A stretch of DNA of 64,000 bases, taken from assembly GCF_018130765.1 (NCBI RefSeq), contig NZ_JAFCJZ010000001.1:434001-498000 (forward strand). Direction: 5' to 3'. The translations under genes were made by a program, and so were the position numbers. The number at the start of each line of letters is the position of its first letter. Position 1 is the first letter of the stretch. The notes under the pieces were generated by a model, which made no database searches, was not told where the DNA came from, and saw only the letters and a program-made list of their open reading frames with translations. This stretch comes from Bradyrhizobium iriomotense. Its GTDB lineage: Bacteria; Pseudomonadota; Alphaproteobacteria; Rhizobiales; Xanthobacteraceae. Below are positions 1 through 64,000 of the stretch, in pieces.

Positions 1-73
1 CGACGTCACGACACCGAGCTTTGAGTCCGCCGGGACGTTTTCCGAAACCTGCTTTGGATAAGAGGATTTGCCT

Positions 74-841
74 ATGCCTTCGCTGCGTCTGCTTGCCCCC
101 GCGCTGTTTGCGCTCGCCATGTTCGGCGCAGCCGCGCCCGCGTCGGCCGACAGCTTCTCCGATGCCCAGCGCACCGACATCGAGGCGATCATCAAGAACT
201 ATCTCGTCACCCACCCCGAGGTGCTCGAGGAAGCCATGACCGAGCTCAGCAAGCGCCAGGCGGCAGCCGAGACGCAGAAGCACGAAGCCAGCATCGCGCA
301 GAACGCGGAGGCGATCTTCAACTCACCGCGCCAGGTCGTGCTCGGCAACAAGGACGGCGACGTCACCTTCGTCGAGTTCTTCGATTACAATTGCGGCTAT
401 TGCAAACGCGCGATGGACGACATGCTCAGCCTCATGAAGAGTGATCCGAAGCTGAAGGTCGTGCTGAAGGAGTTTCCGGTGCTGAGCCAGGGCTCGGTGG
501 AAGCGGCGCAGGTCGCCGTCGCGGTGCGCATGCAGGATCCCACCGGAAAGAAGTATCTCGACTTCCACCAGAAGCTGCTCGGCGGCCGCGGCGCGGCCGA
601 CAAGGCGCGTGCCATGCAGGCGGCCAAGGACGCCGGCCTCGACACCGCCAAGATCGAGAAGGATCTCGCCAGCCCCGAGGTGCGCGCCACCATCGAGGAG
701 AACTTCAAGCTTGCGGAGGCGATGGGCATGAACGGCACGCCGAGCTACGTGATCGGCAAGCAGATCGTGATCGGCGCAGTCGGCGTTGAAGGCCTGAAGG
801 AAAAGATCGGCATTGCCCGCTGCGGCAAAGCGACCTGCTGA
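74..841 (+). CDS. DsbA-family thiol:disulfide interchange protein (ScsC-like)
   Basis: This is a periplasmic thiol-disulfide oxidoreductase of about 255 residues. A signal peptide (hydrophobic stretch about residues 4-24, ending ASA before DSF) is followed by a short helical N-terminal region and then a thioredoxin-like DsbA fold. The active site CGYC lies at about residues 107-110, and a cis-proline GTPSY motif lies near the C-terminus. An N-terminal helical segment before the catalytic domain is typical of ScsC/DsbA-like proteins in alphaproteobacteria, which may act as isomerases or oxidases. I chose ATG 74 because AGAGGA sits 7 nt upstream; TTG 68 is in frame but less well placed. Two further cysteines close the protein (CGKATC). 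A terminator follows directly, so it is probably monocistronic. Substrate is not predictable. Confidence 0.9.
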   Translation: MPSLRLLAPALFALAMFGAAAPASADSFSDAQRTDIEAIIKNYLVTHPEVLEEAMTELSKRQAAAETQKHEASIAQNAEAIFNSPRQVVLGNKDGDVTFVEFFDYNCGYCKRAMDDMLSLMKSDPKLKVVLKEFPVLSQGSVEAAQVAVAVRMQDPTGKKYLDFHQKLLGGRGAADKARAMQAAKDAGLDTAKIEKDLASPEVRATIEENFKLAEAMGMNGTPSYVIGKQIVIGAVGVEGLKEKIGIARCGKATC

Positions 842-870
842 TTGCACGTTTTTCGATATTGAAGACGCGA

Positions 871-900
871 AAAGGTCGGCTGAAAAGCCGGCCTTTTTCT
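871..900 (+). terminator. Rho-independent terminator after the DsbA-like gene
   Basis: A 10-bp stem (872-881 with 886-895, one G:T pair) with a GAAA loop is followed by TTTCT. It lies 30 nt after the stop codon. Confidence 0.8.
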
Positions 901-980
901 TGCGCCGAACCTTGGCGCGATCCTGCCAAATCATTCATCCGGCATTCAACAAACAAATCCCGCGGAACAGGTGAAGTTCC

Positions 981-1005
981 GGAACAACTCAAATCTCCTT
1001 TCGTT
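981..1005 (+). promoter_or_regulatory. EcfG/RpoE2-type general stress promoter
   Basis: GGAAC at 981-985 and CGTT at 1002-1005 are separated by exactly 16 nt. This matches the -35/-10 consensus of the alphaproteobacterial general stress sigma factor. It ends 43 nt before the DUF1236 start codon, leaving a short leader that contains the ribosome binding site. Confidence 0.7.
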
Positions 1006-1048
1006 GTCGGGCGGGCAATGACGCAAAGAAACACGTGAGGAGAATTCG

Positions 1049-1924
1049 ATGTTGAACCGCTTTATGATCTCGGTTGCCGCACTCGCGCTCGTCGCGGGCA
1101 CCGGTCTGGCGAACGCACAAGACAAGGGCCGCGACAGTGGTGGCGCTGGCTCGCAGCAGCAGATGCAGCATTCGCAACCGTCCGGTGGTGCCGCTGAGCG
1201 CGGCTCGATGGGCCGTGACTCCGCTCATGAGAAGGGCACCGTTGGGCAGGCCGGTGGTGCCGGCAGCATGAAGTCCGATCGGGCCGCCGACGACAAGTCG
1301 TCCGGCGCGATGAAGGACGAGCACCGTGGTCGCGAGATGAACAAGAACGCCGCCGAGGACAAGGCCGGCGCGACCAAGGGCCAGCGCACCGACGAACGCG
1401 CGCAGGGTCAGATGGACAAGTCGCACCAGGACAAGTCCAAGAGCATGAGCCAGGACAGCAGCAAGGACAGCACCAAGTCCGGCCAGAGGGACAAGGACAT
1501 GAAGGCTGAGGGCAGCAAGAGCGGCACCTCGACCAACAATGCCGAGACCCAAAAGGGTAGCACGAGCACCAACCAGAACGCTCAGGGTCAGACCGGCACC
1601 AGCACCAACCAGAACGCCCAGGGTCAGACCAGCACCAGCACGACGGTCGGCCAGGCCGGTGCCGGCGCCAAGCTCTCGACCGAGCAGCGAACCCAGATCA
1701 CCTCGGTGATCCGCGAGCAGCGCGTGGCCCCCGTGACCAATGTGAACTTCGCGGTCTCGGTCGGCACCCGCATTCCGCGCGAGGGCATCGAGCTGCACGC
1801 CCTGCCGTCCCGGGTCGTGACGATCTATCCGGAGTGGCGGACCTATCGCTATGTCATGGTCCGCGAGCAGATCGTGATCATCGATCCGAACACCTACGAG
1901 ATCATCGCGATCCTCGACGTGTAA
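1049..1924 (+). CDS. DUF1236 domain secreted protein with low-complexity linker
   Basis: The 291-residue product starts with a clear signal peptide (residues 1-23, ANA cut site). A long Gly/Ser/Gln/Lys-rich disordered region (about 24-205) follows, and it includes near-identical repeats of TSTNQNAQGQT at about 170-195. The last 85 residues form a DUF1236 domain (VTNVNFAVSVGTRIP, then IYPEWRTYRYVMV and EQIVIIDPNTYEIIAIL), a family found in rhizobial secreted proteins with no known function. The ribosome binding site GAGGAGA at 1036-1042 supports the ATG at 1049. The exact EcfG-type promoter upstream suggests induction in the general stress response. The hydrophilic, repeat-rich middle recalls stress-protective disordered proteins, but that is inference. 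Confidence 0.88.
   Translation: MLNRFMISVAALALVAGTGLANAQDKGRDSGGAGSQQQMQHSQPSGGAAERGSMGRDSAHEKGTVGQAGGAGSMKSDRAADDKSSGAMKDEHRGREMNKNAAEDKAGATKGQRTDERAQGQMDKSHQDKSKSMSQDSSKDSTKSGQRDKDMKAEGSKSGTSTNNAETQKGSTSTNQNAQGQTGTSTNQNAQGQTSTSTTVGQAGAGAKLSTEQRTQITSVIREQRVAPVTNVNFAVSVGTRIPREGIELHALPSRVVTIYPEWRTYRYVMVREQIVIIDPNTYEIIAILDV
1543..1645 (+). repeat. In-gene tandem repeat encoding TSTNQNAQGQT
   Basis: Two near-identical 33-bp units and a degenerate third encode repeats of TSTNQNAQGQT within the disordered part of the DUF1236 protein. Copy number could vary between strains by slippage or recombination. Confidence 0.75.
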
Positions 1925-1945
1925 GGCAGGTGGCGACCAATCCCT

Positions 1946-1979
1946 GGAGGCGGGCTGCCATGCCCGCCTCCTTGCGTTT
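1946..1979 (+). terminator. Terminator after the DUF1236 gene
   Basis: A perfect 10-bp GC-rich stem (1946-1955 with 1962-1971) and 6-nt loop are followed by a weak T tract, 21 nt past the stop codon. Confidence 0.7.
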
Positions 1980-2151
1980 GGCCGGCAGCCATGCTTTGGA
2001 CTGGTTAACAAGCAATTTCCGTAGCTTCCGCACAGATTTTTGCACCCCGGATGAGGTGCCTGAAGGTCTCTGGGAGGTCCTTCAAGGCTTCCCCTAGGAC
2101 GCTTTGTTACCTATAACCCCGCCACGCCGAAGCACCTCTTCCGGGATTGGA

Positions 2152-2619
2152 ATGGCAGAACCTGCAACCGACACGATCCTCGTCCTCAACGGGCCGAACC
2201 TCAACATGCTGGGGACGCGCGAGCCCGAGAAGTATGGCCATGCGACGCTGGCCGACGTCGAGGCGCTGTGCCGCGAGACCGCGGCGACGTTCGGCCTCAA
2301 GGCCGACTGCCGCCAGTCCAACCGCGAAGGCGAGCTGATCGACTTCATCCACGAGGCGCATGCGCGCAAGATGAAGGGCATCATCATCAATGCCGGCGGC
2401 TATTCGCACACCTCGATCGCGCTGCACGACGCGCTGCTCGCGGTGCAGATTCCGACGGTCGAAGTGCACGTGACCAATATCCACGCCCGCGAGAGCTTCC
2501 GTCACCACTCCTACACCGCGCGCGCGGCGTTCGCCTCGCTGTGCGGTTTCGGCATCGAGGGCTACCGCCTCGCCATCCAGGGCCTTGCCGCCAAGCTCGG
2601 CATCAAGCCCAAAGCCTGA
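2152..2619 (+). CDS. aroQ: Type II 3-dehydroquinate dehydratase
   Basis: This enzyme converts 3-dehydroquinate to 3-dehydroshikimate in the shikimate pathway. At 155 residues it has the normal size of the type II dodecameric family. Signature segments are all present: [19 protein letters not shown] with the catalytic Tyr, the [10 protein letters not shown] loop, the [17 protein letters not shown] substrate-binding segment and [17 protein letters not shown] with the catalytic His. The ATG at 2152 was chosen because the family begins shortly before LNGPNLN; the longer in-frame extension to 2104 is not family-like. It lies 35 nt upstream of accB, and the order aroQ-accB-accC is common in alphaproteobacteria, so the three are probably cotranscribed. 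Confidence 0.96.
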
Positions 2620-2654
2620 CGCTCCCTTCCAACAGAACATTCGGATCAAGCAAC

Positions 2655-3149
2655 ATGGCGCGCCAGCCAGACGACAAAGCAGCCGCAAAGTTTTCCAGCG
2701 AGGATTCCGCGCTCGTCCGCGAGCTGGCCCTCCTGCTCGACGAAACCAGTCTCACCGAGATCGAGATCGAGCGCGCGGGCCTGCGCCTGCGCGTCGCCCG
2801 CAACATCAGCGTCGCCGCGACCATGCCGATGCCCATGGCAGCCGCTCCCGCCGCCCTGCCCATGGCAGCAAGCGCCGCCGCGCCCGCTGCTGCCGGCGTC
2901 GACCTGTCCAAGCATCCGGGCGCGGTGACCTCGCCGATGGTCGGCACCGCCTATTGGGCGCCGGAGCCCGGCGCCAAGCCGTTCATCGAGGTCGGCACCA
3001 AGGTGTCGGTCGGCCAGACCCTGCTGATCATCGAAGCCATGAAGACCATGAACCAGATCCCCTCGCCGCGCGCCGGCACGGTGACGCAGATCCTGGTCGA
3101 GGACGGCCAGCCGGTCGAGTACGGCGAGCCGCTGGTCATTATTGAATAA
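2655..3149 (+). CDS. accB: Acetyl-CoA carboxylase biotin carboxyl carrier protein
   Basis: AccB carries biotin between the biotin carboxylase (AccC) and carboxyltransferase subunits of acetyl-CoA carboxylase, the first step of fatty acid synthesis. The 164-residue protein has a helical N-terminal domain (about 15-52), an Ala/Pro/Met-rich flexible linker (about 53-85) and a C-terminal biotinyl domain. The biotinylated lysine is K130 within EAMKTMN. ATG 2655 gives the standard N-terminus; longer in-frame upstream extensions run through aroQ and are spurious. The next gene is accC, separated by a repeat-containing 82-nt spacer. Confidence 0.97.
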
Positions 3150-3150
3150 G

Positions 3151-3219
3151 CGAGTGGCGAATGGCGACTAGCGAATGGTGCCCATCTAGCCCCTCGCTAT
3201 TCGCTACTCCCTATTCGCC
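3151..3219. repeat. REP-like inverted repeat between accB and accC
   Basis: Two arms of about 23 nt (3156-3178 and 3197-3219) are imperfect inverted copies around GGCGAAT and TAGCGAAT cores, with about four mismatches, some of which allow G:U pairing. It can fold in RNA between cotranscribed accB and accC and looks like an interspersed REP element. Confidence 0.65.
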
Positions 3220-3231
3220 CGCTGAGGCACC

Positions 3232-4590
3232 ATGTTCGACAAGATCCTCATAGCCAACCGCGGCGAGATCGCCCTTCGCATCCTCAGGGCCTGCAAGGAG
3301 CTCGGGATCGCGACCGTCGCCGTGCACTCGACCGCCGACGCCGATGCCATGCATGTGCGCCTGTCGGACGAGAGCGTCTGCATCGGGCCGCCGGCATCCA
3401 AGGACAGCTATCTCAACGTGCCCGCGCTGCTCGCGGCCTGCGAGATCACCGGTGCCGATGCCGTGCATCCCGGCTACGGCTTCCTGTCCGAGAACGCGCG
3501 CTTCGCGGAAATCCTCTCCGAGCACAATCTGCATTTCATCGGCCCGAAGGCCGAGCACATCCGCCTGATGGGGGACAAGATCGAGGCCAAGAAGACCGCC
3601 AAGCGGCTCGGCATCCCCGTGGTGCCCGGCTCCGATGGCGCGGTCGGCCCCGACGATGACGCCATGGCGATCGCCAAGAAGATCGGCTTTCCCGTGCTGG
3701 TGAAGGCGGCGGCGGGTGGCGGCGGCCGCGGCATGAAGGTCGCGCACGGCGAGGCCGACCTCCAGCTGGCGCTGTCGACGGCGGCCAACGAGGCCAAATC
3801 CGCCTTTGGCGACGCCTCGGTCTACCTGGAAAAATACCTCCAGAAGCCGCGCCATATCGAGATCCAGATTCTCGGCGACGGCCGCGGCGGCGCGATCCAT
3901 CTCGGCGAACGCGACTGCTCGCTGCAGCGCCGTCACCAGAAGGTCTGGGAAGAAGGCCCCTCGCCCGTGCTGGCCGCCGCCGCGCGCGCCAAGATCGGCG
4001 AGACCTGCGCGAAGGCGATGCGCGAGATGAAATATCTCGGCGTCGGCACCATCGAGTTCCTGTTCGAGGACGGCGAGTTCTACTTCATCGAGATGAACAC
4101 GCGCATTCAGGTCGAGCATCCCGTCACCGAGAGCATCACCGACATCGACCTCGTGCTGGAGCAGATCCGCATCGCCGCCGGCGGCGAACTGCCGGCGAAG
4201 CAGGAGGAAGTCCAGGTCATCGGCCACGCGATCGAGTGCCGCATCAATGCCGAGAACCCGCAGACCTTCCGCCCCTCGCCCGGCCGGATCCAGCAATATC
4301 ATCCGCCCGGCGGGCTCGGCGTCCGGATCGATTCAGCCGTCTATCAGGGCTACACCATCCCGCCTTATTACGACTCGCTCGTCGGCAAGCTGATCGTGCA
4401 CGGCAAGACGCGCGCCGAATGCCTGATGCGGCTGCGCCGCGCCCTGGACGAGATGGTGGTCGAAGGCATCGAGACCACGCTGCCGCTGTTCCGGGCGCTC
4501 GTGCGCGAGGACGACATCATCAACGGCGACTACCACATCCACTGGCTGGAACAGTATCTGGCCGGCAAGGCGGAACCCGCCCCCAAATAA
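3232..4590 (+). CDS. accC: Acetyl-CoA carboxylase, biotin carboxylase subunit
   Basis: AccC carboxylates the biotin of AccB with ATP and bicarbonate. The 452-residue length is canonical. An N-terminal Rossmann-like domain ([11 protein letters not shown] at the start) is followed by an ATP-grasp domain with the glycine-rich loop GGGGRGM (about 162-168), then [14 protein letters not shown] (about 287-300) with the conserved Glu, Asn and Arg active-site residues, and a C-terminal domain. Residue spacing matches the E. coli enzyme within one position. It follows accB in the same direction. An exact EcfG-type promoter motif begins 15 nt after its stop, marking the start of the next transcription unit. 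Confidence 0.97.
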
Positions 4591-4604
4591 ATCCCGCACC
4601 ACCG

Positions 4605-4629
4605 GGAACCCATTGCCTGCGCGGGCGTT
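4605..4629 (+). promoter_or_regulatory. EcfG/RpoE2-type promoter of the phosphorelay operon
   Basis: GGAAC at 4605-4609 and CGTT at 4626-4629 are separated by 16 nt, an exact match to the general stress promoter consensus. It ends 44 nt before the start codon of the CHASE3 kinase and points into the three-gene signalling operon. Confidence 0.7.
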
Positions 4630-4673
4630 TTGAGCAGCTGGGAGCTGTTTGAAAGAGGGGCGTCGGGATTCCA

Positions 4674-6209
4674 TTGTTCGGCGACACCGTCGTGACGGCT
4701 GAAGCGCAGCGGCGGCGCGCATTTTGGCAGGTCCTGCTGTTCGCAGCGGGCCTTTTGGTGCTGACCGTGATCAGTGCCGGCTCCGTCTACCTCGTCAACA
4801 AGGCGAGAGACGACAGCAAATGGGTGCTCCACACCATCGAGGTGGAGAATCAGGTCAACACGCTCCTGCTCGAGGTCCGACGTGCCGAAAGCAGCGCCCG
4901 CGGCTTTCTCCTGACGCAGGGACCGGACTTCCAGGCGGATCATGAGAGGGCCGTCGCAGCGATCATTCCGGCGCTCGACAAGCTCACGCGCCAGATCGGC
5001 GACAGTCCGGCGCAGCGCGACAGCGTCGAGAAGCTGAGCGCCGCGATCGAGGTCCGGCTCAGCCAGTTCGCGCGCGAGATGGATTCCATCAAGCAGGGTC
5101 GGCCCGACGATGCCAAGGCGCTCGTCCGCGAGGCCGCCGCCGGCACCACCACAACCACGATCACCAACCTCGCCAACGCGATGATCCGCGAAGAAGAACG
5201 TCTGTTCCGGCTCCGCTCCGTCAATGCCGACCGCAGCCAGACGCTGGCCGCCTCCCTCACCGGCATCGGCTCGGGCCTCGTCGTAGTGCTGGCGCTGATC
5301 TCGATCTGGCTGATGCGACGCTCGGCACGCATTCGTGACGAGGCCGAGACGCGCCTGCGCGATGCCAATCTCAATCTGGAGGCTGTCGTCGACGAACGCA
5401 CGGCCGACTTGCGCGAGGCCAATAACGAGATCCAGCGCTTCGCCTATATCGTGAGCCACGATCTGCGCTCACCGCTCGTCAACATCATGGGCTTCACCAG
5501 CGAGCTCGAAGAGCTCGGCGGCGACATCTTTCGCCGCGTCAGCAGCCTCACCCACGTCCCGGCCGACGGGCCGCCCTTGACCTCCGGCGAGATCGCGCTC
5601 GAAGGTCCCGACAAGCAGCTTTCCGAGGATTTTTCCGAGGCGCTCGGCTTCATCAAATCGTCGATCGCCAAGATGGACCGGTTGATCTCGGCGATCCTCA
5701 ACCTCACCCGCGAGGGCCGGCGCGAATTCCAGCCGGAGAAGATCGACATCCGCGAGTTCGTCGAAGCCATCGTGTCGACGCTGGCGCATCAGGCCGTGGA
5801 AGCGCAGGCGACGATCCACGTCGAGCCGCTGCCTGATATCATCAGCGACCGCCTTGCGCTGGAGCAGATCTTCTCCAATCTGATCGACAACGCGATCAAG
5901 TACCTGAAAAATGGCGTGCCCGGCGAGATCAGAATTCGCGGGCGTACCAAGCTCGGCTACGCTATCTTCGAGATCAGCGACAACGGCCGCGGCATCGACG
6001 CTAGGGATCATCAGCGGATATTCGACCTATTCCGCCGTGCGGGAACCCAGGACAAGCCGGGACAGGGCATAGGTCTTGCACATGTACGTGCACTTGTGCG
6101 CCGTCTCGGCGGCACCATGTCGGTATCGTCGGAACTGAACGCGGGCAGCACGTTCACCATCACGCTGCCCGTCGCCTGGAACGCCAGCACCCGGAACGCA
6201 GATCGATGA
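4674..6209 (+). CDS. CHASE3-domain sensor histidine kinase
   Basis: This is an inner-membrane sensor kinase of 511 residues. A first transmembrane helix (about 17-41) and a second (about 193-215) flank a periplasmic CHASE3 domain. A coiled-coil linker leads to a HisKA domain with SHDLRSPL (H262), the likely phosphorylated histidine. The C-terminal HATPase domain carries NLIDNAIKYL and DNGRGID boxes. A loop of about 40 residues follows the H-box. The start is a TTG with GGGA 5 nt upstream; GTG 4692 is an alternative. Its stop overlaps the next gene by 4 bp (ATGA), showing translational coupling to the response regulator. The upstream EcfG-type promoter suggests stress-induced expression. The CHASE3 ligand is unknown. 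Confidence 0.9.
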   Translation: MFGDTVVTAEAQRRRAFWQVLLFAAGLLVLTVISAGSVYLVNKARDDSKWVLHTIEVENQVNTLLLEVRRAESSARGFLLTQGPDFQADHERAVAAIIPALDKLTRQIGDSPAQRDSVEKLSAAIEVRLSQFAREMDSIKQGRPDDAKALVREAAAGTTTTTITNLANAMIREEERLFRLRSVNADRSQTLAASLTGIGSGLVVVLALISIWLMRRSARIRDEAETRLRDANLNLEAVVDERTADLREANNEIQRFAYIVSHDLRSPLVNIMGFTSELEELGGDIFRRVSSLTHVPADGPPLTSGEIALEGPDKQLSEDFSEALGFIKSSIAKMDRLISAILNLTREGRREFQPEKIDIREFVEAIVSTLAHQAVEAQATIHVEPLPDIISDRLALEQIFSNLIDNAIKYLKNGVPGEIRIRGRTKLGYAIFEISDNGRGIDARDHQRIFDLFRRAGTQDKPGQGIGLAHVRALVRRLGGTMSVSSELNAGSTFTITLPVAWNASTRNADR

Positions 6210-6646
6210 CGCAGCCAGTCACCATCATCATGATCGAGGACGACGAGGGGCACGCCCGGCTGATCGAGCGCAACATCCGCCGCTCCGGCGTCAACAACGA
6301 GATCATCTCGTTCGCCAACGGCACCGACGCGGTGAAGCACCTGTTCGGCGCCGACGGCAGCGGGCTGCCCCAGAAGGGCAACGCCCTCTTGATCCTGCTC
6401 GACCTCAACCTGCCCGACATGAGCGGCATCGACATCCTGAAGCAGATCAAGGAAAACAGATATCTCAAGGCCTCGCCCGTGGTCGTGCTGACGACCACCG
6501 ACGATTCCCAGGAGATCAAGCGCTGCTACGAGCTCGGCTGCAACGTCTACATCACCAAACCCGTCAACTACGAGAATTTCGCCAACGCCATCCGGCAGCT
6601 CGGGCTGTTCTTCTCGGTCATCCAGGTCCCGCCTGCCGCCCCATGA
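6206..6646 (+). CDS. Single-domain response regulator (Rcp1-like)
   Basis: The 146-residue protein is a receiver domain only. It has the acidic pocket EDD (residues 11-13), the phosphoacceptor D66 in LLDLNLP, the switch Thr in LTTTDD and the conserved K118 in ITKPVNY. The EDDEGHARLIERNIR start and the KENRYLKASPVVVLTTT segment resemble Rcp1-type regulators that partner phytochrome-like kinases and act as phosphate shuttles. No output domain is present. It overlaps the kinase upstream and the REC-HisKA_2 gene downstream by 4 bp each, so the three proteins are probably made in matched amounts and form one relay. Confidence 0.93.
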   Translation: MTQPVTIIMIEDDEGHARLIERNIRRSGVNNEIISFANGTDAVKHLFGADGSGLPQKGNALLILLDLNLPDMSGIDILKQIKENRYLKASPVVVLTTTDDSQEIKRCYELGCNVYITKPVNYENFANAIRQLGLFFSVIQVPPAAP

Positions 6647-7770
6647 ACCAGCGAACGCCGACACTGCTCTATATCGATGACGACGACGCGCTGGCGCGCC
6701 TCGTCGAGCGCGGCCTGACGCGACGCGGCTACAGAGTCGTCCACGCCGCGAGCGGCGAGGAAGGCCTCGAGCAGATCCGCCGCGCCTGCGCCCAAGACAG
6801 CATCAAAGAAAACATCGAAGGCGGCATCGACGTCGTGGCGCTCGACCAGTACATGCCGGGCCTCGACGGCCTCGATACGCTCGAGCAGATCATGGCGATC
6901 CCGGACGCCCCGCCCGTGGTGTTCGTCACGGCGTCGCAGGATTCCAGCATCGCGGTCACCGCGCTGAAGGCGGGTGCAGCCGACTATCTCGTCAAGGACG
7001 TCAAGGGCGACTTCATCCCCCTGCTCCACGTCGCCGCCGAGGGCGCGCTGCGCCAGGCCGAGATGCAGAAGGCACGCGAGGAGGCGGAAGCCGAGATTCA
7101 CGCCTCGCGCGACCGCTACGCCGCGCTTGCCGCCGAACGCGAGATGCTGCTGCGCGAGGTCAATCACCGCGTCGGCAACTCGCTCCAGATCATCGCCTCG
7201 CTGCTGCACCTTCAGGCCAGCTCCGCCGCGCAGGAAGAGGTCAAGGCCGCACTGACCAACGCGATGGGCCGCGTCGCCGCGGTCGCGCAGGTGCACCGCC
7301 GCCTCTACACCTCGCAGGATCTGAAGAGCGTGGTCCTGAACCAGTATCTGGACTCGCTGCTCGAGGATCTGCGCCGCTCGGCCGAAGGTAACCGGATGTC
7401 GCGCCTGACGCTGAAGGCCGAGCCGATCGAGATCGACCCGGACCGCGCGGTCGCCGTCGGCATCATCGTCAACGAGCTGGTGATGAACGCAGTGAAATAC
7501 GCCTATCCCGACGGCGCGGGCCCGATCCATGTCGAGCTGACCTCGCAGGGCGAGGACCTGCTGCTGACGATCGCCGACGACGGCGTCGGCGACAATGTCA
7601 AGGCCGACCCGCGGTCCACCGGCATGGGCCAGCGCATCGTCGCGGCCATGGCCACCAAGCTCGACGCCTCGGTGGAGCGCGACCCCACCCATTCCGGAAC
7701 CCGCATCGTGCTCAGGTTCCAGCGCCTCCCCGCGCCACCCGGCAAGGCCAACAGCGCCGCCGCGAGCTGA
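6643..7770 (+). CDS. Hybrid REC-HisKA_2 sensor kinase without membrane domain
   Basis: A 375-residue soluble protein joins an N-terminal receiver (D68 in ALDQYMP, K118 in LVKDVKG) to a HisKA_2-type kinase. The kinase has a coiled linker (about 138-170), the H-box REVNHRVGNSLQ (H175) and an HATPase domain (IIVNELVMNAVKYAYP, ADDGVGD). Kinases of the HisKA_2/HWE class act on PhyR in the general stress response of several alphaproteobacteria, and the operon is preceded by an EcfG-type promoter. Feedback control of the stress pathway is therefore a reasonable inference. The receiver probably takes phosphate from the upstream kinase, directly or through the single-domain regulator. Confidence 0.9.
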   Translation: MNQRTPTLLYIDDDDALARLVERGLTRRGYRVVHAASGEEGLEQIRRACAQDSIKENIEGGIDVVALDQYMPGLDGLDTLEQIMAIPDAPPVVFVTASQDSSIAVTALKAGAADYLVKDVKGDFIPLLHVAAEGALRQAEMQKAREEAEAEIHASRDRYAALAAEREMLLREVNHRVGNSLQIIASLLHLQASSAAQEEVKAALTNAMGRVAAVAQVHRRLYTSQDLKSVVLNQYLDSLLEDLRRSAEGNRMSRLTLKAEPIEIDPDRAVAVGIIVNELVMNAVKYAYPDGAGPIHVELTSQGEDLLLTIADDGVGDNVKADPRSTGMGQRIVAAMATKLDASVERDPTHSGTRIVLRFQRLPAPPGKANSAAAS

Positions 7771-7827
7771 CCCGCACCTCTCCGCCCCCATCGCAACCGC
7801 ATTGCGATCCTGCTATGGTCACAGGCC

Positions 7828-8508
7828 ATGACTTCGCGCGATTCCGCCTCGTCTGAGATCACGCCGGCCGTACTGCTGCGCGCCTATGCCTGCGGCATCT
7901 TTCCGATGGCCGAAAGCGCCGACGATCCGACCCTGTTCTGGGTCGAGCCCGAGCTGCGCGGCGTCATCCCGCTCGACGGTTTTCGCGTGGCCTCGCGGCT
8001 CGCACGCACCGTGCGCTCGGACGGCTTTCGCGTCACTGTCAACACCGCCTTCAAGGCCACGATTGCCGGCTGCGCCGCGCCGCAGGCCGGGCGCGAGGAC
8101 ACCTGGATCAACAAGCGCATCCGCGACCTCTATGGCGGCCTGTTCGAGCTCGGCCACTGCCACAGCGTCGAGGCCTGGCAGGACGACGAGCTCGTCGGCG
8201 GGCTCTATGGCGTGAGCCTGGGACGGGCCTTCTTCGGCGAGAGCATGTTTCACACCGCGCGTGATGCCTCCAAGGTCGCGCTGGTGCATCTGGTGGCGCG
8301 GCTGATTCATGGCGGCTTCGAGCTGCTCGACACGCAATATGTCACCGAGCACCTGAAGAGCTTTGGCGCCGTCGAGATTTCGCGCCGCCGCTACACCGCA
8401 CTGCTCGACAAGGCGCTCGCGGGAGATCCCGGCGAATTCCTGAGGCTCTCGTCCGGTGACGCGATCCCGGGTGCGCGTGCACTCGAGATCATCGCCTCGC
8501 GGCAATAG
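7828..8508 (+). CDS. aat: Leucyl/phenylalanyl-tRNA-protein transferase
   Basis: Aat adds Leu or Phe from charged tRNA to N-terminal Arg or Lys of proteins, creating N-degrons for ClpS/ClpAP. The 226-residue protein shows the family signatures [38 protein letters not shown] and the C-terminal block with FFGESMFH and [16 protein letters not shown]. It starts at ATG 7828, 57 nt after the phosphorelay operon, and converges with the DUF2155 gene. Presence between acc genes and DUF2155 is common in alphaproteobacteria. Confidence 0.95.
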
Positions 8509-8546
8509 ATCACGTTTATCGGCTGCCGAACCCGGGGGGATTTGGG

Positions 8547-9542
8547 CTAGCGCCCAAACCCCGGGATACCGAACAGGCCCGGCCGCTGCTCCGGTGGTGG
8601 TGGCGGCGCCGGCTGCGCTTGCGGCGGAGGCGGCAACGGCTGCGGCGGACGCTGCTGCACGGCCTGCTTGGGCGCGGCCTTCTTCTGCGCCGGCGGCGGC
8701 GGAGGCGCGGGCCTGCTCGCGGGATCTGGCGCCGCGGTCGCGATGGTCTGCTGCGGCTCTTTGCAGTCGGTCAGCCAGATGTCGTAGATCGGATGCTCGA
8801 CACCGTGCAGGCCGGGGCTTGCCGCGTACATCCAGCCCGAAAAGATCCGCTTCACCTCGCCCTGCAAGGTGATCTCGTCGACCTCGACGAAGGCGTCGGT
8901 GTTGGCGGCTTCGGTCGCCGGCCGCGTGTAGCAGGCGTCGGTCTTGACGCGGAGCGCACCGAACTGGACGGTCTCGCCGATCTCCTCGTCGAAATTGATG
9001 ATGCGCCCGGTGATCTTGTCGAGGCCGGAGAAGGTCGCCTTCTTGTTGACGATCTTCTGGGCGGGCGGCTCGGTCACGACCTCGTCGCCCGGCTGCAGGC
9101 TCGCCGGCGTCTGCGGGACCGTGCCCGGCGCACCCTTTTGCTGCGGCGGGCGCTGACCGGGCGCACCCGGGGCGCCTTGCGGATTGGGCGGCGCGACCGC
9201 GACGGAGGGCGGCTGGTTCGGCGGCGCGACGCTGGAGCCCGGCGGCGGCGCCAGCGGCTGGGTCTCGACCGGCCCCGGCATCACATTCCCCTGCCGGCCC
9301 GGCGGTGGCGCCATCGGGCGCGACGGCAGCACGCGGCCCTGCGGCGGCAGCTCTGGCACCTCTTCGTCGTCCTCGGGAATCTGTTGCGGCTGCGGCTGGC
9401 CACGCGGAATGTTGCCGGGCGGCCGCAGCGGCGGCGGATCGGAGAAGATCGTGCCGATCTGCGCCTGCGCAGGCGTCGCAACCGTCAGCGCGGTGGCGGC
9501 CAAAAGCGCCGCAAGGCCTGTCAGGGTAAGGGTTTTGAACAT
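8547..9542 (-). CDS. DUF2155 domain secreted protein, proline-rich
   Basis: The 331-residue exported protein has a signal peptide (MFKTLTLTGLAALLAATA, cut after AQA). A long Pro/Gln-rich disordered segment (about residues 30-165) follows. The conserved DUF2155 core (about 175-285) contains ITGRIINFDEEIGETVQFG, LRVKTDACYTRP and the segment FSGWMYAASPGLHGVEHPIYDIWLTDC. The C-terminus is again Pro/Ala-rich. The function is unknown; the family is alphaproteobacterial and usually sits next to NDUFA12. ATG 9542 gives a clean signal peptide; in-frame starts at 9581 and 9653 would place extra residues before it. The gene converges with aat. Confidence 0.85.
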   Translation of the reverse strand: MFKTLTLTGLAALLAATALTVATPAQAQIGTIFSDPPPLRPPGNIPRGQPQPQQIPEDDEEVPELPPQGRVLPSRPMAPPPGRQGNVMPGPVETQPLAPPPGSSVAPPNQPPSVAVAPPNPQGAPGAPGQRPPQQKGAPGTVPQTPASLQPGDEVVTEPPAQKIVNKKATFSGLDKITGRIINFDEEIGETVQFGALRVKTDACYTRPATEAANTDAFVEVDEITLQGEVKRIFSGWMYAASPGLHGVEHPIYDIWLTDCKEPQQTIATAAPDPASRPAPPPPPAQKKAAPKQAVQQRPPQPLPPPPQAQPAPPPPPEQRPGLFGIPGFGR

Positions 9543-9793
9543 CTCGCGCGGCTTCAACAGCGAATCGGGCTCGTTGGACATTCTATATAGGGGATACCGC
9601 CGCTCGCAGGCCCTCCGGTTAACACGCCGAATACGGCGGGGGAAGGGCGGCATCCCTGCCCTTCCCGGCGCTGTCTGGCCAGACCGGCTCCCGGATGGGA
9701 TAGTCGGAAGGACCCCTCCCTGGGGCAGAAACGGGCATTCGCCTTCCGAAAACGACGTCCAACCATAACCAGAAGCCTCAGAGGTCGCCCCCG

Positions 9794-10741
9794 ATGCCCG
9801 TTGTCCTCGATCCCGACGCCGCCGCCGTCTACAAGGCCTTCCAGGAGGCCGGCCGGCCCGCCTACGAGACCCTGACCGCAGCGGAGGCTCGCGCCTATTA
9901 CCTGCAGGCGCGCTTTGCCACCAACCCCGAGCCGCCCGAGCTTGCCCGCGTCGCCCCTCTCGCGATTCCGGCCCCGCATGGGGAGGTCCCCGCCCGCGTC
10001 TACGTGCCGAACGAACCGCGCCTGCGCGACGGCCTGTCGCCGGCCCTGGTGTTCTTCCACGGCGGCGGCTGGGTGATCGGCGATCTCGACTCCCACGATG
10101 TCGTCTGCCGCCAGCTTGCGGATGCTGGCGCGCTGATCGTGATCTCGGTCGACTACCGCCTCGCGCCCGAGCACAAGTTTCCCGCGGCAGCCGATGACGC
10201 GATCGCCGCGACCGGATGGATTGCCGCGCATGCGCGCGAGCTCGGCATCGACGCCTCGCGCCTCTCGATCGGTGGCGACAGTGCCGGCGGCAATCTCGCC
10301 GCGGTCGTCGCGCTCGCCGCTCGCGACGCCGGCGGCCCCGCGATCGCCGGCCAGCTATTGATCTATCCGGCGACCGATTTCGCCATGACGCACGGCTCGC
10401 ACCGCGAGACCGAGACCAGCGTGCTGCTGACCCATTCGGTGATCCGCTGGTTCCGCGATCACTATCTCAACGGCACTGCCGACATCCACGACTGGCGCGC
10501 CTCGCCGGCGCGCGCGCAAAACCTTGCCGGCCTGCCGCCGGCCTATGTGCTGACCGCCGGCGCCGATCCCCTGCGCGACGAGGGCGAAGAATATGCCGGA
10601 CGCCTGAAGCAGGCCGGCGTATCAGTCGCGTACAAGCACTATCCCGGCCAGTTCCACGGCTTCTTCACCATGGGCAAGCTGTTGCAACAGGCCAATGTCG
10701 CGGTCAGCGAGATCGGCGCGTGGTTGAAGGGATTGGGATAG
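9794..10741 (+). CDS. Alpha/beta-hydrolase, HSL-type esterase/lipase
   Basis: This 315-residue cytoplasmic carboxylesterase belongs to the hormone-sensitive-lipase (alpha/beta hydrolase fold-3) family. The oxyanion-hole motif HGGGW is at residues 89-93. The nucleophile S163 lies in GDSAGG, and the acid D258 (GADPLRDEG) and base H288 (PGQFHGF) complete the triad. DYRLAPEHKFP is the usual family segment. The start at ATG 9794 fits the family length. It begins the accessory stretch between DUF2155 and NDUFA12. The substrate is probably a short-chain ester but cannot be specified. Confidence 0.92.
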   Translation: MPVVLDPDAAAVYKAFQEAGRPAYETLTAAEARAYYLQARFATNPEPPELARVAPLAIPAPHGEVPARVYVPNEPRLRDGLSPALVFFHGGGWVIGDLDSHDVVCRQLADAGALIVISVDYRLAPEHKFPAAADDAIAATGWIAAHARELGIDASRLSIGGDSAGGNLAAVVALAARDAGGPAIAGQLLIYPATDFAMTHGSHRETETSVLLTHSVIRWFRDHYLNGTADIHDWRASPARAQNLAGLPPAYVLTAGADPLRDEGEEYAGRLKQAGVSVAYKHYPGQFHGFFTMGKLLQQANVAVSEIGAWLKGLG

Positions 10742-10745
10742 TCCC

Positions 10746-10834
10746 GTAGCCCGCATGAGCGATAGCGACATGCGGGACCGCTCTCGCCTCTCACAAACAC
10801 CTGTCCCGGATATCGCTTCGCTCATCCGGGCTAC
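10746..10834. repeat. Interspersed palindrome, GTAGCCCGGATGAGCG type
   Basis: Two inverted arms starting GTAGCCCGCATGAGCGA and ending CGCTCATCCGGGCTAC surround a non-repetitive centre. Copies occur at 39853, 42875 and 50416, with a half copy at 40370. It lies between the esterase and transporter genes. Confidence 0.8.
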
Positions 10835-10855
10835 GCACCGACAACGCCGATAGAG

Positions 10856-11854
10856 ATGCTCTCCCTCCTCTTCACGCTCCCCCTGCGCGCCCTGACCTGG
10901 CTCGGCGACCAGGGCACGCGCGCCGTGGCGGCGATCGCGTTCATCGCGGTCGCAGTGCCGCCGCTCGGCGCGCTGCTGCGTCCCTACGTGACCGAAGCGA
11001 TCCTATGCCTGCTCTGCATCTCCTTCATGCGGGTCAATCTCATCGCGCTTTACGGCCATCTCCGCCGGCCGGCCTTGATTGCTGCTGCGACGGCCTGGAC
11101 CACGATCGCCGTGCCGCTGATCGTCGGGCTGCTCGCCCATGGCAGCGGCCTCGACGGAAGCTCGCCCGGCCTCTTCCTCGCGCTGATGCTCCAGGCCATG
11201 GCCTCGCCGATGATGGCCGCGCCCGCGCTGGCCGCGCTGATCGGCCTCGATGCCACGCTGCCGCTGGTCACGTTGGTCACCGCGACCGCGCTCGTGCCCT
11301 TCACGGCCTCGTTGTTCGCAAGCCTGTTTCTCGGCGGCATGCTCAGCATCTCGCCGCTGACGCTCGGCCTGAAGCTGCTCGGCATCCTCGCGGCATCGCT
11401 GATCGGCGCAACGGCGATCCGCTGGATGTTCGGTGCCGCGGCCATCCAGCGCCACAAACGCCCGATCGACGGTTTCAACATCCTCATCCTGCTGGTCTTC
11501 GCGTCCGCCGTGATGGGCGACGTGGCGCGCGACTTCGTCGCCGATCCGCTGTTCACGATCGGCGTCGCGCTGCTCGCCTTCGCGGTCTATTTCACCTTGC
11601 TTGCTGTGACGACGCTGATCTTTCGCCGCGCCGGCACCGAGCGTGCGTTTGCGATCGGCCTGATGGTGTCACAGCGCAATCTCGGCCTGATGCTGGCGGC
11701 GACCGCGGGCGTGCTGCCGCCGACGACCTGGCTCTATTTCGCGCTGACGCAGTTTCCGATTCATCTTGCGCCCTATCTGCTGACGCCGATCGCGCGGCGC
11801 CTGACGGCGCGCGCAGATACGTCCGGCGGCGAGACGGCAAATCGTACGACCTAG
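10856..11854 (+). CDS. Bile acid:sodium symporter-like membrane transporter
   Basis: The 332-residue integral membrane protein has roughly nine or ten hydrophobic helices with short loops. Its size, the paired helical halves and segments such as LALMLQAMASPMMAAPALAALIG and RAFAIGLMVSQRNLGLMLAA resemble the BASS (SBF) transporter superfamily. I assign the superfamily with moderate confidence and no substrate. The RNLGL segment near helix 9 corresponds to the conserved crossover region of BASS proteins. The gene follows the esterase after a palindromic repeat. Confidence 0.65.
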   Translation: MLSLLFTLPLRALTWLGDQGTRAVAAIAFIAVAVPPLGALLRPYVTEAILCLLCISFMRVNLIALYGHLRRPALIAAATAWTTIAVPLIVGLLAHGSGLDGSSPGLFLALMLQAMASPMMAAPALAALIGLDATLPLVTLVTATALVPFTASLFASLFLGGMLSISPLTLGLKLLGILAASLIGATAIRWMFGAAAIQRHKRPIDGFNILILLVFASAVMGDVARDFVADPLFTIGVALLAFAVYFTLLAVTTLIFRRAGTERAFAIGLMVSQRNLGLMLAATAGVLPPTTWLYFALTQFPIHLAPYLLTPIARRLTARADTSGGETANRTT

Positions 11855-11912
11855 GCCTGTGCCAAGCCAGGATGCGGCTGCTGTCGTTATTGCGGAGTAC
11901 TCCCGCCGACCT

Positions 11913-11985
11913 GCGGATCGATCCGCCCCATACCCCGTCAGGGTGATTCTTCACGCGGGATACGAAGCCTATCCTGACGTTCAGG
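11913..11985. promoter_or_regulatory. Two palindromes upstream of the synthetase fusion gene
   Basis: A perfect 14-bp palindrome GCGGATCGATCCGC lies at 11913-11926. An inverted repeat CCTGA-N3-TCAGG lies at 11973-11985, ending 17 nt before the annotated start of the fusion gene. They are candidate operator sites; no matching regulator is identified. Confidence 0.4.
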
Positions 11986-12001
11986 CACCTCACGGGCTTG
12001 G

Positions 12002-15000
12002 TTGTCCTGCGCCTTACGTACAGGCGGGTGGGAGGAAGTGGTGTTCCGTCCCGATGCGCATGGTGTCGCACGTTCTCAGCTCACTGCCTTCAGCCAATGG
12101 TGTGAGGCCCGAACGGGGCGGCAGCTGCGCGATCACGCTGCGATGGACCGCTTCTCGGTCGAGGACTACCACAGCTTCTGGCGCCTCTTCCTCGAATGGT
12201 CCGACGTGCCCCGGGACGGTGCAGCCGAGCCCGTCTGCGTCGGCGATGCCTGCGAGACCGCGCGCTTCTTCCCGGATCTCCGTCTCAACTACGCTGAATG
12301 CCTTCTCGCCGGCGGTTCCGGCGAGCCGGTCCTGACCGCGTGCCACGCTGACGGCAGCCGCGAGCGGTTCACGCGTGGCGCATTGCGCGTCACGGTTGAT
12401 CGACTGGCAAAGTCGTTGCAGCGGCTCGGTGTGCGCCCAGGCGACCACGTCGTGGCAATCGCACGCAACAATGCCGAGGCGGTGATTGCCTGTCTGGCGA
12501 CCGCCGCCATTGGCGCGACTTTCGCCAGCTGCGCGCCGGACATGGGCGTGCCCGCCATCCTGGCGCGGTTCGCCCCTCTCGAGGCCGTGGTGCTCTTCGG
12601 CTGCCTTCAAGCGGAGCGATGGGATGCGGGCGTGCCCGTCGCCGAGCGCGTCCTCGAAACGGCAGCCGGCCTGCCGAGCCTCGCAGCGATCATTGCGCTG
12701 GACGATGGCTCGCTTGACGTCGACGAAGGGACGACACCGCTGCACAGGCTTACCGATCTGCTCTGTGATGATGGTGGCAAGGATGGGCCAGGCTGGCCCC
12801 GCCACCCATTCAACCATCTGCTCTTCACGATGTTCTCTTCGGGCACTACAGGCCCGCCGAAATGCATCCAGCACGGCGCCGGCGGCACCTTGCTGGAGCA
12901 TCTGAAGGAGCACCGGCTGCACTGTGATCTCAGGCCCGGCGATAAGCTGTTCTTCCAAACCTCCTGTGGTTGGATGATGTGGAACTGGCAGCTCTCCGCG
13001 CTGGCGTCGGGCGCCGAGATTGTCCTCTATGACGGGCCGCTCGCGGCGGCAGATACGTTCTGGCGGATCGTTGCCGAGGAGCACGTCACCGTTTTCGGCA
13101 CCAATCCGGCCTATCTGCACTTCTGCGAGCAGAAGGGTTTCGTCCCCGGCCAAGTGTTCGACCTTTCTGCCCTGCGTGCCATACTCTCGACCGGCTCCAT
13201 CTTGTATCCGCGCCAGTACGACTGGGTCAGCAGCAAAGTGAAGGCGTCGATGCCGCTGCAGTCGATCTCAGGTGGCACCGACATCATGGGCTGCTTCGTC
13301 CTCGGCAATCCGGATCTCCCGGTCCATCGCGGCGAGGCACAGTGCCGCAGCCTCGGCCTTGATGTCCGCTCGCTGCCGCCGCCTGACGATCCGCAGGCAA
13401 AGATAGGCGAGCTGGTCTGCGCCAATCCTTTCCCGTCGCGCCCCCTCGGCTTTCACGGCGATGCCGACGGCACCCGCTTCCACGCTGCCTACTTTGCTCA
13501 GAATCCCGGCTTTTGGACCCATGGCGATCTGATCGAGGCCACGCCCCATGGGGGCTGGCGCTTGCATGGTCGTTCAGACGGAGTCCTCAATGTGCGCGGC
13601 ATCCGCATCGGAACCGCGGAGATCTACCGCATCCTCGCTGACGTCGGGGAGATCGTCGAGGCGATGGCGGTCGAGCAGCAAGCAGAAGACGAGCCAGGCG
13701 GCACGCGCATGGTTTTGTTGCTCGTGCTGCGCAAAGACGTGGTCCTTGACAGCGCATTGGCCAAGCACATTCGCACGGAGCTTGCGCGCTGCGGCTCGCC
13801 GGCCTTCGTGCCGGCGCGTATCGCACAGGTCGAGGCTCTTCCCGTCACCTTTAACGGCAAGCGGTCCGAAGTCGCAGCGCGGGATGCGGTGAACGGCCGC
13901 ACAGTACGGAATCTCGACGCCCTGCAGAATGCCGAATGCCTTGATGCCATTGCCAACCATCCGGTTCTGCGGGCGTCTGCGACCGTCAGTGCTCGGGAGC
14001 CGACCCCGGTCTGTGGAGTGCTCCCGGATGCCGAGCAGCTGCGAAAAGAACTGCAGGCGATCTGCGAGCGCGTGCTGGACATCGCTCCCATCGGCTGGTC
14101 CGATAATCTTATGGACTGCGGCGCGGACTCGCTGGCCGTGGTGAGCCTGCTCCTCGAGATCGAGAGCTATGCGGGGCATGCGGTGCCCCTGTCGGCCTTT
14201 CTTGGCGCGCCGTCGATCGAAGGCCTGTCCGCGGTCCTCTCCGGCGCGGAGGCTCTGACGGATCGGCAGCTTGGTCGATCGGGCCTGCATGTCCGTGCCG
14301 TGGGTCCGGAAGACGTGGAGCCGGTCTGCCACTTCCTCGAGGAAGCGTTTTGCGAGTCACGCATCGAGGCAACGACATGGCGCCGCCTGTTCGATCATGG
14401 CTGGTCGGATCACCGGCGCGGCTTCATGCTTTTCGACGGCAACGCGTTGGTTGGGTTCATCGGAGCCGTTGTTGCCCCGCGGCAGGTCAACGACGAGGCA
14501 GTCCTCGTCTGTAATCTGTCCTCCTGGGTTGTACGCGCGCAGTACCGGGGCTGGGGAATGGCACTGCTCGCCTCAATGCTGGATGACGCGAACGCCACAT
14601 ATACGTGCTTCACCCCGCAGCCGTCAGCTTGGGCCGCTCTCATGGCGCAGCGTTTCAAAACGCTGGAATCGCAGCGCATCGCCATGCCGCCATTGCTGCA
14701 GGCCGCGACCTTGTTCGCGTCGACCCGGCCGCGGATCAGCTTCGATCCGGCCGTGGTCCGCGAGAGGCTGACCAGCCAGCAAAGGCAAATCTTTCACGAT
14801 CACGCACCTTACGATTGCCTGCAGCTCGTCATCATCGACGGGCCCGATCATGCCTATCTCGTGGTGAAACGCCGCGAACATCGTCCTGCAGCGCGCCGAC
14901 TGGGAGTCCTGGCGCGGTTCCTGCCGCGGCAAATCCCCTATTCGGACATTCTGCATTGTAGTGCACCGGACCTGCTGTTGCGGCATCTCGAGCGCGTCAA

Positions 15001-15172
15001 GCTGGCGATCCTGCGCCGGCAGCGGACGGCAGCGCTCGTCGCGGAGGCGCGGCTTTTTCCGGTCCGACCACGAGGCGTGGTACTCCCGATGAGCACGTGC
15101 TTCCGCTCCCCGTTGACCGCCGCCGGTGAGCTCGACAGACTGTATTCGGAAATCGTGCTCCTGCCCATTTGA
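12002..15172 (+). CDS. Acetoacetyl-CoA synthetase-like / carrier protein / GNAT fusion
   Basis: This 1056-residue protein joins three modules. Residues about 1-640 resemble acetoacetate-CoA ligase (ACS superfamily), with FHSFWRLF-like N-terminal segments, the ATP loop FSSGTTGPPK at 278-287, SGGTDIMGCF and the HGRSDGVLNVRGIRIGTAEIY hinge block. Residues about 675-750 form a phosphopantetheine carrier domain with the attachment serine S710 in DCGADSL. Residues about 762-900 look like a GNAT acyltransferase with a QYRGWGMALL acetyl-CoA-binding motif near 847-856, followed by about 150 residues without assignment. The module order suggests that a beta-keto or related acid is activated, loaded onto its own carrier arm, then transferred by the GNAT domain. 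The start is uncertain: TTG 12002 gives the family-like N-terminus, and GTG codons at 12038-12043 are alternatives. It converges on a methyltransferase gene 23 nt away. Confidence 0.85.
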   Translation: MSCALRTGGWEEVVFRPDAHGVARSQLTAFSQWCEARTGRQLRDHAAMDRFSVEDYHSFWRLFLEWSDVPRDGAAEPVCVGDACETARFFPDLRLNYAECLLAGGSGEPVLTACHADGSRERFTRGALRVTVDRLAKSLQRLGVRPGDHVVAIARNNAEAVIACLATAAIGATFASCAPDMGVPAILARFAPLEAVVLFGCLQAERWDAGVPVAERVLETAAGLPSLAAIIALDDGSLDVDEGTTPLHRLTDLLCDDGGKDGPGWPRHPFNHLLFTMFSSGTTGPPKCIQHGAGGTLLEHLKEHRLHCDLRPGDKLFFQTSCGWMMWNWQLSALASGAEIVLYDGPLAAADTFWRIVAEEHVTVFGTNPAYLHFCEQKGFVPGQVFDLSALRAILSTGSILYPRQYDWVSSKVKASMPLQSISGGTDIMGCFVLGNPDLPVHRGEAQCRSLGLDVRSLPPPDDPQAKIGELVCANPFPSRPLGFHGDADGTRFHAAYFAQNPGFWTHGDLIEATPHGGWRLHGRSDGVLNVRGIRIGTAEIYRILADVGEIVEAMAVEQQAEDEPGGTRMVLLLVLRKDVVLDSALAKHIRTELARCGSPAFVPARIAQVEALPVTFNGKRSEVAARDAVNGRTVRNLDALQNAECLDAIANHPVLRASATVSAREPTPVCGVLPDAEQLRKELQAICERVLDIAPIGWSDNLMDCGADSLAVVSLLLEIESYAGHAVPLSAFLGAPSIEGLSAVLSGAEALTDRQLGRSGLHVRAVGPEDVEPVCHFLEEAFCESRIEATTWRRLFDHGWSDHRRGFMLFDGNALVGFIGAVVAPRQVNDEAVLVCNLSSWVVRAQYRGWGMALLASMLDDANATYTCFTPQPSAWAALMAQRFKTLESQRIAMPPLLQAATLFASTRPRISFDPAVVRERLTSQQRQIFHDHAPYDCLQLVIIDGPDHAYLVVKRREHRPAARRLGVLARFLPRQIPYSDILHCSAPDLLLRHLERVKLAILRRQRTAALVAEARLFPVRPRGVVLPMSTCFRSPLTAAGELDRLYSEIVLLPI

Positions 15173-15195
15173 AGGCGGCGCGAGTTAGAACGTTC

Positions 15196-15990
15196 TCATG
15201 CCGGCGCTCCCGCAGGTTTCGACGCCTTGAAGATATAGCGATTGGTGCTGAAGAAATATTGTCCCGCCCCGGCGAGGCGCTCGAACTCGCTGTGCCACGC
15301 ATCGAGATCATCGGCTGTAACGTCGTTCGTGCGGCTGACGAAATTCCGGATACCCTGGGCCAGTCCCTTGCTGTAGCTCTCGTCATCGTACCGCAAGTTC
15401 AGAATCGGAAAGACGGATGCTCCGTCCAGATGAAATCCGGCATTGATCAGTCTGGAGGCCATCGATCTCGGCAGATGCGGATGGGCGCAATGCGCCTCCC
15501 ATGATGTCATGACGGCAGCCATGCGTTCCCGGTTGTCGGAATGCCAGACCACGGCGTCCCAATCCGTTGCGACAAAAATCGTTCGGCCGCCCGGTTTCAG
15601 GACGCGAAACGATTCGATGAGGACGCGGTCGACATCGGGCACGTACTCGGCGACCTGAGTGCACACGACGGCGTCAAACGATGCATCGGGCTGGCCCAAT
15701 TGCGTCGCGTTGCCGATGGCATATGAAATCCACTCCGAAGCCTTCTGCCGGTTGCAGACGGCGATCAGGTCTGTCGACACATCGATGCCTACGACAGATC
15801 CATGAGGCCCGACGAGCCGCGCCATGCTTTCGCAGAGATAGCCCGGACCGCATCCGATATCGAGAACACGCTCGCCGGCAGACAGATCGAGCTGCCGGAT
15901 TGTCTCCGCGCGCTGCGCCTTCACATCGGCCGTGAGATAGAGTCTCTGGAGCCGTTTTGCGTTCTCATTGCTGTACTCCATTCCGCTCAT
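15196..15990 (-). CDS. Class I SAM-dependent methyltransferase
   Basis: The 264-residue soluble protein has the SAM-binding motif I VLDIGCGPGYL, an acidic motif II (VVGIDVS), and FDAVVCTQVAEYVPD and LKPGGRTIFVATDWD in the positions expected for a methyltransferase of the UbiE/arsenite/small-molecule type. I chose the ATG at 15990 because GGAGG lies 6 nt upstream; ATG 16002 is in frame. It lies 35 nt downstream of the GlxA-like regulator in the same direction and is probably cotranscribed. It converges on the synthetase-carrier-GNAT gene, so it may tailor that product, but nothing in the sequence proves this. Confidence 0.88.
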   Translation of the reverse strand: MSGMEYSNENAKRLQRLYLTADVKAQRAETIRQLDLSAGERVLDIGCGPGYLCESMARLVGPHGSVVGIDVSTDLIAVCNRQKASEWISYAIGNATQLGQPDASFDAVVCTQVAEYVPDVDRVLIESFRVLKPGGRTIFVATDWDAVVWHSDNRERMAAVMTSWEAHCAHPHLPRSMASRLINAGFHLDGASVFPILNLRYDDESYSKGLAQGIRNFVSRTNDVTADDLDAWHSEFERLAGAGQYFFSTNRYIFKASKPAGAPA

Positions 15991-16025
15991 CGTCGCCTCC
16001 ATGGTCGCACGGCAAGTGAGATTCC

Positions 16026-16964
16026 CTATCCCGCCCGCGCCGCGCGCCGCAGGGCCTGGGGCGGCTGGCCGAAGGCGCGGATGAAGGCGCGCCGCATGCG
16101 CTCGGGGTCGCGGAAGCCGGTCGTTTCTGCAACGAGCTCGATCGCCTCGCGCGAGGACTGCACGCGCTCGCGCGCGACTTCGAGCCGCAAGCGCTCGACC
16201 GCCTTGGACGGCGTCGTGCCGGTCTCGGCGGCGAAGGCGCGGGCAAAATGCCGCGCGCTCATCCCGGCGCGATCGGCGAGTTCCTCCACGGTCAGCGGCG
16301 CGTCGAGATTTTCGCGCGCCCAGGATAGCAGCGCACCGAACCGGCCGTTCGGCGTCTTCAACTCCAGCAGCGAGGAGAATTGCGACTGGCCGCCGCTGCG
16401 GCGATGGTACAGCACGAGCTGCCGCGCCGTCGCCTGCGCGATCTCCTCGCCCTGGTCCTCGGTGACCATCGCCAGCGCGAGGTCAATGCCCGCCGTGATG
16501 CCCGCCGAGGTCCACACATTGCCGTCGCGGGTAAAAATCTGGTCGGGCTCGAACTTCACCCTGGGATAGCGCGCGACGAAATCGCGCGTCCGTCCCCAAT
16601 GCGTGGTGGCGCGGCGGCCATCGAGCAGGCCGGCTTCAGCGAGCACATAGGCGCCCGAGCAGACGCTCGCGACCCGCACGCCGCGCTTTGCCAGCCGCTG
16701 CACGAAGGCGCGCGTGACCTCGCAGCGTGCGGCTTCCGCGACGCCGGCGCCGCCCGCGATGACCAGCGTCGTGATCGCATTCGCCGACTTCAGATCTCGC
16801 GCCATCATCTCGACACCCGACGAGCTGCGTACAGGCCCCGCATTCAGCGCCAGCACCCGGAGCGCAAGCGGCTTGCCGGACGCACGTGCCGCGATCTCGA
16901 ACACCGAGATCGGACCTGCCGCGTCGAGCAGTTGGAAATCCGGGAAGATCAGGATGCCAATCAT
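16026..16964 (-). CDS. GlxA-family transcriptional regulator (DJ-1/PfpI + AraC HTH)
   Basis: The 313-residue regulator begins with a DJ-1/PfpI-like domain (about 1-170). This carries the nucleophile-elbow segment SVCSGAYVLAEAGLLDGRRATTHW, which may bind a small ligand rather than catalyse. The C-terminal AraC-type double helix-turn-helix (about 215-310) shows LTVEELADRAGMSARHFARAF and TGFRDPERMRRAF. ATG 16964 gives the usual IGILIFPDF start; the longer in-frame extension is not family-like. It is divergent from the isonitrile-hydratase-like gene across 105 bp with an inverted repeat, and upstream of the methyltransferase on its own strand. It most likely controls the divergent DJ-1 gene and itself. 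Confidence 0.9.
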   Translation of the reverse strand: MIGILIFPDFQLLDAAGPISVFEIAARASGKPLALRVLALNAGPVRSSSGVEMMARDLKSANAITTLVIAGGAGVAEAARCEVTRAFVQRLAKRGVRVASVCSGAYVLAEAGLLDGRRATTHWGRTRDFVARYPRVKFEPDQIFTRDGNVWTSAGITAGIDLALAMVTEDQGEEIAQATARQLVLYHRRSGGQSQFSSLLELKTPNGRFGALLSWARENLDAPLTVEELADRAGMSARHFARAFAAETGTTPSKAVERLRLEVARERVQSSREAIELVAETTGFRDPERMRRAFIRAFGQPPQALRRAARAG

Positions 16965-16983
16965 GGGCCAGGTCCTAACGTCA

Positions 16984-17018
16984 TGTCCGAAAGTGAGGGA
17001 ATTATGCCGTTTTGGACA
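16984..17018. promoter_or_regulatory. Inverted repeat in the GlxA/DJ-1 divergent control region
   Basis: TGTCCGAAA (16984-16992) and TTTTGGACA (17010-17018) form an imperfect inverted repeat with one mismatch, centred between the divergent start codons. It is a candidate binding site for the AraC-type regulator. Confidence 0.45.
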
Positions 17019-17069
17019 GAAGGGCATCATGCCAGTTTGCGCCCGTCAAGCTCTTCATTGGAGGTTCTC

Positions 17070-17756
17070 ATGTCGGCGCCGCTCCAGATTGGACTTTTGG
17101 TGTTCCCGCGCGTCACCCAGCTCGACTTCACCGGCCCGTTGCAGGTGTTCTCCGCCGTTCCCGGCGCCAAGCTGCACCTGATCTGGAAGCGCATCGAGCC
17201 GGTGCCGAGCGATTCCGCGCTCATTGTGACGCCGACCACGACATTCGCCGACTGCCCGCAACTCGATGTGATCTGCGTACCTGGCGGCCGCGGCACCGAC
17301 GATCTGCTCAATGATGAGGAGGTGCTCGAATTCCTGCGCCGGCAGGCGGAGGGCGCGAAATACGTCACCTCGGTCTGCACGGGCTCGCTGGCGCTCGGCG
17401 CCGCCGGCCTTCTAAAGGGCTACCGCGCCGCCACCCATTGGAGCGCGATGGAGATGCTCAGTCAGTTCGGGGCGACGCCGACCAAGACGCGCGTCTGCAT
17501 CGATCGCAATCGCGTGACGGGCGGCGGCGTCACTGCGGGAATCGATTTCGCCCTGACGCTGGTGTCGATCCTGGTCAACCGCACCGCGGCGGAGGCAATC
17601 CAGCTCGGGATCGAATACAATCCGGCGCCGCCGTTCAATTCCGGCTCGCCCGATACCGCGCCCGCCGAAGTGCTCGCTGTCGTCAAGCAACGCATTGAGC
17701 CTTTGCAGGTCCATCGCCTCGATGCCGTCAAGCGTGCGGCCGAGCGGGTGAACTAG
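17070..17756 (+). CDS. DJ-1/PfpI family protein, isonitrile hydratase-like
   Basis: The 228-residue protein has the same length as isonitrile hydratase InhA of Pseudomonas putida, which converts isonitriles to N-substituted formamides. It keeps the family active-site residues in the same spacing: D19 in TQLDFTGP, C103 and T104 in VTSVCTGSLALGAAGLLKG, and RAATHW. GGAGG 5 nt upstream supports ATG 17070; the long in-frame extension upstream lies over the divergent regulator gene and is spurious. Other possibilities are a general DJ-1 hydratase or glyoxalase-like protein. Its divergent GlxA partner is a typical arrangement for a substrate-induced enzyme. Confidence 0.82.
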   Translation: MSAPLQIGLLVFPRVTQLDFTGPLQVFSAVPGAKLHLIWKRIEPVPSDSALIVTPTTTFADCPQLDVICVPGGRGTDDLLNDEEVLEFLRRQAEGAKYVTSVCTGSLALGAAGLLKGYRAATHWSAMEMLSQFGATPTKTRVCIDRNRVTGGGVTAGIDFALTLVSILVNRTAAEAIQLGIEYNPAPPFNSGSPDTAPAEVLAVVKQRIEPLQVHRLDAVKRAAERVN

Positions 17757-17762
17757 CCTCCA

Positions 17763-17890
17763 CATCCGTGTCCCGGACGCGGTGCAGCGTGTAACGCTGC
17801 GCCGCTGAGCCGGGACCCAGAATTGCCGCAGCATGGGCCCCGGCTCTGCAGCGCATCACTTCGTGCTGCGCAGCGTCCGGGGCACGGAGC
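17763..17890. repeat. Interspersed inverted repeat (CCGGACGCGGTGCAGCG type)
   Basis: Segments around TGTCCCGGACGCGGTGCAGCG and GCTGCGCAGCGTCCGGGGCACGGAG are inverted copies with further internal pairing (GAGCCGGGACCC with GGGCCCCGGCTC). This is typical of the longer REP-like elements of these genomes. It occupies the first quarter of the 476-bp gap after the DJ-1 gene. Confidence 0.65.
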
Positions 17891-17911
17891 ATTCTTGCAG
17901 GCGCACAACAG

Positions 17912-17950
17912 AAAAAGGCCGCTCGGTTTCCCAAGCGGCCTTTCCTGTCT
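17912..17950. terminator. Strong hairpin, bidirectional terminator
   Basis: A perfect 10-bp stem (17914-17923 with 17934-17943) with A residues before and T residues after can end transcription from both sides. The remaining gap to 18232 holds no convincing gene; a 66-codon minus-strand frame at 18004-18204 has no supporting features. Confidence 0.75.
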
Positions 17951-18232
17951 TACGGCGGCTGCACATTCACATCGGGCGATTTCGGAACTTCCGGACCGGG
18001 GGCCTATCTCCCGATCGAGTCCTTGTCGGCGGCCGCTGCATTTCGGGACAGTCGCGAACTGTTGCCCGAACCGAACGCGATGGTCTCCCATCTCCGTAAG
18101 ATGGGATCATTGAGCCGCATCGCCCGCATCAGTGCAACGCCCGCGCAGGCGGCATCCCCGCTGTTCCCGTTGTCCACAGCGGCGTCGCGCGGATGCACGT
18201 GCATCGAGTCGAACGATGAAGATCGCGGCCGG

Positions 18233-18640
18233 TTAGCCGGGCGTCCAGGGCTGGTAGTCGCCGGTCGCCTTGGGGCGCTTGCCGCTGGCGAGCGTCGAGC
18301 CGGAGGGCCGGTAGGCCTTGGCCGTGCCGGTGAGATTCGGCTGGTGCGGCTTTTCCCACTCGCGGGGCTGGTAGTTGATCTCGGTCGGCGGGGTGTCGAC
18401 GACGTGATGAATCCAGCCATGCCAGGCCGGCGGGATGCGGCTCGCCTCGGCATAGCCGTTATAGATCACCCAGCGCCGCTCGAAGCCGAGGGTCGGATCG
18501 ACCTCCCCGCCGCGGGTGCGATAATAGAGGTTGCCCTGCTCGTCCTGGCCGACCAGCTCCCCGTACCGCTTGGTCCAGAGCTGGGTGCCAAACGTCTGGC
18601 CACTCCACCAGGTGAAGAACTTGAGAAAGAATTGTTTCAT
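18233..18640 (-). CDS. NADH:ubiquinone oxidoreductase subunit NDUFA12
   Basis: The 135-residue protein is the bacterial homologue of the mitochondrial complex I accessory subunit NDUFA12 (B17.2). The conserved stretch LVGQDEQGNLYYRTR, then RRWVIYNGYAEASRIPPAWHGWIHH and a C-terminal Pro-rich segment ending YQPWTPG are diagnostic. It acts peripherally on complex I at the inner membrane. ATG 18640 starts the family sequence MKQFFLKFFTWW; upstream in-frame codons are extension. In most relatives it lies beside the DUF2155 gene on the same strand. Here both keep that strand but are about 8.7 kb apart. Confidence 0.94.
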   Translation of the reverse strand: MKQFFLKFFTWWSGQTFGTQLWTKRYGELVGQDEQGNLYYRTRGGEVDPTLGFERRWVIYNGYAEASRIPPAWHGWIHHVVDTPPTEINYQPREWEKPHQPNLTGTAKAYRPSGSTLASGKRPKATGDYQPWTPG

Positions 18641-18835
18641 GCGGCAAGGGCCCTGCTTCGTGGGGTCCTGATGCCATCCGGAGGGCGAAATGTCCAGTTC
18701 GCCGGGTGCGGCCACACCCCGCCGCAAATGCGTGCCTTGGGCAGCCGCTTCCCGCCGCAAATCGGACGCGATCCGTTCATGCCGGGTACAGCGGCCCGGT
18801 GAGACGCTCCCTCACGCGCAAACCGGCGTGATCCT

Positions 18836-18860
18836 GGAACCAGGGCCCTGTCGTTGGGTT
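18836..18860 (+). promoter_or_regulatory. EcfG-type promoter variant upstream of the BA14K gene
   Basis: GGAAC at 18836-18840 and GGTT at 18857-18860 are 16 nt apart. The -10 has G instead of C but keeps the TT of the GGAAC-N18-TT form. It ends 24 nt before the BA14K start codon. Confidence 0.4.
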
Positions 18861-18884
18861 GGCTTCCGGGAAAGGAGTTTGATC

Positions 18885-19502
18885 ATGAAAGTCTTGAGCG
18901 CGGCAGCCGCCCTGGCGCTGGTTCTTCCGCTGGCGACGCCGAGCTTCGCACAGGGCCATGGTGGCCGCGGCGGCGGTGGCGGTGCGCATTTTGGCGGTGG
19001 CGGGGGTGCTCACTTTGGTGGCGGCGGCGGTGGCGGCGGCGCGCACATCGGCGGCGGCGGCGCAGCCTTCCGCGGCGGCGGCGGCAATTTTTCGGCCGGC
19101 GCAGTCCGCCCGAGCGGCAGCAGTTTCGTAGCCGGCGCGGCGACACGTCCCGCCATGTCGCCGTCCTTCAGCGGGCCCCGCAGCGTCGCAACCGCCGGCA
19201 ACTGGCAGGGCGGTAGCGGCAATTGGAGCGGCCGTCACTGGCATCATCGTGGTGGCGGCTTCTGGCCCGGCTTCGCGGCAGGTGCCGCGATCGGCGGCCT
19301 CGGCTCGTATGCCTATTACGGCGGCGGGTACTACGATGATCCCTACTACTATGGCGACAGTTACTATGACGAGCCATCAGTGGCGGTAGTGCCCGACAAT
19401 GGCGGCGATTCCGCAGCCTACTGCGCGCAGCGTTACAGATCGTATGATCCGGCCTCCGGCACATATCTCGGCTACGACGGTCAGCGCCATCCCTGCCCGT
19501 AA
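18885..19502 (+). CDS. BA14K family secreted protein, glycine-rich
   Basis: The 205-residue exported protein has a signal peptide (residues 1-22, SFA cut site). A glycine-rich region of GGGGAHFGG-type repeats (about 23-70) and an RSVATAGNWQGG segment follow. A short hydrophobic stretch FWPGFAAGAAIGGLGSYAYYGG and a Tyr/Asp-rich tract lead to the C-terminal BA14K motif, AYCAQRYRSYDPASGTYLGY and then RHPCP. BA14K was named for the 14-kDa Brucella immunoreactive, lectin-like protein; its role here is unknown. AAAGGAG 7 nt upstream fixes the start at 18885. A possible EcfG-type promoter lies immediately upstream. Confidence 0.9.
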   Translation: MKVLSAAAALALVLPLATPSFAQGHGGRGGGGGAHFGGGGGAHFGGGGGGGGAHIGGGGAAFRGGGGNFSAGAVRPSGSSFVAGAATRPAMSPSFSGPRSVATAGNWQGGSGNWSGRHWHHRGGGFWPGFAAGAAIGGLGSYAYYGGGYYDDPYYYGDSYYDEPSVAVVPDNGGDSAAYCAQRYRSYDPASGTYLGYDGQRHPCP

Positions 19503-19524
19503 GCGGACCGAACAGGTTTGAAGG

Positions 19525-19556
19525 AAGAGGCGTCGCAGCGATGCGGCGCCTCTTTC
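19525..19556 (+). terminator. Terminator after the BA14K gene
   Basis: A 10-bp stem (19527-19536 with 19543-19552, one G:T) and 6-nt loop are followed by TTTC, 24 nt after the stop codon. Confidence 0.75.
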
Positions 19557-19749
19557 GCGTGCGCCGTGCCCCTCACCTGTTCCGCGTGTACCGGCCTCGT
19601 CGCTTGCGACGTTGTGTAAAATTCGACGCAACCGGACCTCTATTCACCCCGCCGTGCATATCTACCCCGCCCCAATCCAAAATTGACCCGACCCACGATT
19701 CGCGGATATCACCATTGCCTGTGGGGACTTCGATCTACTGGGAAATGTC

Positions 19750-20163
19750 ATGCCGCGTATCCTCGTGGTAGATGACGATCCGATGGTCGGCGCGACCATC
19801 GAGGTCCTCCTCCAACGTCAGGGCTTCGACGTCACGTTGGCTGACGGCGGCGAAACGGGTTTGGCTGCGCTGGAAACGCAGGCCTACGACGTGATGCTGG
19901 TCGACATCTTCATGCCGCACATGCGCGGCTTCGAATCCATCCGCATCTTTCACGAGCGCGCGCCGGCGATCCCGCTGATCGCGATGTCCGGCTATGCCTT
20001 CGCCTCGTCCGCCTCGCCCTCTCCCGATTTCCTGCGCATGGCGCTGGAGCTCGGTGCAAGCCGCTGCCTGCGCAAGCCGTTCACGCCGGACGCGCTGCTG
20101 ACCAGCATCCGGGAATGCCTCGCCGGCGGGAGCGCACAGAAGGACAAGAAAGAAGCCCCTTGA
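19750..20163 (+). CDS. Response regulator receiver protein
   Basis: The 137-residue protein is a single receiver domain: acidic pocket DDD (8-10), phosphoacceptor Asp in VMLVDIFMPH, switch Ser in AMSGY and Lys in LRKPFTPDALL. It has no output domain. Its stop codon overlaps the probable TTG start of the following CHASE3 hybrid kinase (TTGA), so the pair is translationally coupled. It probably shuttles phosphate to or from the kinase. Confidence 0.92.
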   Translation: MPRILVVDDDPMVGATIEVLLQRQGFDVTLADGGETGLAALETQAYDVMLVDIFMPHMRGFESIRIFHERAPAIPLIAMSGYAFASSASPSPDFLRMALELGASRCLRKPFTPDALLTSIRECLAGGSAQKDKKEAP

Positions 20164-22439
20164 TTCCCACGCAGCGCGTCATTCTCGGTGCTGGACTTGC
20201 AATCCTCCTGATCATCACCGCAGCCTCGATTGCCCTCGACGTGAAGTCGCGGTCCGAGGCCGCATGGGTCAATCACACCGTCCAGGTGCAGAAGAAGATC
20301 TCCGACCTGCGCGTGCTGCTGCGCCGCGCCGAGAGCGCCGCGCGCGGCTTTGAGCTCTATCGCAGCCAGGGCTTCAGCGACGAATTCCAGACGGTGCGCG
20401 CCCAGATCGCGCCGGCGCTCGCCGACCTCAAGCGCGGGGTGCGCGACAATCCCGATCAGGTCGCGCTCCTGGATGGCACCGAGCCGCTGGCGCTGCGCCG
20501 GGTCGAGATCGCCGCCGAAGCGATGCGCCTGCGCGCCATGAACGACCAGGCCGGCATTGCCGCGCTCAACGGCAAGGCCGAGGGCCGCGGCCTGATGGAC
20601 ACGGTGATGGCCAATCTCGACCATCTGAGCGCAGAAGAGGAACGTCTGCTCGCCGCGCGCTCCCAGGATTCGCGCCGCACCGGCATCGTGCTGCTCGGCA
20701 TCGATGTCGCCGGCGCACTGGTGATCCTGCTGCTGGTCGTGATGGTGATGCGCGAGAGCCAGCGCACCCAGTTCGCGCTCAAGAGCACGCTGCTGGAGAC
20801 CACGGCCGCCAAGGAGCAGCTCGAGGCTGCGGTCGCCGAGCGCACCGAGCATCTGGTCGTCGCGCATGATGAGCTGCGGCTGTCGGTCAACGTGCTCCAG
20901 AGCACCTTTCGCAGCATGGCGGAGGCGGTGCTGGTCATCGACGCCGAGGGCAACGTCCTTCTGTCCAATCCGGCGGCCGAGCGCATGCTGCTGCACCGTA
21001 CCGGCATGAACGTCGGCAATCTGCGGGCGCTGTCCGACGTCTTTCACGGCGATGGCGTCACGCCGATGAAGGCCCAGGAGCTGCCTTCGGCGCGCGTGCT
21101 GCGCGGCGAGGAATTCGAAGATCTGGAGATGATCGTCCGCCCGCACAGCGGCAATCCAACCCGTCACCTGATGGTCAGCGGCCGGCCGATGCTTGACGGG
21201 CAAGGCGACGTCTCGGGCGCGGTGATGGTCTATCACGACGCGACCACTTCGCGCGAGACCGAGCGGCAATTGCACCAGTCGCAGAAACTGGATGCCATCG
21301 GCAAGCTGACTGGCGGCGTCGCGCACGACTTCAACAACATGCTGACCGTCATCTCCGGCAACACGGAGACGCTGGTCGCGAGCCTGAAGCAGCAGCCGGA
21401 GCTGCAGCGCGTGGCGCGCCTGATCGACGATGCCGCCGAGCGTTGCGCCGAGCTGATCCAGCACCTGCTCGCGTTTGCGCGCCGGCAGCCGCTGCAGCCG
21501 CGCAACGTCGAGATCAACGCCGCGATTGCCGACATCGCAAAACTGCTGCGCCCCACGCTCGGCGAGCAGATCCAGATCGAGACCGTGCTGCAACAGGGAC
21601 CAATGACGGCGCATATCGATCCGTCCCGGCTCACCAATGCCGTGCTCAACATGGCGATCAACGCCCGCGACGCCATGCCGAACGGCGGCAAGCTGCTGCT
21701 GGAGACGCATCGCGTCGTGCTCGATGAGGCCTATGCGCAGGCCAATGCGGAGGTGCGGCCCGGCTCCTATGTGATGCTCGCGGTCAGCGACACCGGCGCC
21801 GGCATGCCCCAGGACGTCCAGGAGAAGGCGTTCGAGCCGTTCTTCACCACCAAGGAGGTCGGCAAGGGAAGTGGCCTCGGCCTCTCCATGGTCTATGGCT
21901 TCGTCAAGCAGTCCGGCGGCCACATCAAGATCTACAGCGAGGAAGGCCACGGCACCACGATCAAGCTCTATCTGCCGCCGGGCGAAGGCGCGCCGGACGC
22001 GGCCGCGAACGTTGCGCCGCAGGCCGAAGGCGGCGCCGAGACCATTTTCGTGGTCGAGGACGATTCGCTCGTGCGCAACTTCGTCACTGCGCAATTGCAG
22101 AGCCTCGGCTACAAGACCATCGCCGCGCCCGACAGCCGGGCCGCGCTGGAAATGATCGAGACCGGCCAGGCCTTCGACCTGCTGTTCACCGACGTTGTCA
22201 TCCCCGGCGGCATCAGCGGCCGCGAGCTCGCCGAGAAGGTGGCAGCGCTCCGCCCCGGGCTGAAGGTGCTCTACACTTCCGGCTACACCGACAACGCGAT
22301 CGTCCATCACGGCAAGCTCGACGACGGCGTGCTGCTGCTGACAAAGCCCTATCGCCGCAACCAGCTCGCCGAGATGATCCGGAAGGCGCTGAATGGCGGC
22401 GGCGCGCCGAGCCAGACATCGGCAGACGATCCGGTTTGA
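20160..22439 (+). CDS. CHASE3-PAS hybrid sensor histidine kinase with receiver
   Basis: This inner-membrane hybrid kinase of about 759 residues has a first transmembrane helix near residues 6-27 and a CHASE3 periplasmic domain with [14 protein letters not shown] second transmembrane helix follows near 180-202, then a coiled linker, a PAS domain ([28 protein letters not shown]), HisKA with [14 protein letters not shown], and an HATPase domain ([32 protein letters not shown]). A C-terminal receiver ([30 protein letters not shown]) closes the protein. TTG 20160 overlaps the preceding stop by 4 bp and places the membrane helix directly at the N-terminus; ATG 20115 is an in-frame alternative. Its CHASE3 region is similar to that of the kinase at 4674, so the two are paralogous sensors. 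Confidence 0.9.
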
Positions 22440-22500
22440 GTTGCATCAAGGCGCTTTGCGCCACTTAGGCCCAATGTTTTCCGCAACACGGAGAACAGCC

Positions 22501-22986
22501 ATGCTCATTTCGCCCGACGACTTCCGGATCAAGGCAGACAATTTCGATCTCACGAAAATGGAGAACATCGTCCGCATCGCGTGCGGCCTGTTCTATCTTC
22601 CACACGTCGCAGGAAAGTTCGTCGCCTTCGGCGTTCTCAATCCGCCCATCGTCAAGTTCTTCGCGGCCGCCGGCCTGTCGCCGCCGGAGGCCTGGGTCTA
22701 CATCGCCGCTGCGGCGGAGCTGTCCGTCGCCGTCGCGCTGACGCTCGGCATCTGCACGCGGTTTGCCGCGCTCGGCTCGGTCGGGCTGATGGCCGTGGCG
22801 GTCTACTCGCTCCAGGTCGTGAAGGGCTTTGGCTGGACCTGGAACACGGGCGGCTACGAATATCCGGTGTTCTGGGGCATCTGCTCGCTGGCCGTGGCCG
22901 TGCACGCCTGGAAGGCCTGGCTGAGCGCACGCAAGGACGCGGTGAAGGCCGCCGGCCGCACGGTGCGGATGGCACCTGCGGAGTAA
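22501..22986 (+). CDS. DoxX family membrane protein
   Basis: The 161-residue protein has four predicted membrane helices and the DoxX-type layout: LTKMENIVRIACGLFYLPHVAGKF near the first helix, then FFAAAGLSPPEAWVYIAAAAELSVAVALTLG. DoxX proteins are small membrane proteins linked to thiol or quinone redox in some bacteria; the role here is unknown. ATG 22501 is preceded by CGGAGA. The gene converges with the EamA gene, with 5 nt between stop codons. Confidence 0.82.
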   Translation: MLISPDDFRIKADNFDLTKMENIVRIACGLFYLPHVAGKFVAFGVLNPPIVKFFAAAGLSPPEAWVYIAAAAELSVAVALTLGICTRFAALGSVGLMAVAVYSLQVVKGFGWTWNTGGYEYPVFWGICSLAVAVHAWKAWLSARKDAVKAAGRTVRMAPAE

Positions 22987-22991
22987 ATCGC

Positions 22992-23888
22992 TCAGCGCGT
23001 CGCCAGCACCACCGCCGCCAGCGTGAAGACCAGCCCGGCGATCTGCCCTGCCCCGAGCGGCTCGCCGAGCGCAAGCGCGGAGGCGACGACGCCGATGACC
23101 GGCACCGCCATGGTGCCGATCGCGGCCACGGACGCCGGCAGGCGCGACAGCGCGGCGAACCAGCTGACATAGGCGATGCAGAACTGCACCACGGTGGAAT
23201 AGACCAGCAGCCACCAGCCGACCGGCGTCACCAGCGACAGATGCGTGGTCTCGACCAGGAGGCCGATGATCGAGATCGGCAGGCAGCCGATCCCGATCTG
23301 CCAGGCCGCGGCCGTGATCGGCGGCAGGTGGATCGGGTACTTCTTCGAGAACACCGTGCCGACGGCAAAGCCGAACGCGCCGCCCAGCGCCATGATGATT
23401 CCGGGCAGCTTCTCTGCGCTGGCGGCAATGCCGTTGCCGCCCATGATCGAGGCCAAGCCCGCAAAGGCCATCACCAGCCCCAGCGTGCGCAGCACGGTCG
23501 GCCGCTCCCCTAGCACCGGCCAGGCGATGATCGAGGCCCAGACCGGCATGGTATAGGCGATCAGCGCCGCCTCGCTCGCCGGCAGCCAGAGCAGCGCCAG
23601 GCCCATCAGCACCATCCAGCCGGTGACGTTGAGCATGGCGGCGGTGAAGAGGCGCGGCCAGATCGCAGGCTCGACCTTCAGGCTCTGCCGGCGGATGATC
23701 GCCAGCGCCGCCAGCAGCGCCGCCCCGAGCACGCCGGTGACCCCGCGCAGGGTGAGCGGCGGCAGCTCGGCGAGCAGGAATTTCGTCACCGGCCAGTTGA
23801 AGCCCCAGCCGATCGAGGTGATCGCAAGGAACATCAGGCCGGCCGGGGCGATGCGCGGTCGCGCATCCCGGCGAGTCGAATCATGCAT
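22992..23888 (-). CDS. EamA/DMT family transporter
   Basis: The 298-residue inner-membrane protein has about ten transmembrane helices in two EamA repeats (about 18-145 and 160-296). Typical segments are ITSIGWGFNWPVTKFLL, SEAALIAYTMPVWASIIAWPVLGERP and VQFCIAYVSWFAALSRLPASVAAIGTMAVPVIGV. The family exports amino acids, nucleosides or other metabolites; the substrate is not predictable. Its upstream side faces the long non-coding region before nrdJ. Confidence 0.92.
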   Translation of the reverse strand: MHDSTRRDARPRIAPAGLMFLAITSIGWGFNWPVTKFLLAELPPLTLRGVTGVLGAALLAALAIIRRQSLKVEPAIWPRLFTAAMLNVTGWMVLMGLALLWLPASEAALIAYTMPVWASIIAWPVLGERPTVLRTLGLVMAFAGLASIMGGNGIAASAEKLPGIIMALGGAFGFAVGTVFSKKYPIHLPPITAAAWQIGIGCLPISIIGLLVETTHLSLVTPVGWWLLVYSTVVQFCIAYVSWFAALSRLPASVAAIGTMAVPVIGVVASALALGEPLGAGQIAGLVFTLAAVVLATR

Positions 23889-24159
23889 GGGGGCAGTCCG
23901 GCAAAATCGAGGTCAGCTTGGCGCGGATTCGCTGATACGACCACCACCTCGGCGGGCATGCCTGCCCTCACCCTCCGTAGGGCTACGTGAGTCCTGCTGA
24001 CGCAATCCCGGTCCCGAAAAATATACCTGGCCTGTGAACAGCGGGATGAAGGTCCGGATCATCACGGGATGCAAATTTTTTTGGTTGGGAATCCCTGAGG
24101 ACTCACTGATACTTGGCACAACAACAGGCGCGGGCTTGCCCCCTGTTATCCCCCGCAAT

Positions 24160-24206
24160 CCACCATATTTAGTATTTGATTCAGGAACTCGCACTAGTTC
24201 TTGACG
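24160..24206. promoter_or_regulatory. Possible NrdR box pair
   Basis: CCACCATATTTAGTAT (24160-24175) matches the NrdR box consensus ACACWATATATWGTGT at 12 of 16 positions. A weaker 9/16 match (24191-24206) lies with its centre 31 bp away, the spacing expected for paired NrdR boxes, and overlaps the candidate -35. Confidence 0.4.
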
Positions 24207-24229
24207 GGCGCAACGGAGAGTCCTAGCTT
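24201..24229 (+). promoter_or_regulatory. Candidate sigma70-type promoter of nrdJ
   Basis: TTGACG at 24201-24206 and TAGCTT at 24224-24229 are separated by 17 nt. If used, transcription would start near 24236 and give an unusually long leader of about 420 nt. Confidence 0.45.
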
Positions 24230-24654
24230 TCGGTCCGTTCGGCGCGAGTGAGTTTGCGTCCCGCCGGCACTCCCCCAAAGGGTCTCGCAAATCACCACTC
24301 CGCCGGCCAGCCAAAGGCAGCGGAATAAGGGCTTGTCTGCCCTGTGAAAGCGGACTCCTGGGGCGCCAGAACGGGCCGGCAAAAGGCTCGAATGGCATCG
24401 GTTGAAGAAGTGACGTTGTGGGGCGTTGAACGCATGTCGCGCACATCCCGTTGGGGCGGATGGGCGTGGACATGCCGGCGGATGATCGATGCACGCATCG
24501 GAGAATCGCGTCGGGAGAACAAGGGCCGGGTCCACCGGCTGAACTGCGGTGCCTTGCGGCCGAACGGCCTTTGAGGACCCGCGAAGCGAAATGACGACCC
24601 GGCACGTCCCCAACGAGGGGCGGGACCGGTCAAAGAAAAGGACGGGGCAAGACC

Positions 24655-27600
24655 ATGCGGATTGAGCGGCGCCACACCACTTCGGGACAGTCACCTTACG
24701 CGGGAATCGAATTCCGCCTGACCACGTCGGAGATTCGCAATCCCGACGGCTCGGTCGTGTTCAAGCTGGATAACGTCGAGGTCCCGACCGAGTGGTCGCA
24801 GGTCGCCTCCGACGTTCTCGCCCAAAAGTACTTCCGGAAAGCCGGCGTCGCCGCGCGCCTGAAGAAGGTCGAGGAGGAATCCGTTCCCTCCTTCCTGTGG
24901 CGCTCCGTGCCCGATACCGATGCGCTCGCCGCGCTGCCTGAGAAAGAGCGCTATGTCAGCGAGCTCTCGGCCAAACAGGTGTTCGACCGCCTCGCCGGCT
25001 GCTGGACCTATTGGGGCTGGAAGGGCGGCTACTTCACCAATGACGAAGACGCGAAGGCCTTCTACGACGAGCTCCGCTACATGCTCGCCATGCAGATGGT
25101 CGCGCCGAACTCGCCGCAATGGTTCAACACCGGCCTGCACTGGGCCTATGGCATCGACGGCCCCGGCCAGGGCCATTATTACGTCGACCCCTTCACCGGC
25201 AAGCTGACCAAGTCCAAGTCGGCCTACGAGCATCCGCAGCCGCACGCCTGCTTCATCCAGGGCGTCGGTGACGACCTCGTCAACGAGGGCGGCATCATGG
25301 ACCTCTGGGTCCGCGAGGCGCGCCTGTTCAAATACGGCTCCGGCACCGGCTCCAACTTCTCCCGCCTGCGCGGCGAAGGCGAAAAGCTGTCCGGCGGCGG
25401 CCGCTCGAGCGGCCTGATGAGCTTCCTCAAGATCGGCGACCGCGCCGCCGGCGCGATCAAGTCGGGCGGCACCACGCGCCGCGCGGCCAAGATGGTCGTC
25501 GTCGACGTCGATCACCCCGATATCGAGACCTATATCGACTGGAAGGTGAAGGAGGAGCAGAAGGTCGCCGCCCTCGTCACCGGCTCGAAGATTAACCAGA
25601 AGCACCTCAAGCTGGTGCTGAAGGCCTGCGTGAACTGCGAAGGCTCGGGCGACGATTGCTTCGACCCCGAGAAGAACCCGGCGCTCCGCCGCGAGATCAA
25701 GCTCGCGCGCCGCAGCCTCGTGCCTGACAATTACATCAAGCGCGTCATCCAGTTTGCCAAGCAGGGCTACAAGGACATCCAGTTCGACACCTACGACACC
25801 GACTGGGATTCGGAAGCCTATCTCACGGTCTCGGGCCAGAACTCCAACAACTCGGTCTCGCTGAAGGACGACTTCCTCCGCGCGGTCGAGACCGACGGCG
25901 ACTGGAACCTGAATGCCCGCACCTCCAAGAAGGTGACGAAGACGCTGAAGGCGCGCGACCTCTGGGAGAAGATCGGCTACGCCGCCTGGGCGTCGGCCGA
26001 CCCGGGCCTGCACTTCAACACCACCATGAACGACTGGCACACCTGCAAGGCGTCCGGCGACATCCGCGCGTCCAATCCGTGCTCGGAATACATGTTCCTG
26101 GACGACACCGCGTGTAACCTCGCGTCCGCGAACCTGCTGACCTTCTACAACACGACGACCAAGCAGTTCGACGTCGCCGGCTACGAGCACCTCTGCCAGC
26201 TCTGGACCATCGTGCTCGAAATCTCCGTCATGATGGCGCAGTTCCCCTCCCGCGCGATCGCCGAGCTCTCCTACGAGTTCCGCACGCTCGGCCTCGGCTA
26301 CGCCAACATCGGCGGCCTGCTGATGACCATGGGCCTGTCCTATGACTCCAAGGAAGGCCGTGCGCTCTGCGGCGCGCTGACCGCGGTCATGACCGGCATC
26401 ACCTACAAGACCTCGGCCGAGATCGCTGCCGAGCTCGGCACCTTCCCCGGCTACAAGAAGAACGCCGCGCACATGCTGCGCGTCATCCGCAACCACCGCC
26501 GCGCCGCGCATGGAGAGCCCGGCGGCTACGAGGCGCTCTCCGTCAACCCGGTGCCGCTCGACCACGCCTCCTGCCCGCAGGCCGACATCGTCACCCGTGC
26601 GATGGCGGCCTGGGATGCGGCGCTCGAGCTCGGCGAGAAGCACGGCTATCGCAACGCCCAGACCACGGTGATCGCGCCGACCGGCACGATCGGCCTCGTC
26701 ATGGACTGCGATACGACGGGCATCGAGCCCGACTTCGCCCTGGTGAAGTTCAAGAAGCTGGCCGGCGGCGGCTACTTCAAGATCATCAACCGTGCGGTGC
26801 CGTCCGCGCTGCGCGCGCTCGGCTATCGCGAGAGCGAGATCGCGGAGATCGAGGCCTACGCCGTCGGCCATGGCTCGCTCTCCAACGCGCCCGGCATCAA
26901 CGCCTCGACCCTCAAGGCCAAGGGCTTCACCGATGAAGCCATCGCCAAGGTCGAGAAGGCCCTGCCGACCGCCTTCGACATCAAGTTCGCCTTCAACAAG
27001 TGGACCTTTGGCGAAGATTTCATCCGCGACCAGTTGGGCATCGGCGCTGAAGCCATTGCGGCTCCGGGCTTCGATCTCCTCCAGGCCATCGGCTTCACCA
27101 AGCGCGAGATCGAGGCGGCCAACGTCCACATCTGCGGCGCGATGACGGTGGAAGGTGCCCCGCACCTGAAGGCTGAGCACTATCCGGTGTTCGACTGCGC
27201 CAATCCCTGCGGCAAAATTGGAAAGCGCTACCTGTCGGTCGAGAGCCACATCCGCATGATGGCGGCGGCCCAGCCCTTCATCTCGGGTGCGATCTCCAAG
27301 ACCATCAACATGCCGAACGACGCCACGGTGGAGGACTGCAAGTCCGCCTACATGCTGTCGTGGAAGCTGGCGCTGAAAGCCAACGCGCTCTATCGCGACG
27401 GCTCCAAACTCTCTCAGCCGCTCAACTCGCAGCTCATCAGCGACGATGAGGACGAGGACGATGCGGTCGAGACGCTCTACGAGAAGCCGATGGCGGCGCG
27501 TGCGGCCCAGGTCTCGGAGAAGATCGTCGAGAAGCTGGTCGAGCGCATCATCGTGATGCGCGAGCGCGAGAAGATGCCGGATCGCCGCAAGGGCTACACC

Positions 27601-28425
27601 CAGAAGGCGGTCGTCGGCGGCCACAAGGTGTACTTGCGCACCGGCGAATATGACGACGGCCGTCTCGGCGAGATCTTCATCGACATGCACAAGGAAGGCG
27701 CAGCGCTCCGCTCCTTCATCAACAATTTTGCGATCGCGGTCTCCCTCGGTCTGCAATATGGCGTGCCGCTGGACGAATATGTCGACGCCTTCACCTTCAC
27801 CCGCTTCGAGCCGGCGGGCCCCGTGCAGGGCAACGACAGCATCAAGTACGCGACCTCGATCCTCGACTACGTCTTCCGCGAGCTGGCGGTGAGCTACATG
27901 TCGCGCTTCGACCTCGCCCACGTCGATCCCAACGAGACGGGCTTTGACGCGCTCGGCAAGGGCGTCGAGGAAGGCAAGGAGCCGGACGAGGACGCGGGCC
28001 ACCACGCGACCAGGCTGGTCTCGCGCGGCCTCACCCGCTCGCGGACCGACAACCTGGTCGTGATGCGCGGCGGCTCGACCGCGGTCGCGCAAGGCAACGA
28101 CAGCGCCCCCGCCGGCGGCAACAAGGTCACCGCCCTCGCCTCCCACGGTGCGTCAGCCCGTGTCGGCGATGCCATCGAAGGCGCCGTCGCCCTGAAGCAG
28201 GAAGCGGCCCACGACCTCTCCCCCACGGAGAAGCTCGAGCAGATGCAGTGGAGCAAGGCCGGCACCGCGCAAACCATCGTCCCCACCAAGGCCGAGCGCC
28301 GCGCCGAAGCCAAGGCCAAGGGCTACGAGGGCGAGATGTGCAGCGAGTGCGGCAACTTCACGCTGGTGCGGAATGGGACCTGTATGAAGTGCGATACTTG
28401 CGGCAGCACGACGGGGTGTTCGTGA
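24655..28425 (+). CDS. nrdJ: Adenosylcobalamin-dependent (class II) ribonucleotide reductase
   Basis: NrdJ reduces ribonucleotides to deoxyribonucleotides using adenosylcobalamin and no oxygen. The 1256-residue length is typical of the long rhizobial form. Active-site residues are visible: C199 in PHACFIQG and its partner C487 in [11 protein letters not shown] for the redox pair, and N474/C476/E478 in SNPCSEY for radical chemistry. APTGTIG (674-680) is a family signature. The C-terminus has CSECG and CMKCDTCG cysteine motifs (about 1228-1256) that bind zinc or deliver electrons. ATG 24655 is preceded by GACGGGG. A B12-dependent enzyme implies cobalamin synthesis or uptake elsewhere in the genome. 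No thioredoxin or nrdI/nrdE partner is adjacent. Confidence 0.97.
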
Positions 28426-28475
28426 GGGGGTAGGTCGCAACGATCGTTAGACCCGGGCTGGTTCGGGAATACATA

Positions 28476-28503
28476 AAGGGCGGCCGAGAGGCTGCCCTTT
28501 TTG
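28476..28503 (+). terminator. Terminator after nrdJ
   Basis: A stem of about 10 bp (AAGGGCGGCC with GGCTGCCCTT, one G:U) is followed by a T run. It separates nrdJ from the AAA/TOPRIM cassette. Confidence 0.8.
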
Positions 28504-28637
28504 GTTCACGGGTCCATCCTCGGCCGACCGATTACCACAACCATCAAGTGAAGCAGATAGGCCTCCGTTGGGCGCTTACTTGCAGCCACTTGATAGGGTA
28601 CGATACGCTAGTAATCCAAACTCGCGCTGGAAAGATA

Positions 28638-29813
28638 ATGGCAAAAACTGAGCCGCACACGTTTCGCCTGACCCGGCTTAAGCTGACAAACTGGCGCAAT
28701 TTCCAGTCGGCAGACGTTCTGCTTGCCAAGCGAGCTTTCTTCATCGGCCCCAACGCGTCGGGTAAATCGAATCTGCTCGACGCGATCAGATTCCTCCGAG
28801 ACATTGTGAAACCTATTGCCGGCGGCTTTAGTACCGCGCTCGAAGTACGCGATGGGTTGCGTGCCGTAAGATGCCTTCAGGCTCGTCGCGTGAGTTATGT
28901 TGAAATTGATGTCGATATTGGAAATGACGAACATCCGACTTGCTGGTCATACCGCATCCGCTTCACGCGGTTCGGTCGTGAGCAATTTCCAAGTGTCGAG
29001 GAAGAAGAAATCAAGAAGGACGGAAGGCTGGTACTTGAGCAGAGGAGATCAGGCGACACGCCTGAACCCTTCAGATTCAGTCAATCGCTGATTCAGCAAG
29101 CTACTAACCAAGCGAAATTTCGCGAACTGGTCGAGTTTTTCAGTTCTATTCGTTATCTTCACGTAGTCCCTCAAATCGTAAGAGATCCTCGTAGAGCTCT
29201 TGATCGAACGGAAGATCCCTACGGGGGCGATCTCTTGAAACGGATAAACGAGACAACGCCTCGCACGAGAGAGGCTCGTCTACGTCGCGTTGCTGAGGCT
29301 CTCAAAATTGCTGTGCCTCAATTTGTTGATCTGAAGCTGGACCACGACAAAGAAGGACGACCGCACCTCAAGGCAGGTTTCAAGCATTGGCGCCCCAATC
29401 CGACCTATCAAACGGAAGAAGTGTTCTCTGACGGCACCCTGCGACTGATCGGTTTCCTTTGGTCGCTCGGGGAAAAGGACGGCCCTCTGCTTCTCGAGGA
29501 ACCGGAACTTTCACTACATCCCGATGTGGTGCGACAACTTCCGTCAATGATCGCTCGAATGCAGAGACTCTCTGGAAGACAGGTATGCATGACTACGCAC
29601 TCTGACGCTCTCGTTGGAGCTGATGGCGTCGGACTGCACGAAGTGCATCGGTTGATTCCTGGAGAGAATGGCACAACGATCGAAACCGCCGGAAATAATC
29701 CCCAGATACGTACCTTAGTGGAAAGTGGGCTCTCCGTCGGCGAGGCCGCGATGCCTCTCGCGCGTCCCAAAGGTGTCGAGCAACTGTCATTGTTCGATGC
29801 AGTCGGCTCCTGA
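28638..29813 (+). CDS. AAA-type (SMC/RecF-like, AAA_21) ATPase, putative defence component
   Basis: The 391-residue ATPase has an ABC/SMC-like head. It starts with FRLTRLKLTNWRNF, as in RecF and OLD-type proteins. Walker A GPNASGKS is at 37-44, and a signature-like FSDGTLRLIGF is at about 263-273. Walker B LLLEEPE is at 284-290, with a switch histidine in TTHSD (319-323). The middle (about 95-240) replaces a long coiled coil with a compact helical insert. ATG 28638 has GGAAAG 4 nt upstream; the in-frame GTG 28548 has none. Base and codon use are visibly AT-richer than in the flanking genes, which suggests horizontal transfer. It overlaps the TOPRIM-like gene by 17 bp. Paired ATPase/TOPRIM genes are known from OLD, Gabija and PARIS-type phage defence. 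Confidence 0.88.
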   Translation: MAKTEPHTFRLTRLKLTNWRNFQSADVLLAKRAFFIGPNASGKSNLLDAIRFLRDIVKPIAGGFSTALEVRDGLRAVRCLQARRVSYVEIDVDIGNDEHPTCWSYRIRFTRFGREQFPSVEEEEIKKDGRLVLEQRRSGDTPEPFRFSQSLIQQATNQAKFRELVEFFSSIRYLHVVPQIVRDPRRALDRTEDPYGGDLLKRINETTPRTREARLRRVAEALKIAVPQFVDLKLDHDKEGRPHLKAGFKHWRPNPTYQTEEVFSDGTLRLIGFLWSLGEKDGPLLLEEPELSLHPDVVRQLPSMIARMQRLSGRQVCMTTHSDALVGADGVGLHEVHRLIPGENGTTIETAGNNPQIRTLVESGLSVGEAAMPLARPKGVEQLSLFDAVGS

Positions 29814-30429
29814 AATTCACTATCTCGTAGAAGGCGATACGGACGCGGCGGTCGCTCGCCGGCTTATTCGAGCCTGTGGTGCATTGCCGGGCATGGAACG
29901 CGTAACTCGCGGGAAGGCGAAATTCGCGTCCAATCTCCCAAAATACAACGCTGCGGCAAATCACTATCCTTGGTTAGCGATCCGCGACCTGGATCAGGAC
30001 GCTGATTGTGCGCCTAGCTTGATCCGAACTGTATTGCCAAAAGCAAGCCCACTAATGTGCTTCCGAGTTGCGGTCCGCGAGGCAGAATCTTGGCTGCTCG
30101 GAGACCGTGAGGCTTTAGCCCGCGCGCTCGGGATTTCGACTTCGCGGATTCCTGACCAGCCGGAAGTGTTATCGGACCCGAAACTCACTATCGTAAATTT
30201 AGCTCGACACTCAAACAAGCGCGCTGTCCGCGATGGATTAGTTCCAGCGCAAGGTTCAGGCATTGCGATTGGCCCAGAGTATGCTGCGTGGATCATAGAT
30301 TTCGTCCAAAGCGATTGGGATCCGCATCGCGCCATCGCGAGCAATGGCGTCCCCTCTTTGGAACGAGCATTTCGGGCACTGCAGCGCTTGGCTCAGTCGG
30401 CGACTGAGAAGTTAAGAACCCAACGATAG
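29797..30429 (+). CDS. TOPRIM/DUF4276-like protein, putative defence effector
   Basis: The 210-residue protein begins with HYLVEGDTDAAVARRLI, a TOPRIM-type glutamate motif (E12), and has an acidic DLDQD motif at 64-68. It then has CFRVAVREAESWLLGDREALARALGI (about 88-112), which resembles DUF4276 proteins. TOPRIM folds in OLD-type nucleases and PARIS effectors use such E and DxD residues to bind metal and cut nucleic acid, so nuclease activity is inferred. ATG 29797 overlaps the ATPase gene by 17 bp, showing tight translational coupling. Codon use is AT-richer than in the neighbours, like that of its partner. No third gene clearly belongs to the unit. Confidence 0.82.
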   Translation: MQSAPEIHYLVEGDTDAAVARRLIRACGALPGMERVTRGKAKFASNLPKYNAAANHYPWLAIRDLDQDADCAPSLIRTVLPKASPLMCFRVAVREAESWLLGDREALARALGISTSRIPDQPEVLSDPKLTIVNLARHSNKRAVRDGLVPAQGSGIAIGPEYAAWIIDFVQSDWDPHRAIASNGVPSLERAFRALQRLAQSATEKLRTQR

Positions 30430-30526
30430 GGCCCATCAGATCGGTGGAGCAAAGCGATACTCGTCAAACTCCGTTGGGTCGGGGGGCGCAACAGCTCGCC
30501 CCATTTCACCCACTCCCACAAGACCC

Positions 30527-31321
30527 ATGCCAAGGAAACGCAAGCCCCTCTTACCTCGCCTTCGCAATGTCCAGTGGGGCGCACGGTGGGTGCGCAGGAC
30601 CTTTGCGCGGGCGCCGCGGATAGTCCGGATCGCGGGCGTCATAACGATCCTATTCGCCGCCATCGCGCTTCTGAACCTCCTCTACCACGTCATCCGCAAA
30701 CCCACCGAGCTCTTCGTCCTCGTCGGCAACACCCTCGACAAAGAGCCCGCCGAGACCTGGCGTCACTACGGCCCCCTCTTCCGCACCTATTCCACCACCA
30801 CGATCACCCCCGAATTGCTGGCAGCACTTGCGCAAGTCGAGAGCTCGGGCAATCCGGTGGCGCGCACCTACTGGCGCTGGCGGTGGAGTTTCAATCCGCT
30901 TGCGATCTACCGGCCCGCGTCCAGCGCCGTCGGGCTCTTTCAGATGACCGATCCGGCCTACCGTGACGCCGCGCGGTTCTGTGTCCGCGGCAACGCGGTC
31001 ACGGAGAACGGCTGCGGGTCTTCCTTCCTCTACATCCGCGCGATCCCGAGCCACGCCATCGAGCTGACGTCGGTGTATCTGGACCGCCAGGTGGCCATGG
31101 TTCTCAGCCTCGCGGGCGATGTGAAGGCGAGCCGCGAGCAGAAGCAGGATCTCGCCGCCTTTATCCATCTCTGCGGCGCAGGTCCCGCCACTTCCTATGC
31201 GCGCCGCAAGTTTCAGACGATCGCAGGCGAACGCTGCGGCGATCACCTCGTCGCGGGCTATGTCGGCAGGGTCAACGCGATGAAGCGGCAGTTTCTGCGG
31301 CTTGCGGCAGAGGATCCGTAA
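30527..31321 (+). CDS. Membrane-anchored lytic transglycosylase-like protein
   Basis: The 264-residue protein has a basic N-terminus, one transmembrane helix (about 34-54) and a periplasmic domain of the SLT/lysozyme-like type. The putative catalytic E105 lies in ALAQVESSGNP, followed by SSAVGLFQMTDPAY, which matches the family GLFQ motif. An unusual cysteine-containing segment (RFCVRGNAVTENGCGSSF) follows. It probably cleaves peptidoglycan glycan strands. An imperfect copy of its last 66 bp occurs 4.5 kb downstream at about 35780. A palindromic repeat follows its stop codon directly. Confidence 0.8.
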   Translation: MPRKRKPLLPRLRNVQWGARWVRRTFARAPRIVRIAGVITILFAAIALLNLLYHVIRKPTELFVLVGNTLDKEPAETWRHYGPLFRTYSTTTITPELLAALAQVESSGNPVARTYWRWRWSFNPLAIYRPASSAVGLFQMTDPAYRDAARFCVRGNAVTENGCGSSFLYIRAIPSHAIELTSVYLDRQVAMVLSLAGDVKASREQKQDLAAFIHLCGAGPATSYARRKFQTIAGERCGDHLVAGYVGRVNAMKRQFLRLAAEDP

Positions 31322-31324
31322 ATC

Positions 31325-31462
31325 CGTAGGGTGGGTTAGCTGGCGGTCGCGCGAAGCGCGGTCCGCTGGCCTAACCCACCACCTCTCCGCGCGCCGAGAT
31401 GAAAGAGGTGGGTTACGCCAAGGGACTGCGCTTCGCGCAGTCCGGGGCTAACCCACCCTACG
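31325..31462. repeat. GTAGGGTGGGTTAG palindromic repeat, copy 1 of 5
   Basis: The element starts GTAGGGTGGGTTAG and ends CTAACCCACCCTACGG, with inner TAACCCACC / GGTGGGTTA and GCGCGAAGCGC / GCGCTTCGCGC arms. It lies directly after the transglycosylase-like gene. Confidence 0.85.
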
Positions 31463-31586
31463 GCCCTGCCCATGCCCGGCAAAATCTCACCACATGGCCG
31501 CCACGCAAGCGACAGCCCACAATCGCGATTTCAGCGCAAACGCGACGGAGGCTCGCGGCTTCATCGATATTCAGGAGCCGTTTGCA

Positions 31587-32138
31587 ATGTTGAGTGCGGT
31601 GGAAAACAAACCAACGGGAAAATCCGGCCGGCGCGGGGGCAAAAAGAAGGCCGGACAACGGATCGGGGCCGGCGAGCAACGCGCAAGTGCAGCGCATCAA
31701 TTGCCGGATGCCTCGGCGGAGAACAGGCAAGAGGCCGAGCAAGAGCCGAGCCGACAGATCAGTGCGGAGATACCTTCGGCTGCAGCCTTGCCGGACGAGA
31801 CTTCCGGGATGGAGATCGCCGCAAGCCCGCCCGTCGCACCGGTCGAACCCTTCCAGGCCAGCACGCAGGCGATTGCCGACGCCTATAGCGACTACATCAG
31901 GACGTCGCTTGAGCAAGCCTGGAGCTTTCTGGGAAAGCTCGCGACGGCGCGTTCACCCGTCGAGGCGTTTGAGCTTCAGATGGAGTACGCGAAACAGGCG
32001 TGCGATTCGTTTGTCGCCGAATCCCAGAAGATCACCGAGTTGCATGAACAATTGACCAGACAGAGGGTCATGCATTTTGAGGGGGTCGTGGCCAGGCTCA
32101 CCCAGACGACGCTCGAAATCCGCGCGATACGTCACTAA
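31587..32138 (+). CDS. Phasin family protein
   Basis: The 183-residue protein has a disordered, charged N-terminal part (about 1-85, Lys/Arg/Gln/Ala-rich). An amphipathic helical phasin domain follows at about 88-160, with AIADAYSDYIRTSLEQAWSF and MEYAKQACDSFVAESQKITELHEQL. Phasins coat polyhydroxyalkanoate granules, and rhizobia make several. ATG 31587 is preceded by AGGAG with 10-nt spacing; the upstream ATG 31494 has no ribosome binding site. It is flanked by two copies of the same palindromic repeat. Confidence 0.85.
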   Translation: MLSAVENKPTGKSGRRGGKKKAGQRIGAGEQRASAAHQLPDASAENRQEAEQEPSRQISAEIPSAAALPDETSGMEIAASPPVAPVEPFQASTQAIADAYSDYIRTSLEQAWSFLGKLATARSPVEAFELQMEYAKQACDSFVAESQKITELHEQLTRQRVMHFEGVVARLTQTTLEIRAIRH

Positions 32139-32142
32139 CAAC

Positions 32143-32255
32143 AGCGAAGCGCGGTCCGCTGGTGTAACCCACGACCTCTCCGCGCCGAGATGAAAGTGGT
32201 GGGTTACGTTGCGCGAACTGCGCTTTGCGCAGTCGCGGAGCTAACCCACCCTACG
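32143..32255. repeat. GTAGGGTGGGTTAG palindromic repeat, copy 2 (left end eroded)
   Basis: It contains TAACCCAC, GGTGGGTTACG and the right end CTAACCCACCCTACG. The left arm starts inside the element at GCGAAGCGCGGTCCGCTGG. Confidence 0.8.
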
Positions 32256-32276
32256 CGCTTAACGACCGCCCGGAGT

Positions 32277-32552
32277 TCAGTACCCTGACTTCGAGCCGGT
32301 GGCTGGCTTCGTGCTCATGCCGGTGGTCTGCCCCGGAGCGGAAGTCGACGCGCCGGCGCTCGTCTTCTTCGAGGCCTTCGCGTGGCGCATCGCGTGATGC
32401 TTCTTATGTCCAGGAGCGTAGCTGGAAGCGCCCTTGGAACCCGTCTGCTGCATCTCCTGACCTGGCGTCTTGCTCGATACACCCTGAGCAGACACGGCTG
32501 GCGCTGCAGCCATGACAACGGCAGCAGAGAGCGCGATGATCAGTGCTTTCAT
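32277..32552 (-). CDS. Small secreted protein, Lys/His-rich
   Basis: The 91-residue product has a signal peptide (MKALIIALSAAVVMAAAPAVSA) and a mature part of about 69 residues rich in Ser, Lys, Gly and His, without a recognisable domain. AGGAGG upstream of ATG 32552 is strong. An exact EcfG-type promoter lies 32-56 bp upstream, so the protein is probably made in the general stress response. The function is unknown; the length and composition suit a periplasmic stress protein. Confidence 0.78.
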   Translation of the reverse strand: MKALIIALSAAVVMAAAPAVSAQGVSSKTPGQEMQQTGSKGASSYAPGHKKHHAMRHAKASKKTSAGASTSAPGQTTGMSTKPATGSKSGY

Positions 32553-32583
32553 GTCGTCCTCCTCCCAACAAGCCCCTCAATGG

Positions 32584-32608
32584 AACGAAGTGAACCACCG
32601 CCCGTTCC
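32584..32608 (-). promoter_or_regulatory. EcfG/RpoE2-type promoter of the small secreted protein
   Basis: Read on the minus strand, GGAAC (32608-32604) and CGTT (32587-32584) are 16 nt apart, an exact consensus match. It is followed by a 25-30 nt leader to the start codon at 32552. Confidence 0.7.
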
Positions 32609-32677
32609 TATGAACGCTCATAATGGGTTTGGACTTTCCAGGCTGGGTGCGCGCCTTCGATGACCTGCCGATGCATC

Positions 32678-32830
32678 GTAGGGTGGGTTAGCGCTGTGAT
32701 TGCGCGAAGCGCAATCACTCGGCGTAACCCACCTCTTCTGCTTCCGTGGAGATAGACCATGGTGGGTTACACCGGAGCCTGTCATCGGACCACGCTTTGC
32801 GCGGACCCGGTGGGCTAACCCACCCTGCGG
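32678..32830. repeat. GTAGGGTGGGTTAG palindromic repeat, copy 3
   Basis: It starts GTAGGGTGGGTTAGCG and ends CTAACCCACCCTGCGG, with inner TAACCCACC and GGTGGGTTAC arms. The middle differs from the other copies. Confidence 0.85.
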
Positions 32831-32864
32831 GCTACGGGCGGGGCGTTTGCGGCCCCCGCCTCGG

Positions 32865-33062
32865 CTAGCCGGTTTTCTTGCTCCGCAGCACTTCGTGCGG
32901 GTGGCGGCGATCGCCACGTCGATTCGACTTGCGAACGTAGGTGACGAGCGCCTCGGGGTTCTCGAGCTTGATCTTGAGCGCCGCGACCAACGCGTCCTCG
33001 GCATCGATCGTGAGCGCCTTGGCGCGCGACCCGAGCTTCAACCCGACCGTATACGACGTCAT
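32865..33062 (-). CDS. Small conserved-type hypothetical protein (65 aa)
   Basis: The 65-residue product starts MTSYTVGLKLGSRAKALTI and ends in a basic tail (SNRRGDRRHPHEVLRSKKTG). GGAG lies 6 nt before ATG 33062. It has no signal peptide or membrane helix and matches no family I know. It is the third minus-strand gene of a run with the genes at 33156 and 33471, and could be cotranscribed with them. Confidence 0.6.
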   Translation of the reverse strand: MTSYTVGLKLGSRAKALTIDAEDALVAALKIKLENPEALVTYVRKSNRRGDRRHPHEVLRSKKTG

Positions 33063-33155
33063 GGCCGACTCCACAGATCCAAGCTTCCACCCTACCGCAA
33101 CCGGCGTCCCTCCGAAACGTGTAACCTCCCTGCACGAGGTCGAAAGGGATGCCGA

Positions 33156-33452
33156 TCACGACTGTTCGATCAGGATCGGTGAACCGAGCTCTTCGAAACG
33201 AAACAGCTGAAACACCCGCTGGCCATTGAAGTCGAGCACTCTCAAATCATCGGTCTCGTGCAGGTTGCTTTCAACCGCCTGAAAGTGCCCGCCGTAGCGC
33301 TCCCTGGCGAGCGACAAGGGAACCTCGAATGCAACGAACTTGCCGATACCTTTTTGCCTGAGCACCCCAAGCAACTTCAGGTCGTTCAGGGACTCATGCG
33401 AGGTGAGAACAAGCAGCGGACCGCTCGCCGTAAGCAGCAAAAGCGATTTCAT
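33156..33452 (-). CDS. Hypothetical protein (98 aa)
   Basis: The 98-residue product starts MKSLLLLTASGPLLVLTSHE and is an alpha/beta-like soluble sequence without recognised motifs. The N-terminus is hydrophobic but contains residues unlike a signal peptide. A very strong ribosome binding site (AAAGGAGG, 5 nt spacing) precedes ATG 33452. Only 18 nt separate it from the upstream gene, so the two are probably cotranscribed. The function is unknown. Confidence 0.72.
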   Translation of the reverse strand: MKSLLLLTASGPLLVLTSHESLNDLKLLGVLRQKGIGKFVAFEVPLSLARERYGGHFQAVESNLHETDDLRVLDFNGQRVFQLFRFEELGSPILIEQS

Positions 33453-33470
33453 CGGATCCTCCTTTGCACC

Positions 33471-33758
33471 CTACCTGATCTTCGCCAGGCACTCCTTCAG
33501 ACGCTCCAGCTCCGTACGAACCTGGGCCTCCATGGCGTCTTGCAATGCGAGGATGCCCCTGCTGGACAATTCTGCAGAGGCCTTTCTGTCCAGGTTCTGC
33601 TTCCAGTCCCGGATGCCTTGCTTGGTGGCCCGTTGGGCCTCCGCCGTCGTCTTGGCGTATTCCTTCATGCAGGCGTCGGCCATTGAGCATGTCTGGCACT
33701 CCTGGGCGGCGGCCGGACTTGAAAGAAGCAGGGCGAGTATCGCGGTAGGGACCTTCAT
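33471..33758 (-). CDS. Small secreted cysteine-containing protein
   Basis: The 95-residue product has a signal peptide (MKVPTAILALLLSSPAAAQ) and a helical mature domain of about 75 residues with four cysteines (CQTC near the start, one in DACMKEY, one in LKECLAKIR). These could form disulfides in the periplasm. Spaced hydrophobic residues suggest a helical hairpin or coiled coil. GGGAGGAG precedes ATG 33758. It is the first gene of a probable three-gene minus-strand run. Confidence 0.75.
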   Translation of the reverse strand: MKVPTAILALLLSSPAAAQECQTCSMADACMKEYAKTTAEAQRATKQGIRDWKQNLDRKASAELSSRGILALQDAMEAQVRTELERLKECLAKIR

Positions 33759-33979
33759 TGCGGCTCCTCCCACGATAGCATAGCACGTCGCAGGGATGCC
33801 TGGGGAAGCAGTCCCCGGCTGTTCAGCGCCAGACGATTCAAAGTGATCGCGCGACAGCGCCGTGTCGCGCATCGTGTGCCGCGTCCGCCATAATTTTTCC
33901 TTGGCACACGCGTTGTGTCGGATAGCGGCGAGACCTATCCTTCCCAAGATCGGACTGCCTCCCATTGACGCCCGACCGG

Positions 33980-35002
33980 ATGGAGAGCGCATCGGTGCCT
34001 GAAACGAACGACCCCAAACCTGACAATGCCAAGTCTGATACGGCCAAGTCTGATACGGCCAAATCTGATACGGCAAAGCCTGATGCCGCCAAGCCGGACG
34101 AGGCACGCGCCGACGGCGGGCTGGCGCGGGCCTATGGCCAGATCAAGAGCGCGGAGGAAGACCTTGCGCGGCTGGACCGGCTGGTTTCCGGAATGGAACG
34201 CGACAGCGAAGGCCCGCGAGCCTCGCACGCAAGCGTAGGAGCGACGGCGGCATCCGGAAACAAGGCGCCGACGCCGGATGCCAAGGTTCCGAATCCTAAG
34301 CTTCGCGATCAAGGCTTGAAGGGGGATCGGACCATGATGCGCGCGTTGGTTGGCCTCGTGCTGGCGATCGGTCTTCTCGGTGCCGCCTTCGCGTCGCAAT
34401 ATCGCGATGAGGCCAAATCGATCAGCAAGTCGATCATGGCGCGATGGGCTCCGCCGGCCGCGAGCACGTCCCCGCAGGCGTCCGCGGTGGAAAGTCAGGC
34501 ACGACCGCCGGCCGTGCTGCTGGCTGCCGCGGATGGGCCGAGCCCGGTGCCCGCGCCTCAGGTCGCCAAGGACACGGAAAGCGCCCCGAAGCCTGCCGCC
34601 ACGGCGCCTGAGGCGTCATCGTCCGAGCTCGCTCAATCGCTCAAGGCCATCACGAGCGAGCTTGCGAGCATCAACGGCAAGCTCGAGCAACTGAAAAGCA
34701 GCAACGAGCAGACCCTGCGTGAGCAGGCCGCCACCATTCAACAGCTCAAGGCGGCGCAGGAGAAGGATGCGGCGGACAATGCGCGCCTCGCCGCGCAGGT
34801 CCAGGCGCTGCAAACGCAACTGACCGCGTCATCAACGCCTGCAGCCACCAAGCCCGTCGTGCGCAGCGTGATGAACAACGATGCGGCTGTGTCGGCCCGG
34901 CCGCACGTCCCGGCGGCCGCACCCCGGCGGCCCAGGCCGCCGCCGCGAGGTCCCTGGATGCCTCCGCCCTACGGCCCTTATTACGGCGATCCGGATTGGT
35001 GA
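33980..35002 (+). CDS. Single-pass membrane protein with coiled coil and proline-rich tail
   Basis: The 340-residue protein has a cytoplasmic N-terminal part with tandem SDTAK repeats (about 18-35) and a transmembrane helix at about 120-138 (MMRALVGLVLAIGLLGAAF). An Ala/Pro-rich linker, a coiled coil (SSELAQSLKAITSELASINGKLEQLKSSN and QLKAAQEKDAADNARLAAQVQALQTQL, about 215-275) and a Pro/Arg-rich tail complete it. Its layout matches the protein at 59400, which suggests a shared architecture in the periplasm. The start is uncertain: ATG 33980, or TTG 33965. The function is unknown. Confidence 0.78.
   Translation: MESASVPETNDPKPDNAKSDTAKSDTAKSDTAKPDAAKPDEARADGGLARAYGQIKSAEEDLARLDRLVSGMERDSEGPRASHASVGATAASGNKAPTPDAKVPNPKLRDQGLKGDRTMMRALVGLVLAIGLLGAAFASQYRDEAKSISKSIMARWAPPAASTSPQASAVESQARPPAVLLAAADGPSPVPAPQVAKDTESAPKPAATAPEASSSELAQSLKAITSELASINGKLEQLKSSNEQTLREQAATIQQLKAAQEKDAADNARLAAQVQALQTQLTASSTPAATKPVVRSVMNNDAAVSARPHVPAAAPRRPRPPPRGPWMPPPYGPYYGDPDW
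34021..34080 (+). repeat. Short tandem repeat encoding SDTAK
   Basis: Three 15-bp units of TCTGATACGGCCAAG, then two degenerate copies, encode SDTAK repeats in the N-terminal part of the membrane protein. Confidence 0.75.
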
Positions 35003-35033
35003 GCCCGCAAGGCGGGATTGCATTCGAAGTGCC

Positions 35034-35091
35034 GTAGGGTGGGTTGCCTGCGGCGGCGCGAAGCGCAGTCGCCTTGCTAACCCACCCTACG
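35034..35091. repeat. GTAGGGTGGGTTAG palindromic repeat, copy 4 (short form)
   Basis: The two outer arms GTAGGGTGGGTT and CTAACCCACCCTAC are joined by a short centre; the long internal portion of the full-length element is missing. Confidence 0.8.
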
Positions 35092-35105
35092 GACCTACGC
35101 CCGCC

Positions 35106-35612
35106 TCACCGTACTTCGCTCATCGTCACCTTGGCCGCGATCCCGGTCAGCTCGGAGTCTTGCGGTGCAAGCTCCTCATCGGAAGACGGGCCTACCGAGA
35201 CTTCCACCATTCTGCGCTTGACCTCTTCGCATGTCTTGCGGACGTCCTCGGTGAACAGCGCGCATTCTTCGATGCGCTTGAAGATCTTCCGGCCCTCTTC
35301 ACGATACCCCGCCGCCGTTTCCCGCATGAAGGCGATCGCATCATGGACCTGGGCTGTCAGCGCCTCGCATTTTTGCGCGGCGTCGATCAACTCGGTGCCC
35401 ATGGCCTCGATCTCTTTTGCAGCGGACTCATAGTCGCGAATGACCGCCTCTGCACTGAGCGCACCGACGCGCGTGACGCCCGCGGTGTGCTCGACGTAAT
35501 CAGGCAAAGCAATGGAAGTGAGAGAGCTTCCCGGGCGTACCGACGCAATGTCCGCCTCGAGCTGAACCAGGTTCACGCCTTCCCGTCTGCGCAATTGTTC
35601 AACACTTGCCAT
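35106..35612 (-). CDS. Hypothetical coiled-coil protein (168 aa)
   Basis: The 168-residue soluble product starts MASVEQLRRREGVNLVQLE. It is largely helical, with a coiled-coil centre (AEAVIRDYESAAKEIEAMGTELI to about residue 130) and a short acidic C-terminal part. No signal peptide or domain is recognised. GGAGG 6 nt before ATG 35612 supports the start. The palindromic repeat copy 4 lies just after its stop codon. The function is unknown. Confidence 0.72.
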   Translation of the reverse strand: MASVEQLRRREGVNLVQLEADIASVRPGSSLTSIALPDYVEHTAGVTRVGALSAEAVIRDYESAAKEIEAMGTELIDAAQKCEALTAQVHDAIAFMRETAAGYREEGRKIFKRIEECALFTEDVRKTCEEVKRRMVEVSVGPSSDEELAPQDSELTGIAAKVTMSEVR

Positions 35613-35776
35613 GATTGGTCCTCCCAATACGCACCCAGAACCCCAAACAGTATTGGGTTTATTACGGGGGTAAGTGGCATTCTACCCCGATGAATCCTTG
35701 ACAGTCCCAGCTTTGCCATTTTTTCCCGATCGCTGGCGCCGCACGCAGCGATAAGGGATTCATCATCGCGCAACCT

Positions 35777-35846
35777 CTCCTGGTCGCGGGCTATGCCGCC
35801 AGGGTCAACGCGATGAAGCGGCACTTTTGCGGCTTGCGGCAGAGGA
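35777..35846 (+). pseudogene. Truncated duplicate of the transglycosylase-like gene 3' end
   Basis: About 66-70 bp are nearly identical to 31247-31312, the last codons of the transglycosylase-like gene, with a few substitutions and one net deletion that breaks the frame. As in the intact gene, a GTAGGGTGGGTTAG repeat follows. The remaining 35640-36078 gap contains no other gene. Confidence 0.8.
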
Positions 35847-35873
35847 CGGGGATGAGCAAACGAGCGTAGTGCC

Positions 35874-36013
35874 GTAGGGTGGGTTAGCCTGCGGCGGCGC
35901 GAAGCGCAGTCCGCTGGCGTAACCCACCTCTTTGATTTCCGCGGAGGCAAAATTGGTGGGTTACGCTGCGCCAACTGCGCTTCGCGCAGTCGCTTTGCTA
36001 ACCCACCCTACGG
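35874..36013. repeat. GTAGGGTGGGTTAG palindromic repeat, copy 5
   Basis: A full-length element with outer arms GTAGGGTGGGTTAG / CTAACCCACCCTACGG and inner TAACCCACC / GGTGGGTTAC and GCGCGAAGCGC / GCGCTTCGCGC arms. It follows the truncated transglycosylase fragment. Confidence 0.85.
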
Positions 36014-36078
36014 ACCTATCTCACTCATGATGGGCACGGCGCAAGCGCGCCTTTGCCCACCCTACAAAGCGTCGATCA

Positions 36079-36363
36079 TTACCACCAATACGGCCAGCGC
36101 CATCCCTCATAGCGAACATATGACGGCACCAGCGGCGGGCCGTAGGGATCGACGCGGTCGTCTTCGGGGCGATAACGATAGCGGGGAACGACATTGTAAT
36201 CCCACGGCGTCGGCCTCAGTACGGGCGCCGTGACGATGAGCCTCTCCTGCGGTGCACGGACGACGACGGCCTTCCGCGTCCGGGCTTCCGCACCTGATGT
36301 CCCGAGGCTGCACAGCACCAGGGCCGTTGTTCCGAGCGCGCAGGCGAGCGTCATTTTTGTCAT
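36079..36363 (-). CDS. Small secreted protein (94 aa)
   Basis: The 94-residue product has a signal peptide (about residues 1-27, cut near AEA). Its mature part is rich in Arg, Pro, Tyr and Trp and ends RYEGWRWPYWW. AAGGAG 8 nt before ATG 36363 supports the start. The composition resembles other small rhizobial exported proteins of unknown role. Confidence 0.78.
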   Translation of the reverse strand: MTKMTLACALGTTALVLCSLGTSGAEARTRKAVVVRAPQERLIVTAPVLRPTPWDYNVVPRYRYRPEDDRVDPYGPPLVPSYVRYEGWRWPYWW

Positions 36364-36495
36364 GCGTCAGTCTCCTTAGCCGCAAGAGTGCAAAAGGACT
36401 CGCGGCAAGGCAAGCTAATTCGATCCGGACGACGCTCCCGGCGCTACGCAGCGCAATCGCATATGGGTGCACGATGCGGCGGCATCGGCACTGGG

Positions 36496-36644
36496 CTCCC
36501 TCTCCCGCTTGCGGGGGAGGGCTGGGGTGGGGGTGTCTCCACGTCGGGATTGTCGAGGATTGCGGATGATATCCCTGCGTGGCGAGAGCCCTCACCCGCC
36601 GCGCTCTGCGAGCGCGTCGGCCTCTCCCGCAAGCGGGAGAGGCG
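36496..36644. repeat. Interspersed repeat (CTCTCCCGCTTGCGGGAGAGG type)
   Basis: CTCCCTCTCCCGCTTGCGGGGGAGGG and CCTCTCCCGCAAGCGGGAGAGG arms are internally palindromic and face each other across about 100 bp. It occupies most of the 407-bp gap between the small secreted protein and the FkbM gene; nothing else is seen there. Confidence 0.75.
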
Positions 36645-36770
36645 GAGCAAGGCCGCGGACAATCTTCGTGAAATCCATATGCGATAGCCCTGCGGCGTTA
36701 CGGACGCCTGTCTCGCCGCTGGAACTTGCAAGCCGCCGCAGACGTAGGTGCGGCAATGCGCCTTGCCGGC

Positions 36771-37613
36771 CTAGGCAGTCGCCTCCGCCAGGCGCTTTTC
36801 GGGACTCTGGCCGGCGCCTTGCGGCGGGTTGATGTCGTTCAAGCTCGCATCGCTTTGGTGGATGGCGAGAATGTTGATGCCGAGCGGCATCAACTGATAG
36901 CCGTTGTCCGATAGCCACTGCACGAGCTGGAGGTTGTCCGTCTTGATCGTCTCGATCAGCAGGATCGGGCGATAGGTCCTGATCGTCTCCCGGGCGCCCG
37001 CGAGGGCCTCCATCTCCATGCCTTCGATATCGATCTTGATGAAATCGACCCGCGGCAGATTGAGCTCGTCGAGCGTCATCTTCCGGACCATGACGGTGTT
37101 CTGCGCATAGTCGATCGGCTGACCGATGAACTCGTTGCTTGGGCGCGGCCGCAGCTCCAGGCTGCCGAAGCTGGACGGCGTGAAATAGTTCGGATTCGGA
37201 ATTTGTATCGAGCCGGATTCGGACGACACGGCCGCATGCACCGCGAACGCGTTGAAGCAGTTGTTGATGGCGATGTTACCCGCCAGCGCGTAGAAAATCC
37301 GTTCCTGGGCTTCGACCGCGATCACCGATCCCCAGCCTGTCATCGCCGAGGCCCATTCGATCGTGTGCACGCCGATATTCGCACCGCAGTCGACGGCGAT
37401 CACGCCGTCACCATGGTGCCGCCGTCGCAACGCCAGCAGTTCGAGCGCGATCTTGACCTCGTTTGGATCGAAAGCGGCCGTTTCGAGGATCTGAAACCCC
37501 ACGCCGTAGCCGCGGTCAGGGCTGGTCATGCGATAGTCGAAGCGATTGACGATCATCGTTCCGTGGTTGGACGCGGCCAAGACAAAGGCCAGCTTTTGCC
37601 CCGCGATCGGCAC
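36771..37613 (-). CDS. FkbM family methyltransferase
   Basis: The 280-residue soluble protein belongs to the FkbM SAM-dependent methyltransferases, which methylate hydroxyls on glycans, lipids or polyketides. Motif I is IAVDCGANIGVHTIEWA, followed by VIAVEAQERIFYALAGNIAINN and the conserved VDFIKIDIEGMEMEALAGARETI block. The N-terminal 60 residues are not diagnostic. It stands alone among hypothetical genes with no glycosyltransferases nearby, so the substrate is unknown. Confidence 0.92.
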   Translation of the reverse strand: MPIAGQKLAFVLAASNHGTMIVNRFDYRMTSPDRGYGVGFQILETAAFDPNEVKIALELLALRRRHHGDGVIAVDCGANIGVHTIEWASAMTGWGSVIAVEAQERIFYALAGNIAINNCFNAFAVHAAVSSESGSIQIPNPNYFTPSSFGSLELRPRPSNEFIGQPIDYAQNTVMVRKMTLDELNLPRVDFIKIDIEGMEMEALAGARETIRTYRPILLIETIKTDNLQLVQWLSDNGYQLMPLGINILAIHQSDASLNDINPPQGAGQSPEKRLAEATA

Positions 37614-37695
37614 TGCAGAATCTCCCTGCGCTCAGAGTGGACGCCACTATCGCAATGCCCGCTTATGCGAGGCTTGTGCCGTCGGCGACATCCGC

Positions 37696-38217
37696 TCAGC
37701 GCCGTGAGTCCCGCCTGGCCTGTGCCCTTTTGTTGGCCTGTGAAACCCGTCCAATCTTCGAGGGCGGAAGTTTGACAGTTCGACGACGGCTCGGCAGTGC
37801 ACGCATGCCGTCATGTGACGTGGGATGATTTTCCGGGCGCACGAACTGCCTGGCCCGGCGCAGCGCCAGCGCCCGTCGGGCAGCTTCTCCCAGCTCGCGC
37901 CTTGCTTCAAAGTTCTGCAGCCGTCTCAGCTCCTTGTTGACGCGCTTGAGGGCGGCAACGAAAACTTCCTTGCGCCGGAACGTGCTTGCCCCCGCCCCCG
38001 GCGTGCGGCGGCCACCGGGATCGGCCGAACCTTTCGCGACGCGTCGTTGGCGGTGCGCGAGCGTTCGTTCCTTGTCACGAAGGTCACGCAGCAGGTTGCG
38101 CAAGTTCTCCAATGCCGCGCGATCGACCTCTCCGATCGCGGGATGGTGGGACGTCAGGACAATCTGCTGTTCTTCATGGTTCAAGATGCTGGACTCGAAT
38201 TTACATGGCCGTGACAT
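37696..38217 (-). CDS. Basic hypothetical protein with helical core
   Basis: The 173-residue product starts MSRPCKFESSILNHEEQQIVL. It is strongly basic and has a long helical stretch (EVDRAALENLRNLLRDLRDKERTLAHRQRR) and a second one (VFVAALKRVNKELRRLQNFEARREL). No family is recognised; the charge could suit nucleic acid binding. A purine-rich GGAGGAGAAGG tract before ATG 38217 is a strong ribosome binding site. The start overlaps the corrected 3' end of the preceding gene by 17 bp, so the two are coupled. Confidence 0.7.
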   Translation of the reverse strand: MSRPCKFESSILNHEEQQIVLTSHHPAIGEVDRAALENLRNLLRDLRDKERTLAHRQRRVAKGSADPGGRRTPGAGASTFRRKEVFVAALKRVNKELRRLQNFEARRELGEAARRALALRRARQFVRPENHPTSHDGMRALPSRRRTVKLPPSKIGRVSQANKRAQARRDSRR

Positions 38218-38804
38218 CCTTCTCCTCCTTCTCCTCCTTCGACGAACGGGAAAGCCAGGGGACGTCGCTGTCGAGCACGACATCCGCAGCCGCGAGCCGG
38301 CGGAAAAGCGCCCTGCGGCGGGCAATCGGGCCAGGCATAAAGAAAGATGTCGGACGGCTTCCAGATCGCGACCCAGCCGAAAATCAGGAAGCTCTCCTGC
38401 AGGATCCGGGAAACGGGATTCTCGTCCAGCTTTCGCGACACAAGCCAGCCGAGCACCAGGCATAACGACAGGATGGAAAGGCCAACCGCGAGCGAGAGCC
38501 GTCCGGTCTTGAACAGCTCCCGCATCTCCCGGGTCATGGCCTCGCTTCTGAGGTCGAAATGATCCTTCACCGCGATGACGATGTCGCCTGCGGACGGTTG
38601 CGAAAGTTCGTCTGACGGCAGATGAATGACGATCGCGATGGGCGCATCGATCGGCAATTCCTGCGCACGGCCGACGATGTAGTCTTCGGCTTCGACCGCA
38701 AGCTCACTTTCCCTGAATGGCGACGGATCCAGCGTGTTGAAGAGCTGCGACACCTTCCGAAGCTTCAGCTCGATGCGGCCGGTCGGCATGGCAATGGCTT
38801 CCAT
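38201..38804 (-). pseudogene. Membrane protein gene split by a frameshift
   Basis: The intact part starts near 38804 (ATG, or 38789) and has a soluble N-terminal half, with LPIDAPIAIVIHLPSDEL. A transmembrane helix (SLAVGLSILSLCLVLGWLVS) and a second hydrophobic stretch with SFLIFGWVAIWKPSDIFLY follow. After FLYAW the frame runs into Pro/Arg-rich nonsense. A one-base shift near 38328-38333 restores a plausible end, PIARRRALFRRLAAADVVL and then DSDVPWLSRSS, stopping at 38201 and overlapping the next gene. This reads like FLYDWWPI followed by ARRR, so one base is extra or two are missing. The family function is unknown. It may be a real pseudogene or a sequence error. Confidence 0.75.
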
Positions 38805-38964
38805 TGCAAGCTCATCGTCACGTTTGCCGTGCCAGCGTGTCCCGACCGATGGCTTGCCGCCATCGGGAAATGTACTGAGGACCGGGGGCGTCGTACCGAT
38901 AGGGACTCTTCGACTGTTATGTCAGCAAGCTTGACCCGGATGAGCGGCCTGTCGCCGCGCTGCC

Positions 38965-39588
38965 CTACGCGCGCGCCCGGCGCAACGCCTCCACCAGCTT
39001 CGTCCTCTGCTTGCCCCAGCGGGTCTGTTCGGCCTCGGCGCGTTCGTCGAGCGCGGCCCGCTCTGTTTCGATCTCCTCCGCCCGCGCCTCGTGCTCCCGC
39101 CTCGCCTTGTCCAGCGCCGCCTCGGCCGCGGCGATCGCCTCGTCGCGGCGCGCGCGCTCCTTGGCGCGGGCGGCCTCTTCCTTGCGGCGCTCGGCTTCGC
39201 GCCGCCGCTCCTCCTTCTCGAACGAAGCGGCGGCCTTGCGCGCGTCTTGATCGTCGATCTTGCGCGATGCTTTCGGTGCAGGCCTCGCTGGACGCCGCTT
39301 CGATCGTGGCCTGGCATCGCCCCCGGCAAGATCGGCCGGCAGCTCCGCCCTCTCGGTGAACGGACCGTCCGATCCGACCGGACGCCTGAGCACGATGCCG
39401 GGCTTGGCCATGGTCGCTGCGACGATGTCGGGATCTTCGGTCTCCCTCGCAACGCCCTGATGGAACAGATTGGAGCTGGCGCCCCAGGCCTCGAGCGCCG
39501 CCTTCATCGAGGGGGCAGCGACGGCCTGGTCGTAGAAGCCGAGCGAGGTCTGGTAGCTCTTCAGTTGTCTCTTGAGTTGTTTTGGCAT
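38965..39588 (-). CDS. Charged coiled-coil hypothetical protein
   Basis: The 207-residue product starts MPKQLKRQLKSYQTSLGFYD. A folded N-terminal segment (QAVAAPSMKAALEAWGASSNLFHQG) is followed by a linker and then a long Glu/Arg/Ala helix (about 115-205, EKEERRREAERRKEEAARAKERARRDE). Such sequences are often annotated as TolA-like only because of composition; I do not assign TolA. The N-terminal block looks conserved-domain-like, but its role is unknown. ATG 39588 is preferred over longer in-frame starts. Confidence 0.7.
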   Translation of the reverse strand: MPKQLKRQLKSYQTSLGFYDQAVAAPSMKAALEAWGASSNLFHQGVARETEDPDIVAATMAKPGIVLRRPVGSDGPFTERAELPADLAGGDARPRSKRRPARPAPKASRKIDDQDARKAAASFEKEERRREAERRKEEAARAKERARRDEAIAAAEAALDKARREHEARAEEIETERAALDERAEAEQTRWGKQRTKLVEALRRARA

Positions 39589-39852
39589 GTCGCCCCGCGA
39601 CGCATCAGCTCCCGGCCGTCGCGCCAGTGCCACAATGCCATCATGCCTCTGTTTTGCCCGACGGGTCAAACGCTGTTCGGTATCGCCGAAGTCGGACCAA
39701 AGGGCAGGCTCTCGAGTCTCGCTCATCCCGATGGAGCGGCGTTGCGCGACGGGTCACGCAATTTTCGGTATCCCAGAACTCTGAAATCCCTGGTGTTTTC
39801 TACTGTGCATGGGGTTGTTTTCGATGTTTTTTGTTTGGACGGCGCGGCGCCC

Positions 39853-39932
39853 GTAGCCCGGATGAGCGAAGCGACATCCGGGAATGTCTCGGCAACAGGA
39901 GTCCGGGATATCACTTCGCTCATCCGGGCTAC
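39853..39932. repeat. Interspersed palindrome, GTAGCCCGGATGAGCG type
   Basis: GTAGCCCGGATGAGCGAAGCG at one end and CGCTCATCCGGGCTAC at the other form inverted arms, as at 10746, 42875 and 50416. Confidence 0.85.
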
Positions 39933-39935
39933 AGA

Positions 39936-40337
39936 CTACCTCTCGAGCAACGCGTCATATCCCTTCGCGCTGAACGCCAGCAGACAGAACCCGTGCCCGA
40001 ACGGATCGGCCAGCATGGCGATCCGCCCATAGGGCGCATCGCGCGCCGGCGCCTCCAGGATCGCGCCGGCGCGAAGCGCGCGCTCGACCGCGGCATCGAC
40101 ATCATCGACGACCACGTCGATATGCACCGGCGTCCAGTGCCGCTCGTAGCGGCGGCGGTCGCCGCCGGCGCCCACCGTGCCGGCCAGCTTGGTCAGCAGA
40201 TAAACCGGCGCCGGCCAGCCGAGCAGTTCGACGAAATCGGCACCGAAGCGGCGGCCGACGGTCAGGCCGAAGGCGGCGGTGTAGAAGGTCGTGGCTTGGG
40301 CGACGTCGGGGACGTCAATGTTGAGCAGGAAGGTCAT
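39936..40337 (-). CDS. VOC family (glyoxalase/bleomycin resistance-like) protein
   Basis: The 133-residue protein has the vicinal-oxygen-chelate fold with two beta-alpha-beta repeats. It shows LLNIDVPDVAQATTFYTAAFG at the start, THW-like VHIDVVVDDVDAAVERAL in the middle, and PYGRIAMLADPFGHGFCLLAF at the end. Metal-ligand candidates are H and E residues in these segments. Members include glyoxalases, dioxygenases and resistance proteins; the substrate is unknown. The gene follows a palindromic repeat. Confidence 0.88.
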   Translation of the reverse strand: MTFLLNIDVPDVAQATTFYTAAFGLTVGRRFGADFVELLGWPAPVYLLTKLAGTVGAGGDRRRYERHWTPVHIDVVVDDVDAAVERALRAGAILEAPARDAPYGRIAMLADPFGHGFCLLAFSAKGYDALLER

Positions 40338-40369
40338 GGCGGGCTAGCTCCGCGCTTGGCGGGGCGAGC

Positions 40370-40440
40370 GTAGCCCGGATAAAGCGCAGCGCAATCCTGG
40401 ATGGTGCCGCAGGTCGGGTCCCGGATTTCGCTTGCGCGCG
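40370..40440. repeat. Degenerate GTAGCCCGGAT repeat
   Basis: GTAGCCCGGATAAAGCGCAGCGCAA and CCCGGATTTCGCTTGCGCGCG are recognisable parts of the palindrome family, but the right arm is eroded. Confidence 0.5.
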
Positions 40441-40461
40441 CGCCGCGCCTGCTTTGTGCCC

Positions 40462-40821
40462 TCAATCACCTCTCAGGCTCAGAATGTAGGCCGCCAGCGC
40501 GTCGGCCTGCTCCAGCGAGATCACCAGGTTCGGCATGTTCTGATGGCTGGTCCGCCAGAACACCTTGAGCGACAGCACCGTGGTGCCGTGGCGGTCGGCG
40601 ACCGCCTGGAAGCTCGGCGCGTTGTCGAAGAATCCGGCCCCATGCGGCTCGACGGCGTGGCAGGGCTGGCACCAGGCCTGGGCCAGACGATGCCCTTCGG
40701 AGACTGCGCGCGGGCCGGACCGCGGTGCCCCCGCGGCGGTGTGGACGACACCGAACAGAAACAGCATCGACAACGCGGTCAGGATGACGAGGCCGATGGA
40801 GATTCGAACGGTGTGCGACAT
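40462..40821 (-). CDS. Single-heme c-type cytochrome
   Basis: The 119-residue protein has an N-terminal signal or anchor helix (VRISIGLVILTALSMLFLFG). The haem-binding motif CQPCH and a downstream methionine ligand candidate in SHQNMPNLVISLEQADALAAYILSL are typical of small class I cytochromes. It is periplasmic, and the electron partner is unknown. ATG 40821 has GAGGGA 6 nt upstream; ATG 40827 is an alternative. It diverges from a small membrane protein gene at 40995. Confidence 0.88.
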   Translation of the reverse strand: MSHTVRISIGLVILTALSMLFLFGVVHTAAGAPRSGPRAVSEGHRLAQAWCQPCHAVEPHGAGFFDNAPSFQAVADRHGTTVLSLKVFWRTSHQNMPNLVISLEQADALAAYILSLRGD

Positions 40822-40994
40822 GGCCATCCCTCGCCCTTGCTTCGTCGAGACATCAAGCGTAGGTCGGCGCGCGCAGGTGAAATTGATTTGCGTCAAGCGA
40901 GCGGCGAGAGACGCATCGGACAAGAGAAAACCACGTCTCCGCCGCCGCGCGGCGAATCACGGCATCGGCATCGCAATCCGCAGGAAGGATCACC

Positions 40995-41168
40995 ATGAAC
41001 GGCAATCGCTATTACGGCGTCCGCGTCGAGGGTGCGAAATACGGCGTGGGCTTCGGCTCGGCGCTCGCGATCGCGATCTCCTACACCAACAACCATTCGA
41101 TCCTGTGGGCGATCATCCACGGCATCCTGGGCTGGCTCTACGTGATCTTCGTGGCGCTGTTCCGGTGA
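40995..41168 (+). CDS. Small membrane protein (57 aa)
   Basis: A 57-codon gene with a strong ribosome binding site (AGGAAGGA, 5 nt before the ATG). The product MNGNRYYGVRVEGAKYGVGF continues into a hydrophobic stretch (SALAIAISYTN) and a final membrane helix (ILWAIIHGILGWLYVIFVALF). It is too short for usual gene calling but has all signs of a real gene. The function is unknown; it may sit in the inner membrane. Confidence 0.72.
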   Translation: MNGNRYYGVRVEGAKYGVGFGSALAIAISYTNNHSILWAIIHGILGWLYVIFVALFR

Positions 41169-41276
41169 TATCACACCGGCAGGCGATGATCAGGCCGGCC
41201 ATCCCCAAGCTTTCGCTTGCTTTCCCGGTTCCCGCCCCTACGGTCGCGCCGCGAACGAAGCACTAGCGAGACAGAT

Positions 41277-41627
41277 ATGACTGACACGATGAAATGCCCT
41301 GCGTGCAGCTCCGAGCACGCCTATCAGGACCGTGACCTCTGGGTCTGCCCGGAGTGCGGCCACGAGTGGAGCGGTTCGGCCGATGCGGCTGCGGACACGG
41401 CGCCGGATGCCAGCGTGCGCGATGCCAACGGCAATGTGCTCGCCGACGGCGACAGCGTCATCGTGATCAAGGACCTCAAGATCAAGGGCTCCTCCTCGGT
41501 CGTGAAGGGCGGCACCAAGGTGCGCAACATCCGCCTCCAGGACGCCAGCGACGGCCACAACATCGCCTGCAAGATCGACGGCATCGGCGCGATGAACCTG
41601 AAGTCGGAGTTCGTGAGGAAGGCCTGA
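41277..41627 (+). CDS. yjdM: YjdM/PhnA-type zinc ribbon protein
   Basis: The 116-residue protein has an N-terminal zinc ribbon ([12 protein letters not shown] and CPECGHEW) and a C-terminal beta barrel with [25 protein letters not shown] and [12 protein letters not shown]. This is the standard PhnA/YjdM layout. The family was named alkylphosphonate uptake protein, but that role is not established. ATG 41277 gives the usual N-terminus. Confidence 0.93.
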
Positions 41628-41862
41628 GCACGGGCCGCGGGCCCGCGCGGTAACGCTAACGCCAGTTCCTTTCCTGGAACACACGATTCCTCTTATCCAA
41701 TCGGGAAAAATGTGTAATCTGCCTCCTGCCGGGCAGGCCTTTGTAGCGCGTAGGAATTTTTTCAACCCGGGGCTGGCTTTTCGACGACGCGTTTGATTGC
41801 ATCCGAGCTTTGAGACTTGAATGGCCGCCCTCTGGGGCGGCCTTCCCGTTTTCGGGGTCGGC

Positions 41863-42744
41863 CTAGCGCTGCCTCTGCGCCAGATAAAATCCGCACAGCA
41901 CGGTCACGAGGCCGGCCGTCTGCAACAGCGTCGGCGGCTCGCCGAGCAGGAGCCAGCCGGTCAGCAGCGTCAGCGCCGGCACGCAGGCCGGAAACACCGC
42001 GGCGCGGGCGACGCCGAGGCGCTGCACCGAGACCGCGAACAGATAGAGCGCGGCGGGGCCCGCGAGCACGCCCTGCGCCAGCGCCTGGATCGCGTTCTCC
42101 CATACGCCGATCGCCGCAACGTGAGCGAGGCCAACGATGGCGATGTAGAGCGGCAGCAGCAGCAGCGACAGCACGTTGATGACGAGCGCGGCCGACACGG
42201 CCGAGACGCGCCAGCGCCGCAGCGCTGCGCCGAAGCCGGCGAACATCAATCCGGTCAGCACGAAGATCAGATCGCCCTGCACGCCCTCGGCGCCGATATG
42301 GCCGATCGATTCCGCGCCGATGACGCCAAGACCGGCGACGATGATGATGGCGCCTGCGAGCCGCGAAGCGGAGATCCGCTCTTTCAGGACCAGTGCCGCG
42401 AGCAAGAGACCGCCGAGCGTGGCGCAGGACGGCTGGATCACGCTGCCATGGCCGAGCGGCACGAACAAAAAGCCGGTGTAGGAGATCAGCGACATCACGG
42501 GGCCGCCGAGCACCATCAGCGCAAGGCCCCTGCCCCAGCCGATACCGCAGAGATCGGAGATGCCGGCGCGCAGAACCAGCGGCAGGAACGCAATCCCCGA
42601 CCAGACATAGCGATGCACGAGCAGATCGACCGGCGTGAAGCCGACCTTCAGCCCATGCCGCGTGCCGGCAAAGCCCAGCGCCCAGAACAGCGCAGCCGAC
42701 AGACCGCAGACCGCAGACCACGCCGAGCAGTGCCGGCGCCGCAT
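41863..42744 (-). CDS. EamA/DMT family transporter, 5' end possibly shifted
   Basis: The protein has about ten membrane helices and two EamA halves: GTRHGLKVGFTPVDLLVHRYVWSG, VPLGHGSVIQPSCATLGGLLLA, and a second half with AVFPACVPALTLLTGWLLLGEPP. The in-frame start at 42744 gives an odd N-terminus MRRRHCSAWSAV before VCGLSAALFW. A different frame from ATG 42790 reads MDQRTSGADALIHKNDAAPA and then LLGVVCGL, which joins the transporter frame if one copy of a tandem 7-bp repeat (42703-42716) is removed. The original gene may therefore be 41863-42790 with a 7-bp duplication. The substrate is unknown. Confidence 0.85.
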   Translation of the reverse strand: MRRRHCSAWSAVCGLSAALFWALGFAGTRHGLKVGFTPVDLLVHRYVWSGIAFLPLVLRAGISDLCGIGWGRGLALMVLGGPVMSLISYTGFLFVPLGHGSVIQPSCATLGGLLLAALVLKERISASRLAGAIIIVAGLGVIGAESIGHIGAEGVQGDLIFVLTGLMFAGFGAALRRWRVSAVSAALVINVLSLLLLPLYIAIVGLAHVAAIGVWENAIQALAQGVLAGPAALYLFAVSVQRLGVARAAVFPACVPALTLLTGWLLLGEPPTLLQTAGLVTVLCGFYLAQRQR

Positions 42745-42874
42745 CGTTCTTGTGAATGAGAGCGTCAGCGCCGCTCGTCCGCTGATCCATGGATGAAGCC
42801 TTATGTCAGTGCGCTTACCGGCTCAACCCACGCAGCCGCAGGGCTGGCACGCAGCGGAGAAGCAAAGACCCTTG

Positions 42875-42951
42875 TAGCCCGGATGGGCGCAGCGATATCC
42901 GGGACTCCTCTCACAACCGTTCCCGGATATCGCTACGCTCATCCGGGCCAC
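42875..42951. repeat. Interspersed palindrome, GTAGCCCGGATGAGCG type
   Basis: Arms GTAGCCCGGATGGGCGCAGCGATATCC and GGATATCGCTACGCTCATCCGGGCCAC are inverted copies. It lies between the EamA gene and the Ada-type gene. Confidence 0.85.
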
Positions 42952-43098
42952 ACGCGGACCGCATCGTCACCCCTCCTCACCGGACTCGTTGAGATGAGAT
43001 GAGCCTTCTAGGCCGCGATGCGAATTGCCGCTCGCCACATTCGGACTCGGTCATCCCGCGCCTCTTCCGCATGCAAAGGTCTGAGCTATGATCCGGCC

Positions 43099-43662
43099 AT
43101 GCTGAGCTTCGATATCTGCAACGCCGCGCGCCTGCGCCGCGATCCCAATTATGATGGCCGCTTCTTCACGGCGGTGAAGACCACGGGCATCTATTGCCGT
43201 CCCGTGTGTCCCGCCAAGCAGCCGCTGACGCGCAACGTCGTCTATTGTCCGACGGCCGCGGCGGCGGAGGCCGCGGGCTTCCGGCCTTGTCTGCGCTGCC
43301 GTCCCGAAACCGCGCCGTTCTGCCCGGCCTGGAACGGCACGCGCTCGACCGTGGCGCGAGCGGTGAAGCTCATCAATGATGGCGCGCTCGACGAATGTTC
43401 GGTGGTGACCCTCGCGACGCGCCTCGGTATCTCCTCGCGTCATCTGGCGCGGCTGTTCGAGCGGCATGTCGGCGCGACGCCTCAGCAGCTCGCCAAGACG
43501 CTGCGTGTCCAGCGTGCCAAGCGCCTGCTCGATGCCGGCGATCACACCATGACGGAGATTGCGTTCCAGTCCGGTTTCGGCAGCCTGCGCCGCTTCAACG
43601 CCGCCTTCGCCGAGCTCTACGGCCGCTCGCCGTCCCGCTTGCGCTCATCGAGGGCTGCGTAG
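43099..43662 (+). CDS. Ada-type metal-binding/AraC transcriptional activator (AdaA-like)
   Basis: The 187-residue protein has an N-terminal Ada metal-binding domain (FFTAVKTTGIYCRPVCPAKQP and RPCLRCRPE), whose four cysteines bind zinc and can accept a methyl group from DNA methylphosphotriesters. An AraC-type helix-turn-helix follows (VVTLATRLGISSRHLARLFERHVGATP and MTEIAFQSGFGSLRRFNAAF). No O6-alkylguanine transferase domain is present, so it is the AdaA-type split form that senses alkylation and activates repair genes. ATG 43099 gives the family start. A partner alkylguanine transferase or AlkA gene is not adjacent. Confidence 0.92.
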   Translation: MLSFDICNAARLRRDPNYDGRFFTAVKTTGIYCRPVCPAKQPLTRNVVYCPTAAAAEAAGFRPCLRCRPETAPFCPAWNGTRSTVARAVKLINDGALDECSVVTLATRLGISSRHLARLFERHVGATPQQLAKTLRVQRAKRLLDAGDHTMTEIAFQSGFGSLRRFNAAFAELYGRSPSRLRSSRAA

Positions 43663-43665
43663 CCG

Positions 43666-43812
43666 TCAGAAAAATCCCGGGCTGAGATCGAGGCCGTAGG
43701 TCAGGCTCAGCACGAACACGAACAGCGCGGCGGCCGCGAACAGCGCAAGATGCCTGAGAATGAATTCACGCGGCGACGTAGTGACAGCAACGGCTTTTTG
43801 CGCAACGGGCAT
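43666..43812 (-). CDS. Single-span membrane protein (48 aa)
   Basis: A 48-codon gene ends 3 nt from the Ada-type gene on the opposite strand. The product starts MPVAQKAVAVTTSPREFIL and has one hydrophobic helix (LALFAAAALFVFVLSLTYG). GGAGG 6 nt before the ATG is an ideal ribosome binding site. The function is unknown. Confidence 0.68.
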   Translation of the reverse strand: MPVAQKAVAVTTSPREFILRHLALFAAAALFVFVLSLTYGLDLSPGFF

Positions 43813-44126
43813 GAACGACCTCCAGTATGATTCGAGAAATTGGCCGCTCGATATGCGGCGCGCGCATCAGGCACCGCGATCTCCGAAACAACTATTAAGA
43901 AGATCACACGCGTCTTGAACGGCCGTACACAACGCTCGGCTCGCGCGCCTCCTTTTGAATTTCGGATTCTCGATCCGCGCACGCGCGCACAAAAACGCGC
44001 TGCCTCCCTGCCACAAAGAAAAACCGCGCTCCCAAGGGAACGCGGCTCCAACGTGACGCGAGGCCTTCTTAAAACCCGAATCTTGCGGTAGGCACGATGC
44101 GCCCGCACCGCACCTGTCGCGAAAGC
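43813..44126. other. Non-coding gap containing a minus-strand terminator
   Basis: Over 314 bp I see no gene. The right part holds the strong minus-strand terminator of the gene at 44127. The rest shows no repeat or promoter match. Confidence 0.55.
44016..44045 (-). terminator. Rho-independent terminator for the 82-aa secreted protein gene
   Basis: On the minus strand, CCGCGTTCCC and GGGAGCGCGG pair around a 2-nt loop and are followed by TTTTTCTTT. It lies 80-110 nt after the stop codon. Confidence 0.8.
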
Positions 44127-44375
44127 TTAGCGGGCCGAGCCCACGGTCGCGGTCTTCACCTTGCGCGGAGCGAGGACGCTGGCCTGGACCACCGTCACGC
44201 TGGTGGCGGGCGCCGACACCTGCTGCTCGACCTTGTTGGCGCCGAGCACACGGACCTGCACGGGGGACGCCGGAATGCCATTGGCCTCATAGGCCGGCAG
44301 CTCGGCGGCGAAGGTGGCAGTCGAGCCTGCGATGGCGAGGGCGGCGGCTGCGATCGACAAAGTCTTCTTGTTCAT
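44127..44375 (-). CDS. Small secreted protein (82 aa)
   Basis: The 82-residue product has a signal peptide (MNKKTLSIAAAALAIAGSTATFAA). The mature part has a repeated valine-rich pattern (SPVQVRVLGANKVEQQVSAPATSVTVVQA) and a basic end. GGAG 9 nt before ATG 44375 fits. No family is recognised. It has its own strong terminator, so it is monocistronic. Confidence 0.78.
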   Translation of the reverse strand: MNKKTLSIAAAALAIAGSTATFAAELPAYEANGIPASPVQVRVLGANKVEQQVSAPATSVTVVQASVLAPRKVKTATVGSAR

Positions 44376-44525
44376 TGGTGATGCTCCAGAAGGAAGTTTC
44401 GGAGCACATCTAATCCTGATTTGCTGCATTGCGACATGCGTTGTTGCAACGCAATATCGCGTCCCGCGCATGGCAATATGTTTAACGCGCCCAACGTCTT
44501 GGACGGATTCCCTGATTCGGCAGGG

Positions 44526-44729
44526 TCAGCCGCCGAGCACGTTGCCCCAGCCGTCGAAGACGTAGCCCTTCCAGGCGACGGTTCCATCGCCCCGGAGGCG
44601 GCTGGCCCGCCGATAATCGTCGGCTTGATCGGCGGTCCAGGTGATGATCCTGCCAGAGACACGATCGTGGAGGATGGCGGGCTCGGTGGGATCGAAGGCG
44701 TCCATGGGACGAAGCGAGGAATGCGTCAT
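44526..44729 (-). CDS. Hypothetical protein (67 aa)
   Basis: The 67-residue product starts MTHSSLRPMDAFDPTEPAIL and contains SGRIITWTADQADDYRRASRL and WKGYVFDGWGNVLGG. It reads as a real soluble domain, but I recognise no family. The longer in-frame extension to 45035 covers the divergent gene's leader and is unlikely. The ribosome binding site is weak, so the start could be at 44708. It diverges from the peptidase-like gene. Confidence 0.62.
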   Translation of the reverse strand: MTHSSLRPMDAFDPTEPAILHDRVSGRIITWTADQADDYRRASRLRGDGTVAWKGYVFDGWGNVLGG

Positions 44730-44982
44730 GGCCGACCAACGCGCTCCGCTTTGGGAAAGTTGCCGCGAGGCGTCAGATTCGTATTTATCGAAGTCAGGCG
44801 TCCGCGGCGCCTGGAACCCGCGCGTGTCTCCCAGGCCACACTTCCCCCAAAAAGCCCATTTTCGCCCATTTGCGCCATTGCGCCGCCACACGGCCCCCCG
44901 AACAATCGAGGTGCTGCGTGCCTTTCTGTGCAAGACTGTCCGACAAGACTGGTTCGGGCAGAACCGTTTGGAGGCAGGGATC

Positions 44983-46281
44983 ATGAATGATCGGCGGTCT
45001 CTTCTGGTGGCAGTCGCGTGCCCCTCGGCCGTCATGGCCGGCTGGCTGGCGCTCTCTCTGTCCGCCTATGCCCCTGCCCTGATCGAGAACAGCGGCGCCA
45101 ATGCGGCTGCAATCTCGCGTGCGAAAGATCTCGGCCGTCTCGATCTCGCCGACGTTCCGCGCGCTGCGACGATCGAGGATGGCATTGCGCTGACTGCCGA
45201 CATCGCGGCCGCGGCTGCCGCGACACCAGCGCCGGTGGTCGCCGAAGCAGCGGCGCCCGAGGTGCCCGCCCCCGCCATCAAGCTCGCCTCCGCCGATCCT
45301 GCGCTGATCCTGGCGGCCGAACCGCCCGCGCCGCAAATTCTGCCCGAGCCGGCGCCCGTCGCCAGCGAGGCCGCGCCAGTGCAGGAACCCGTCAAGCTTG
45401 CATCCGCCGATCCCGCCGAGATCGTGGCCACGGACGCGCTGTCGCCCGCGGCGCTTGCGACCGGGCCGGCAGCCACCACCGAAAGCAAGGCATCACCACC
45501 AGCCGACACGATCGCCGTGCTCGACGAATGCTTCGTCATCGACGCCTGCATCGACCGCTATCTCTGGGCCCTCTACCAGCGCACGCCCAAGGAGGACTCG
45601 ATCAAGGTCGAGGACCGCCGCGCCGTCACCGTCAAGCGCAGGGGCAAGATGGTGACCGTGATGCGCAGCTTCACAAAACTGGTCGACGAGGATTTCGGCT
45701 GGAAGGATCCGAAGGCCGCCGAGCACGCGAACATGTCGATGATGGATTACGTCATCGGCGGCATGGACAAGAGCTTTAAGCGAAAACTGTTCCGTACGCT
45801 GCTCGCCGCCGAAGCCGCCGGCCTGTCGCCGGGCATCACCAGCGCGTTCCGTGACGACTACCGCCAGTCGATCGCGAGCGGCCTGAAGGCCGCCTCCGAC
45901 CGCTCCTATCACGGCGGCAGCACGCGCGGCGGCTACGGCCACGGCATGGCGGCCGACATCGTCAGCACCCAGGGCAATAACCGCGCGCAGCGTTGGGTCT
46001 CGACTGAAGTGTTGTGGAAATGGGTCGATGCCAACGGCAAAGCATACGGCATCGGCCGGCCCTATCTCGGCCGCGACCCGCCGCATGTCGGCCCCATCGA
46101 CGGTGCAGAATATATCTCGAAGCGCGGCACGGCGGACCGCAAGGACGTCGCCAGCGCCAAGCCGAAGAAGGCGCGGGCCGTGGCGCATGCGAAGCTGCCG
46201 AAGGCGCAGGCCGCGCGTGAGCAGAAAACCCCGGGCAAGCCGCAGAAATCGGCGCAATCGATCGGCAAGCGCGCGACCTGA
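44983..46281 (+). CDS. Peptidase M15-like (D,D-/L,D-carboxypeptidase-like) exported protein
   Basis: The 432-residue protein has an N-terminal membrane anchor or signal segment (LLVAVACPSAVMAGWLALSL). A long Ala/Pro-rich linker with repeated KLASADPA motifs follows (about 60-170), then a C-terminal domain of about 200 residues and a Lys/Ala-rich basic tail. The domain carries SAFRDDYRQSI, YGHGMAADIVS and PPHVGP, which correspond to the SxxRxxxxQ, HxxGxxxD and final H zinc motifs of M15/VanY peptidases. It probably trims peptidoglycan stem peptides. GAGGCAGGGA precedes ATG 44983; upstream in-frame codons are spurious. pdxY converges 4 nt after its stop. Confidence 0.82.
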   Translation: MNDRRSLLVAVACPSAVMAGWLALSLSAYAPALIENSGANAAAISRAKDLGRLDLADVPRAATIEDGIALTADIAAAAAATPAPVVAEAAAPEVPAPAIKLASADPALILAAEPPAPQILPEPAPVASEAAPVQEPVKLASADPAEIVATDALSPAALATGPAATTESKASPPADTIAVLDECFVIDACIDRYLWALYQRTPKEDSIKVEDRRAVTVKRRGKMVTVMRSFTKLVDEDFGWKDPKAAEHANMSMMDYVIGGMDKSFKRKLFRTLLAAEAAGLSPGITSAFRDDYRQSIASGLKAASDRSYHGGSTRGGYGHGMAADIVSTQGNNRAQRWVSTEVLWKWVDANGKAYGIGRPYLGRDPPHVGPIDGAEYISKRGTADRKDVASAKPKKARAVAHAKLPKAQAAREQKTPGKPQKSAQSIGKRAT

Positions 46282-46285
46282 GCCG

Positions 46286-47104
46286 TTACGGCTTGCGTCC
46301 CGCCGTCGGCAGCGGCACCAGCCGCATCTCGGCCGCGCCGGCCTCTTGCGTGCGCACCAGCACGGCAAAGATGGTCTCGACCGCGAGCCGTACCGCGGCT
46401 TCCATCGCCTTGCCCTTGGCCAGATGCGCCGCGATCAGGCCGGTGAGCAGATCGCCGGTGCCATAGGGGCGGATCGGCAGCCGCGGCGTCGCAAAGCGCG
46501 ACAGCTGGCCGTCAGCGCAAAGGATAGTCTCCACCTGCCCGTCAGGCGTGTCGGTGAGGGTGCAGCCGGTCGCTACGACGTCGATGCGGCCCTCGCCAGC
46601 GAGCGCCGCGCACGCCGCGCGCAGGCCCTGCGTATCGGCGATCGGAAGCCCAGCGAGCAGCTCGAGCTCGAACTGGTTCGGCGTCGTCAGGTTCGCGGCC
46701 GGCAGCAGCCGGTGCCGCACCACGTCCAGGATGCCGTCGGCGACATAGACGCGGCCATCGTCCCCGATCACGGGGTCGCAGAGATAGACGAGCTTCGAAT
46801 TCCGCGTCAGGGCGCGCTCGACGAAATCGGCGACGACAGCCGCATTGCCGGGCGAGCCGAGATAGCCGGTGACCAGCACCGCGGCCTCGTCGACGAGATC
46901 GCGCTCCTCGACGCCTTTGAGAAGATCGGCGACGAGCTCGGTCTCCAGCACGCGGCCGCGCAGGGTCGGATAGCGCGGATGGTTCGATAGCAGCGTGGTC
47001 GGCACCGCCGCGACGTTTACGCCTTCCGCCTGCATGGCGTAGGCGGCCGCGCTGTTGCCGACATGGCCGTGGACCACCTGGCTTTGAATGGAGATGACGA
47101 GCAT
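46286..47104 (-). CDS. pdxY: Pyridoxal kinase
   Basis: The 272-residue ribokinase-family enzyme phosphorylates pyridoxal in vitamin B6 salvage. Diagnostic segments are ISIQSQVVHGHVGNSAAAY at the start, TTLLSNHPRYPTLRG, VYLCDPVIGDDGRVYV, TPNQFELELLAG and the anion-hole GTGDLLTGL with the catalytic Asp. ATG 47104 gives the family N-terminus; the 14-residue in-frame extension is unlikely. The stop lies 4 nt from that of the converging peptidase-like gene. Confidence 0.95.
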   Translation of the reverse strand: MLVISIQSQVVHGHVGNSAAAYAMQAEGVNVAAVPTTLLSNHPRYPTLRGRVLETELVADLLKGVEERDLVDEAAVLVTGYLGSPGNAAVVADFVERALTRNSKLVYLCDPVIGDDGRVYVADGILDVVRHRLLPAANLTTPNQFELELLAGLPIADTQGLRAACAALAGEGRIDVVATGCTLTDTPDGQVETILCADGQLSRFATPRLPIRPYGTGDLLTGLIAAHLAKGKAMEAAVRLAVETIFAVLVRTQEAGAAEMRLVPLPTAGRKP

Positions 47105-47152
47105 GCGGAGGTCCGTAAGGTCAATCGCGGTGCAAGGCAAGCGCAACCCGGA

Positions 47153-47794
47153 TCACGAAAAATCGTACCCAAGCCCCGGCCGCAGCGCTTGCATCTTCCG
47201 CGCCAGCCGCCGATGCCCCGTCTCCTCCGACCGCGCCAAGCGGTCCGCGACAGCGACATGATCCGCATCGCTCTTGTGCTGGTTGAGCTTGGCCTGCCCC
47301 TCGACGGTATCGATCACGAGATCGATGACGCGGATCGCGGCCAGCATGCTCTCGCGCTTCTCCGGCTCCATCCGGGCGAGGTCCCAGGGCTGCTTCGGCA
47401 AACGCGCCTCGGCGACCGCGAGCAGCGCATCGCCATGCCCGCGGTTCTGGTCCAGCCCGCGCAGATGCGCCACGCCCGACAGGTGCACGGCATCGTAGAG
47501 CCAGGTCGAGACGTTGTCCTGCGACGCATACCAGTCATTGGAGACGTAGGCATCGTCGCCGGCGACGATCAGCAGGAATCGCCGCGCACCATCCGCCAGC
47601 GGAACGAGCGGATTCCTGGCGGTGAGGTGGATCTGCACGATCGCGCGCCCGTCGCGTTTGGCCAGCACGAACGGCACATGCGAGGCGCGCGGCCCGCGCT
47701 CGTCCACTGCTACGACCACGCCGAAGCCGCGTTGCCCGGCGAACTCCAGCGCAGCCTGCTCCTCGATGCGGAATTGGGGACGGAGGACATGCAT
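47153..47794 (-). CDS. FMN-binding negative regulator, PaiB family
   Basis: The 213-residue protein resembles PaiB/transcriptional regulator family proteins with a split-barrel flavin fold. It shows GFGVVVAVDERGPRASHVPFVL near the start, AIVQIHLTARNPL, then LLIVAGDDAYVSNDWYAS, and a C-terminal helix KLNQHKSDADHVAVADRL, the usual family signature (KLNQN..D). The role is unclear; PaiB is linked to regulation in Bacillus. It lies between the TetR gene and pdxY on the same strand. Confidence 0.85.
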   Translation of the reverse strand: MHVLRPQFRIEEQAALEFAGQRGFGVVVAVDERGPRASHVPFVLAKRDGRAIVQIHLTARNPLVPLADGARRFLLIVAGDDAYVSNDWYASQDNVSTWLYDAVHLSGVAHLRGLDQNRGHGDALLAVAEARLPKQPWDLARMEPEKRESMLAAIRVIDLVIDTVEGQAKLNQHKSDADHVAVADRLARSEETGHRRLARKMQALRPGLGYDFS

Positions 47795-47887
47795 GGCGCG
47801 GCGCTCGATTGGCTCGACGAAGGGCGAGGCCAAGCTAACCCATCATGTGCCGAAATCAGAAACGATATTGGGCCGCAAACGCAGATG

Positions 47888-48532
47888 TCAGGATTGATTT
47901 CGGCGCCGCGCCAGCTCGCCGAGATAGGCGCAGAACATGTCGGCCAGTCCGTCGGCATGGCGCGCGATCTCCGCTTCGCTGCGTGGCGCCTCCGAGAACC
48001 GCTTGCCGACCTCGCTCAGCGTCGTCGTGATCAGTTCGCCGGCAAGCGCGCGCGTTGCATCCGTTGCCCTGGGCAGCGCCTCCCGCATGAACGCCGCGAC
48101 GATTCCCTTGCCGGCAGCCCGCGCGTCCTGCGCCTCGGGCGCATCGCGATAGAGCGGTGCTGCGTCGCTGAGCGCGGTGCGGATCGCGGCCTCCTCGCAC
48201 TCCGAGCGGATGAAGGCGTGGACCAGCGCGCGCAGCCGCGCCAGTGGCGGCTTCGCACCGTCCGCGAGGATGCCGCGCAACATGTCGCTCGTGCGCCGCC
48301 ATTCATCGCTCTGGAGGCGGAACAGGATCGCCGCCTTGTTCGGAAAGTATTGATAGAGCGACCCGACGCTCACCCCGGCCCGCTCCGCCACCCGCGCCGT
48401 CGTGAAACGCTGCGCGCCCTCCTTCGCCAGGACCTGAACAGCGGCATCCAGAATGGCCGCCACGAGCTCTGTGGAGCGGACCTGTTGCGGCTGTTTTCGT
48501 GAGGAGATTGAACGGCTTCGACGATCGGCCAT
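47888..48532 (-). CDS. TetR/AcrR family regulator
   Basis: The 214-residue repressor has an N-terminal TetR helix-turn-helix (AAILDAAVQVLAKEGAQRFTTARVAERAGVSVGSLYQYFPNKAAIL) and a helical ligand-binding domain of about 140 residues. The start at ATG 48532 has AAGGG upstream; TTG 48547 is in frame. It diverges from the O-methyltransferase gene, with a strong palindrome in between, and probably represses both. The upstream PaiB-like gene is on the same strand. Confidence 0.9.
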   Translation of the reverse strand: MADRRSRSISSRKQPQQVRSTELVAAILDAAVQVLAKEGAQRFTTARVAERAGVSVGSLYQYFPNKAAILFRLQSDEWRRTSDMLRGILADGAKPPLARLRALVHAFIRSECEEAAIRTALSDAAPLYRDAPEAQDARAAGKGIVAAFMREALPRATDATRALAGELITTTLSEVGKRFSEAPRSEAEIARHADGLADMFCAYLGELARRRNQS

Positions 48533-48558
48533 GGCGCCCTTGGGCAATGCGAATAGCG

Positions 48559-48580
48559 AATGCGACGAATTAGTCGTATT
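48559..48580. promoter_or_regulatory. Palindromic operator candidate for the TetR regulator
   Basis: AATGCGAC (48559-48566) and GTCGTATT (48573-48580) are inverted repeats with one mismatch around GAATTA, in the TetR/O-methyltransferase intergenic region. Confidence 0.6.
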
Positions 48581-48629
48581 TCAGCTTTCACGCAAGCACA
48601 CGTTTTGCCGCCAACTCTGGAGACCTCGA

Positions 48630-49291
48630 ATGACCATCCCCACCATCACATCGCTTGCGCCGCTGCTGGATCGCCTCTTCCGCGAGGCCGAGGCCGCAAG
48701 CGGCGCAACGCACGCAGCCGTCGCGGATCTGTCCGATACCGAGCGGGCGCGGATGCTGCGGAGCAAGACCGACTATCGCGATCTCTATGGACGCCTGAAG
48801 GACGCGCCGCTCGCGGTCTCGCGCGAGACCGGTCACCTACTCTACATGCTGGCGCGCAGCTCCCGCGCCAAGGCGATCGTCGAGTTCGGCACCTCGTTCG
48901 GCATCTCGACGCTGCACTTTGCCGCAGGCTTGCGCGACAAGGGCGGCGGCCGTCTCATCACCAGTTCGAACCGTCGAAAGTCGCGCGGGCGCTGGACAAC
49001 CTGTCGGCCGGCGGCTTGATCGACCTCGTCGAAATCCGCGAGGGCGATGCGCTGCAAACCCTCAGTGCCGATCTGCCTGATACGATCGATCTCGTGCTGC
49101 TCGACGGCGCCAAGGCGCTCTACCCCGAGATCCTGGATCTGATCGAAGGCCACCTCCGGCCGGGTGCGATCGTCGTCGCCGACAACGCCGACGACAGTCC
49201 CGACTATCTGGCGCGCGTACGCGCGCCCGGAAGCGGCTACATGTCCACGCCCTTCGCCGAAGACGTCGAACTCTCCGTGCGGATCAACTAG
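48630..49291 (+). pseudogene. O-methyltransferase gene split by a frameshift
   Basis: The first part (ATG 48630 with GGAGA upstream) carries the start of a catechol/caffeoyl-CoA O-methyltransferase-type protein, SKTDYRDLYGRLKDAPLAVS then AIVEFGTSFGISTLHFAAGL, reaching GGGRLITS. The continuation FEPSKVARALDNLSAGGLIDLV, TIDLVLLDGAKALYPEILDL and GAIVVADNADDSPDYLARV is in another frame and ends at 49291. The break is near 48961-48966, where ITTEFEPSKV would be expected, and one missing base restores the reading. Both halves together give about 220 residues, the normal family size. If real, the enzyme is inactive; it would otherwise be controlled by the divergent TetR. Confidence 0.85.
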
Positions 49292-49317
49292 CGCCGCCCC
49301 GAACCACCACAAGAGCT

Positions 49318-49353
49318 TGAGGCCGCCGCACGCTGCATCGCGCGGCGGCTTCA
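49318..49353 (+). terminator. Hairpin after the O-methyltransferase gene
   Basis: GCCGCCGC (49322-49329) pairs with GCGGCGGC (49342-49349), followed by TTC. It is GC-rich with a weak T tail, so it is a probable terminator. Confidence 0.5.
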
Positions 49354-49440
49354 GCCTGTGTTCCCGACGTGTCGCAGGCTCGTCACTGACACGTGATAAT
49401 GGTTGACGGCAAAAGCCGATTTCTGCGTGCTAAACATACC

Positions 49441-49452
49441 TACCGCGCGGTA
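49441..49452. promoter_or_regulatory. Palindromic operator candidate upstream of the SMR gene
   Basis: TACCGCGCGGTA is a perfect 12-bp palindrome, 16 nt before the SMR start codon, in the position of a repressor site. The SMR gene is followed by its own TetR-family regulator. Confidence 0.6.
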
Positions 49453-49467
49453 TCTTTCTTAGCCGCC

Positions 49468-49827
49468 ATGCCCGAGCCCGACATGACCTCCGCCTTCAAC
49501 GCCTACGCAGCGCTTGCCCTCGCCATTGTCCTCGAGGTTACCGCGTCCGCCTTCCTGCAGCAGTCCGCGCAATTCACGCGGCCGTGGCCGACGCTCGCCA
49601 TGGTGCTGTTCTATGTCGCCTCGTTTTACGCGCTGTCGGTCGCGATCCGGGTGATCCCCTTGAGCATCGCCTATGCGATCTGGGGCGGCGTCGGCATCAT
49701 CCTGACCGCGACCGTCTCCTTCGTGCTGTTCCGCCAGATGCTGGACGCCGCCGCCTTCGTCGGCATCGGCTTGATCGTATCGGGGGTCGTGATCATCAAC
49801 CTGTTCTCGGAGACGACGGTGCATTGA
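49468..49827 (+). CDS. Small multidrug resistance (SMR) efflux protein
   Basis: The protein of about 119 residues has four transmembrane helices and the SMR/EmrE pattern. The first helix has the conserved glutamate in ALAIVLEVTASAFLQQS, followed by FYALSVAIRVIPLSIAYAIWGGVG and ATVSFVLFRQMLDAAAFVGIGLIVSGVVIINL. It acts as a dimeric proton/drug antiporter for cationic compounds. ATG 49468 or 49483 could be the start. Its stop codon overlaps the start of the TetR gene by one base, so the two form an operon that is probably autoregulated through the palindrome at 49441. Confidence 0.9.
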   Translation: MPEPDMTSAFNAYAALALAIVLEVTASAFLQQSAQFTRPWPTLAMVLFYVASFYALSVAIRVIPLSIAYAIWGGVGIILTATVSFVLFRQMLDAAAFVGIGLIVSGVVIINLFSETTVH

Positions 49828-50396
49828 TGCCGGGAAGCGCCTATACCCGCGCCAAGCAGCCCGAACAGGTGCGGCGCGCCCTGCTCGATCACGCCGCTTC
49901 CATTGCCATGGACCACGGCGTCGCCGGCGTCACCGTGCAGGCGGTGGCGGCGGCGGCCGGCGTCACCAAGGGCGGGCTGTTTCATCACTTCGGCAACAAG
50001 CAGGCATTGATCGAGGGCCTGTTCGCGGACCTGCTCGGCCGCGTCGATGCCGAGATCGACGCTGCCATCGAAGCTGATCCCAAGCCGCGCGGCAGTTTTA
50101 CGCGCGCCTATGTCAATGCCGTGTTCACCGGCAAGGCCTTCGGCTTTGCGACGCCATGGGCGGCGCTGAGCATGGTCGTCGTGACCGATCCTTCCCTGCG
50201 CCGCCTCTGGAACGACTGGATCAAGGCCCGGCTGAAGCGCCACCGCGCGACCGACGGCACGCCCGAGCTGCAGATCGTGCGCCTCGCCGCCGACGGGGCC
50301 TGGCTGACCTTTGTCACGACCGGGCAGACACGCATGAATGCCGACTTGCGCGCCGTGCACGACCGGCTGATCGCGCAGACCTATCGGCGCGGATAG
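49827..50396 (+). CDS. TetR/AcrR family regulator of the SMR operon
   Basis: The 189-residue protein has a TetR helix-turn-helix (HAASIAMDHGVAGVTVQAVAAAAGVTKGGLFHHFGNKQALI) and a C-terminal TetR_C-type helical domain. Translational coupling to the SMR gene (TGATG overlap) points to a local repressor whose ligand is probably an SMR substrate. Confidence 0.92.
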   Translation: MPGSAYTRAKQPEQVRRALLDHAASIAMDHGVAGVTVQAVAAAAGVTKGGLFHHFGNKQALIEGLFADLLGRVDAEIDAAIEADPKPRGSFTRAYVNAVFTGKAFGFATPWAALSMVVVTDPSLRRLWNDWIKARLKRHRATDGTPELQIVRLAADGAWLTFVTTGQTRMNADLRAVHDRLIAQTYRRG

Positions 50397-50415
50397 CCGC
50401 AGTCCTCACCGTTCC

Positions 50416-50497
50416 GTAGCCCGGATGAAGCGAAGCGCAATCCGGGGCAGTCTTTCCGTAAGCATTCCAGGATTTCGCTGCGCTCCATCCGGGCTAC
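50416..50497. repeat. Interspersed palindrome, GTAGCCCGGATGAAGCG type
   Basis: GTAGCCCGGATGAAGCGAAGC and GCGCTCCATCCGGGCTAC are inverted arms. It lies between the converging TetR and cytochrome genes and may help terminate both transcripts. Confidence 0.85.
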
Positions 50498-50505
50498 AGG
50501 TCACC

Positions 50506-52107
50506 TCACGGTGCCGTCTTGATCTTCGCGCGCAGCGATGCCGGCTCCACGATCCCCGGCAGGAAGCTGAGATTCGCCGAGGTCTTGCCATCGATCAGCG
50601 TCGCGAAGTTGTGACAGCTGACGCATGAGCCCGGACCTGCGGGACCATTGCTCAGATAATTCTGGATGTAGGTCTCGAGTGTCATGTTGGACAGCATGCC
50701 CGGCACGGCGTTGGACGGAATCGGATTTGGCGGGGTCGGCGGCTCGACATTGCCGCCCCATTGGGTGCCGACCAGCATGTAATTTCCGAATACGCTCTTG
50801 AGCGAGCCGAGCGCCATCCGCCACTGCTCGTTCAGGGTGGACGTCGTCGGATAGATCCGCCAGCAGCGCACCGCCTGCGGCTGCGCGGTTGCGCTGGTGG
50901 TGCCGCCTTGCGCATAAGGCTTGCGCGGATTCCAGGGGAATGCCGTCTTGCTGACGCCGGGCGATTGCGGCGAGATATTGGTGCCGATGCTCGACGGCGC
51001 GCCGGTGTTGAAGAACGAGAAATGCGCGCCCGACGGCGGACTCGCCGGTCCGCAGCTCGGCTGGTTGATCCAGTTCGTGGCCTTGTCGGTGCCGCAGCCA
51101 TCCGCGACGTTGCAGGGCGCGTTTGCGAGCGGCGCGTTGTCGACATGCTCGAAGGTCGCCCAGATCCATTGCGGCCGCAGCGCCGGATTGGTCTTGTCCA
51201 GCGGATTGCGCTGGAGGATGTGCATGCCGACGAGCCCCACGCGCTCGCTGCGGCAGAACGGACGGCCGTCGCGCACGAGATCGCCTGAGACCGCCAGCAG
51301 GATGTTCTGGGTGAAGAACTTTGACGGATCGTCCTTGGACGGATCGAGGATGCGCCAGGACGCCTTGATCTCGATCGAACCGTTGGTGCCATCAGGGACC
51401 GTCGCCGACGACGTAAAGTCGGCACCGCCAGGATTCTTCTTGATGAACTCTTGCTGGCCCGCCCTCGTCGTCAGCGTCTGCGACTTCTGGCCGCCGGGCG
51501 CGCGCAGATATTGCGCCTCGATCTCGTTGACGCGCCGCTCGAACAGCGTCCAGTTGCCGTTGACGTCGATCAGCGGCTTGTTGGTTGCGGCCTGCAGATA
51601 TTCTTCATTGTTCGGCATCGGCTGGCCCTTGCCGTTCGAGCCGATATGGAAGATCGGAAGCGCCAGCGCCTGCGGGCAACCGGCGATGACAGGCGCGTTG
51701 CCGAACAGCGACGAGACCGTCGGATAGGTCTGCCAGACCCGCCGGCCTGGCTGCGTCAGTCCCTGCGCCGGCGGCTCCTTGACGCCGCTTGCCACCCAGT
51801 TGAGCGCGACGAACATCTGCCATGCCATGTTGTCGAACGGCGACTGCACGTCCGCCTTCTCGCTCTGCGGCGGCTGGCCGTAAAGGCCGTTGTAGCCCTG
51901 CGTTTCCGCAAGGCCCGGATCGGGGCCGATATAGGCCGGTACGATGGCGCACAGCCGGTTGCTGCCATTGGCGCAGAACTTGGCCTTCGGAATATAGGGC
52001 GGCGCCGCTTGCGGCGATTGTGTCTGTGCGGCCGGCCGAAGGGGTGTCACCACCATGGCCGTGGCGAACGCCAGCGGCATCAGGGCCAAAGACTGCCAAT
52101 GCTTCAT
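50506..52107 (-). CDS. Large secreted protein with C-terminal c-type haem motif
   Basis: The 533-residue exported protein has a signal peptide (LALMPLAFATAMVVTPLRPAA) and a long periplasmic part rich in Gly/Pro/Asn. A single CVSCH haem motif lies near residue 495, within SCVSCHNFATLIDGKTSANLSFL. The N-terminal half has segments such as PFDNMAWQMFVALNWVASG that recur in related rhizobial proteins of unknown function. Up to nine cysteines could form disulfides. With one haem it may act as an electron carrier or receptor subunit. A second cytochrome gene lies just upstream on the same strand, so the two may work together. Confidence 0.75.
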   Translation of the reverse strand: MKHWQSLALMPLAFATAMVVTPLRPAAQTQSPQAAPPYIPKAKFCANGSNRLCAIVPAYIGPDPGLAETQGYNGLYGQPPQSEKADVQSPFDNMAWQMFVALNWVASGVKEPPAQGLTQPGRRVWQTYPTVSSLFGNAPVIAGCPQALALPIFHIGSNGKGQPMPNNEEYLQAATNKPLIDVNGNWTLFERRVNEIEAQYLRAPGGQKSQTLTTRAGQQEFIKKNPGGADFTSSATVPDGTNGSIEIKASWRILDPSKDDPSKFFTQNILLAVSGDLVRDGRPFCRSERVGLVGMHILQRNPLDKTNPALRPQWIWATFEHVDNAPLANAPCNVADGCGTDKATNWINQPSCGPASPPSGAHFSFFNTGAPSSIGTNISPQSPGVSKTAFPWNPRKPYAQGGTTSATAQPQAVRCWRIYPTTSTLNEQWRMALGSLKSVFGNYMLVGTQWGGNVEPPTPPNPIPSNAVPGMLSNMTLETYIQNYLSNGPAGPGSCVSCHNFATLIDGKTSANLSFLPGIVEPASLRAKIKTAP

Positions 52108-52198
52108 GGGAGGTCCTCACGGATACGAGCTCAACCGCCCCGCCCTCGCCCGAGCTCAAAATGTGATGTGCGACCAAATCCCGAGACAGGTCCGACGA

Positions 52199-52321
52199 GA
52201 CACCTCGGTTGCTTTATATACTTAAACTACTTCAGGTTTAATACCACCTCATGGCAGCTCGGACAATCTAATTCTATTTGTAATTGAGAGTGCGATCGCG
52301 CGGGACCGGCCCTGGCCGTGA
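52199..52321. other. AT-rich leader between two cytochrome genes
   Basis: The stretch around TTTATATACTTAAACTACTT is clearly AT-rich compared with the surroundings, probably holding the minus-strand promoter of the large cytochrome gene. I find no exact sigma-factor match. Confidence 0.4.
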
Positions 52322-52687
52322 TTAGTGGCTCTGCACCGATTTGGGCGGACGTGGCGCAGACTTCGACGGCTTTGCGCTAGGCTTGGCCGCGGCCCGCGGC
52401 GGAGGCGCATCGACCGACTCCAGATACGCGGCGAGCGCCTTGGCAGAGTCGGAACTGGTTGCGTAATGGTCCTTCAGGAACCAGGACAGCGTCAGACTGA
52501 AGCGCCCCTTGGCCAGGCCTCGCGGGCTGCGGTGGCAGGTCGCGCAACCGTCGGCAAACAGCTTTTCGGGCGACTTGCCGGCATCGAGATTTTGCGCGGA
52601 GGCAACCGTCGCCGTCAGCGCGGCGGCTGCGGCAAGAATCATCAGGGGCGCGATCAAACCGCGCCCCGGTTGGAATGGCGATGTCAA
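52322..52687 (-). CDS. Small c-type cytochrome
   Basis: The product of about 121 residues has a signal peptide (LIAPLMILAAAAALTATVASA) and one haem motif CATCH in FADGCATCHRSPRGLAKG. A basic Pro/Lys-rich tail ends the protein (AKPSAKPSKSAPRPPKSVQ). It is periplasmic and may donate electrons to, or associate with, the large cytochrome-like protein at 50506. The start is uncertain: TTG 52687 follows GGGGGACGAGA, with ATG 52642 and TTG 52738 as alternatives. Confidence 0.78.
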   Translation of the reverse strand: MTSPFQPGRGLIAPLMILAAAAALTATVASAQNLDAGKSPEKLFADGCATCHRSPRGLAKGRFSLTLSWFLKDHYATSSDSAKALAAYLESVDAPPPRAAAKPSAKPSKSAPRPPKSVQSH

Positions 52688-52775
52688 TCTCGTCCCCCAG
52701 AGCGTTTTCAAGCGAAGTGGATGACCGGTTCGCGTCAAGAAAACGCGTCAAAAATCTAGAGTTCCCGTCCTGCGG

Positions 52776-52955
52776 TCACGCCGCCAGCAACTGATCGAAT
52801 TCGGCCGGCGCGTAGGCCTTGCCGTCCTGGTCGGTGATGACGACCTGCCAGCCCTCGCTCGCCCACACTTTTGCCTTCGCCACGATGAGCAGCCGGCTCT
52901 CGCGGGCAAAACTGTACTTCGCATTGTCGCGTTCTGCGACCATTTTATAGGCCAA
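52776..52955 (-). CDS. Small conserved-type protein (59 aa)
   Basis: The 59-residue soluble product reads MAYKMVAERDNAKYSFARES and LLIVAKAKVWASEGWQVVIT, ending YAPAEFDQLLAA. It looks like a compact alpha/beta protein and is of a kind seen in rhizobia, but I know no function. TTG 52955 has AAGGGG 7 nt upstream; ATG 52943 is an alternative giving 55 residues. Confidence 0.65.
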   Translation of the reverse strand: MAYKMVAERDNAKYSFARESRLLIVAKAKVWASEGWQVVITDQDGKAYAPAEFDQLLAA

Positions 52956-53093
52956 TGCGCATCCCCTTGCGTTGCCTTGCACCCGCCCCCTCGTGGCAGC
53001 GGGCTTTGGCGGCAATTCGCCGGGAGCGTGGCAATTTGGTGCCATCCGCAGGCAGCATTGTGCTTGGCTCCGGCGGTCCGACGGAGGTTGATC

Positions 53094-53355
53094 GTGCGCC
53101 CGATCATGAATGCGATTCAGCTTGTCGCGGGCTTGCTCGGCATCGCCTCGACCGGCGCAGACCTACGATCCGCGCTATCCCGTCTGCATCGAGGTCTACA
53201 CCATCGACGGCAGCACGATCGATTGCAGTTTTACGACGATTGCGCAGTGCGCCGCGACGGCCTCCGGGCAGTCCGCGCAGTGCTACGCCAATCCCTATGC
53301 CACCCAGAGCGGGCAGCAAGGCCTGGCCTCGTCGCCGCCGCGACGAAACCGATAG
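53094..53355 (+). pseudogene. DUF3551 secreted protein gene split by a frameshift
   Basis: GTG 53094 with GGAGG 6 nt upstream starts MRPIMNAIQLVAGLLGIAST, a signal peptide. The mature DUF3551-type domain QTYDPRYPVCIEVYTIDG then STIDCSFTTIAQCAATASGQ is in another frame. The break lies near 53153-53160 in ACCGGCGCAGACC; two extra bases (GC) would give GAQAQTYDP-like continuity. The rest ends at 53355 with a cysteine pattern normal for the family (YPVC, IDCSF, AQC, AQC). DUF3551 proteins are small exported rhizobial proteins of unknown role. Confidence 0.78.
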
Positions 53356-53374
53356 CCTTAAGCCCGCGTCCCGA

Positions 53375-53653
53375 TCAGTGGACGCGGATGATGTGGGGAC
53401 GGCCGAGATCGATCAGCCCCTGCACCGCCGAGAGGCGGTCGTCGAGGGCTGCTATGGTGAGCAGCAAATTATTGCGGCGCTCGTCGAGCATACCCATCTC
53501 GGCACCGGTCAGCTTTGTGCTCATCCGCTCCTTGTGAATTCCATCGAGGGATTTGCGCAGTCCAGCGATCAGGCTGGCCAGCTGCTTGGCCTCTTTGGTC
53601 ATCGACCTCTTCGCGACATTTTGGCGGCGCGTTTCCGCCTGGCTCTGTCTCAT
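53375..53653 (-). CDS. Small coiled-coil protein (92 aa)
   Basis: The 92-residue soluble product starts MRQSQAETRRQNVAKRSMTK. It has two helices in a coiled-coil pattern (KEAKQLASLIAGLRKSLDGI and NNLLLTIAALDDRLSAVQGL). GGGAGG 6 nt before ATG 53653 supports the start. No family is recognised; the helical pattern suits a small dimer. Confidence 0.68.
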   Translation of the reverse strand: MRQSQAETRRQNVAKRSMTKEAKQLASLIAGLRKSLDGIHKERMSTKLTGAEMGMLDERRNNLLLTIAALDDRLSAVQGLIDLGRPHIIRVH

Positions 53654-53783
53654 CGTCATCCTCCCGTGCCCCGCTGCCCCGAGTGGATGATTGCATCTTT
53701 GGGTACACATCTTACGATCGATGAAATCTGCCCGCGAAGAACTTTCTTAAATTGTACGCGCAGGGAACTCGGATCAAATCAGC

Positions 53784-53813
53784 AGAAAGCCCGGCGCGAG
53801 GGCCGGGCTTTCG
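53784..53813. terminator. Strong hairpin between converging or tandem genes
   Basis: A perfect 11-bp stem (53785-53795 with 53802-53812) lies just after the stop codon of the minus-strand SH3 gene and most likely ends its transcript. Confidence 0.75.
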
Positions 53814-53823
53814 TTAGGCAATG

Positions 53824-54921
53824 CTAGTGCTTCTCGTGGCCGCCGCCGGGGCCGCCGGCCGGGCCACCGCCACCACGTGGCGCGGCGTTGATGTGCTGAG
53901 TGCCACCGCCGTGCGGCGCTGCGGGCGCAGCGGCACGCGGCGCCGGCATCTGCGCACGGGCATTCATCGGCGCACCGTGGCTCACATTCGGCTGCGCGAC
54001 ATGCGGCGTCGCCGGTCGCGCGGCAGGTGCAGCCGACACACGCGGTGCTTCATGCGCACGTGGCGTCGGCTGAGCACGCACCGCGGCGCGGCTCGCGGCC
54101 TGTTCGTGCATCATGCGGGCCTGAGCATCGCGCGTATTGCGAGTCTGCACATTGGTCCGCTCATGCGCGATGCGCTCGCTCCGTCCGGCACGCGTCCGGT
54201 CGGCGGCGATCGCAGCGTCGCGTTTCGAGATCGCTGCGTCACGCTTTGTCGTGATCGCCGCGTCGCGCTTGGCGATCGCAGCGTCGCGCTTCGTGATCGC
54301 CGCGTCACGCTTCGTGATCGCCGCGTCACGCCTCGTGATCGCGGTGTCGCGCTTGGCAATCGCAGCGTCGTGCCGTGAGGTCATGGCGTCACGTCCCGCG
54401 ATTGCGGCGGTACCCTTGCCACGCACGCCGTCACGCGCCAACGCAGCCGCCGCATCACGCGTCGCCGCACGACCGATACGGGCTGCGCCCGGGTCGATCG
54501 TCATCCGCGTCGCCAAGCTCTGATGCGAAGTCCAGTAATTATTCCAGTAGGCATGGCGGCGATACCAGGGCCGCCCCTCATAGTAGCTCGACCAGTACGA
54601 GGTCAGCACGAACGGGACGACAGGCACGTCGATCACGTCGACATAGTCGGGGAGATAGACGTAGTGATTGCGGTAGAGATATTCGAGATATTGCGACGAT
54701 ACCCAGCCGCGATCGTCGGAGAAGCTCACGTCGCACCAGGCATTGCCGCGCAGGCAGCCATGGATGTTGACGCGGGCGCCCCCGGGGATGCGATCGACCA
54801 GCGGAAAGCCGGAGCCTGGACCGGCGCGCATGCCGGTCGAGACGGTGACGATACCCGGTGCGGCCAGCGCGGCCGTCGGGGCAAGCAGCAATGCTGCAAC
54901 CAAAATGCTTCTGAGTCTCAT
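53824..54921 (-). CDS. Secreted SH3-domain protein with heptad repeats
   Basis: The 365-residue exported protein has a signal peptide (residues 1-20) and an SH3-type domain (about 25-95), VSTGMRAGPGSGFPLVDRIP and GNAWCDVSFSDDRGWVSSQYLEYL. A linker with WNNYWTSHQ follows, then a striking array of seven-residue repeats of the DAAITKR type (about nine copies, near residues 175-240) and a His/Ala/Pro/Gly-rich tail. The heptads predict a charged coiled coil. GAGGAG 9 nt before ATG 54921 fixes the start. A perfect EcfG-type promoter lies 26-50 bp upstream. The SH3 fold suggests cell-wall binding; the whole function is unknown. Confidence 0.85.
   Translation of the reverse strand: MRLRSILVAALLLAPTAALAAPGIVTVSTGMRAGPGSGFPLVDRIPGGARVNIHGCLRGNAWCDVSFSDDRGWVSSQYLEYLYRNHYVYLPDYVDVIDVPVVPFVLTSYWSSYYEGRPWYRRHAYWNNYWTSHQSLATRMTIDPGAARIGRAATRDAAAALARDGVRGKGTAAIAGRDAMTSRHDAAIAKRDTAITRRDAAITKRDAAITKRDAAIAKRDAAITTKRDAAISKRDAAIAADRTRAGRSERIAHERTNVQTRNTRDAQARMMHEQAASRAAVRAQPTPRAHEAPRVSAAPAARPATPHVAQPNVSHGAPMNARAQMPAPRAAAPAAPHGGGTQHINAAPRGGGGPAGGPGGGHEKH
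54205..54375. repeat. In-gene 21-bp tandem repeats (DAAITKR heptads)
   Basis: About eight 21-bp units such as GTCACGCTTCGTGATCGCC repeat with small changes, encoding DAAITKR, DAAIAKR, DTAITRR and DAAISKR. One unit has an extra codon (DAAITTKR). Confidence 0.85.
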
Positions 54922-54946
54922 GGCGTGTTCCTCCTCTGCGAGATGG

Positions 54947-54971
54947 AACGCGCAGGCGGAATGAGCGTTCC
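54947..54971 (-). promoter_or_regulatory. EcfG/RpoE2-type promoter, near-palindromic
   Basis: On the minus strand GGAAC (54971-54967) and CGTT (54950-54947) are 16 nt apart, an exact consensus match upstream of the SH3 gene. Because the site is palindromic, an exact GGAAC-N16-CGTT also reads on the plus strand at 54945-54969. Confidence 0.7.
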
Positions 54972-55073
54972 GCCTTTCATCGCCACATCCGGCGAAAGAT
55001 CGAGAGCGCGCCACGCGCGGAGTTCAATATTCATCCGCTGTTCATCGGCACGGCGGGCATAGCGATTGCGGCG

Positions 55074-56996
55074 TCAGTTCACCGGCAGCATGAAGGCATC
55101 GAAGAACGCCGCGAGTCCGGCAAAGTCGTCGAGCGGCAGCACGGTCGCGACATACTGGTCGGGACGCACCACGACCATGCACCCGGCTTTCCGGTCGATG
55201 CCGCGCATTGCAAAAACGTCGTGGCCGCTCTTGAGATCCGGACAGAACATCTTTTCGTAGTCGATCAGGCCGTAGCGCCCCTTGCGCGGGAGCAGCGTCG
55301 ACGGCATGGCCTCGACGGCGAGTTCGCGATGATCCTGTTGAAACACCGCGCGCAGATCGATCACGCTGTCGATGTCCGCGCCGACAGGCGTGTATCGCCG
55401 GACCGGCGACGGCCTCGCCTCGGCGAGAAAATTGCACAGCGCGCGAATGGCCGAGCCGGCAGCCGCCGGATCTTCCGCAGGCGAGAACGCGTAGATGCGG
55501 AAGCGGCCATCGGCCTGCGCGGCGTGGCCGAGGTGCACCGGCTTGGCATCCGCCAGGCGGATCACCGGCGCGGAATGGAAGCGCTTGCCGATCACGAGAC
55601 CTTCGGCGAGATGCTGATGCGACGCCCCGCCGGTGAGGACCGAGGGCTTGTAATGCGTCGCGGTACCGGCCGTGTAGCGGCCGTGCCGGACGAAATAGTC
55701 CTGCGTCTTGGCCGCATCCGCGCCGCCGGCCTTGGCGGCCGATGCCAGAATGCCCGCCCACTCCCGATCGAAATCGATCAGCTCCTTCGCAACCGCCTGG
55801 CGCTCGGCCGAATAGGAATGCAGCAGGCTCGGCGCACATTGCTTGCGCAGAACAGCGGCGAGCTTCCAGCCGAGATTGAAGGCGTCCTGCATCGAGACGT
55901 TCATGCCCTGCCCCGCCTTCGGACTGTGGGTATGGCAGGCATCGCCGGCGATGAAGATGCGCGGCAGGCGGCTGGCGATCTCTCCCTCCGGCACGTCGTC
56001 GAACTTGTCGGTCAGGCGCTGGCCGATCTCGTAGACCGACCACCAGGCGATCTCCTTCACCTCAAGCGTATGCGGCTTCAGGATCCGCTGCGCTTTCGCG
56101 ATCACGTCGTCGGCGGTGATGTTGCGATTGGCAACACGCTCGCCGACATCGAGCTTGGCGAGCTCGACATAGATGCGAACCATGTAGCCGCCTTCGCGCG
56201 GAATGATCAGCAGGCTACCGTCCTTGGCCGACTGGATCAGGGACTTGAAGCGGATGTCAGGGAAATCGGTCACCGCCAGCACGTCCATCACGCCCCAGGC
56301 ATGGTTGGCGGAATCGCCGTGCAGCTCGCGGCCGATCGATTTGCGCACCGTGCTGCGCGCACCGTCGCAGCCGACGACATAGCGCGCCCTGATCGTCTCG
56401 ACCTTGCCCTCGTTTCCGGCATCGACGCGCTCGAGCCGCACGGTCACGGCATGGTCGGCGGGACCTGCGGCCTGATCGACCGCGAGGTCGATCAGACGGC
56501 GGCTGTAATAGGGTTCGAGCTTACCCGGCGCTTTGCGCATAGTGTCGAGAAAGCCGTCATGGATGCGCGCCTGGTTGAGGATGACATGCGGAAACTCCGA
56601 CAGCCCGTCCTCGACGTCCTGCACACGCCCGCTCCGAACGATCTTCTCAGAGCTCCGCTCGTCCGGCTTCCAGAACGTCGTCTCGTTGACCCAATAGGCC
56701 TCCTTCAGCACGCGCTCGCTGAAGCCAAAGGCGTGGAACATCTCCATGGTGCGGCAGGCGATGCCGTCGGCCTGCCCGACCAGCAGCCGGCCCGGCTTCT
56801 GTTCGACGACGCAGGTCTTGATATCGGGAAATTGCGCAAGCTGCGCCGCGAGCGTGAGGCCGGCGGGCCCGCAGCCGACGATGAGGACATCGACCTCGTC
56901 GGGCACGGCGCCCCCTGCGCCGGGAGCCTGAACGCGCTCGGCGGGGTCGGCGATCTCGGGGTCTCCAGGCTGAAATCCATTCAGATGGAATTGCAT
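55074..56996 (-). CDS. FAD-dependent phenol 2-monooxygenase-type hydroxylase
   Basis: The 640-residue flavoprotein belongs to the phenol hydroxylase group of class A aromatic hydroxylases. The dinucleotide fold VLIVGCGPAGLTLAAQLA is at about 38-55, with VVGCDGARSTVRKSIG and the FAD-binding IFIAGDACHTHSPKAGQGMN block in the middle. A C-terminal thioredoxin-like dimerisation domain (about 450-640) contains YTPVGADIDSVIDLRAVFQQD and GCMVVVRPDQYVATVLPLDD. It probably adds oxygen to an aromatic compound ortho to a hydroxyl, using NADPH. ATG 56996 has GGGAGAGG 5 nt upstream. It diverges from a MarR regulator across a clear palindrome, so it is likely induced by its aromatic substrate. Confidence 0.93.
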   Translation of the reverse strand: MQFHLNGFQPGDPEIADPAERVQAPGAGGAVPDEVDVLIVGCGPAGLTLAAQLAQFPDIKTCVVEQKPGRLLVGQADGIACRTMEMFHAFGFSERVLKEAYWVNETTFWKPDERSSEKIVRSGRVQDVEDGLSEFPHVILNQARIHDGFLDTMRKAPGKLEPYYSRRLIDLAVDQAAGPADHAVTVRLERVDAGNEGKVETIRARYVVGCDGARSTVRKSIGRELHGDSANHAWGVMDVLAVTDFPDIRFKSLIQSAKDGSLLIIPREGGYMVRIYVELAKLDVGERVANRNITADDVIAKAQRILKPHTLEVKEIAWWSVYEIGQRLTDKFDDVPEGEIASRLPRIFIAGDACHTHSPKAGQGMNVSMQDAFNLGWKLAAVLRKQCAPSLLHSYSAERQAVAKELIDFDREWAGILASAAKAGGADAAKTQDYFVRHGRYTAGTATHYKPSVLTGGASHQHLAEGLVIGKRFHSAPVIRLADAKPVHLGHAAQADGRFRIYAFSPAEDPAAAGSAIRALCNFLAEARPSPVRRYTPVGADIDSVIDLRAVFQQDHRELAVEAMPSTLLPRKGRYGLIDYEKMFCPDLKSGHDVFAMRGIDRKAGCMVVVRPDQYVATVLPLDDFAGLAAFFDAFMLPVN

Positions 56997-57034
56997 GAGC
57001 ACCTCTCCCGTCAACGTCTTCTTCGATATTGCTC

Positions 57035-57057
57035 AGTATGCTGACTATCAGTATACT
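57035..57057. promoter_or_regulatory. MarR operator candidate between monooxygenase and regulator
   Basis: AGTATGCTGA (57035-57044) and TCAGTATACT (57048-57057) form 10-bp inverted arms with one mismatch around a 3-bp centre, located between the divergent starts at 56996 and 57098. Confidence 0.75.
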
Positions 57058-57097
57058 TGTCAATGATCCGCACCGTCCTGCGCTCAAGGAGAATTCG

Positions 57098-57553
57098 GTG
57101 AAAGACAACAACGACATGCCCGGGCATCTGGCGCGCCGGTTCCAGCAGATCGCGGTGGCGGTGTTCCTGGCCGAGGTCGGAGAAGCCGGCTTCGATCTTA
57201 CCCCGGTGCAATACGCCGCGCTCGCGACCATCAAGGCCAATCCGGGGCTCGACCAGGTGACGCTCGCAGGCCTAATCGCCTATGACCGCACCACCATCAC
57301 GGGCGTGATCGATCGCCTGGTGCAGAAGGGTCTTATCGAGCGCCGTGCCAGTCCCCGCGACCGCCGCGCCCGCGAGCTCGAGATCACCGACGAGGGCCGG
57401 CGCGCGCTGCGCAAGATCACGCCGGCGGTGGAGTCCGCACAGCGCATCATGCTGCGCGGCCTCAGCGCGAAGGAAGGCGAGGAGCTGATGCGGCTCTTGC
57501 GCAAGGCGATCGCCGCCGGCAACGAGCTCAGCCGCGCCCCGCTGCGCGAATGA
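57098..57553 (+). CDS. MarR family regulator
   Basis: The 151-residue protein has a winged helix-turn-helix typical of MarR: FDLTPVQYAALATIKANPGLDQVTLAGLIAYDRTTITGVIDRLVQKGLI and the wing RRASPRDRRARELEITDEG, plus dimer helices at both ends. GTG 57098 with AAGGAG 7 nt upstream is the best start; an ATG at 57029 would overlap the operator. It probably represses the divergent monooxygenase and itself. Confidence 0.93.
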   Translation: MKDNNDMPGHLARRFQQIAVAVFLAEVGEAGFDLTPVQYAALATIKANPGLDQVTLAGLIAYDRTTITGVIDRLVQKGLIERRASPRDRRARELEITDEGRRALRKITPAVESAQRIMLRGLSAKEGEELMRLLRKAIAAGNELSRAPLRE

Positions 57554-57592
57554 GCATATTTTGTGCGTAATCGTCGCAGTGCGGCGAAACCT

Positions 57593-57617
57593 GGAACTAA
57601 CCTTCGGCTGTTACGGT
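57593..57617 (+). promoter_or_regulatory. EcfG-like promoter variant
   Basis: GGAAC at 57593-57597 and CGGT at 57614-57617, 16 nt apart, differ from the general stress consensus at one -10 base. It lies 54 nt before the COG4315 gene, just upstream of a CtrA-type box. Confidence 0.3.
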
Positions 57618-57633
57618 CGGCACCAATCGGCGC

Positions 57634-57649
57634 TTAACGCGCGATTAAC
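57634..57649 (+). promoter_or_regulatory. CtrA-type box TTAA-N7-TTAAC
   Basis: TTAA at 57634-57637 and TTAAC at 57645-57649, 7 nt apart, match the CtrA cell-cycle regulator consensus exactly. It lies 22 nt before the COG4315 gene. Confidence 0.55.
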
Positions 57650-57670
57650 TTTGCCGTTCCGGAGATCAGG

Positions 57671-58105
57671 ATGTTCAGGTTCCTCATTGCGGCCGCGGCC
57701 ATCGCGCTCTCGACCGTCCCTGCACTCGCGAACGGCCATGGCGGCGGCGATGCCCCTCCTCCGCCCAAGCCCGAGGCGACGACCGCGCCGGCCAAGGTGG
57801 TGCTGACCAAGCAGGGCCCGAAGCTGGTCGATCTCAAGGGCATGACGCTCTACACCTACGAGCGCGACACCAGCGGCAAGACCTCGAACTGCAACGGCAA
57901 GTGCACGGAGAGCTGGGTACCGCTGGCCGCAACCGCCGATGCCAGGGCCGTCGGCGACTTCACCGTGATCAACCGCAACGACGGCAGCAAGATGTGGGCC
58001 TATCGCTACCGCCCGCTCTACACCTCGCCGGCCGACAAGGCGCCGGGCGACGCCAACGGCACGGCCACGACCCTGCAGTGGCACATCGCGCGGCCTGAAA
58101 ACTAG
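57671..58105 (+). CDS. COG4315 secreted repeat-type protein
   Basis: The 144-residue exported protein has a signal peptide (MFRFLIAAAAIALSTVPALA) and one pair of COG4315 (DUF/secreted repeat) segments: LKGMTLYTYERDTSGKTSNC then NGKCTESWVPL, followed by FTVINRNDGSKMWAYRYRPLYT and QWHIARPEN. Two cysteines in SNCNGKC may form a disulfide or bind a metal. The family is common in rhizobia, with unknown function. A CtrA-type box lies upstream. The stop overlaps that of the converging gene by 4 bp. Confidence 0.88.
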   Translation: MFRFLIAAAAIALSTVPALANGHGGGDAPPPPKPEATTAPAKVVLTKQGPKLVDLKGMTLYTYERDTSGKTSNCNGKCTESWVPLAATADARAVGDFTVINRNDGSKMWAYRYRPLYTSPADKAPGDANGTATTLQWHIARPEN

Positions 58106-58317
58106 GGCGAGAACGGCGCGAGTCCGTCAGGCCCGCTCATGAGCTTCGCGTGTGCTGAGGCATTGGCCGAGGCATAATTGACCTCCGGATTCCAGTGCAG
58201 CGCGACGTACAGGACCATTCCGGCCAGGATGGAGCCATAAAAACCGAGCGTGGCCAGGCGCCATGTCCGCACAATACGGCGGTCGTTCTCATTCAATGGA
58301 TCAAAGAATTTTTGCAT
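58102..58317 (-). CDS. Small membrane protein (71 aa)
   Basis: The 71-residue protein starts MQKFFDPLNENDRRIVRTWR and has one membrane helix (LATLGFYGSILAGMVLYVAL), then a short polar tail. GGAGG lies 5 nt before ATG 58317. The function is unknown. It converges with the COG4315 gene with a 4-bp overlap. Confidence 0.78.
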   Translation of the reverse strand: MQKFFDPLNENDRRIVRTWRLATLGFYGSILAGMVLYVALHWNPEVNYASANASAHAKLMSGPDGLAPFSP

Positions 58318-58460
58318 GATGCCTCCAATGGCAACGAGCCATCAAGGCATAGCGCAACCGGCGCCGATCGGCTGTGAAGCCGTTCACCCGTCATCGCTTC
58401 AAAACGATGTGATCGTCGTCAGCGGCAAGCAGCGCGCCAGCACTCCTCGCCCGGACACTC

Positions 58461-59114
58461 CTAGCCGCGCCAGCGCGCGCCTGGTCCGGCCTGCGCATTC
58501 TGTCCGGGCGGCAGCACCACGACGGTCGAATTGAGCTTCACCCGGTCGTAGAGGTCGATCACGTCCTCGTTGCGCATCCGGATGCAGCCCGACGAGATCG
58601 CCTGCCCGATATATTCGGGCTGGTTGGTGCCGTGGATGCGGTAGAGCGTGTCCTTGTTGCCGACAAAGAGATAGATGCCGCGCGCGCCCAGCGGATTGGC
58701 GGGACCACCGGGCACGCGCGCCGGATACGGTCCAAGCCGCGCCTGGATGTCCGCCGTCGGCACCCAGTCGGGCCATTCCGCCAGACGGCCCACCCGCGCA
58801 ACGCCGGAGAAGGCCATCGCCTCCTCACCGACCGCGACGCCGTAGCGGATCGCCTTGCCGTCGGGCAGCACGAAATAGAGATAGCGCGCGTCGGTATCGA
58901 CCAGGATCGTGCCCGGCATCTCCTTGCGCGGATAATCGACGATGTGACGCAGATATTGCTCAGGCACGCTGGCCTGGGCGTAAGGCGTGTGCGCGAGCAA
59001 TTGCCGGTCGCGCGGCGTCATGCTCGCGTCGGTCGACGGCGAGAGTGTCGTCTGCATGCAACCGCCCAGCGGCAGCATGGCAACGACGAAGAAAGCGAGA
59101 ACAGATCTTGGCAC
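58461..59114 (-). CDS. L,D-transpeptidase (YkuD) lipoprotein
   Basis: The 217-residue protein has a lipoprotein signal ending LPLGGC and a YkuD catalytic domain. The domain carries ILVDTDARYLYFVLPDGKAIRYGVAVG, then RIHGTNQPEYIGQAISSGCIRMRNEDVIDLYDRV with the catalytic Cys of SSGCIRM and the preceding His. It cross-links peptidoglycan stem peptides (3-3 bonds) or anchors proteins. GTG 59114 follows GGGGGG with 6 nt spacing; upstream in-frame codons are spurious. It diverges from the coiled-coil protein gene. Confidence 0.93.
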   Translation of the reverse strand: MPRSVLAFFVVAMLPLGGCMQTTLSPSTDASMTPRDRQLLAHTPYAQASVPEQYLRHIVDYPRKEMPGTILVDTDARYLYFVLPDGKAIRYGVAVGEEAMAFSGVARVGRLAEWPDWVPTADIQARLGPYPARVPGGPANPLGARGIYLFVGNKDTLYRIHGTNQPEYIGQAISSGCIRMRNEDVIDLYDRVKLNSTVVVLPPGQNAQAGPGARWRG

Positions 59115-59399
59115 CACCGGCCCCCCGATAGCGGATAGCGGCACCCCCAGCAGCGATAGATGCTGCCCAAATCGTGCTGAAAACAAGGCAGCCTGGAACA
59201 ATTGCACGTGTTCGATCAGCCGGGTTCCATCACCACAAACGGCGGAAGAGCGTCGCATCATCTCCATCCCCTCGCCTTGCTTTGGTCAAACCCGGCTGGA
59301 CTCGTGCGACATCTGCCAGGGCACATCAGGTTGGATGGGGCTCACCTCAACAGATCGGCTCGCGCCAATGCGAACGACGAAGGCTGCAAAGGAGCTGCG

Positions 59400-60452
59400 A
59401 TGCTCGCGACGCTGAACGCCAAGCAAATCGTCGATGAGATCGTGAAGGACACGGTCAAGGACAACGATCCGCACGACGCGATTCAGATCTCGCCCGAGAT
59501 CGTGCTGGCCTCGCGCCCCATCAGCGTGGCGCCGGCACTAGCGCCCGACATCACGCCCCGCCCTGAGCCGAAGTTCGCCCCGGAGCCAAAAGCCGGTCCT
59601 GAGCCCAAATTCAGTCCTGAGCCAAAATTCAGTCCCGTCTCGGAGCCGCCCGCGGCAGTGCCCGCGGTCGATACCGCGGTGCGCCTCGCGCCCGGCGATG
59701 GTCCCCGCCGGCCCAGGCGTTCCGCCGCCGGCAAGTGGCTGCGCGGCGCCTTCCTCACGTTCCTGTTTGCCGGCGGCAGCGCGGCTGCCACGGTTGCCTG
59801 GGAGAAGCACGGCGACACCGCCAAACAGATGCTCGCCGAGTGGACACCGGTCTTGACCTCGCTGCTGCCTTCGGCGTCGCAAACGGCACAAGTCGCCGCC
59901 GCGCAGCCGGTGCCACCCGCTTCGGCAGCCGCGACCGATCAACCGATCGATCAACCTGCGGCGCAAGCTGCGGCCGATCAACCTGCGAGTCCGCCTGCAG
60001 TTCAGGTTGCAGCAGCCGCGCCCGCGGCAACACAGACCGAGGCAACGCAGTCGGTACAATCGATGACGCGAGATCTCGCGGCCATGGCGCAGCAGATCGA
60101 AGCACTCAAGTCCAACATCGCCGAGCTGAAGGCCGGCCAGGAGCAGATGGCACGCGAGATGGCGAAGCCACCTGCACCGAAGCCGGTCGTCGAAGCGAGG
60201 CCGCCCGTCGATCCGCGCGCACGCGTGTCCGCGCTGCCGCCGCGCGCACCAGTGCCGATGCCGCCGCCTGTTCGCAAACCGAAGCCCGCGGTGACGCAGA
60301 CCTATATGCCGGCTTATGCGCCTGCGCCGATTGCACCTCCGCCACCGTCGCAAGCTGCCGCGGTCCCGCCGCCGGCTCCGACGGCCACAACGACGCAAGC
60401 GGTTGCCGATGACGACGGACCGGTCGTGCGTCCGCCGATGCCGCTGCGCTAG
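59400..60452 (+). CDS. Membrane-anchored coiled-coil protein, paralogue of that at 33980
   Basis: The 350-residue protein begins MLATLNAKQIVDEIVKDTVK. It has PEPKFSPEP-type repeats (about 50-80) and a transmembrane helix (FLTFLFAGGSAAATVAW, about 118-135). A long Ala/Pro linker is followed by a coiled coil (MTRDLAAMAQQIEALKSNIAELKAGQEQMAREM, about 225-260) and a Pro-rich tail. Its order of parts matches the protein at 33980, and the coiled coil and helix positions are similar. AAAGGAG 6 nt before ATG 59400 is strong. The function is unknown; both may act in the periplasm near the cell wall. Confidence 0.8.
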   Translation: MLATLNAKQIVDEIVKDTVKDNDPHDAIQISPEIVLASRPISVAPALAPDITPRPEPKFAPEPKAGPEPKFSPEPKFSPVSEPPAAVPAVDTAVRLAPGDGPRRPRRSAAGKWLRGAFLTFLFAGGSAAATVAWEKHGDTAKQMLAEWTPVLTSLLPSASQTAQVAAAQPVPPASAAATDQPIDQPAAQAAADQPASPPAVQVAAAAPAATQTEATQSVQSMTRDLAAMAQQIEALKSNIAELKAGQEQMAREMAKPPAPKPVVEARPPVDPRARVSALPPRAPVPMPPPVRKPKPAVTQTYMPAYAPAPIAPPPPSQAAAVPPPAPTATTTQAVADDDGPVVRPPMPLR

Positions 60453-60545
60453 AGCAACAATGTCACGAACGCTGTCCGAGTCGATGTGATGCGTTGAGTC
60501 CGGGTTACTACGGGAGGCGATGCTTCGATCGTTTCCACCAAAGAG

Positions 60546-60582
60546 AAAAGGCCGTCGGGATTTATGCCGCCGGCCTTCTCTT
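60546..60582 (+). terminator. Terminator after the coiled-coil protein gene
   Basis: An 11-bp stem (AAGGCCGTCGG with CCGCCGGCCTT, one G:T-type pair) and 8-nt loop are followed by TCTCTTG. It lies about 95 nt after the stop codon. Confidence 0.7.
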
Positions 60583-60647
60583 GCAACTCCCGGTTCCCGG
60601 AGCCCGGTTCTGTTGCAATTCCATGCTTTATGATCGCGTCAACATAT

Positions 60648-60663
60648 TTAATAAAAACTTAAC
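60648..60663 (+). promoter_or_regulatory. CtrA-type box TTAA-N7-TTAAC
   Basis: TTAA at 60648-60651 and TTAAC at 60659-60663, 7 nt apart, match the CtrA consensus exactly, 170 nt upstream of the DUF6894 gene in an AT-rich leader. Confidence 0.5.
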
Positions 60664-60833
60664 GAGCTCGCATGGTGCACATCATTTCTGCGCCATAGGC
60701 ACAGAGATTGTGCGGCTTGTTCATTCGATAAAGATCGACTCAGTGTACCATCCGAGATGTGTCGGGACTTCCGTTGAAGACTTGTTTTCAAGACTTGCAA
60801 CTGAGACTTGGTCGTCACACCGGGGGACTTCGG

Positions 60834-61064
60834 ATGCCGTACTACTCCTTCGATCTTGTGGTTGGTGAAGAGTTCAAGAACCAGGGCGGAATCATTCTCG
60901 AGGACATCGAGGTTGCTTCTGATCGCGCCGATCAGCTCGCATGCGAGCTGTCGCAGGTGAAGCCGGAGTTGCAGCAGAAGGGCTGCGCGGTGCGCGTCAC
61001 CGATCGCGATCACAACGAGGTCTATCGGACGCCGCTCGATCCCGTGCCGGCCTGGCAGCGCTAG
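60834..61064 (+). CDS. DUF6894 family small protein
   Basis: The 76-residue soluble protein starts MPYYSFDLVVGEEFKNQGGI and continues ILEDIEVASDRADQLACELSQ, the layout of DUF6894 proteins widespread in rhizobia with no known function. GGGGGAC precedes ATG 60834. The converging SDR gene ends at the very next base. An exact CtrA-type box lies about 170 nt upstream in the AT-rich leader. Confidence 0.85.
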   Translation: MPYYSFDLVVGEEFKNQGGIILEDIEVASDRADQLACELSQVKPELQQKGCAVRVTDRDHNEVYRTPLDPVPAWQR

Positions 61065-61850
61065 CTACTCTTCAAACACCGGCGCTTCGAACCAGTTCGT
61101 CAACGACAATCCGCCGTCGACGACGAAGGCCGCGCCGGTGACGTAACCCGAGAGCTTGTTCGACAACACCGTGAGCGCCATCGGCGCAAGGTCATTCGCC
61201 GCGCCGAGACGCCCGAGCGGAATGTGTCTCGCCAGGGACGCGTCCGCAACGAACCCGCCCGCCGCGATTGCACCCGGCACCAGCGCGTTGACGCGGATGT
61301 TGTGCCGCCCGAAGGTCTTCGCCAGCTCCTTCACCAGCATCGCCATTCCCGCCTTCGCCGTCGAGTAGTGCGGCAGGTTGCGCGGCGTGCCCGCATGCAG
61401 CGAGGTGAGGAACAGGAACGAGCCGGGCCGCTTCGCTGCGATCAGCCGCTTTGCGATCTCGCGCGCCAGGTGAAAGCCGGCATCGAGATTGACGGCGTGC
61501 ATCTCCTGCCAGGTCCTGCGATCGACCGCGAGCGCGTGATCGGCCTCGCGCCGCGGCGGCGAGGCGCTGTGAACGAAGTGCGTGACGTGGCCCAGCGCAG
61601 CATGAGAGGCGGCAAGCAGCGCATCGCAGGCATCCAACATCGCGAGATCTCCGACCCAGGGCACCGCCAACTCAGGCCTCTCGCTCGCGCTGATCGCGGC
61701 ACTCACCCGTTCCGCGCTGATATCGGCAAACACGGTTCGCACGCCCTCGCCGACCAGGGCCTGCGCGATCGCGCGGCCGATGCCGTTGCCCGCGCCGGTG
61801 ACGAGCGCCGTGTCGGTTGCGGGATCGAACGGCGCACTGAACAGGCTCAT
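61065..61850 (-). CDS. SDR family oxidoreductase
   Basis: The 261-residue short-chain dehydrogenase binds NAD(P) through TGAGNGIGRAIA. Catalytic residues are visible in FLTSLHAG (Ser) and YSTAKAGM (Tyr and Lys), followed by IRVNALVPGAI and the C-terminal SGYVTGAAFVVDGGLSLTNW. It probably oxidises or reduces a secondary alcohol or ketone; the substrate is unknown. GGAGAG 7 nt before ATG 61850 fixes the start; upstream in-frame codons are unlikely. It stands alone, converging with DUF6894. Confidence 0.93.
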   Translation of the reverse strand: MSLFSAPFDPATDTALVTGAGNGIGRAIAQALVGEGVRTVFADISAERVSAAISASERPELAVPWVGDLAMLDACDALLAASHAALGHVTHFVHSASPPRREADHALAVDRRTWQEMHAVNLDAGFHLAREIAKRLIAAKRPGSFLFLTSLHAGTPRNLPHYSTAKAGMAMLVKELAKTFGRHNIRVNALVPGAIAAGGFVADASLARHIPLGRLGAANDLAPMALTVLSNKLSGYVTGAAFVVDGGLSLTNWFEAPVFEE

Positions 61851-61978
61851 ATCGCTCTCCGGGGGTCTCTGCCGCCAATCTAGCGCGACGCGACGAGGCG
61901 CGACAATTGCGTCCCGGCACCATTGCGGAGCGCCGCGCCGGACGCTAGCCTCCCCCAAAAATCGAGGAGGTACCAAGG

Positions 61979-62371
61979 ATGCGCACTAGTTTTCTGATGA
62001 CGGGTCTTTTGCTGCTCGCCGCGCCGGCCCAGGCGGGCGACGCGCCACCGCGGGCGACCTATGTGACGATGGTCTTGCAGGCCTTCGCCGCCAAGGTCGA
62101 ATGTCCCGGCACCGATCTCGTCTATCAGGACCTCGTGCAGAAGGCGCAGCAGATGCAGCTGCCTGACGGCACCACCGAGAAGGTGCGCAAGGCGATCGCC
62201 TGGATGCACACCGGGGGCAAGATGGGCGAGAAGCAGGACGACGATCTGATGGCCGAGGTCGCGGTCGCGACACAGGCCACCGACATGGACCAGCGCCGCC
62301 TCGGCATGCCCGGCTGGTGCGAAGCGCAGAAGACCAACCTCGCCGGCCTGATCCGCAGCAAGGGCGGTTAG
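61979..62371 (+). CDS. Small secreted protein (130 aa)
   Basis: The 130-residue exported protein has a signal peptide (MRTSFLMTGLLLLAAPAQA) and a helical mature part with two cysteines (KVECPGTDL and GWCEAQKTNL) that may form a disulfide. No family is recognised. GAGGAGG 9 nt before ATG 61979 is strong. It diverges from the SDR gene. Confidence 0.78.
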   Translation: MRTSFLMTGLLLLAAPAQAGDAPPRATYVTMVLQAFAAKVECPGTDLVYQDLVQKAQQMQLPDGTTEKVRKAIAWMHTGGKMGEKQDDDLMAEVAVATQATDMDQRRLGMPGWCEAQKTNLAGLIRSKGG

Positions 62372-62523
62372 AAGCGTTTACGAGCGAAATGGACGCCGGT
62401 TTGCGGAAACAGCCTTCGGCAGGTCTTTCCCGGCGTTAGGCACGCCACGGCGGAACTGCCGCCGTGGCCAACAATCGTCACATTCCTCGCCAGCATGCGG
62501 CCTCCTCGAACAGGAGACCCCCA

Positions 62524-62775
62524 ATGCGGATTGCCCATTTCGTCTTTGCCGCTGCGCTCGCGGCGAGCACCGTGATGGCCGCCCCGGCCCTCGCGAGAAA
62601 CACCGACGCCCAGAAAGGCGAGGAGAAATCGACCTCGTCATCGTCCTGCAGCGCCTATCAGCAGGCGCCGGACGGAACGTGGGAACAGCTTCCCTGCAAG
62701 GAAACCGGCGAACGCGGGCAGCCGCAGACGCAACACCGCGCCCCTGCACAGGGAACGGAGCGCGGGGAGCGCTGA
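62524..62775 (+). CDS. Small secreted protein (83 aa)
   Basis: The 83-residue product has a signal peptide (MRIAHFVFAAALAASTVMAA, cut after ALA) and a Ser/Gln/Lys-rich mature part with two cysteines (SSSCSAY and QLPCKET). AGGAG 8 nt before ATG 62524 supports the start; the in-frame upstream extension has no signal. The function is unknown. Confidence 0.75.
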   Translation: MRIAHFVFAAALAASTVMAAPALARNTDAQKGEEKSTSSSSCSAYQQAPDGTWEQLPCKETGERGQPQTQHRAPAQGTERGER

Positions 62776-62794
62776 GCGCTCCGGTTCCGCGCGG

Positions 62795-62980
62795 TCAGCT
62801 CTGGTGCGGCCCCCGCATGATCTTCATGGCGTCGGCGATGTGACGCCACTCCTTGGCCTCGTCGGCCTCGCCACGACCCTCGCAGGCCTGGGCCTGCTCC
62901 GCGGCCTTCGCAATCGCAGCAAAACCGTGCTGTTCGAGCATCTGCCGTGCAACGGTATGGACCTGGACCTCGGACATCAT
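62795..62980 (-). CDS. Small conserved-type hypothetical protein (61 aa)
   Basis: The 61-residue soluble product starts MMSEVQVHTVARQMLEQHGF, continues AAIAKAAEQAQACEGRGEADE and ends MKIMRGPHQS. It looks like a small helical protein of the kind repeated in rhizobial genomes. GGGAGAG lies 6 nt before ATG 62980. The function is unknown. Confidence 0.68.
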   Translation of the reverse strand: MMSEVQVHTVARQMLEQHGFAAIAKAAEQAQACEGRGEADEAKEWRHIADAMKIMRGPHQS

Positions 62981-63082
62981 GGGGCGCTCTCCCGTTTGAC
63001 GAAACCACGGCGCAGCGCGCGACTGGCCCCGCGGATTTTTCACAACGATCTCGCCGCAGGTCCCGTTCCCGCTGCCGGAACG

Positions 63083-63119
63083 ACAAAGGCGGCCCGCCAT
63101 GCCCGGCGGACCGCCTTCT
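63083..63119 (-). terminator. Terminator after minE
   Basis: On the minus strand a 13-bp stem (63117-63105 with 63098-63086, one mismatch) and 6-nt loop are followed by TTTG. It lies about 40 nt past the minE stop codon. Confidence 0.75.
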
Positions 63120-63156
63120 CACCCACCCCAAAACTGCGGGTCGTCGGCCGCGTCCC

Positions 63157-63438
63157 CTACGCGACCGCCGCTTTCTTGCGCTCGAAGTCGTTCGGCACCT
63201 CGATATCGACCTCCAGGGTCGAGACCTCGTCGCCGCGCTCGAGCCGGACGATGACCTTGGTCGGGTCCAGCGTCACATGCTTGGACACGACGGCGAGAAT
63301 TTCCTCGCGCAGCACACCGAGCAGATCGGGCTGGCCGCGCATTCCGCGTTCGTGGGCAAGCAGGATCTGCAGCCGTTCGCGTGCGACCGGTGCCGAGGCC
63401 TTGTTGCCGCGGAGAAGTCGAAGCAGACCCATGCTCAT
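63157..63438 (-). CDS. minE: Cell division topological specificity factor MinE
   Basis: The 93-residue protein drives the pole-to-pole oscillation of the MinC/MinD inhibitor. It has the membrane-targeting N-terminus (MGLLRLLRG), the anti-MinCD helix [14 protein letters not shown] and the C-terminal specificity domain ([27 protein letters not shown]). The start codon overlaps the minD stop (ATGA), so the two are coupled. A terminator follows. minC is not in the window and may lie upstream of minD. Confidence 0.96.
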
Positions 63439-64000
63439 GCAGCCCTCCGTCGCAGCAGACGATCCATCAGACCTCTGCGCTCGGCGGGAACGTGCATCGT
63501 TACGTTCTCGCCGCAAAGGCGCTTGGCCGCGTCCATATAGGCCCGCGCCGGCGCTCCATCCGCATTCGACAGGGTCACCGGCGTGCCGACGTTGGAGGCC
63601 TTCAACACGTCCTGGCTCTCGGGAATGATTCCGAGCAAGGGCGTGGCGAGGATCTCGAGGATGTCGTCGATGGTCAGCATCTCGCCGCGCGCGGCGCGGG
63701 AGGGATCGTAGCGGGTGATGAGGATGTGCTTCTCGACCCGCTCGCCCTTCTCGGCCCGCACGGTCTTGGAATCAAGCATGCCGATGATGCGATCGGAATC
63801 GCGCACCGAGGACACTTCCGGGTTGGTGACGATCACGGCTTCATCCGCAAAGCGCATCGCCATCGAAGCGCCACGCTCGATGCCGGCCGGGCTGTCGCAG
63901 ATCACCCAGTCGAAGCGGCTGCGCAGATCGGCGATGACCTTGCCGACGCCCTCTTCCGTCAGCGCGTCCTTGTCGCGGGTTTGGGAAGCCGGCAGCAGCC
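63435..64000 (-). CDS. minD: Septum site-determining protein MinD, 5' end outside the window
   Basis: About 188 C-terminal codons are present. The ParA/MinD-type ATPase shows [32 protein letters not shown] with the Walker B-like region, [23 protein letters not shown] and the C-terminal membrane-targeting helix GLMDRLLRR. It recruits MinC to block FtsZ rings away from midcell. The Walker A loop is outside the window. It overlaps minE by 4 bp. Confidence 0.96.

Follow-up and report, generated by a model that had tools for sequence, protein, structure and literature searches.

A Bradyrhizobium iriomotense protein joining an acetoacetyl-CoA-synthetase-like ligase, a carrier domain and a GNAT-type domain: a probable carrier-dependent acyltransferase

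The window, a stretch of 64,000 nucleotides from Bradyrhizobium iriomotense, contains on its plus strand a gene at 12002..15172, which comprises 1056 codons from a TTG start to a stop at 15170-15172 and is preceded by only eight further in-frame codons (open frame of 1064). On its 5' side lies a membrane protein gene (10856..11854, plus strand, membrane call by eye), which marks the insertion site and for which no Pfam or NCBIfam family was found above cut-off. A regulator of the DJ-1/PfpI-AraC type, assigned by Pfam search, is located at 16026..17030 on the minus strand. In five genomes this regulator adjoins the membrane protein gene at a site without the fusion, and the fusion gene at its own locus looks like an orphan insertion. 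Among the six neighbours scanned no polysaccharide genes were found, and a search of 11700-15400 gave no promoter-like site (chance expectation 0.6). The sequence-only reading had described a 1056-residue protein of ligase, carrier and GNAT domains. This was borne out by one single open frame, in which the matches of ligase and carrier exceed their cut-offs, and the motifs begin where they had been placed (GADSL at residue 707, resulting in S710, and QYRGWG at 847).

The N-terminal part of the protein (residues 12-652, 12035..13957, plus strand) is an adenylating domain derived from acetoacetyl-CoA synthetase (AACS). The NCBIfam model TIGR01217 (acetoacetate-CoA ligase) matched these residues with 608.5 bits at a cut-off of 520.9, and PRK03584 from the same collection was also above its cut-off, while TIGR03098 (exosortase-A-associated ligase) reached only 50.1 of the required 592.35 bits for the window protein. 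The match to the AACS of Streptomyces lividans (PDB 4wd1; E of 7e-128) aligns residues 14-634 of the fusion with 9-631 of 658. The same structure was the best Foldseek match of the full-length model, which informs about the ligase part alone, since the model is good only there (pLDDT mostly 80-98). AACS and the fusion have the catalytic motifs and the acyl-pocket places in common, whereas AACS comprises neither a carrier nor an acyltransferase domain (620-800 residues in 92 of 95 collected frames) and differs from the fusion at the CoA-contact places and in the A8 motif. The residue counts for AACS given below are based on these 92 frames, three being left out for length. In a tree with 31 AACS, for which every third one was taken and in which a truncated paralogue forms a long branch, the 20 fusions formed one clade; the tree was also rerun by a faster method, using paralogues that are intact.

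In the alignment of fusions and AACS, no position of the phosphate-binding loop SSGTTG (residues 279-284, 12836..12853, plus strand) varied among the 20 fusions and the 92 ordinary AACS. The same holds true for the places of V310, T311, V386 and W414 of Acs (M325, M326, T397 and G424 in the window protein), the first three of which we take to be acyl-pocket places. W414 is known as the size determinant of Acs (PMC10455477). Since the acyl-pocket places are identical in both groups, an acid of the size of acetoacetate is favoured.

A different picture was obtained for the CoA-contact residues that are nearly invariant in AACS, namely the places of Acs R584, R194 and S523, of which the latter two are assumed by us to be contacts. 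They are largely lost in the fusions. The R584 place (codon 595, Ala, 13784..13786, plus strand) is occupied by Ala in 19 fusions and Val in one, compared to Arg in 89 and Lys in three AACS. At the R194 place a basic residue was found in one of 20 fusions compared to 91 of 92 AACS, and the S523 place showed 19 Arg and one His compared to 91 Gly and one Gln. The catalytic lysine (Lys620, 13859..13861, plus strand, at the place of Acs Lys609 according to alignment and residue counts) and the R526 place were retained in all 20 fusions. In Acs, Arg584 binds the 3'-phosphate of CoA and Arg191 likewise touches CoA phosphates, the roles of these two and of R526 being taken from the same source (PMC10455477). 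At the R191 place an Arg is present in the window protein (R206) and in four of 20 fusions, compared to an aromatic residue in 91 of 92 ordinary AACS. The change at the R584 place alone is no proof of a lost use of CoA, since two more distant AACS homologues are also without Arg there (Glu in G029, Asp in G072).

It has to be considered that the protein is an AACS still releasing free acetoacetyl-CoA, with the carrier and the GNAT domain in a regulatory role, for example in self-acylation of the active-site lysine. Acetyl-CoA synthetase is controlled in this manner, as acetyltransferases modify its active-site lysine, and the TIGR01217 score, which exceeds its curated cut-off, the retained Lys620 and the Arg at the R191 place would fit as well. 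Regulation, however, leaves the carrier domain unexplained, as it does the replacement of the GNAT part by hexapeptide, AAC(3)-type or thioesterase domains described below, and the residue contacting the CoA 3'-phosphate is lost. We therefore regard this explanation as improbable.

The A8 motif GRSDGVLNVRGIRIGTAEI (residues 523-541, 13568..13624, plus strand), where AACS show NPGGVRI, was called NRPS-like on the basis of RGxRI, which we take to be the NRPS A8 consensus. With an adenylation domain followed by a carrier domain and an A8 motif of this form, the window protein shows the A-T arrangement of NRPS-like enzymes. From sequence comparison, we read the ligase as a carrier-loading adenylation domain that originates from an AACS and would feed the attached acyltransferase.

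The carrier domain (PP-binding, PF00550) was matched at residues 683-745 (14048..14236, plus strand) with 40.8 bits at a Pfam cut-off of 20.8, and helices were modelled at 677-692, 699-705, 710-724 and 739-746. Based on motif, model and alignment, Ser710 (codon 14129..14131, plus strand) is the predicted phosphopantetheine site. As the initial reading had supposed, it lies within a carrier fold, that is, inside the PP-binding match and as the first residue of the modelled helix 710-724 (start of helix II), with a model confidence below 50 at 697-711. This place was Ser in 22 of 22 proteins (the window protein, 20 relatives and G569), with GADS in 21 of them and GVDS in G303. Two matches to the phosphopantetheinyl-transferase family PF01648 above cut-off were found in the own genome.

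The remaining residues 763-1056 (14288..15169, plus strand) form, together with the tail, a single acyltransferase with a length of about 290 residues, which is probably a GNAT, as indicated by Pfam matches below cut-off, relatives, profile and model. The GNAT assignment made at the outset is in line with the motif and the modelled order of secondary structure: the GNAT motif A, [QR]xxGx[GA], was found by motif search as QYRGWG (residues 847-852, 14540..14557, plus strand), and the order of strands and helices in the full-length model fits a GNAT. It is weaker in the scores, since the Pfam models stayed below cut-off (Acetyltransf_9 with 17.3 of 25 bits, Acetyltransf_1 with 14.8 of 20.7 bits) and the model has low confidence here (pLDDT about 22-66). 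The best match of the C-terminal profile in the PDB was an alanine N-acetyltransferase with an E of 0.018. A separate model of the C-terminal 300 residues from two input sequences reached a pLDDT of 37 and was left out of the fold search. A profile comparison showed no internal duplication in this part, and no relative of the family was confirmed in the viral contigs searched. The final 150 residues, previously called unassigned, turned out not to be a separate domain. Stand-alone relatives of about 280-350 amino acids align across the GNAT part and the tail together, the best plasmid matches spanning 94-97% of the 302-residue query, and thus the tail belongs to the acyltransferase. RGx[GA] is present in 17 of 17 fused GNATs compared to 9 of 59 stand-alone relatives, and the strict [QR]xxGx[GA] in 8 of 17 and 0 of 59, respectively. 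The RGx[GA] kept by the fused GNATs can also bind CoA, which counts against a carrier-dependent transfer.

Intact GNAT-type fusions were found in 15 of 265 genomes of the genus, including that of the window, and one further in a genome of another family of the same class. For seven GNAT-type pairs, dN/dS was 0.11-0.68 over four segments. The hexapeptide tail described below showed values of 0.20-0.31 (four pairs), while the values of 0.68 to 2.57 in the "Cterm" columns of the hexapeptide-type pairs refer only to a short non-homologous tail. Frame-broken or fragment copies occur in G118 (two), G179 (one of two), G265 and at a second place in G152, and G028 has a piece of a fusion at a contig end. 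A frame of 747 residues in G788, first taken as a fusion, showed no Pfam match and is probably an over-extended frame. The broken copies would be expected if the fusion were a decaying or accidental read-through of adjoining genes. This explanation is largely contradicted by the selection result (in the seven GNAT-type pairs, dN/dS stayed below 1 for each of the four segments), by the 15 intact full-length copies and by the intact relative in another family, and appears very improbable. Since these three observations argue against a chance event, the fusion is real and conserved.

Not only the GNAT part but also the ligase was found to be exchanged. Ligase and carrier are combined with a hexapeptide acyltransferase in four genomes (L170 by PF00132 scan, the other three by sequence) and with an AAC(3)-type acyltransferase (PF02522) in one (L173), and carrier and GNAT are combined with a PRK08162-type ligase in one (L174). 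Of five Burkholderiales homologues fetched, two were scanned, and both showed a thioesterase (PF00975) above cut-off; in the five thioesterase-type relatives the R526 place is Asn or Lys, and the R194 place is Lys in one, which counts against the carrier-loading reading. No thioesterase match was obtained with Pfam for the window protein.

The three functions also occur as separate genes. In polysaccharide loci on pSymB of S. meliloti and pAU20a of Aureimonas, a GNAT relative lies beside an AMP ligase, a PLP decarboxylase and a carrier protein. These trios share the GNAT family with the fusion over nearly its whole length at 26-28% identity, and the logic of activator, carrier and transferase. 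They differ in that the genes are separate and the AMP ligase belongs to another family ("exosortase A system-associated"), for which another acid is expected. In G257, the GNAT relative adjoins FkbH and a carrier, so that here an FkbH-type protein, and not an adenylating ligase, is taken to be the activator, and in Paludibaculum it adjoins the gene of a HAD-IIIC phosphatase, a class to which FkbH belongs. The proposal that the protein activates, loads and transfers an acid is thus supported, since the last domain is exchanged, the first is exchanged and the trio exists as separate genes.

For the frequency of this arrangement, two sets of loci were evaluated. The first comprised 20 chosen loci (three of many stand-alone matches in the genus, two from the own genome, G257, four of 52 plasmid records, and the class matches minus two close relatives), of which L220 was excluded, as tblastn did not recover its GNAT gene. 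In the remaining 19, activator and carrier were present in 9 and an activator in 10, values that are partly circular since sequences from several of these loci went into the search profiles (both in the case of FkbH). The second set of 40 loci, none of which supplied profile sequences, comprised all 24 matching genomes outside the class with one place each and 16 of 20 genomes of the same order outside the genus. Here 10 of the 40 loci had activator and carrier at a distance of no more than 5 kb, some stretches being shortened by contig ends. The 96 control stretches flanking AACS genes of other genomes (9.8 kb compared to about 10.9 kb) showed no such case. Outside the class, both partners were present in only 2 of 24.

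An adenylation domain, a carrier and one terminal catalytic domain are also known from NRPS-like A-T-TE enzymes (quinone and furanone synthetases), the known fungal ones of which join aromatic alpha-keto acids (PMC9047271). The sister clade of the fusion is of this ligase-carrier-thioesterase type, whereas the window protein is without a thioesterase and has an AACS-type ligase. The protein could be an NRPS-like enzyme of secondary metabolism that joins the acid to a small amine or amino acid, giving a diffusible product rather than a modified cell-surface sugar. The A-T architecture with the NRPS-like A8 motif and the thioesterase-type sister clade are in line with this, as are the genes near the fusion of G023 (an adenylating enzyme, a formyltransferase-like gene and a small protein whose homologue shows a weak carrier match). 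On the other hand, the fusion loci have no biosynthetic neighbourhood in common, neighbours being shared only by small groups of genomes, and fusion variants as well as several stand-alone GNAT relatives are located in polysaccharide loci. Altogether, this alternative appears possible but rather doubtful.

The explanation we consider likely is a self-contained carrier-dependent acyltransferase, by which a keto acid would be adenylated, loaded onto Ser710 and transferred, most likely to a surface sugar. By homology, the N-terminal domain would adenylate a short acid of the beta-keto or a related kind, acetoacetate being the most likely one. The fused carrier and the residue changes suggest that the acyl group would then pass to the phosphopantetheine on Ser710 of the same protein instead of to free CoA. 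Domain swapping and the separate-gene relatives suggest that the GNAT-type domain would transfer it off the carrier onto an acceptor with an amine or hydroxyl, for which a sugar in a surface polysaccharide or in a precursor of one is the most likely candidate. The probabilities of this explanation and of the NRPS-like one overlap, since the first two steps are common to both. Acetoacetate as the acid and a sugar as the acceptor are our best guess. The sugar is mostly borrowed from the variants and relatives, since among the neighbours scanned, polysaccharide genes were not found at the own locus and were seen at only four of the 15 loci with a GNAT-type fusion. Acid activation is likewise combined in E. 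coli Aas and in the Dlt system with a carrier-bound acyl group and a dedicated transfer, but the transferase domains are others and the carrier is a separate protein.

On a larger scale, the arguments seem about evenly balanced for the proposal that an AACS once gave rise to a carrier-loading domain and founded an A-T branch in Bradyrhizobium, another alphaproteobacterial family and Burkholderiales. This branch would take any of four unrelated catalysts (GNAT, hexapeptide, AAC(3)-type and thioesterase) as its terminal domain, amounting to a natural plug-in system that puts short keto acids on surface sugars or other acceptors. A literature search, which covered few subscription papers, found no description of the ligase-carrier-GNAT fusion or its A-T branch. 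The swapped transferase domains would then be a natural experiment, showing how unrelated acyltransferases recognise a carrier domain. If the proposed mechanism is true, a route from a CoA ligase of the central metabolism to a carrier-loading enzyme would become visible together with the sequence changes at the CoA contacts, and single-gene constructs would permit testing of this change. Furthermore, acylation with keto acids, for which the turnover of storage polymers is a possible source of the acetoacetate pool, would join the ways in which soil bacteria may decorate their surfaces.

The fusion is encoded at 12002-15172 on the plus strand of the window as a single reading frame of 1056 codons, within an assembly of 8.38 Mb. 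Residues 12-652 match the acetoacetate-CoA ligase model TIGR01217 with 608.5 bits (cut-off 520.9) and residues 683-745 the PP-binding model PF00550 with 40.8 bits (cut-off 20.8), and a GNAT model was matched at residues 764-861 with a score below its cut-off. S710 and the QYRGWG motif were found where the sequence-only reading had placed them. In a whole-chain model a helix begins at S710, and the chain past residue 762 shows a GNAT-like strand-helix order, both with low local confidence; a profile of the C-terminal family gave only weak matches to solved structures, the best being an alanine N-acetyltransferase (E 0.018). The final 150 residues had been regarded as unassigned. Since the whole of residues 757-1056 can be aligned with stand-alone relatives, which are about 280-350 residues long, these 150 residues form the latter half of a single acyltransferase family and not an extra domain. 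Altogether, an activate-load-transfer unit is well supported by the architecture.

The residues of 20 fusion ligases were compared with those of 92 ordinary acetoacetyl-CoA synthetases (AACS), three further AACS being left out for their length. At 149 of the 193 columns with at least 93% conservation in AACS, the fusions comprise the same majority residue. The changed columns include the places corresponding to Arg584 and Ser523 of acetyl-CoA synthetase (Acs) and the RH pair at 601-602; the Arg194 place is likewise altered, and we take Arg194 and Ser523 to have roles in CoA binding. All 20 fusions keep the catalytic Lys and the residue at the Arg526 place. The Arg191 place holds an Arg in the protein of the window and in 4/20 fusions, compared to an aromatic residue in 91/92 AACS. 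The motif GRSDGVLNVRGIRI, which resembles the NRPS A8 consensus, stands where AACS has GRSDAxLNPGGVRI. These changes at putative CoA-contact places are suggestive and not conclusive, since the Arg at the Arg584 place is missing in two more distant homologues as well.

The carrier-GNAT part was matched in 23 of 265 genomes of the genus at E 1e-30. Among the places fetched from these 23, an intact GNAT-type fusion was observed in 15 genomes, a hexapeptide-type end in four and an AAC(3)-type end in one, which also contains a frame-broken GNAT-type copy. One genome (G257) has separate genes instead of a fusion, one (G265) fragments only and one (G118) two frame-broken copies (L144:7759-10927 and L145:9359-12423), the frames of which are broken at different places. 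The own genome also contains a second, more distant AACS homologue divided by an in-frame stop (G000:C56; L320:6683-6976 and 6977-8731, minus strand), which is a single frame in G029 and is matched without stops in many relatives; the stop may be a sequencing error.

In the hexapeptide and AAC(3) types the GNAT part gives way, after roughly 30 residues, to another acyltransferase in the same frame. The end of L170, the sole hexapeptide type scanned, was assigned by Pfam to PF00132 and that of L173 to PF02522 (116.7 bits). In G214, the carrier-GNAT end is joined to a different ligase of the PRK08162 type (857.8 bits). For seven GNAT-type pairs, dN/dS was 0.11-0.68 across all four segments (ligase, carrier, GNAT, tail), and for four pairs of the hexapeptide end 0.20-0.31. 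The hexapeptide-type fusions (L110, L170, L171, L172) carry about 25 additional N-terminal residues that are apparently similar to the beginning of an IS256-type transposase. Beyond the family but still in the class, one genome encodes a 1101-residue fusion, with identities of 71% (ligase), 49% (carrier), 47% (GNAT part) and 64% (tail).

Ligase and carrier are also covered, at 51-54% identity, by at least seven Burkholderiales records among the best 12 of 73 plasmid records. Five of the seven were fetched, two of them with annotation; the annotated proteins, of 1029 and 1022 residues (L323:9938-13027 and L324:9947-13015), are named solely acetoacetate-CoA ligase, and both scanned ends (2/2) showed a thioesterase above cut-off. 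The remaining three contain frames of 1045-1089 residues. Of the five fetched proteins, four showed a GYS[FL]GG motif. The Cupriavidus gene of this type adjoins an integrase gene and a transposase gene. In a quick tree that also held 46 ordinary AACS, nine fusions and five thioesterase-type proteins came together as a single clade (support 1.0), and in a careful tree the 20 Bradyrhizobium fusions form one clade (100/100) with a long stem.

No neighbourhood common to all fusions was found, neighbours being shared only within small groups of genomes. Polysaccharide genes lie in the fetched stretch of at least nine of the 20 genomes with an intact fusion, a lower bound because the scans covered part of the neighbours: beside all four hexapeptide types (in G017 and G244 judged from resemblance to neighbours that were scanned), the AAC(3)-type fusion and 4/15 GNAT types (G171, G303, G214, G168). 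At the window, the fusion stands between a membrane-protein gene and an AraC-type regulator gene, as it does in G165 and G196. An empty-site comparison (window 11855-16025 with L305, L307, L308, L309, L312, L314) showed these two genes only about 20-260 bases apart in five related genomes (G005, G011, G014, G016, G022), so that the fusion at the window looks like an insertion. In G002 a methyltransferase stands between the two genes; in the window the fusion is there as well.

On S. meliloti pSymB (L192:7938-11968) and Aureimonas pAU20a (L191:6759-11680), a GNAT relative, annotated as 'hypothetical', forms a conserved set with an AMP ligase, a PLP decarboxylase and a carrier protein amid glycosyltransferase genes in polysaccharide loci; this could be an aminoacyl decoration system. 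The relative in G257 has a carrier and FkbH next to it; the one in Paludibaculum has polysaccharide genes and a gene for a HAD-IIIC phosphatase as neighbours. Within 5 kb of 40 further GNAT loci, an acid-activating enzyme was found at 14, a carrier at 14 and both at 10 (8/16 loci within the order, 2/24 outside the class), compared to 8, 1 and 0 for 96 control stretches flanking AACS genes. AMP ligases and small carrier proteins also lie close to the relatives at L213, L215, L219, L292 and L294-L299, and 5-9 kb from one on contig 9 of the own genome (L112:415-10797). Apparent short-chain dehydrogenases, judged by eye, are close by at several members of a first set of loci.

In the best reading of the fusion, the ligase domain would activate an acid and load it onto the protein's own carrier, from which the attached transferase would move the acyl group. 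Based on the conservation of the pocket, the acid would best be read as acetoacetate-type, while the putative acceptor would be assigned by analogy with the fusion variants and relatives. To our knowledge, this ligase family has not been described in a carrier-loading role. The fusion is a known logic built from an AACS-type ligase, with an exchangeable last domain.
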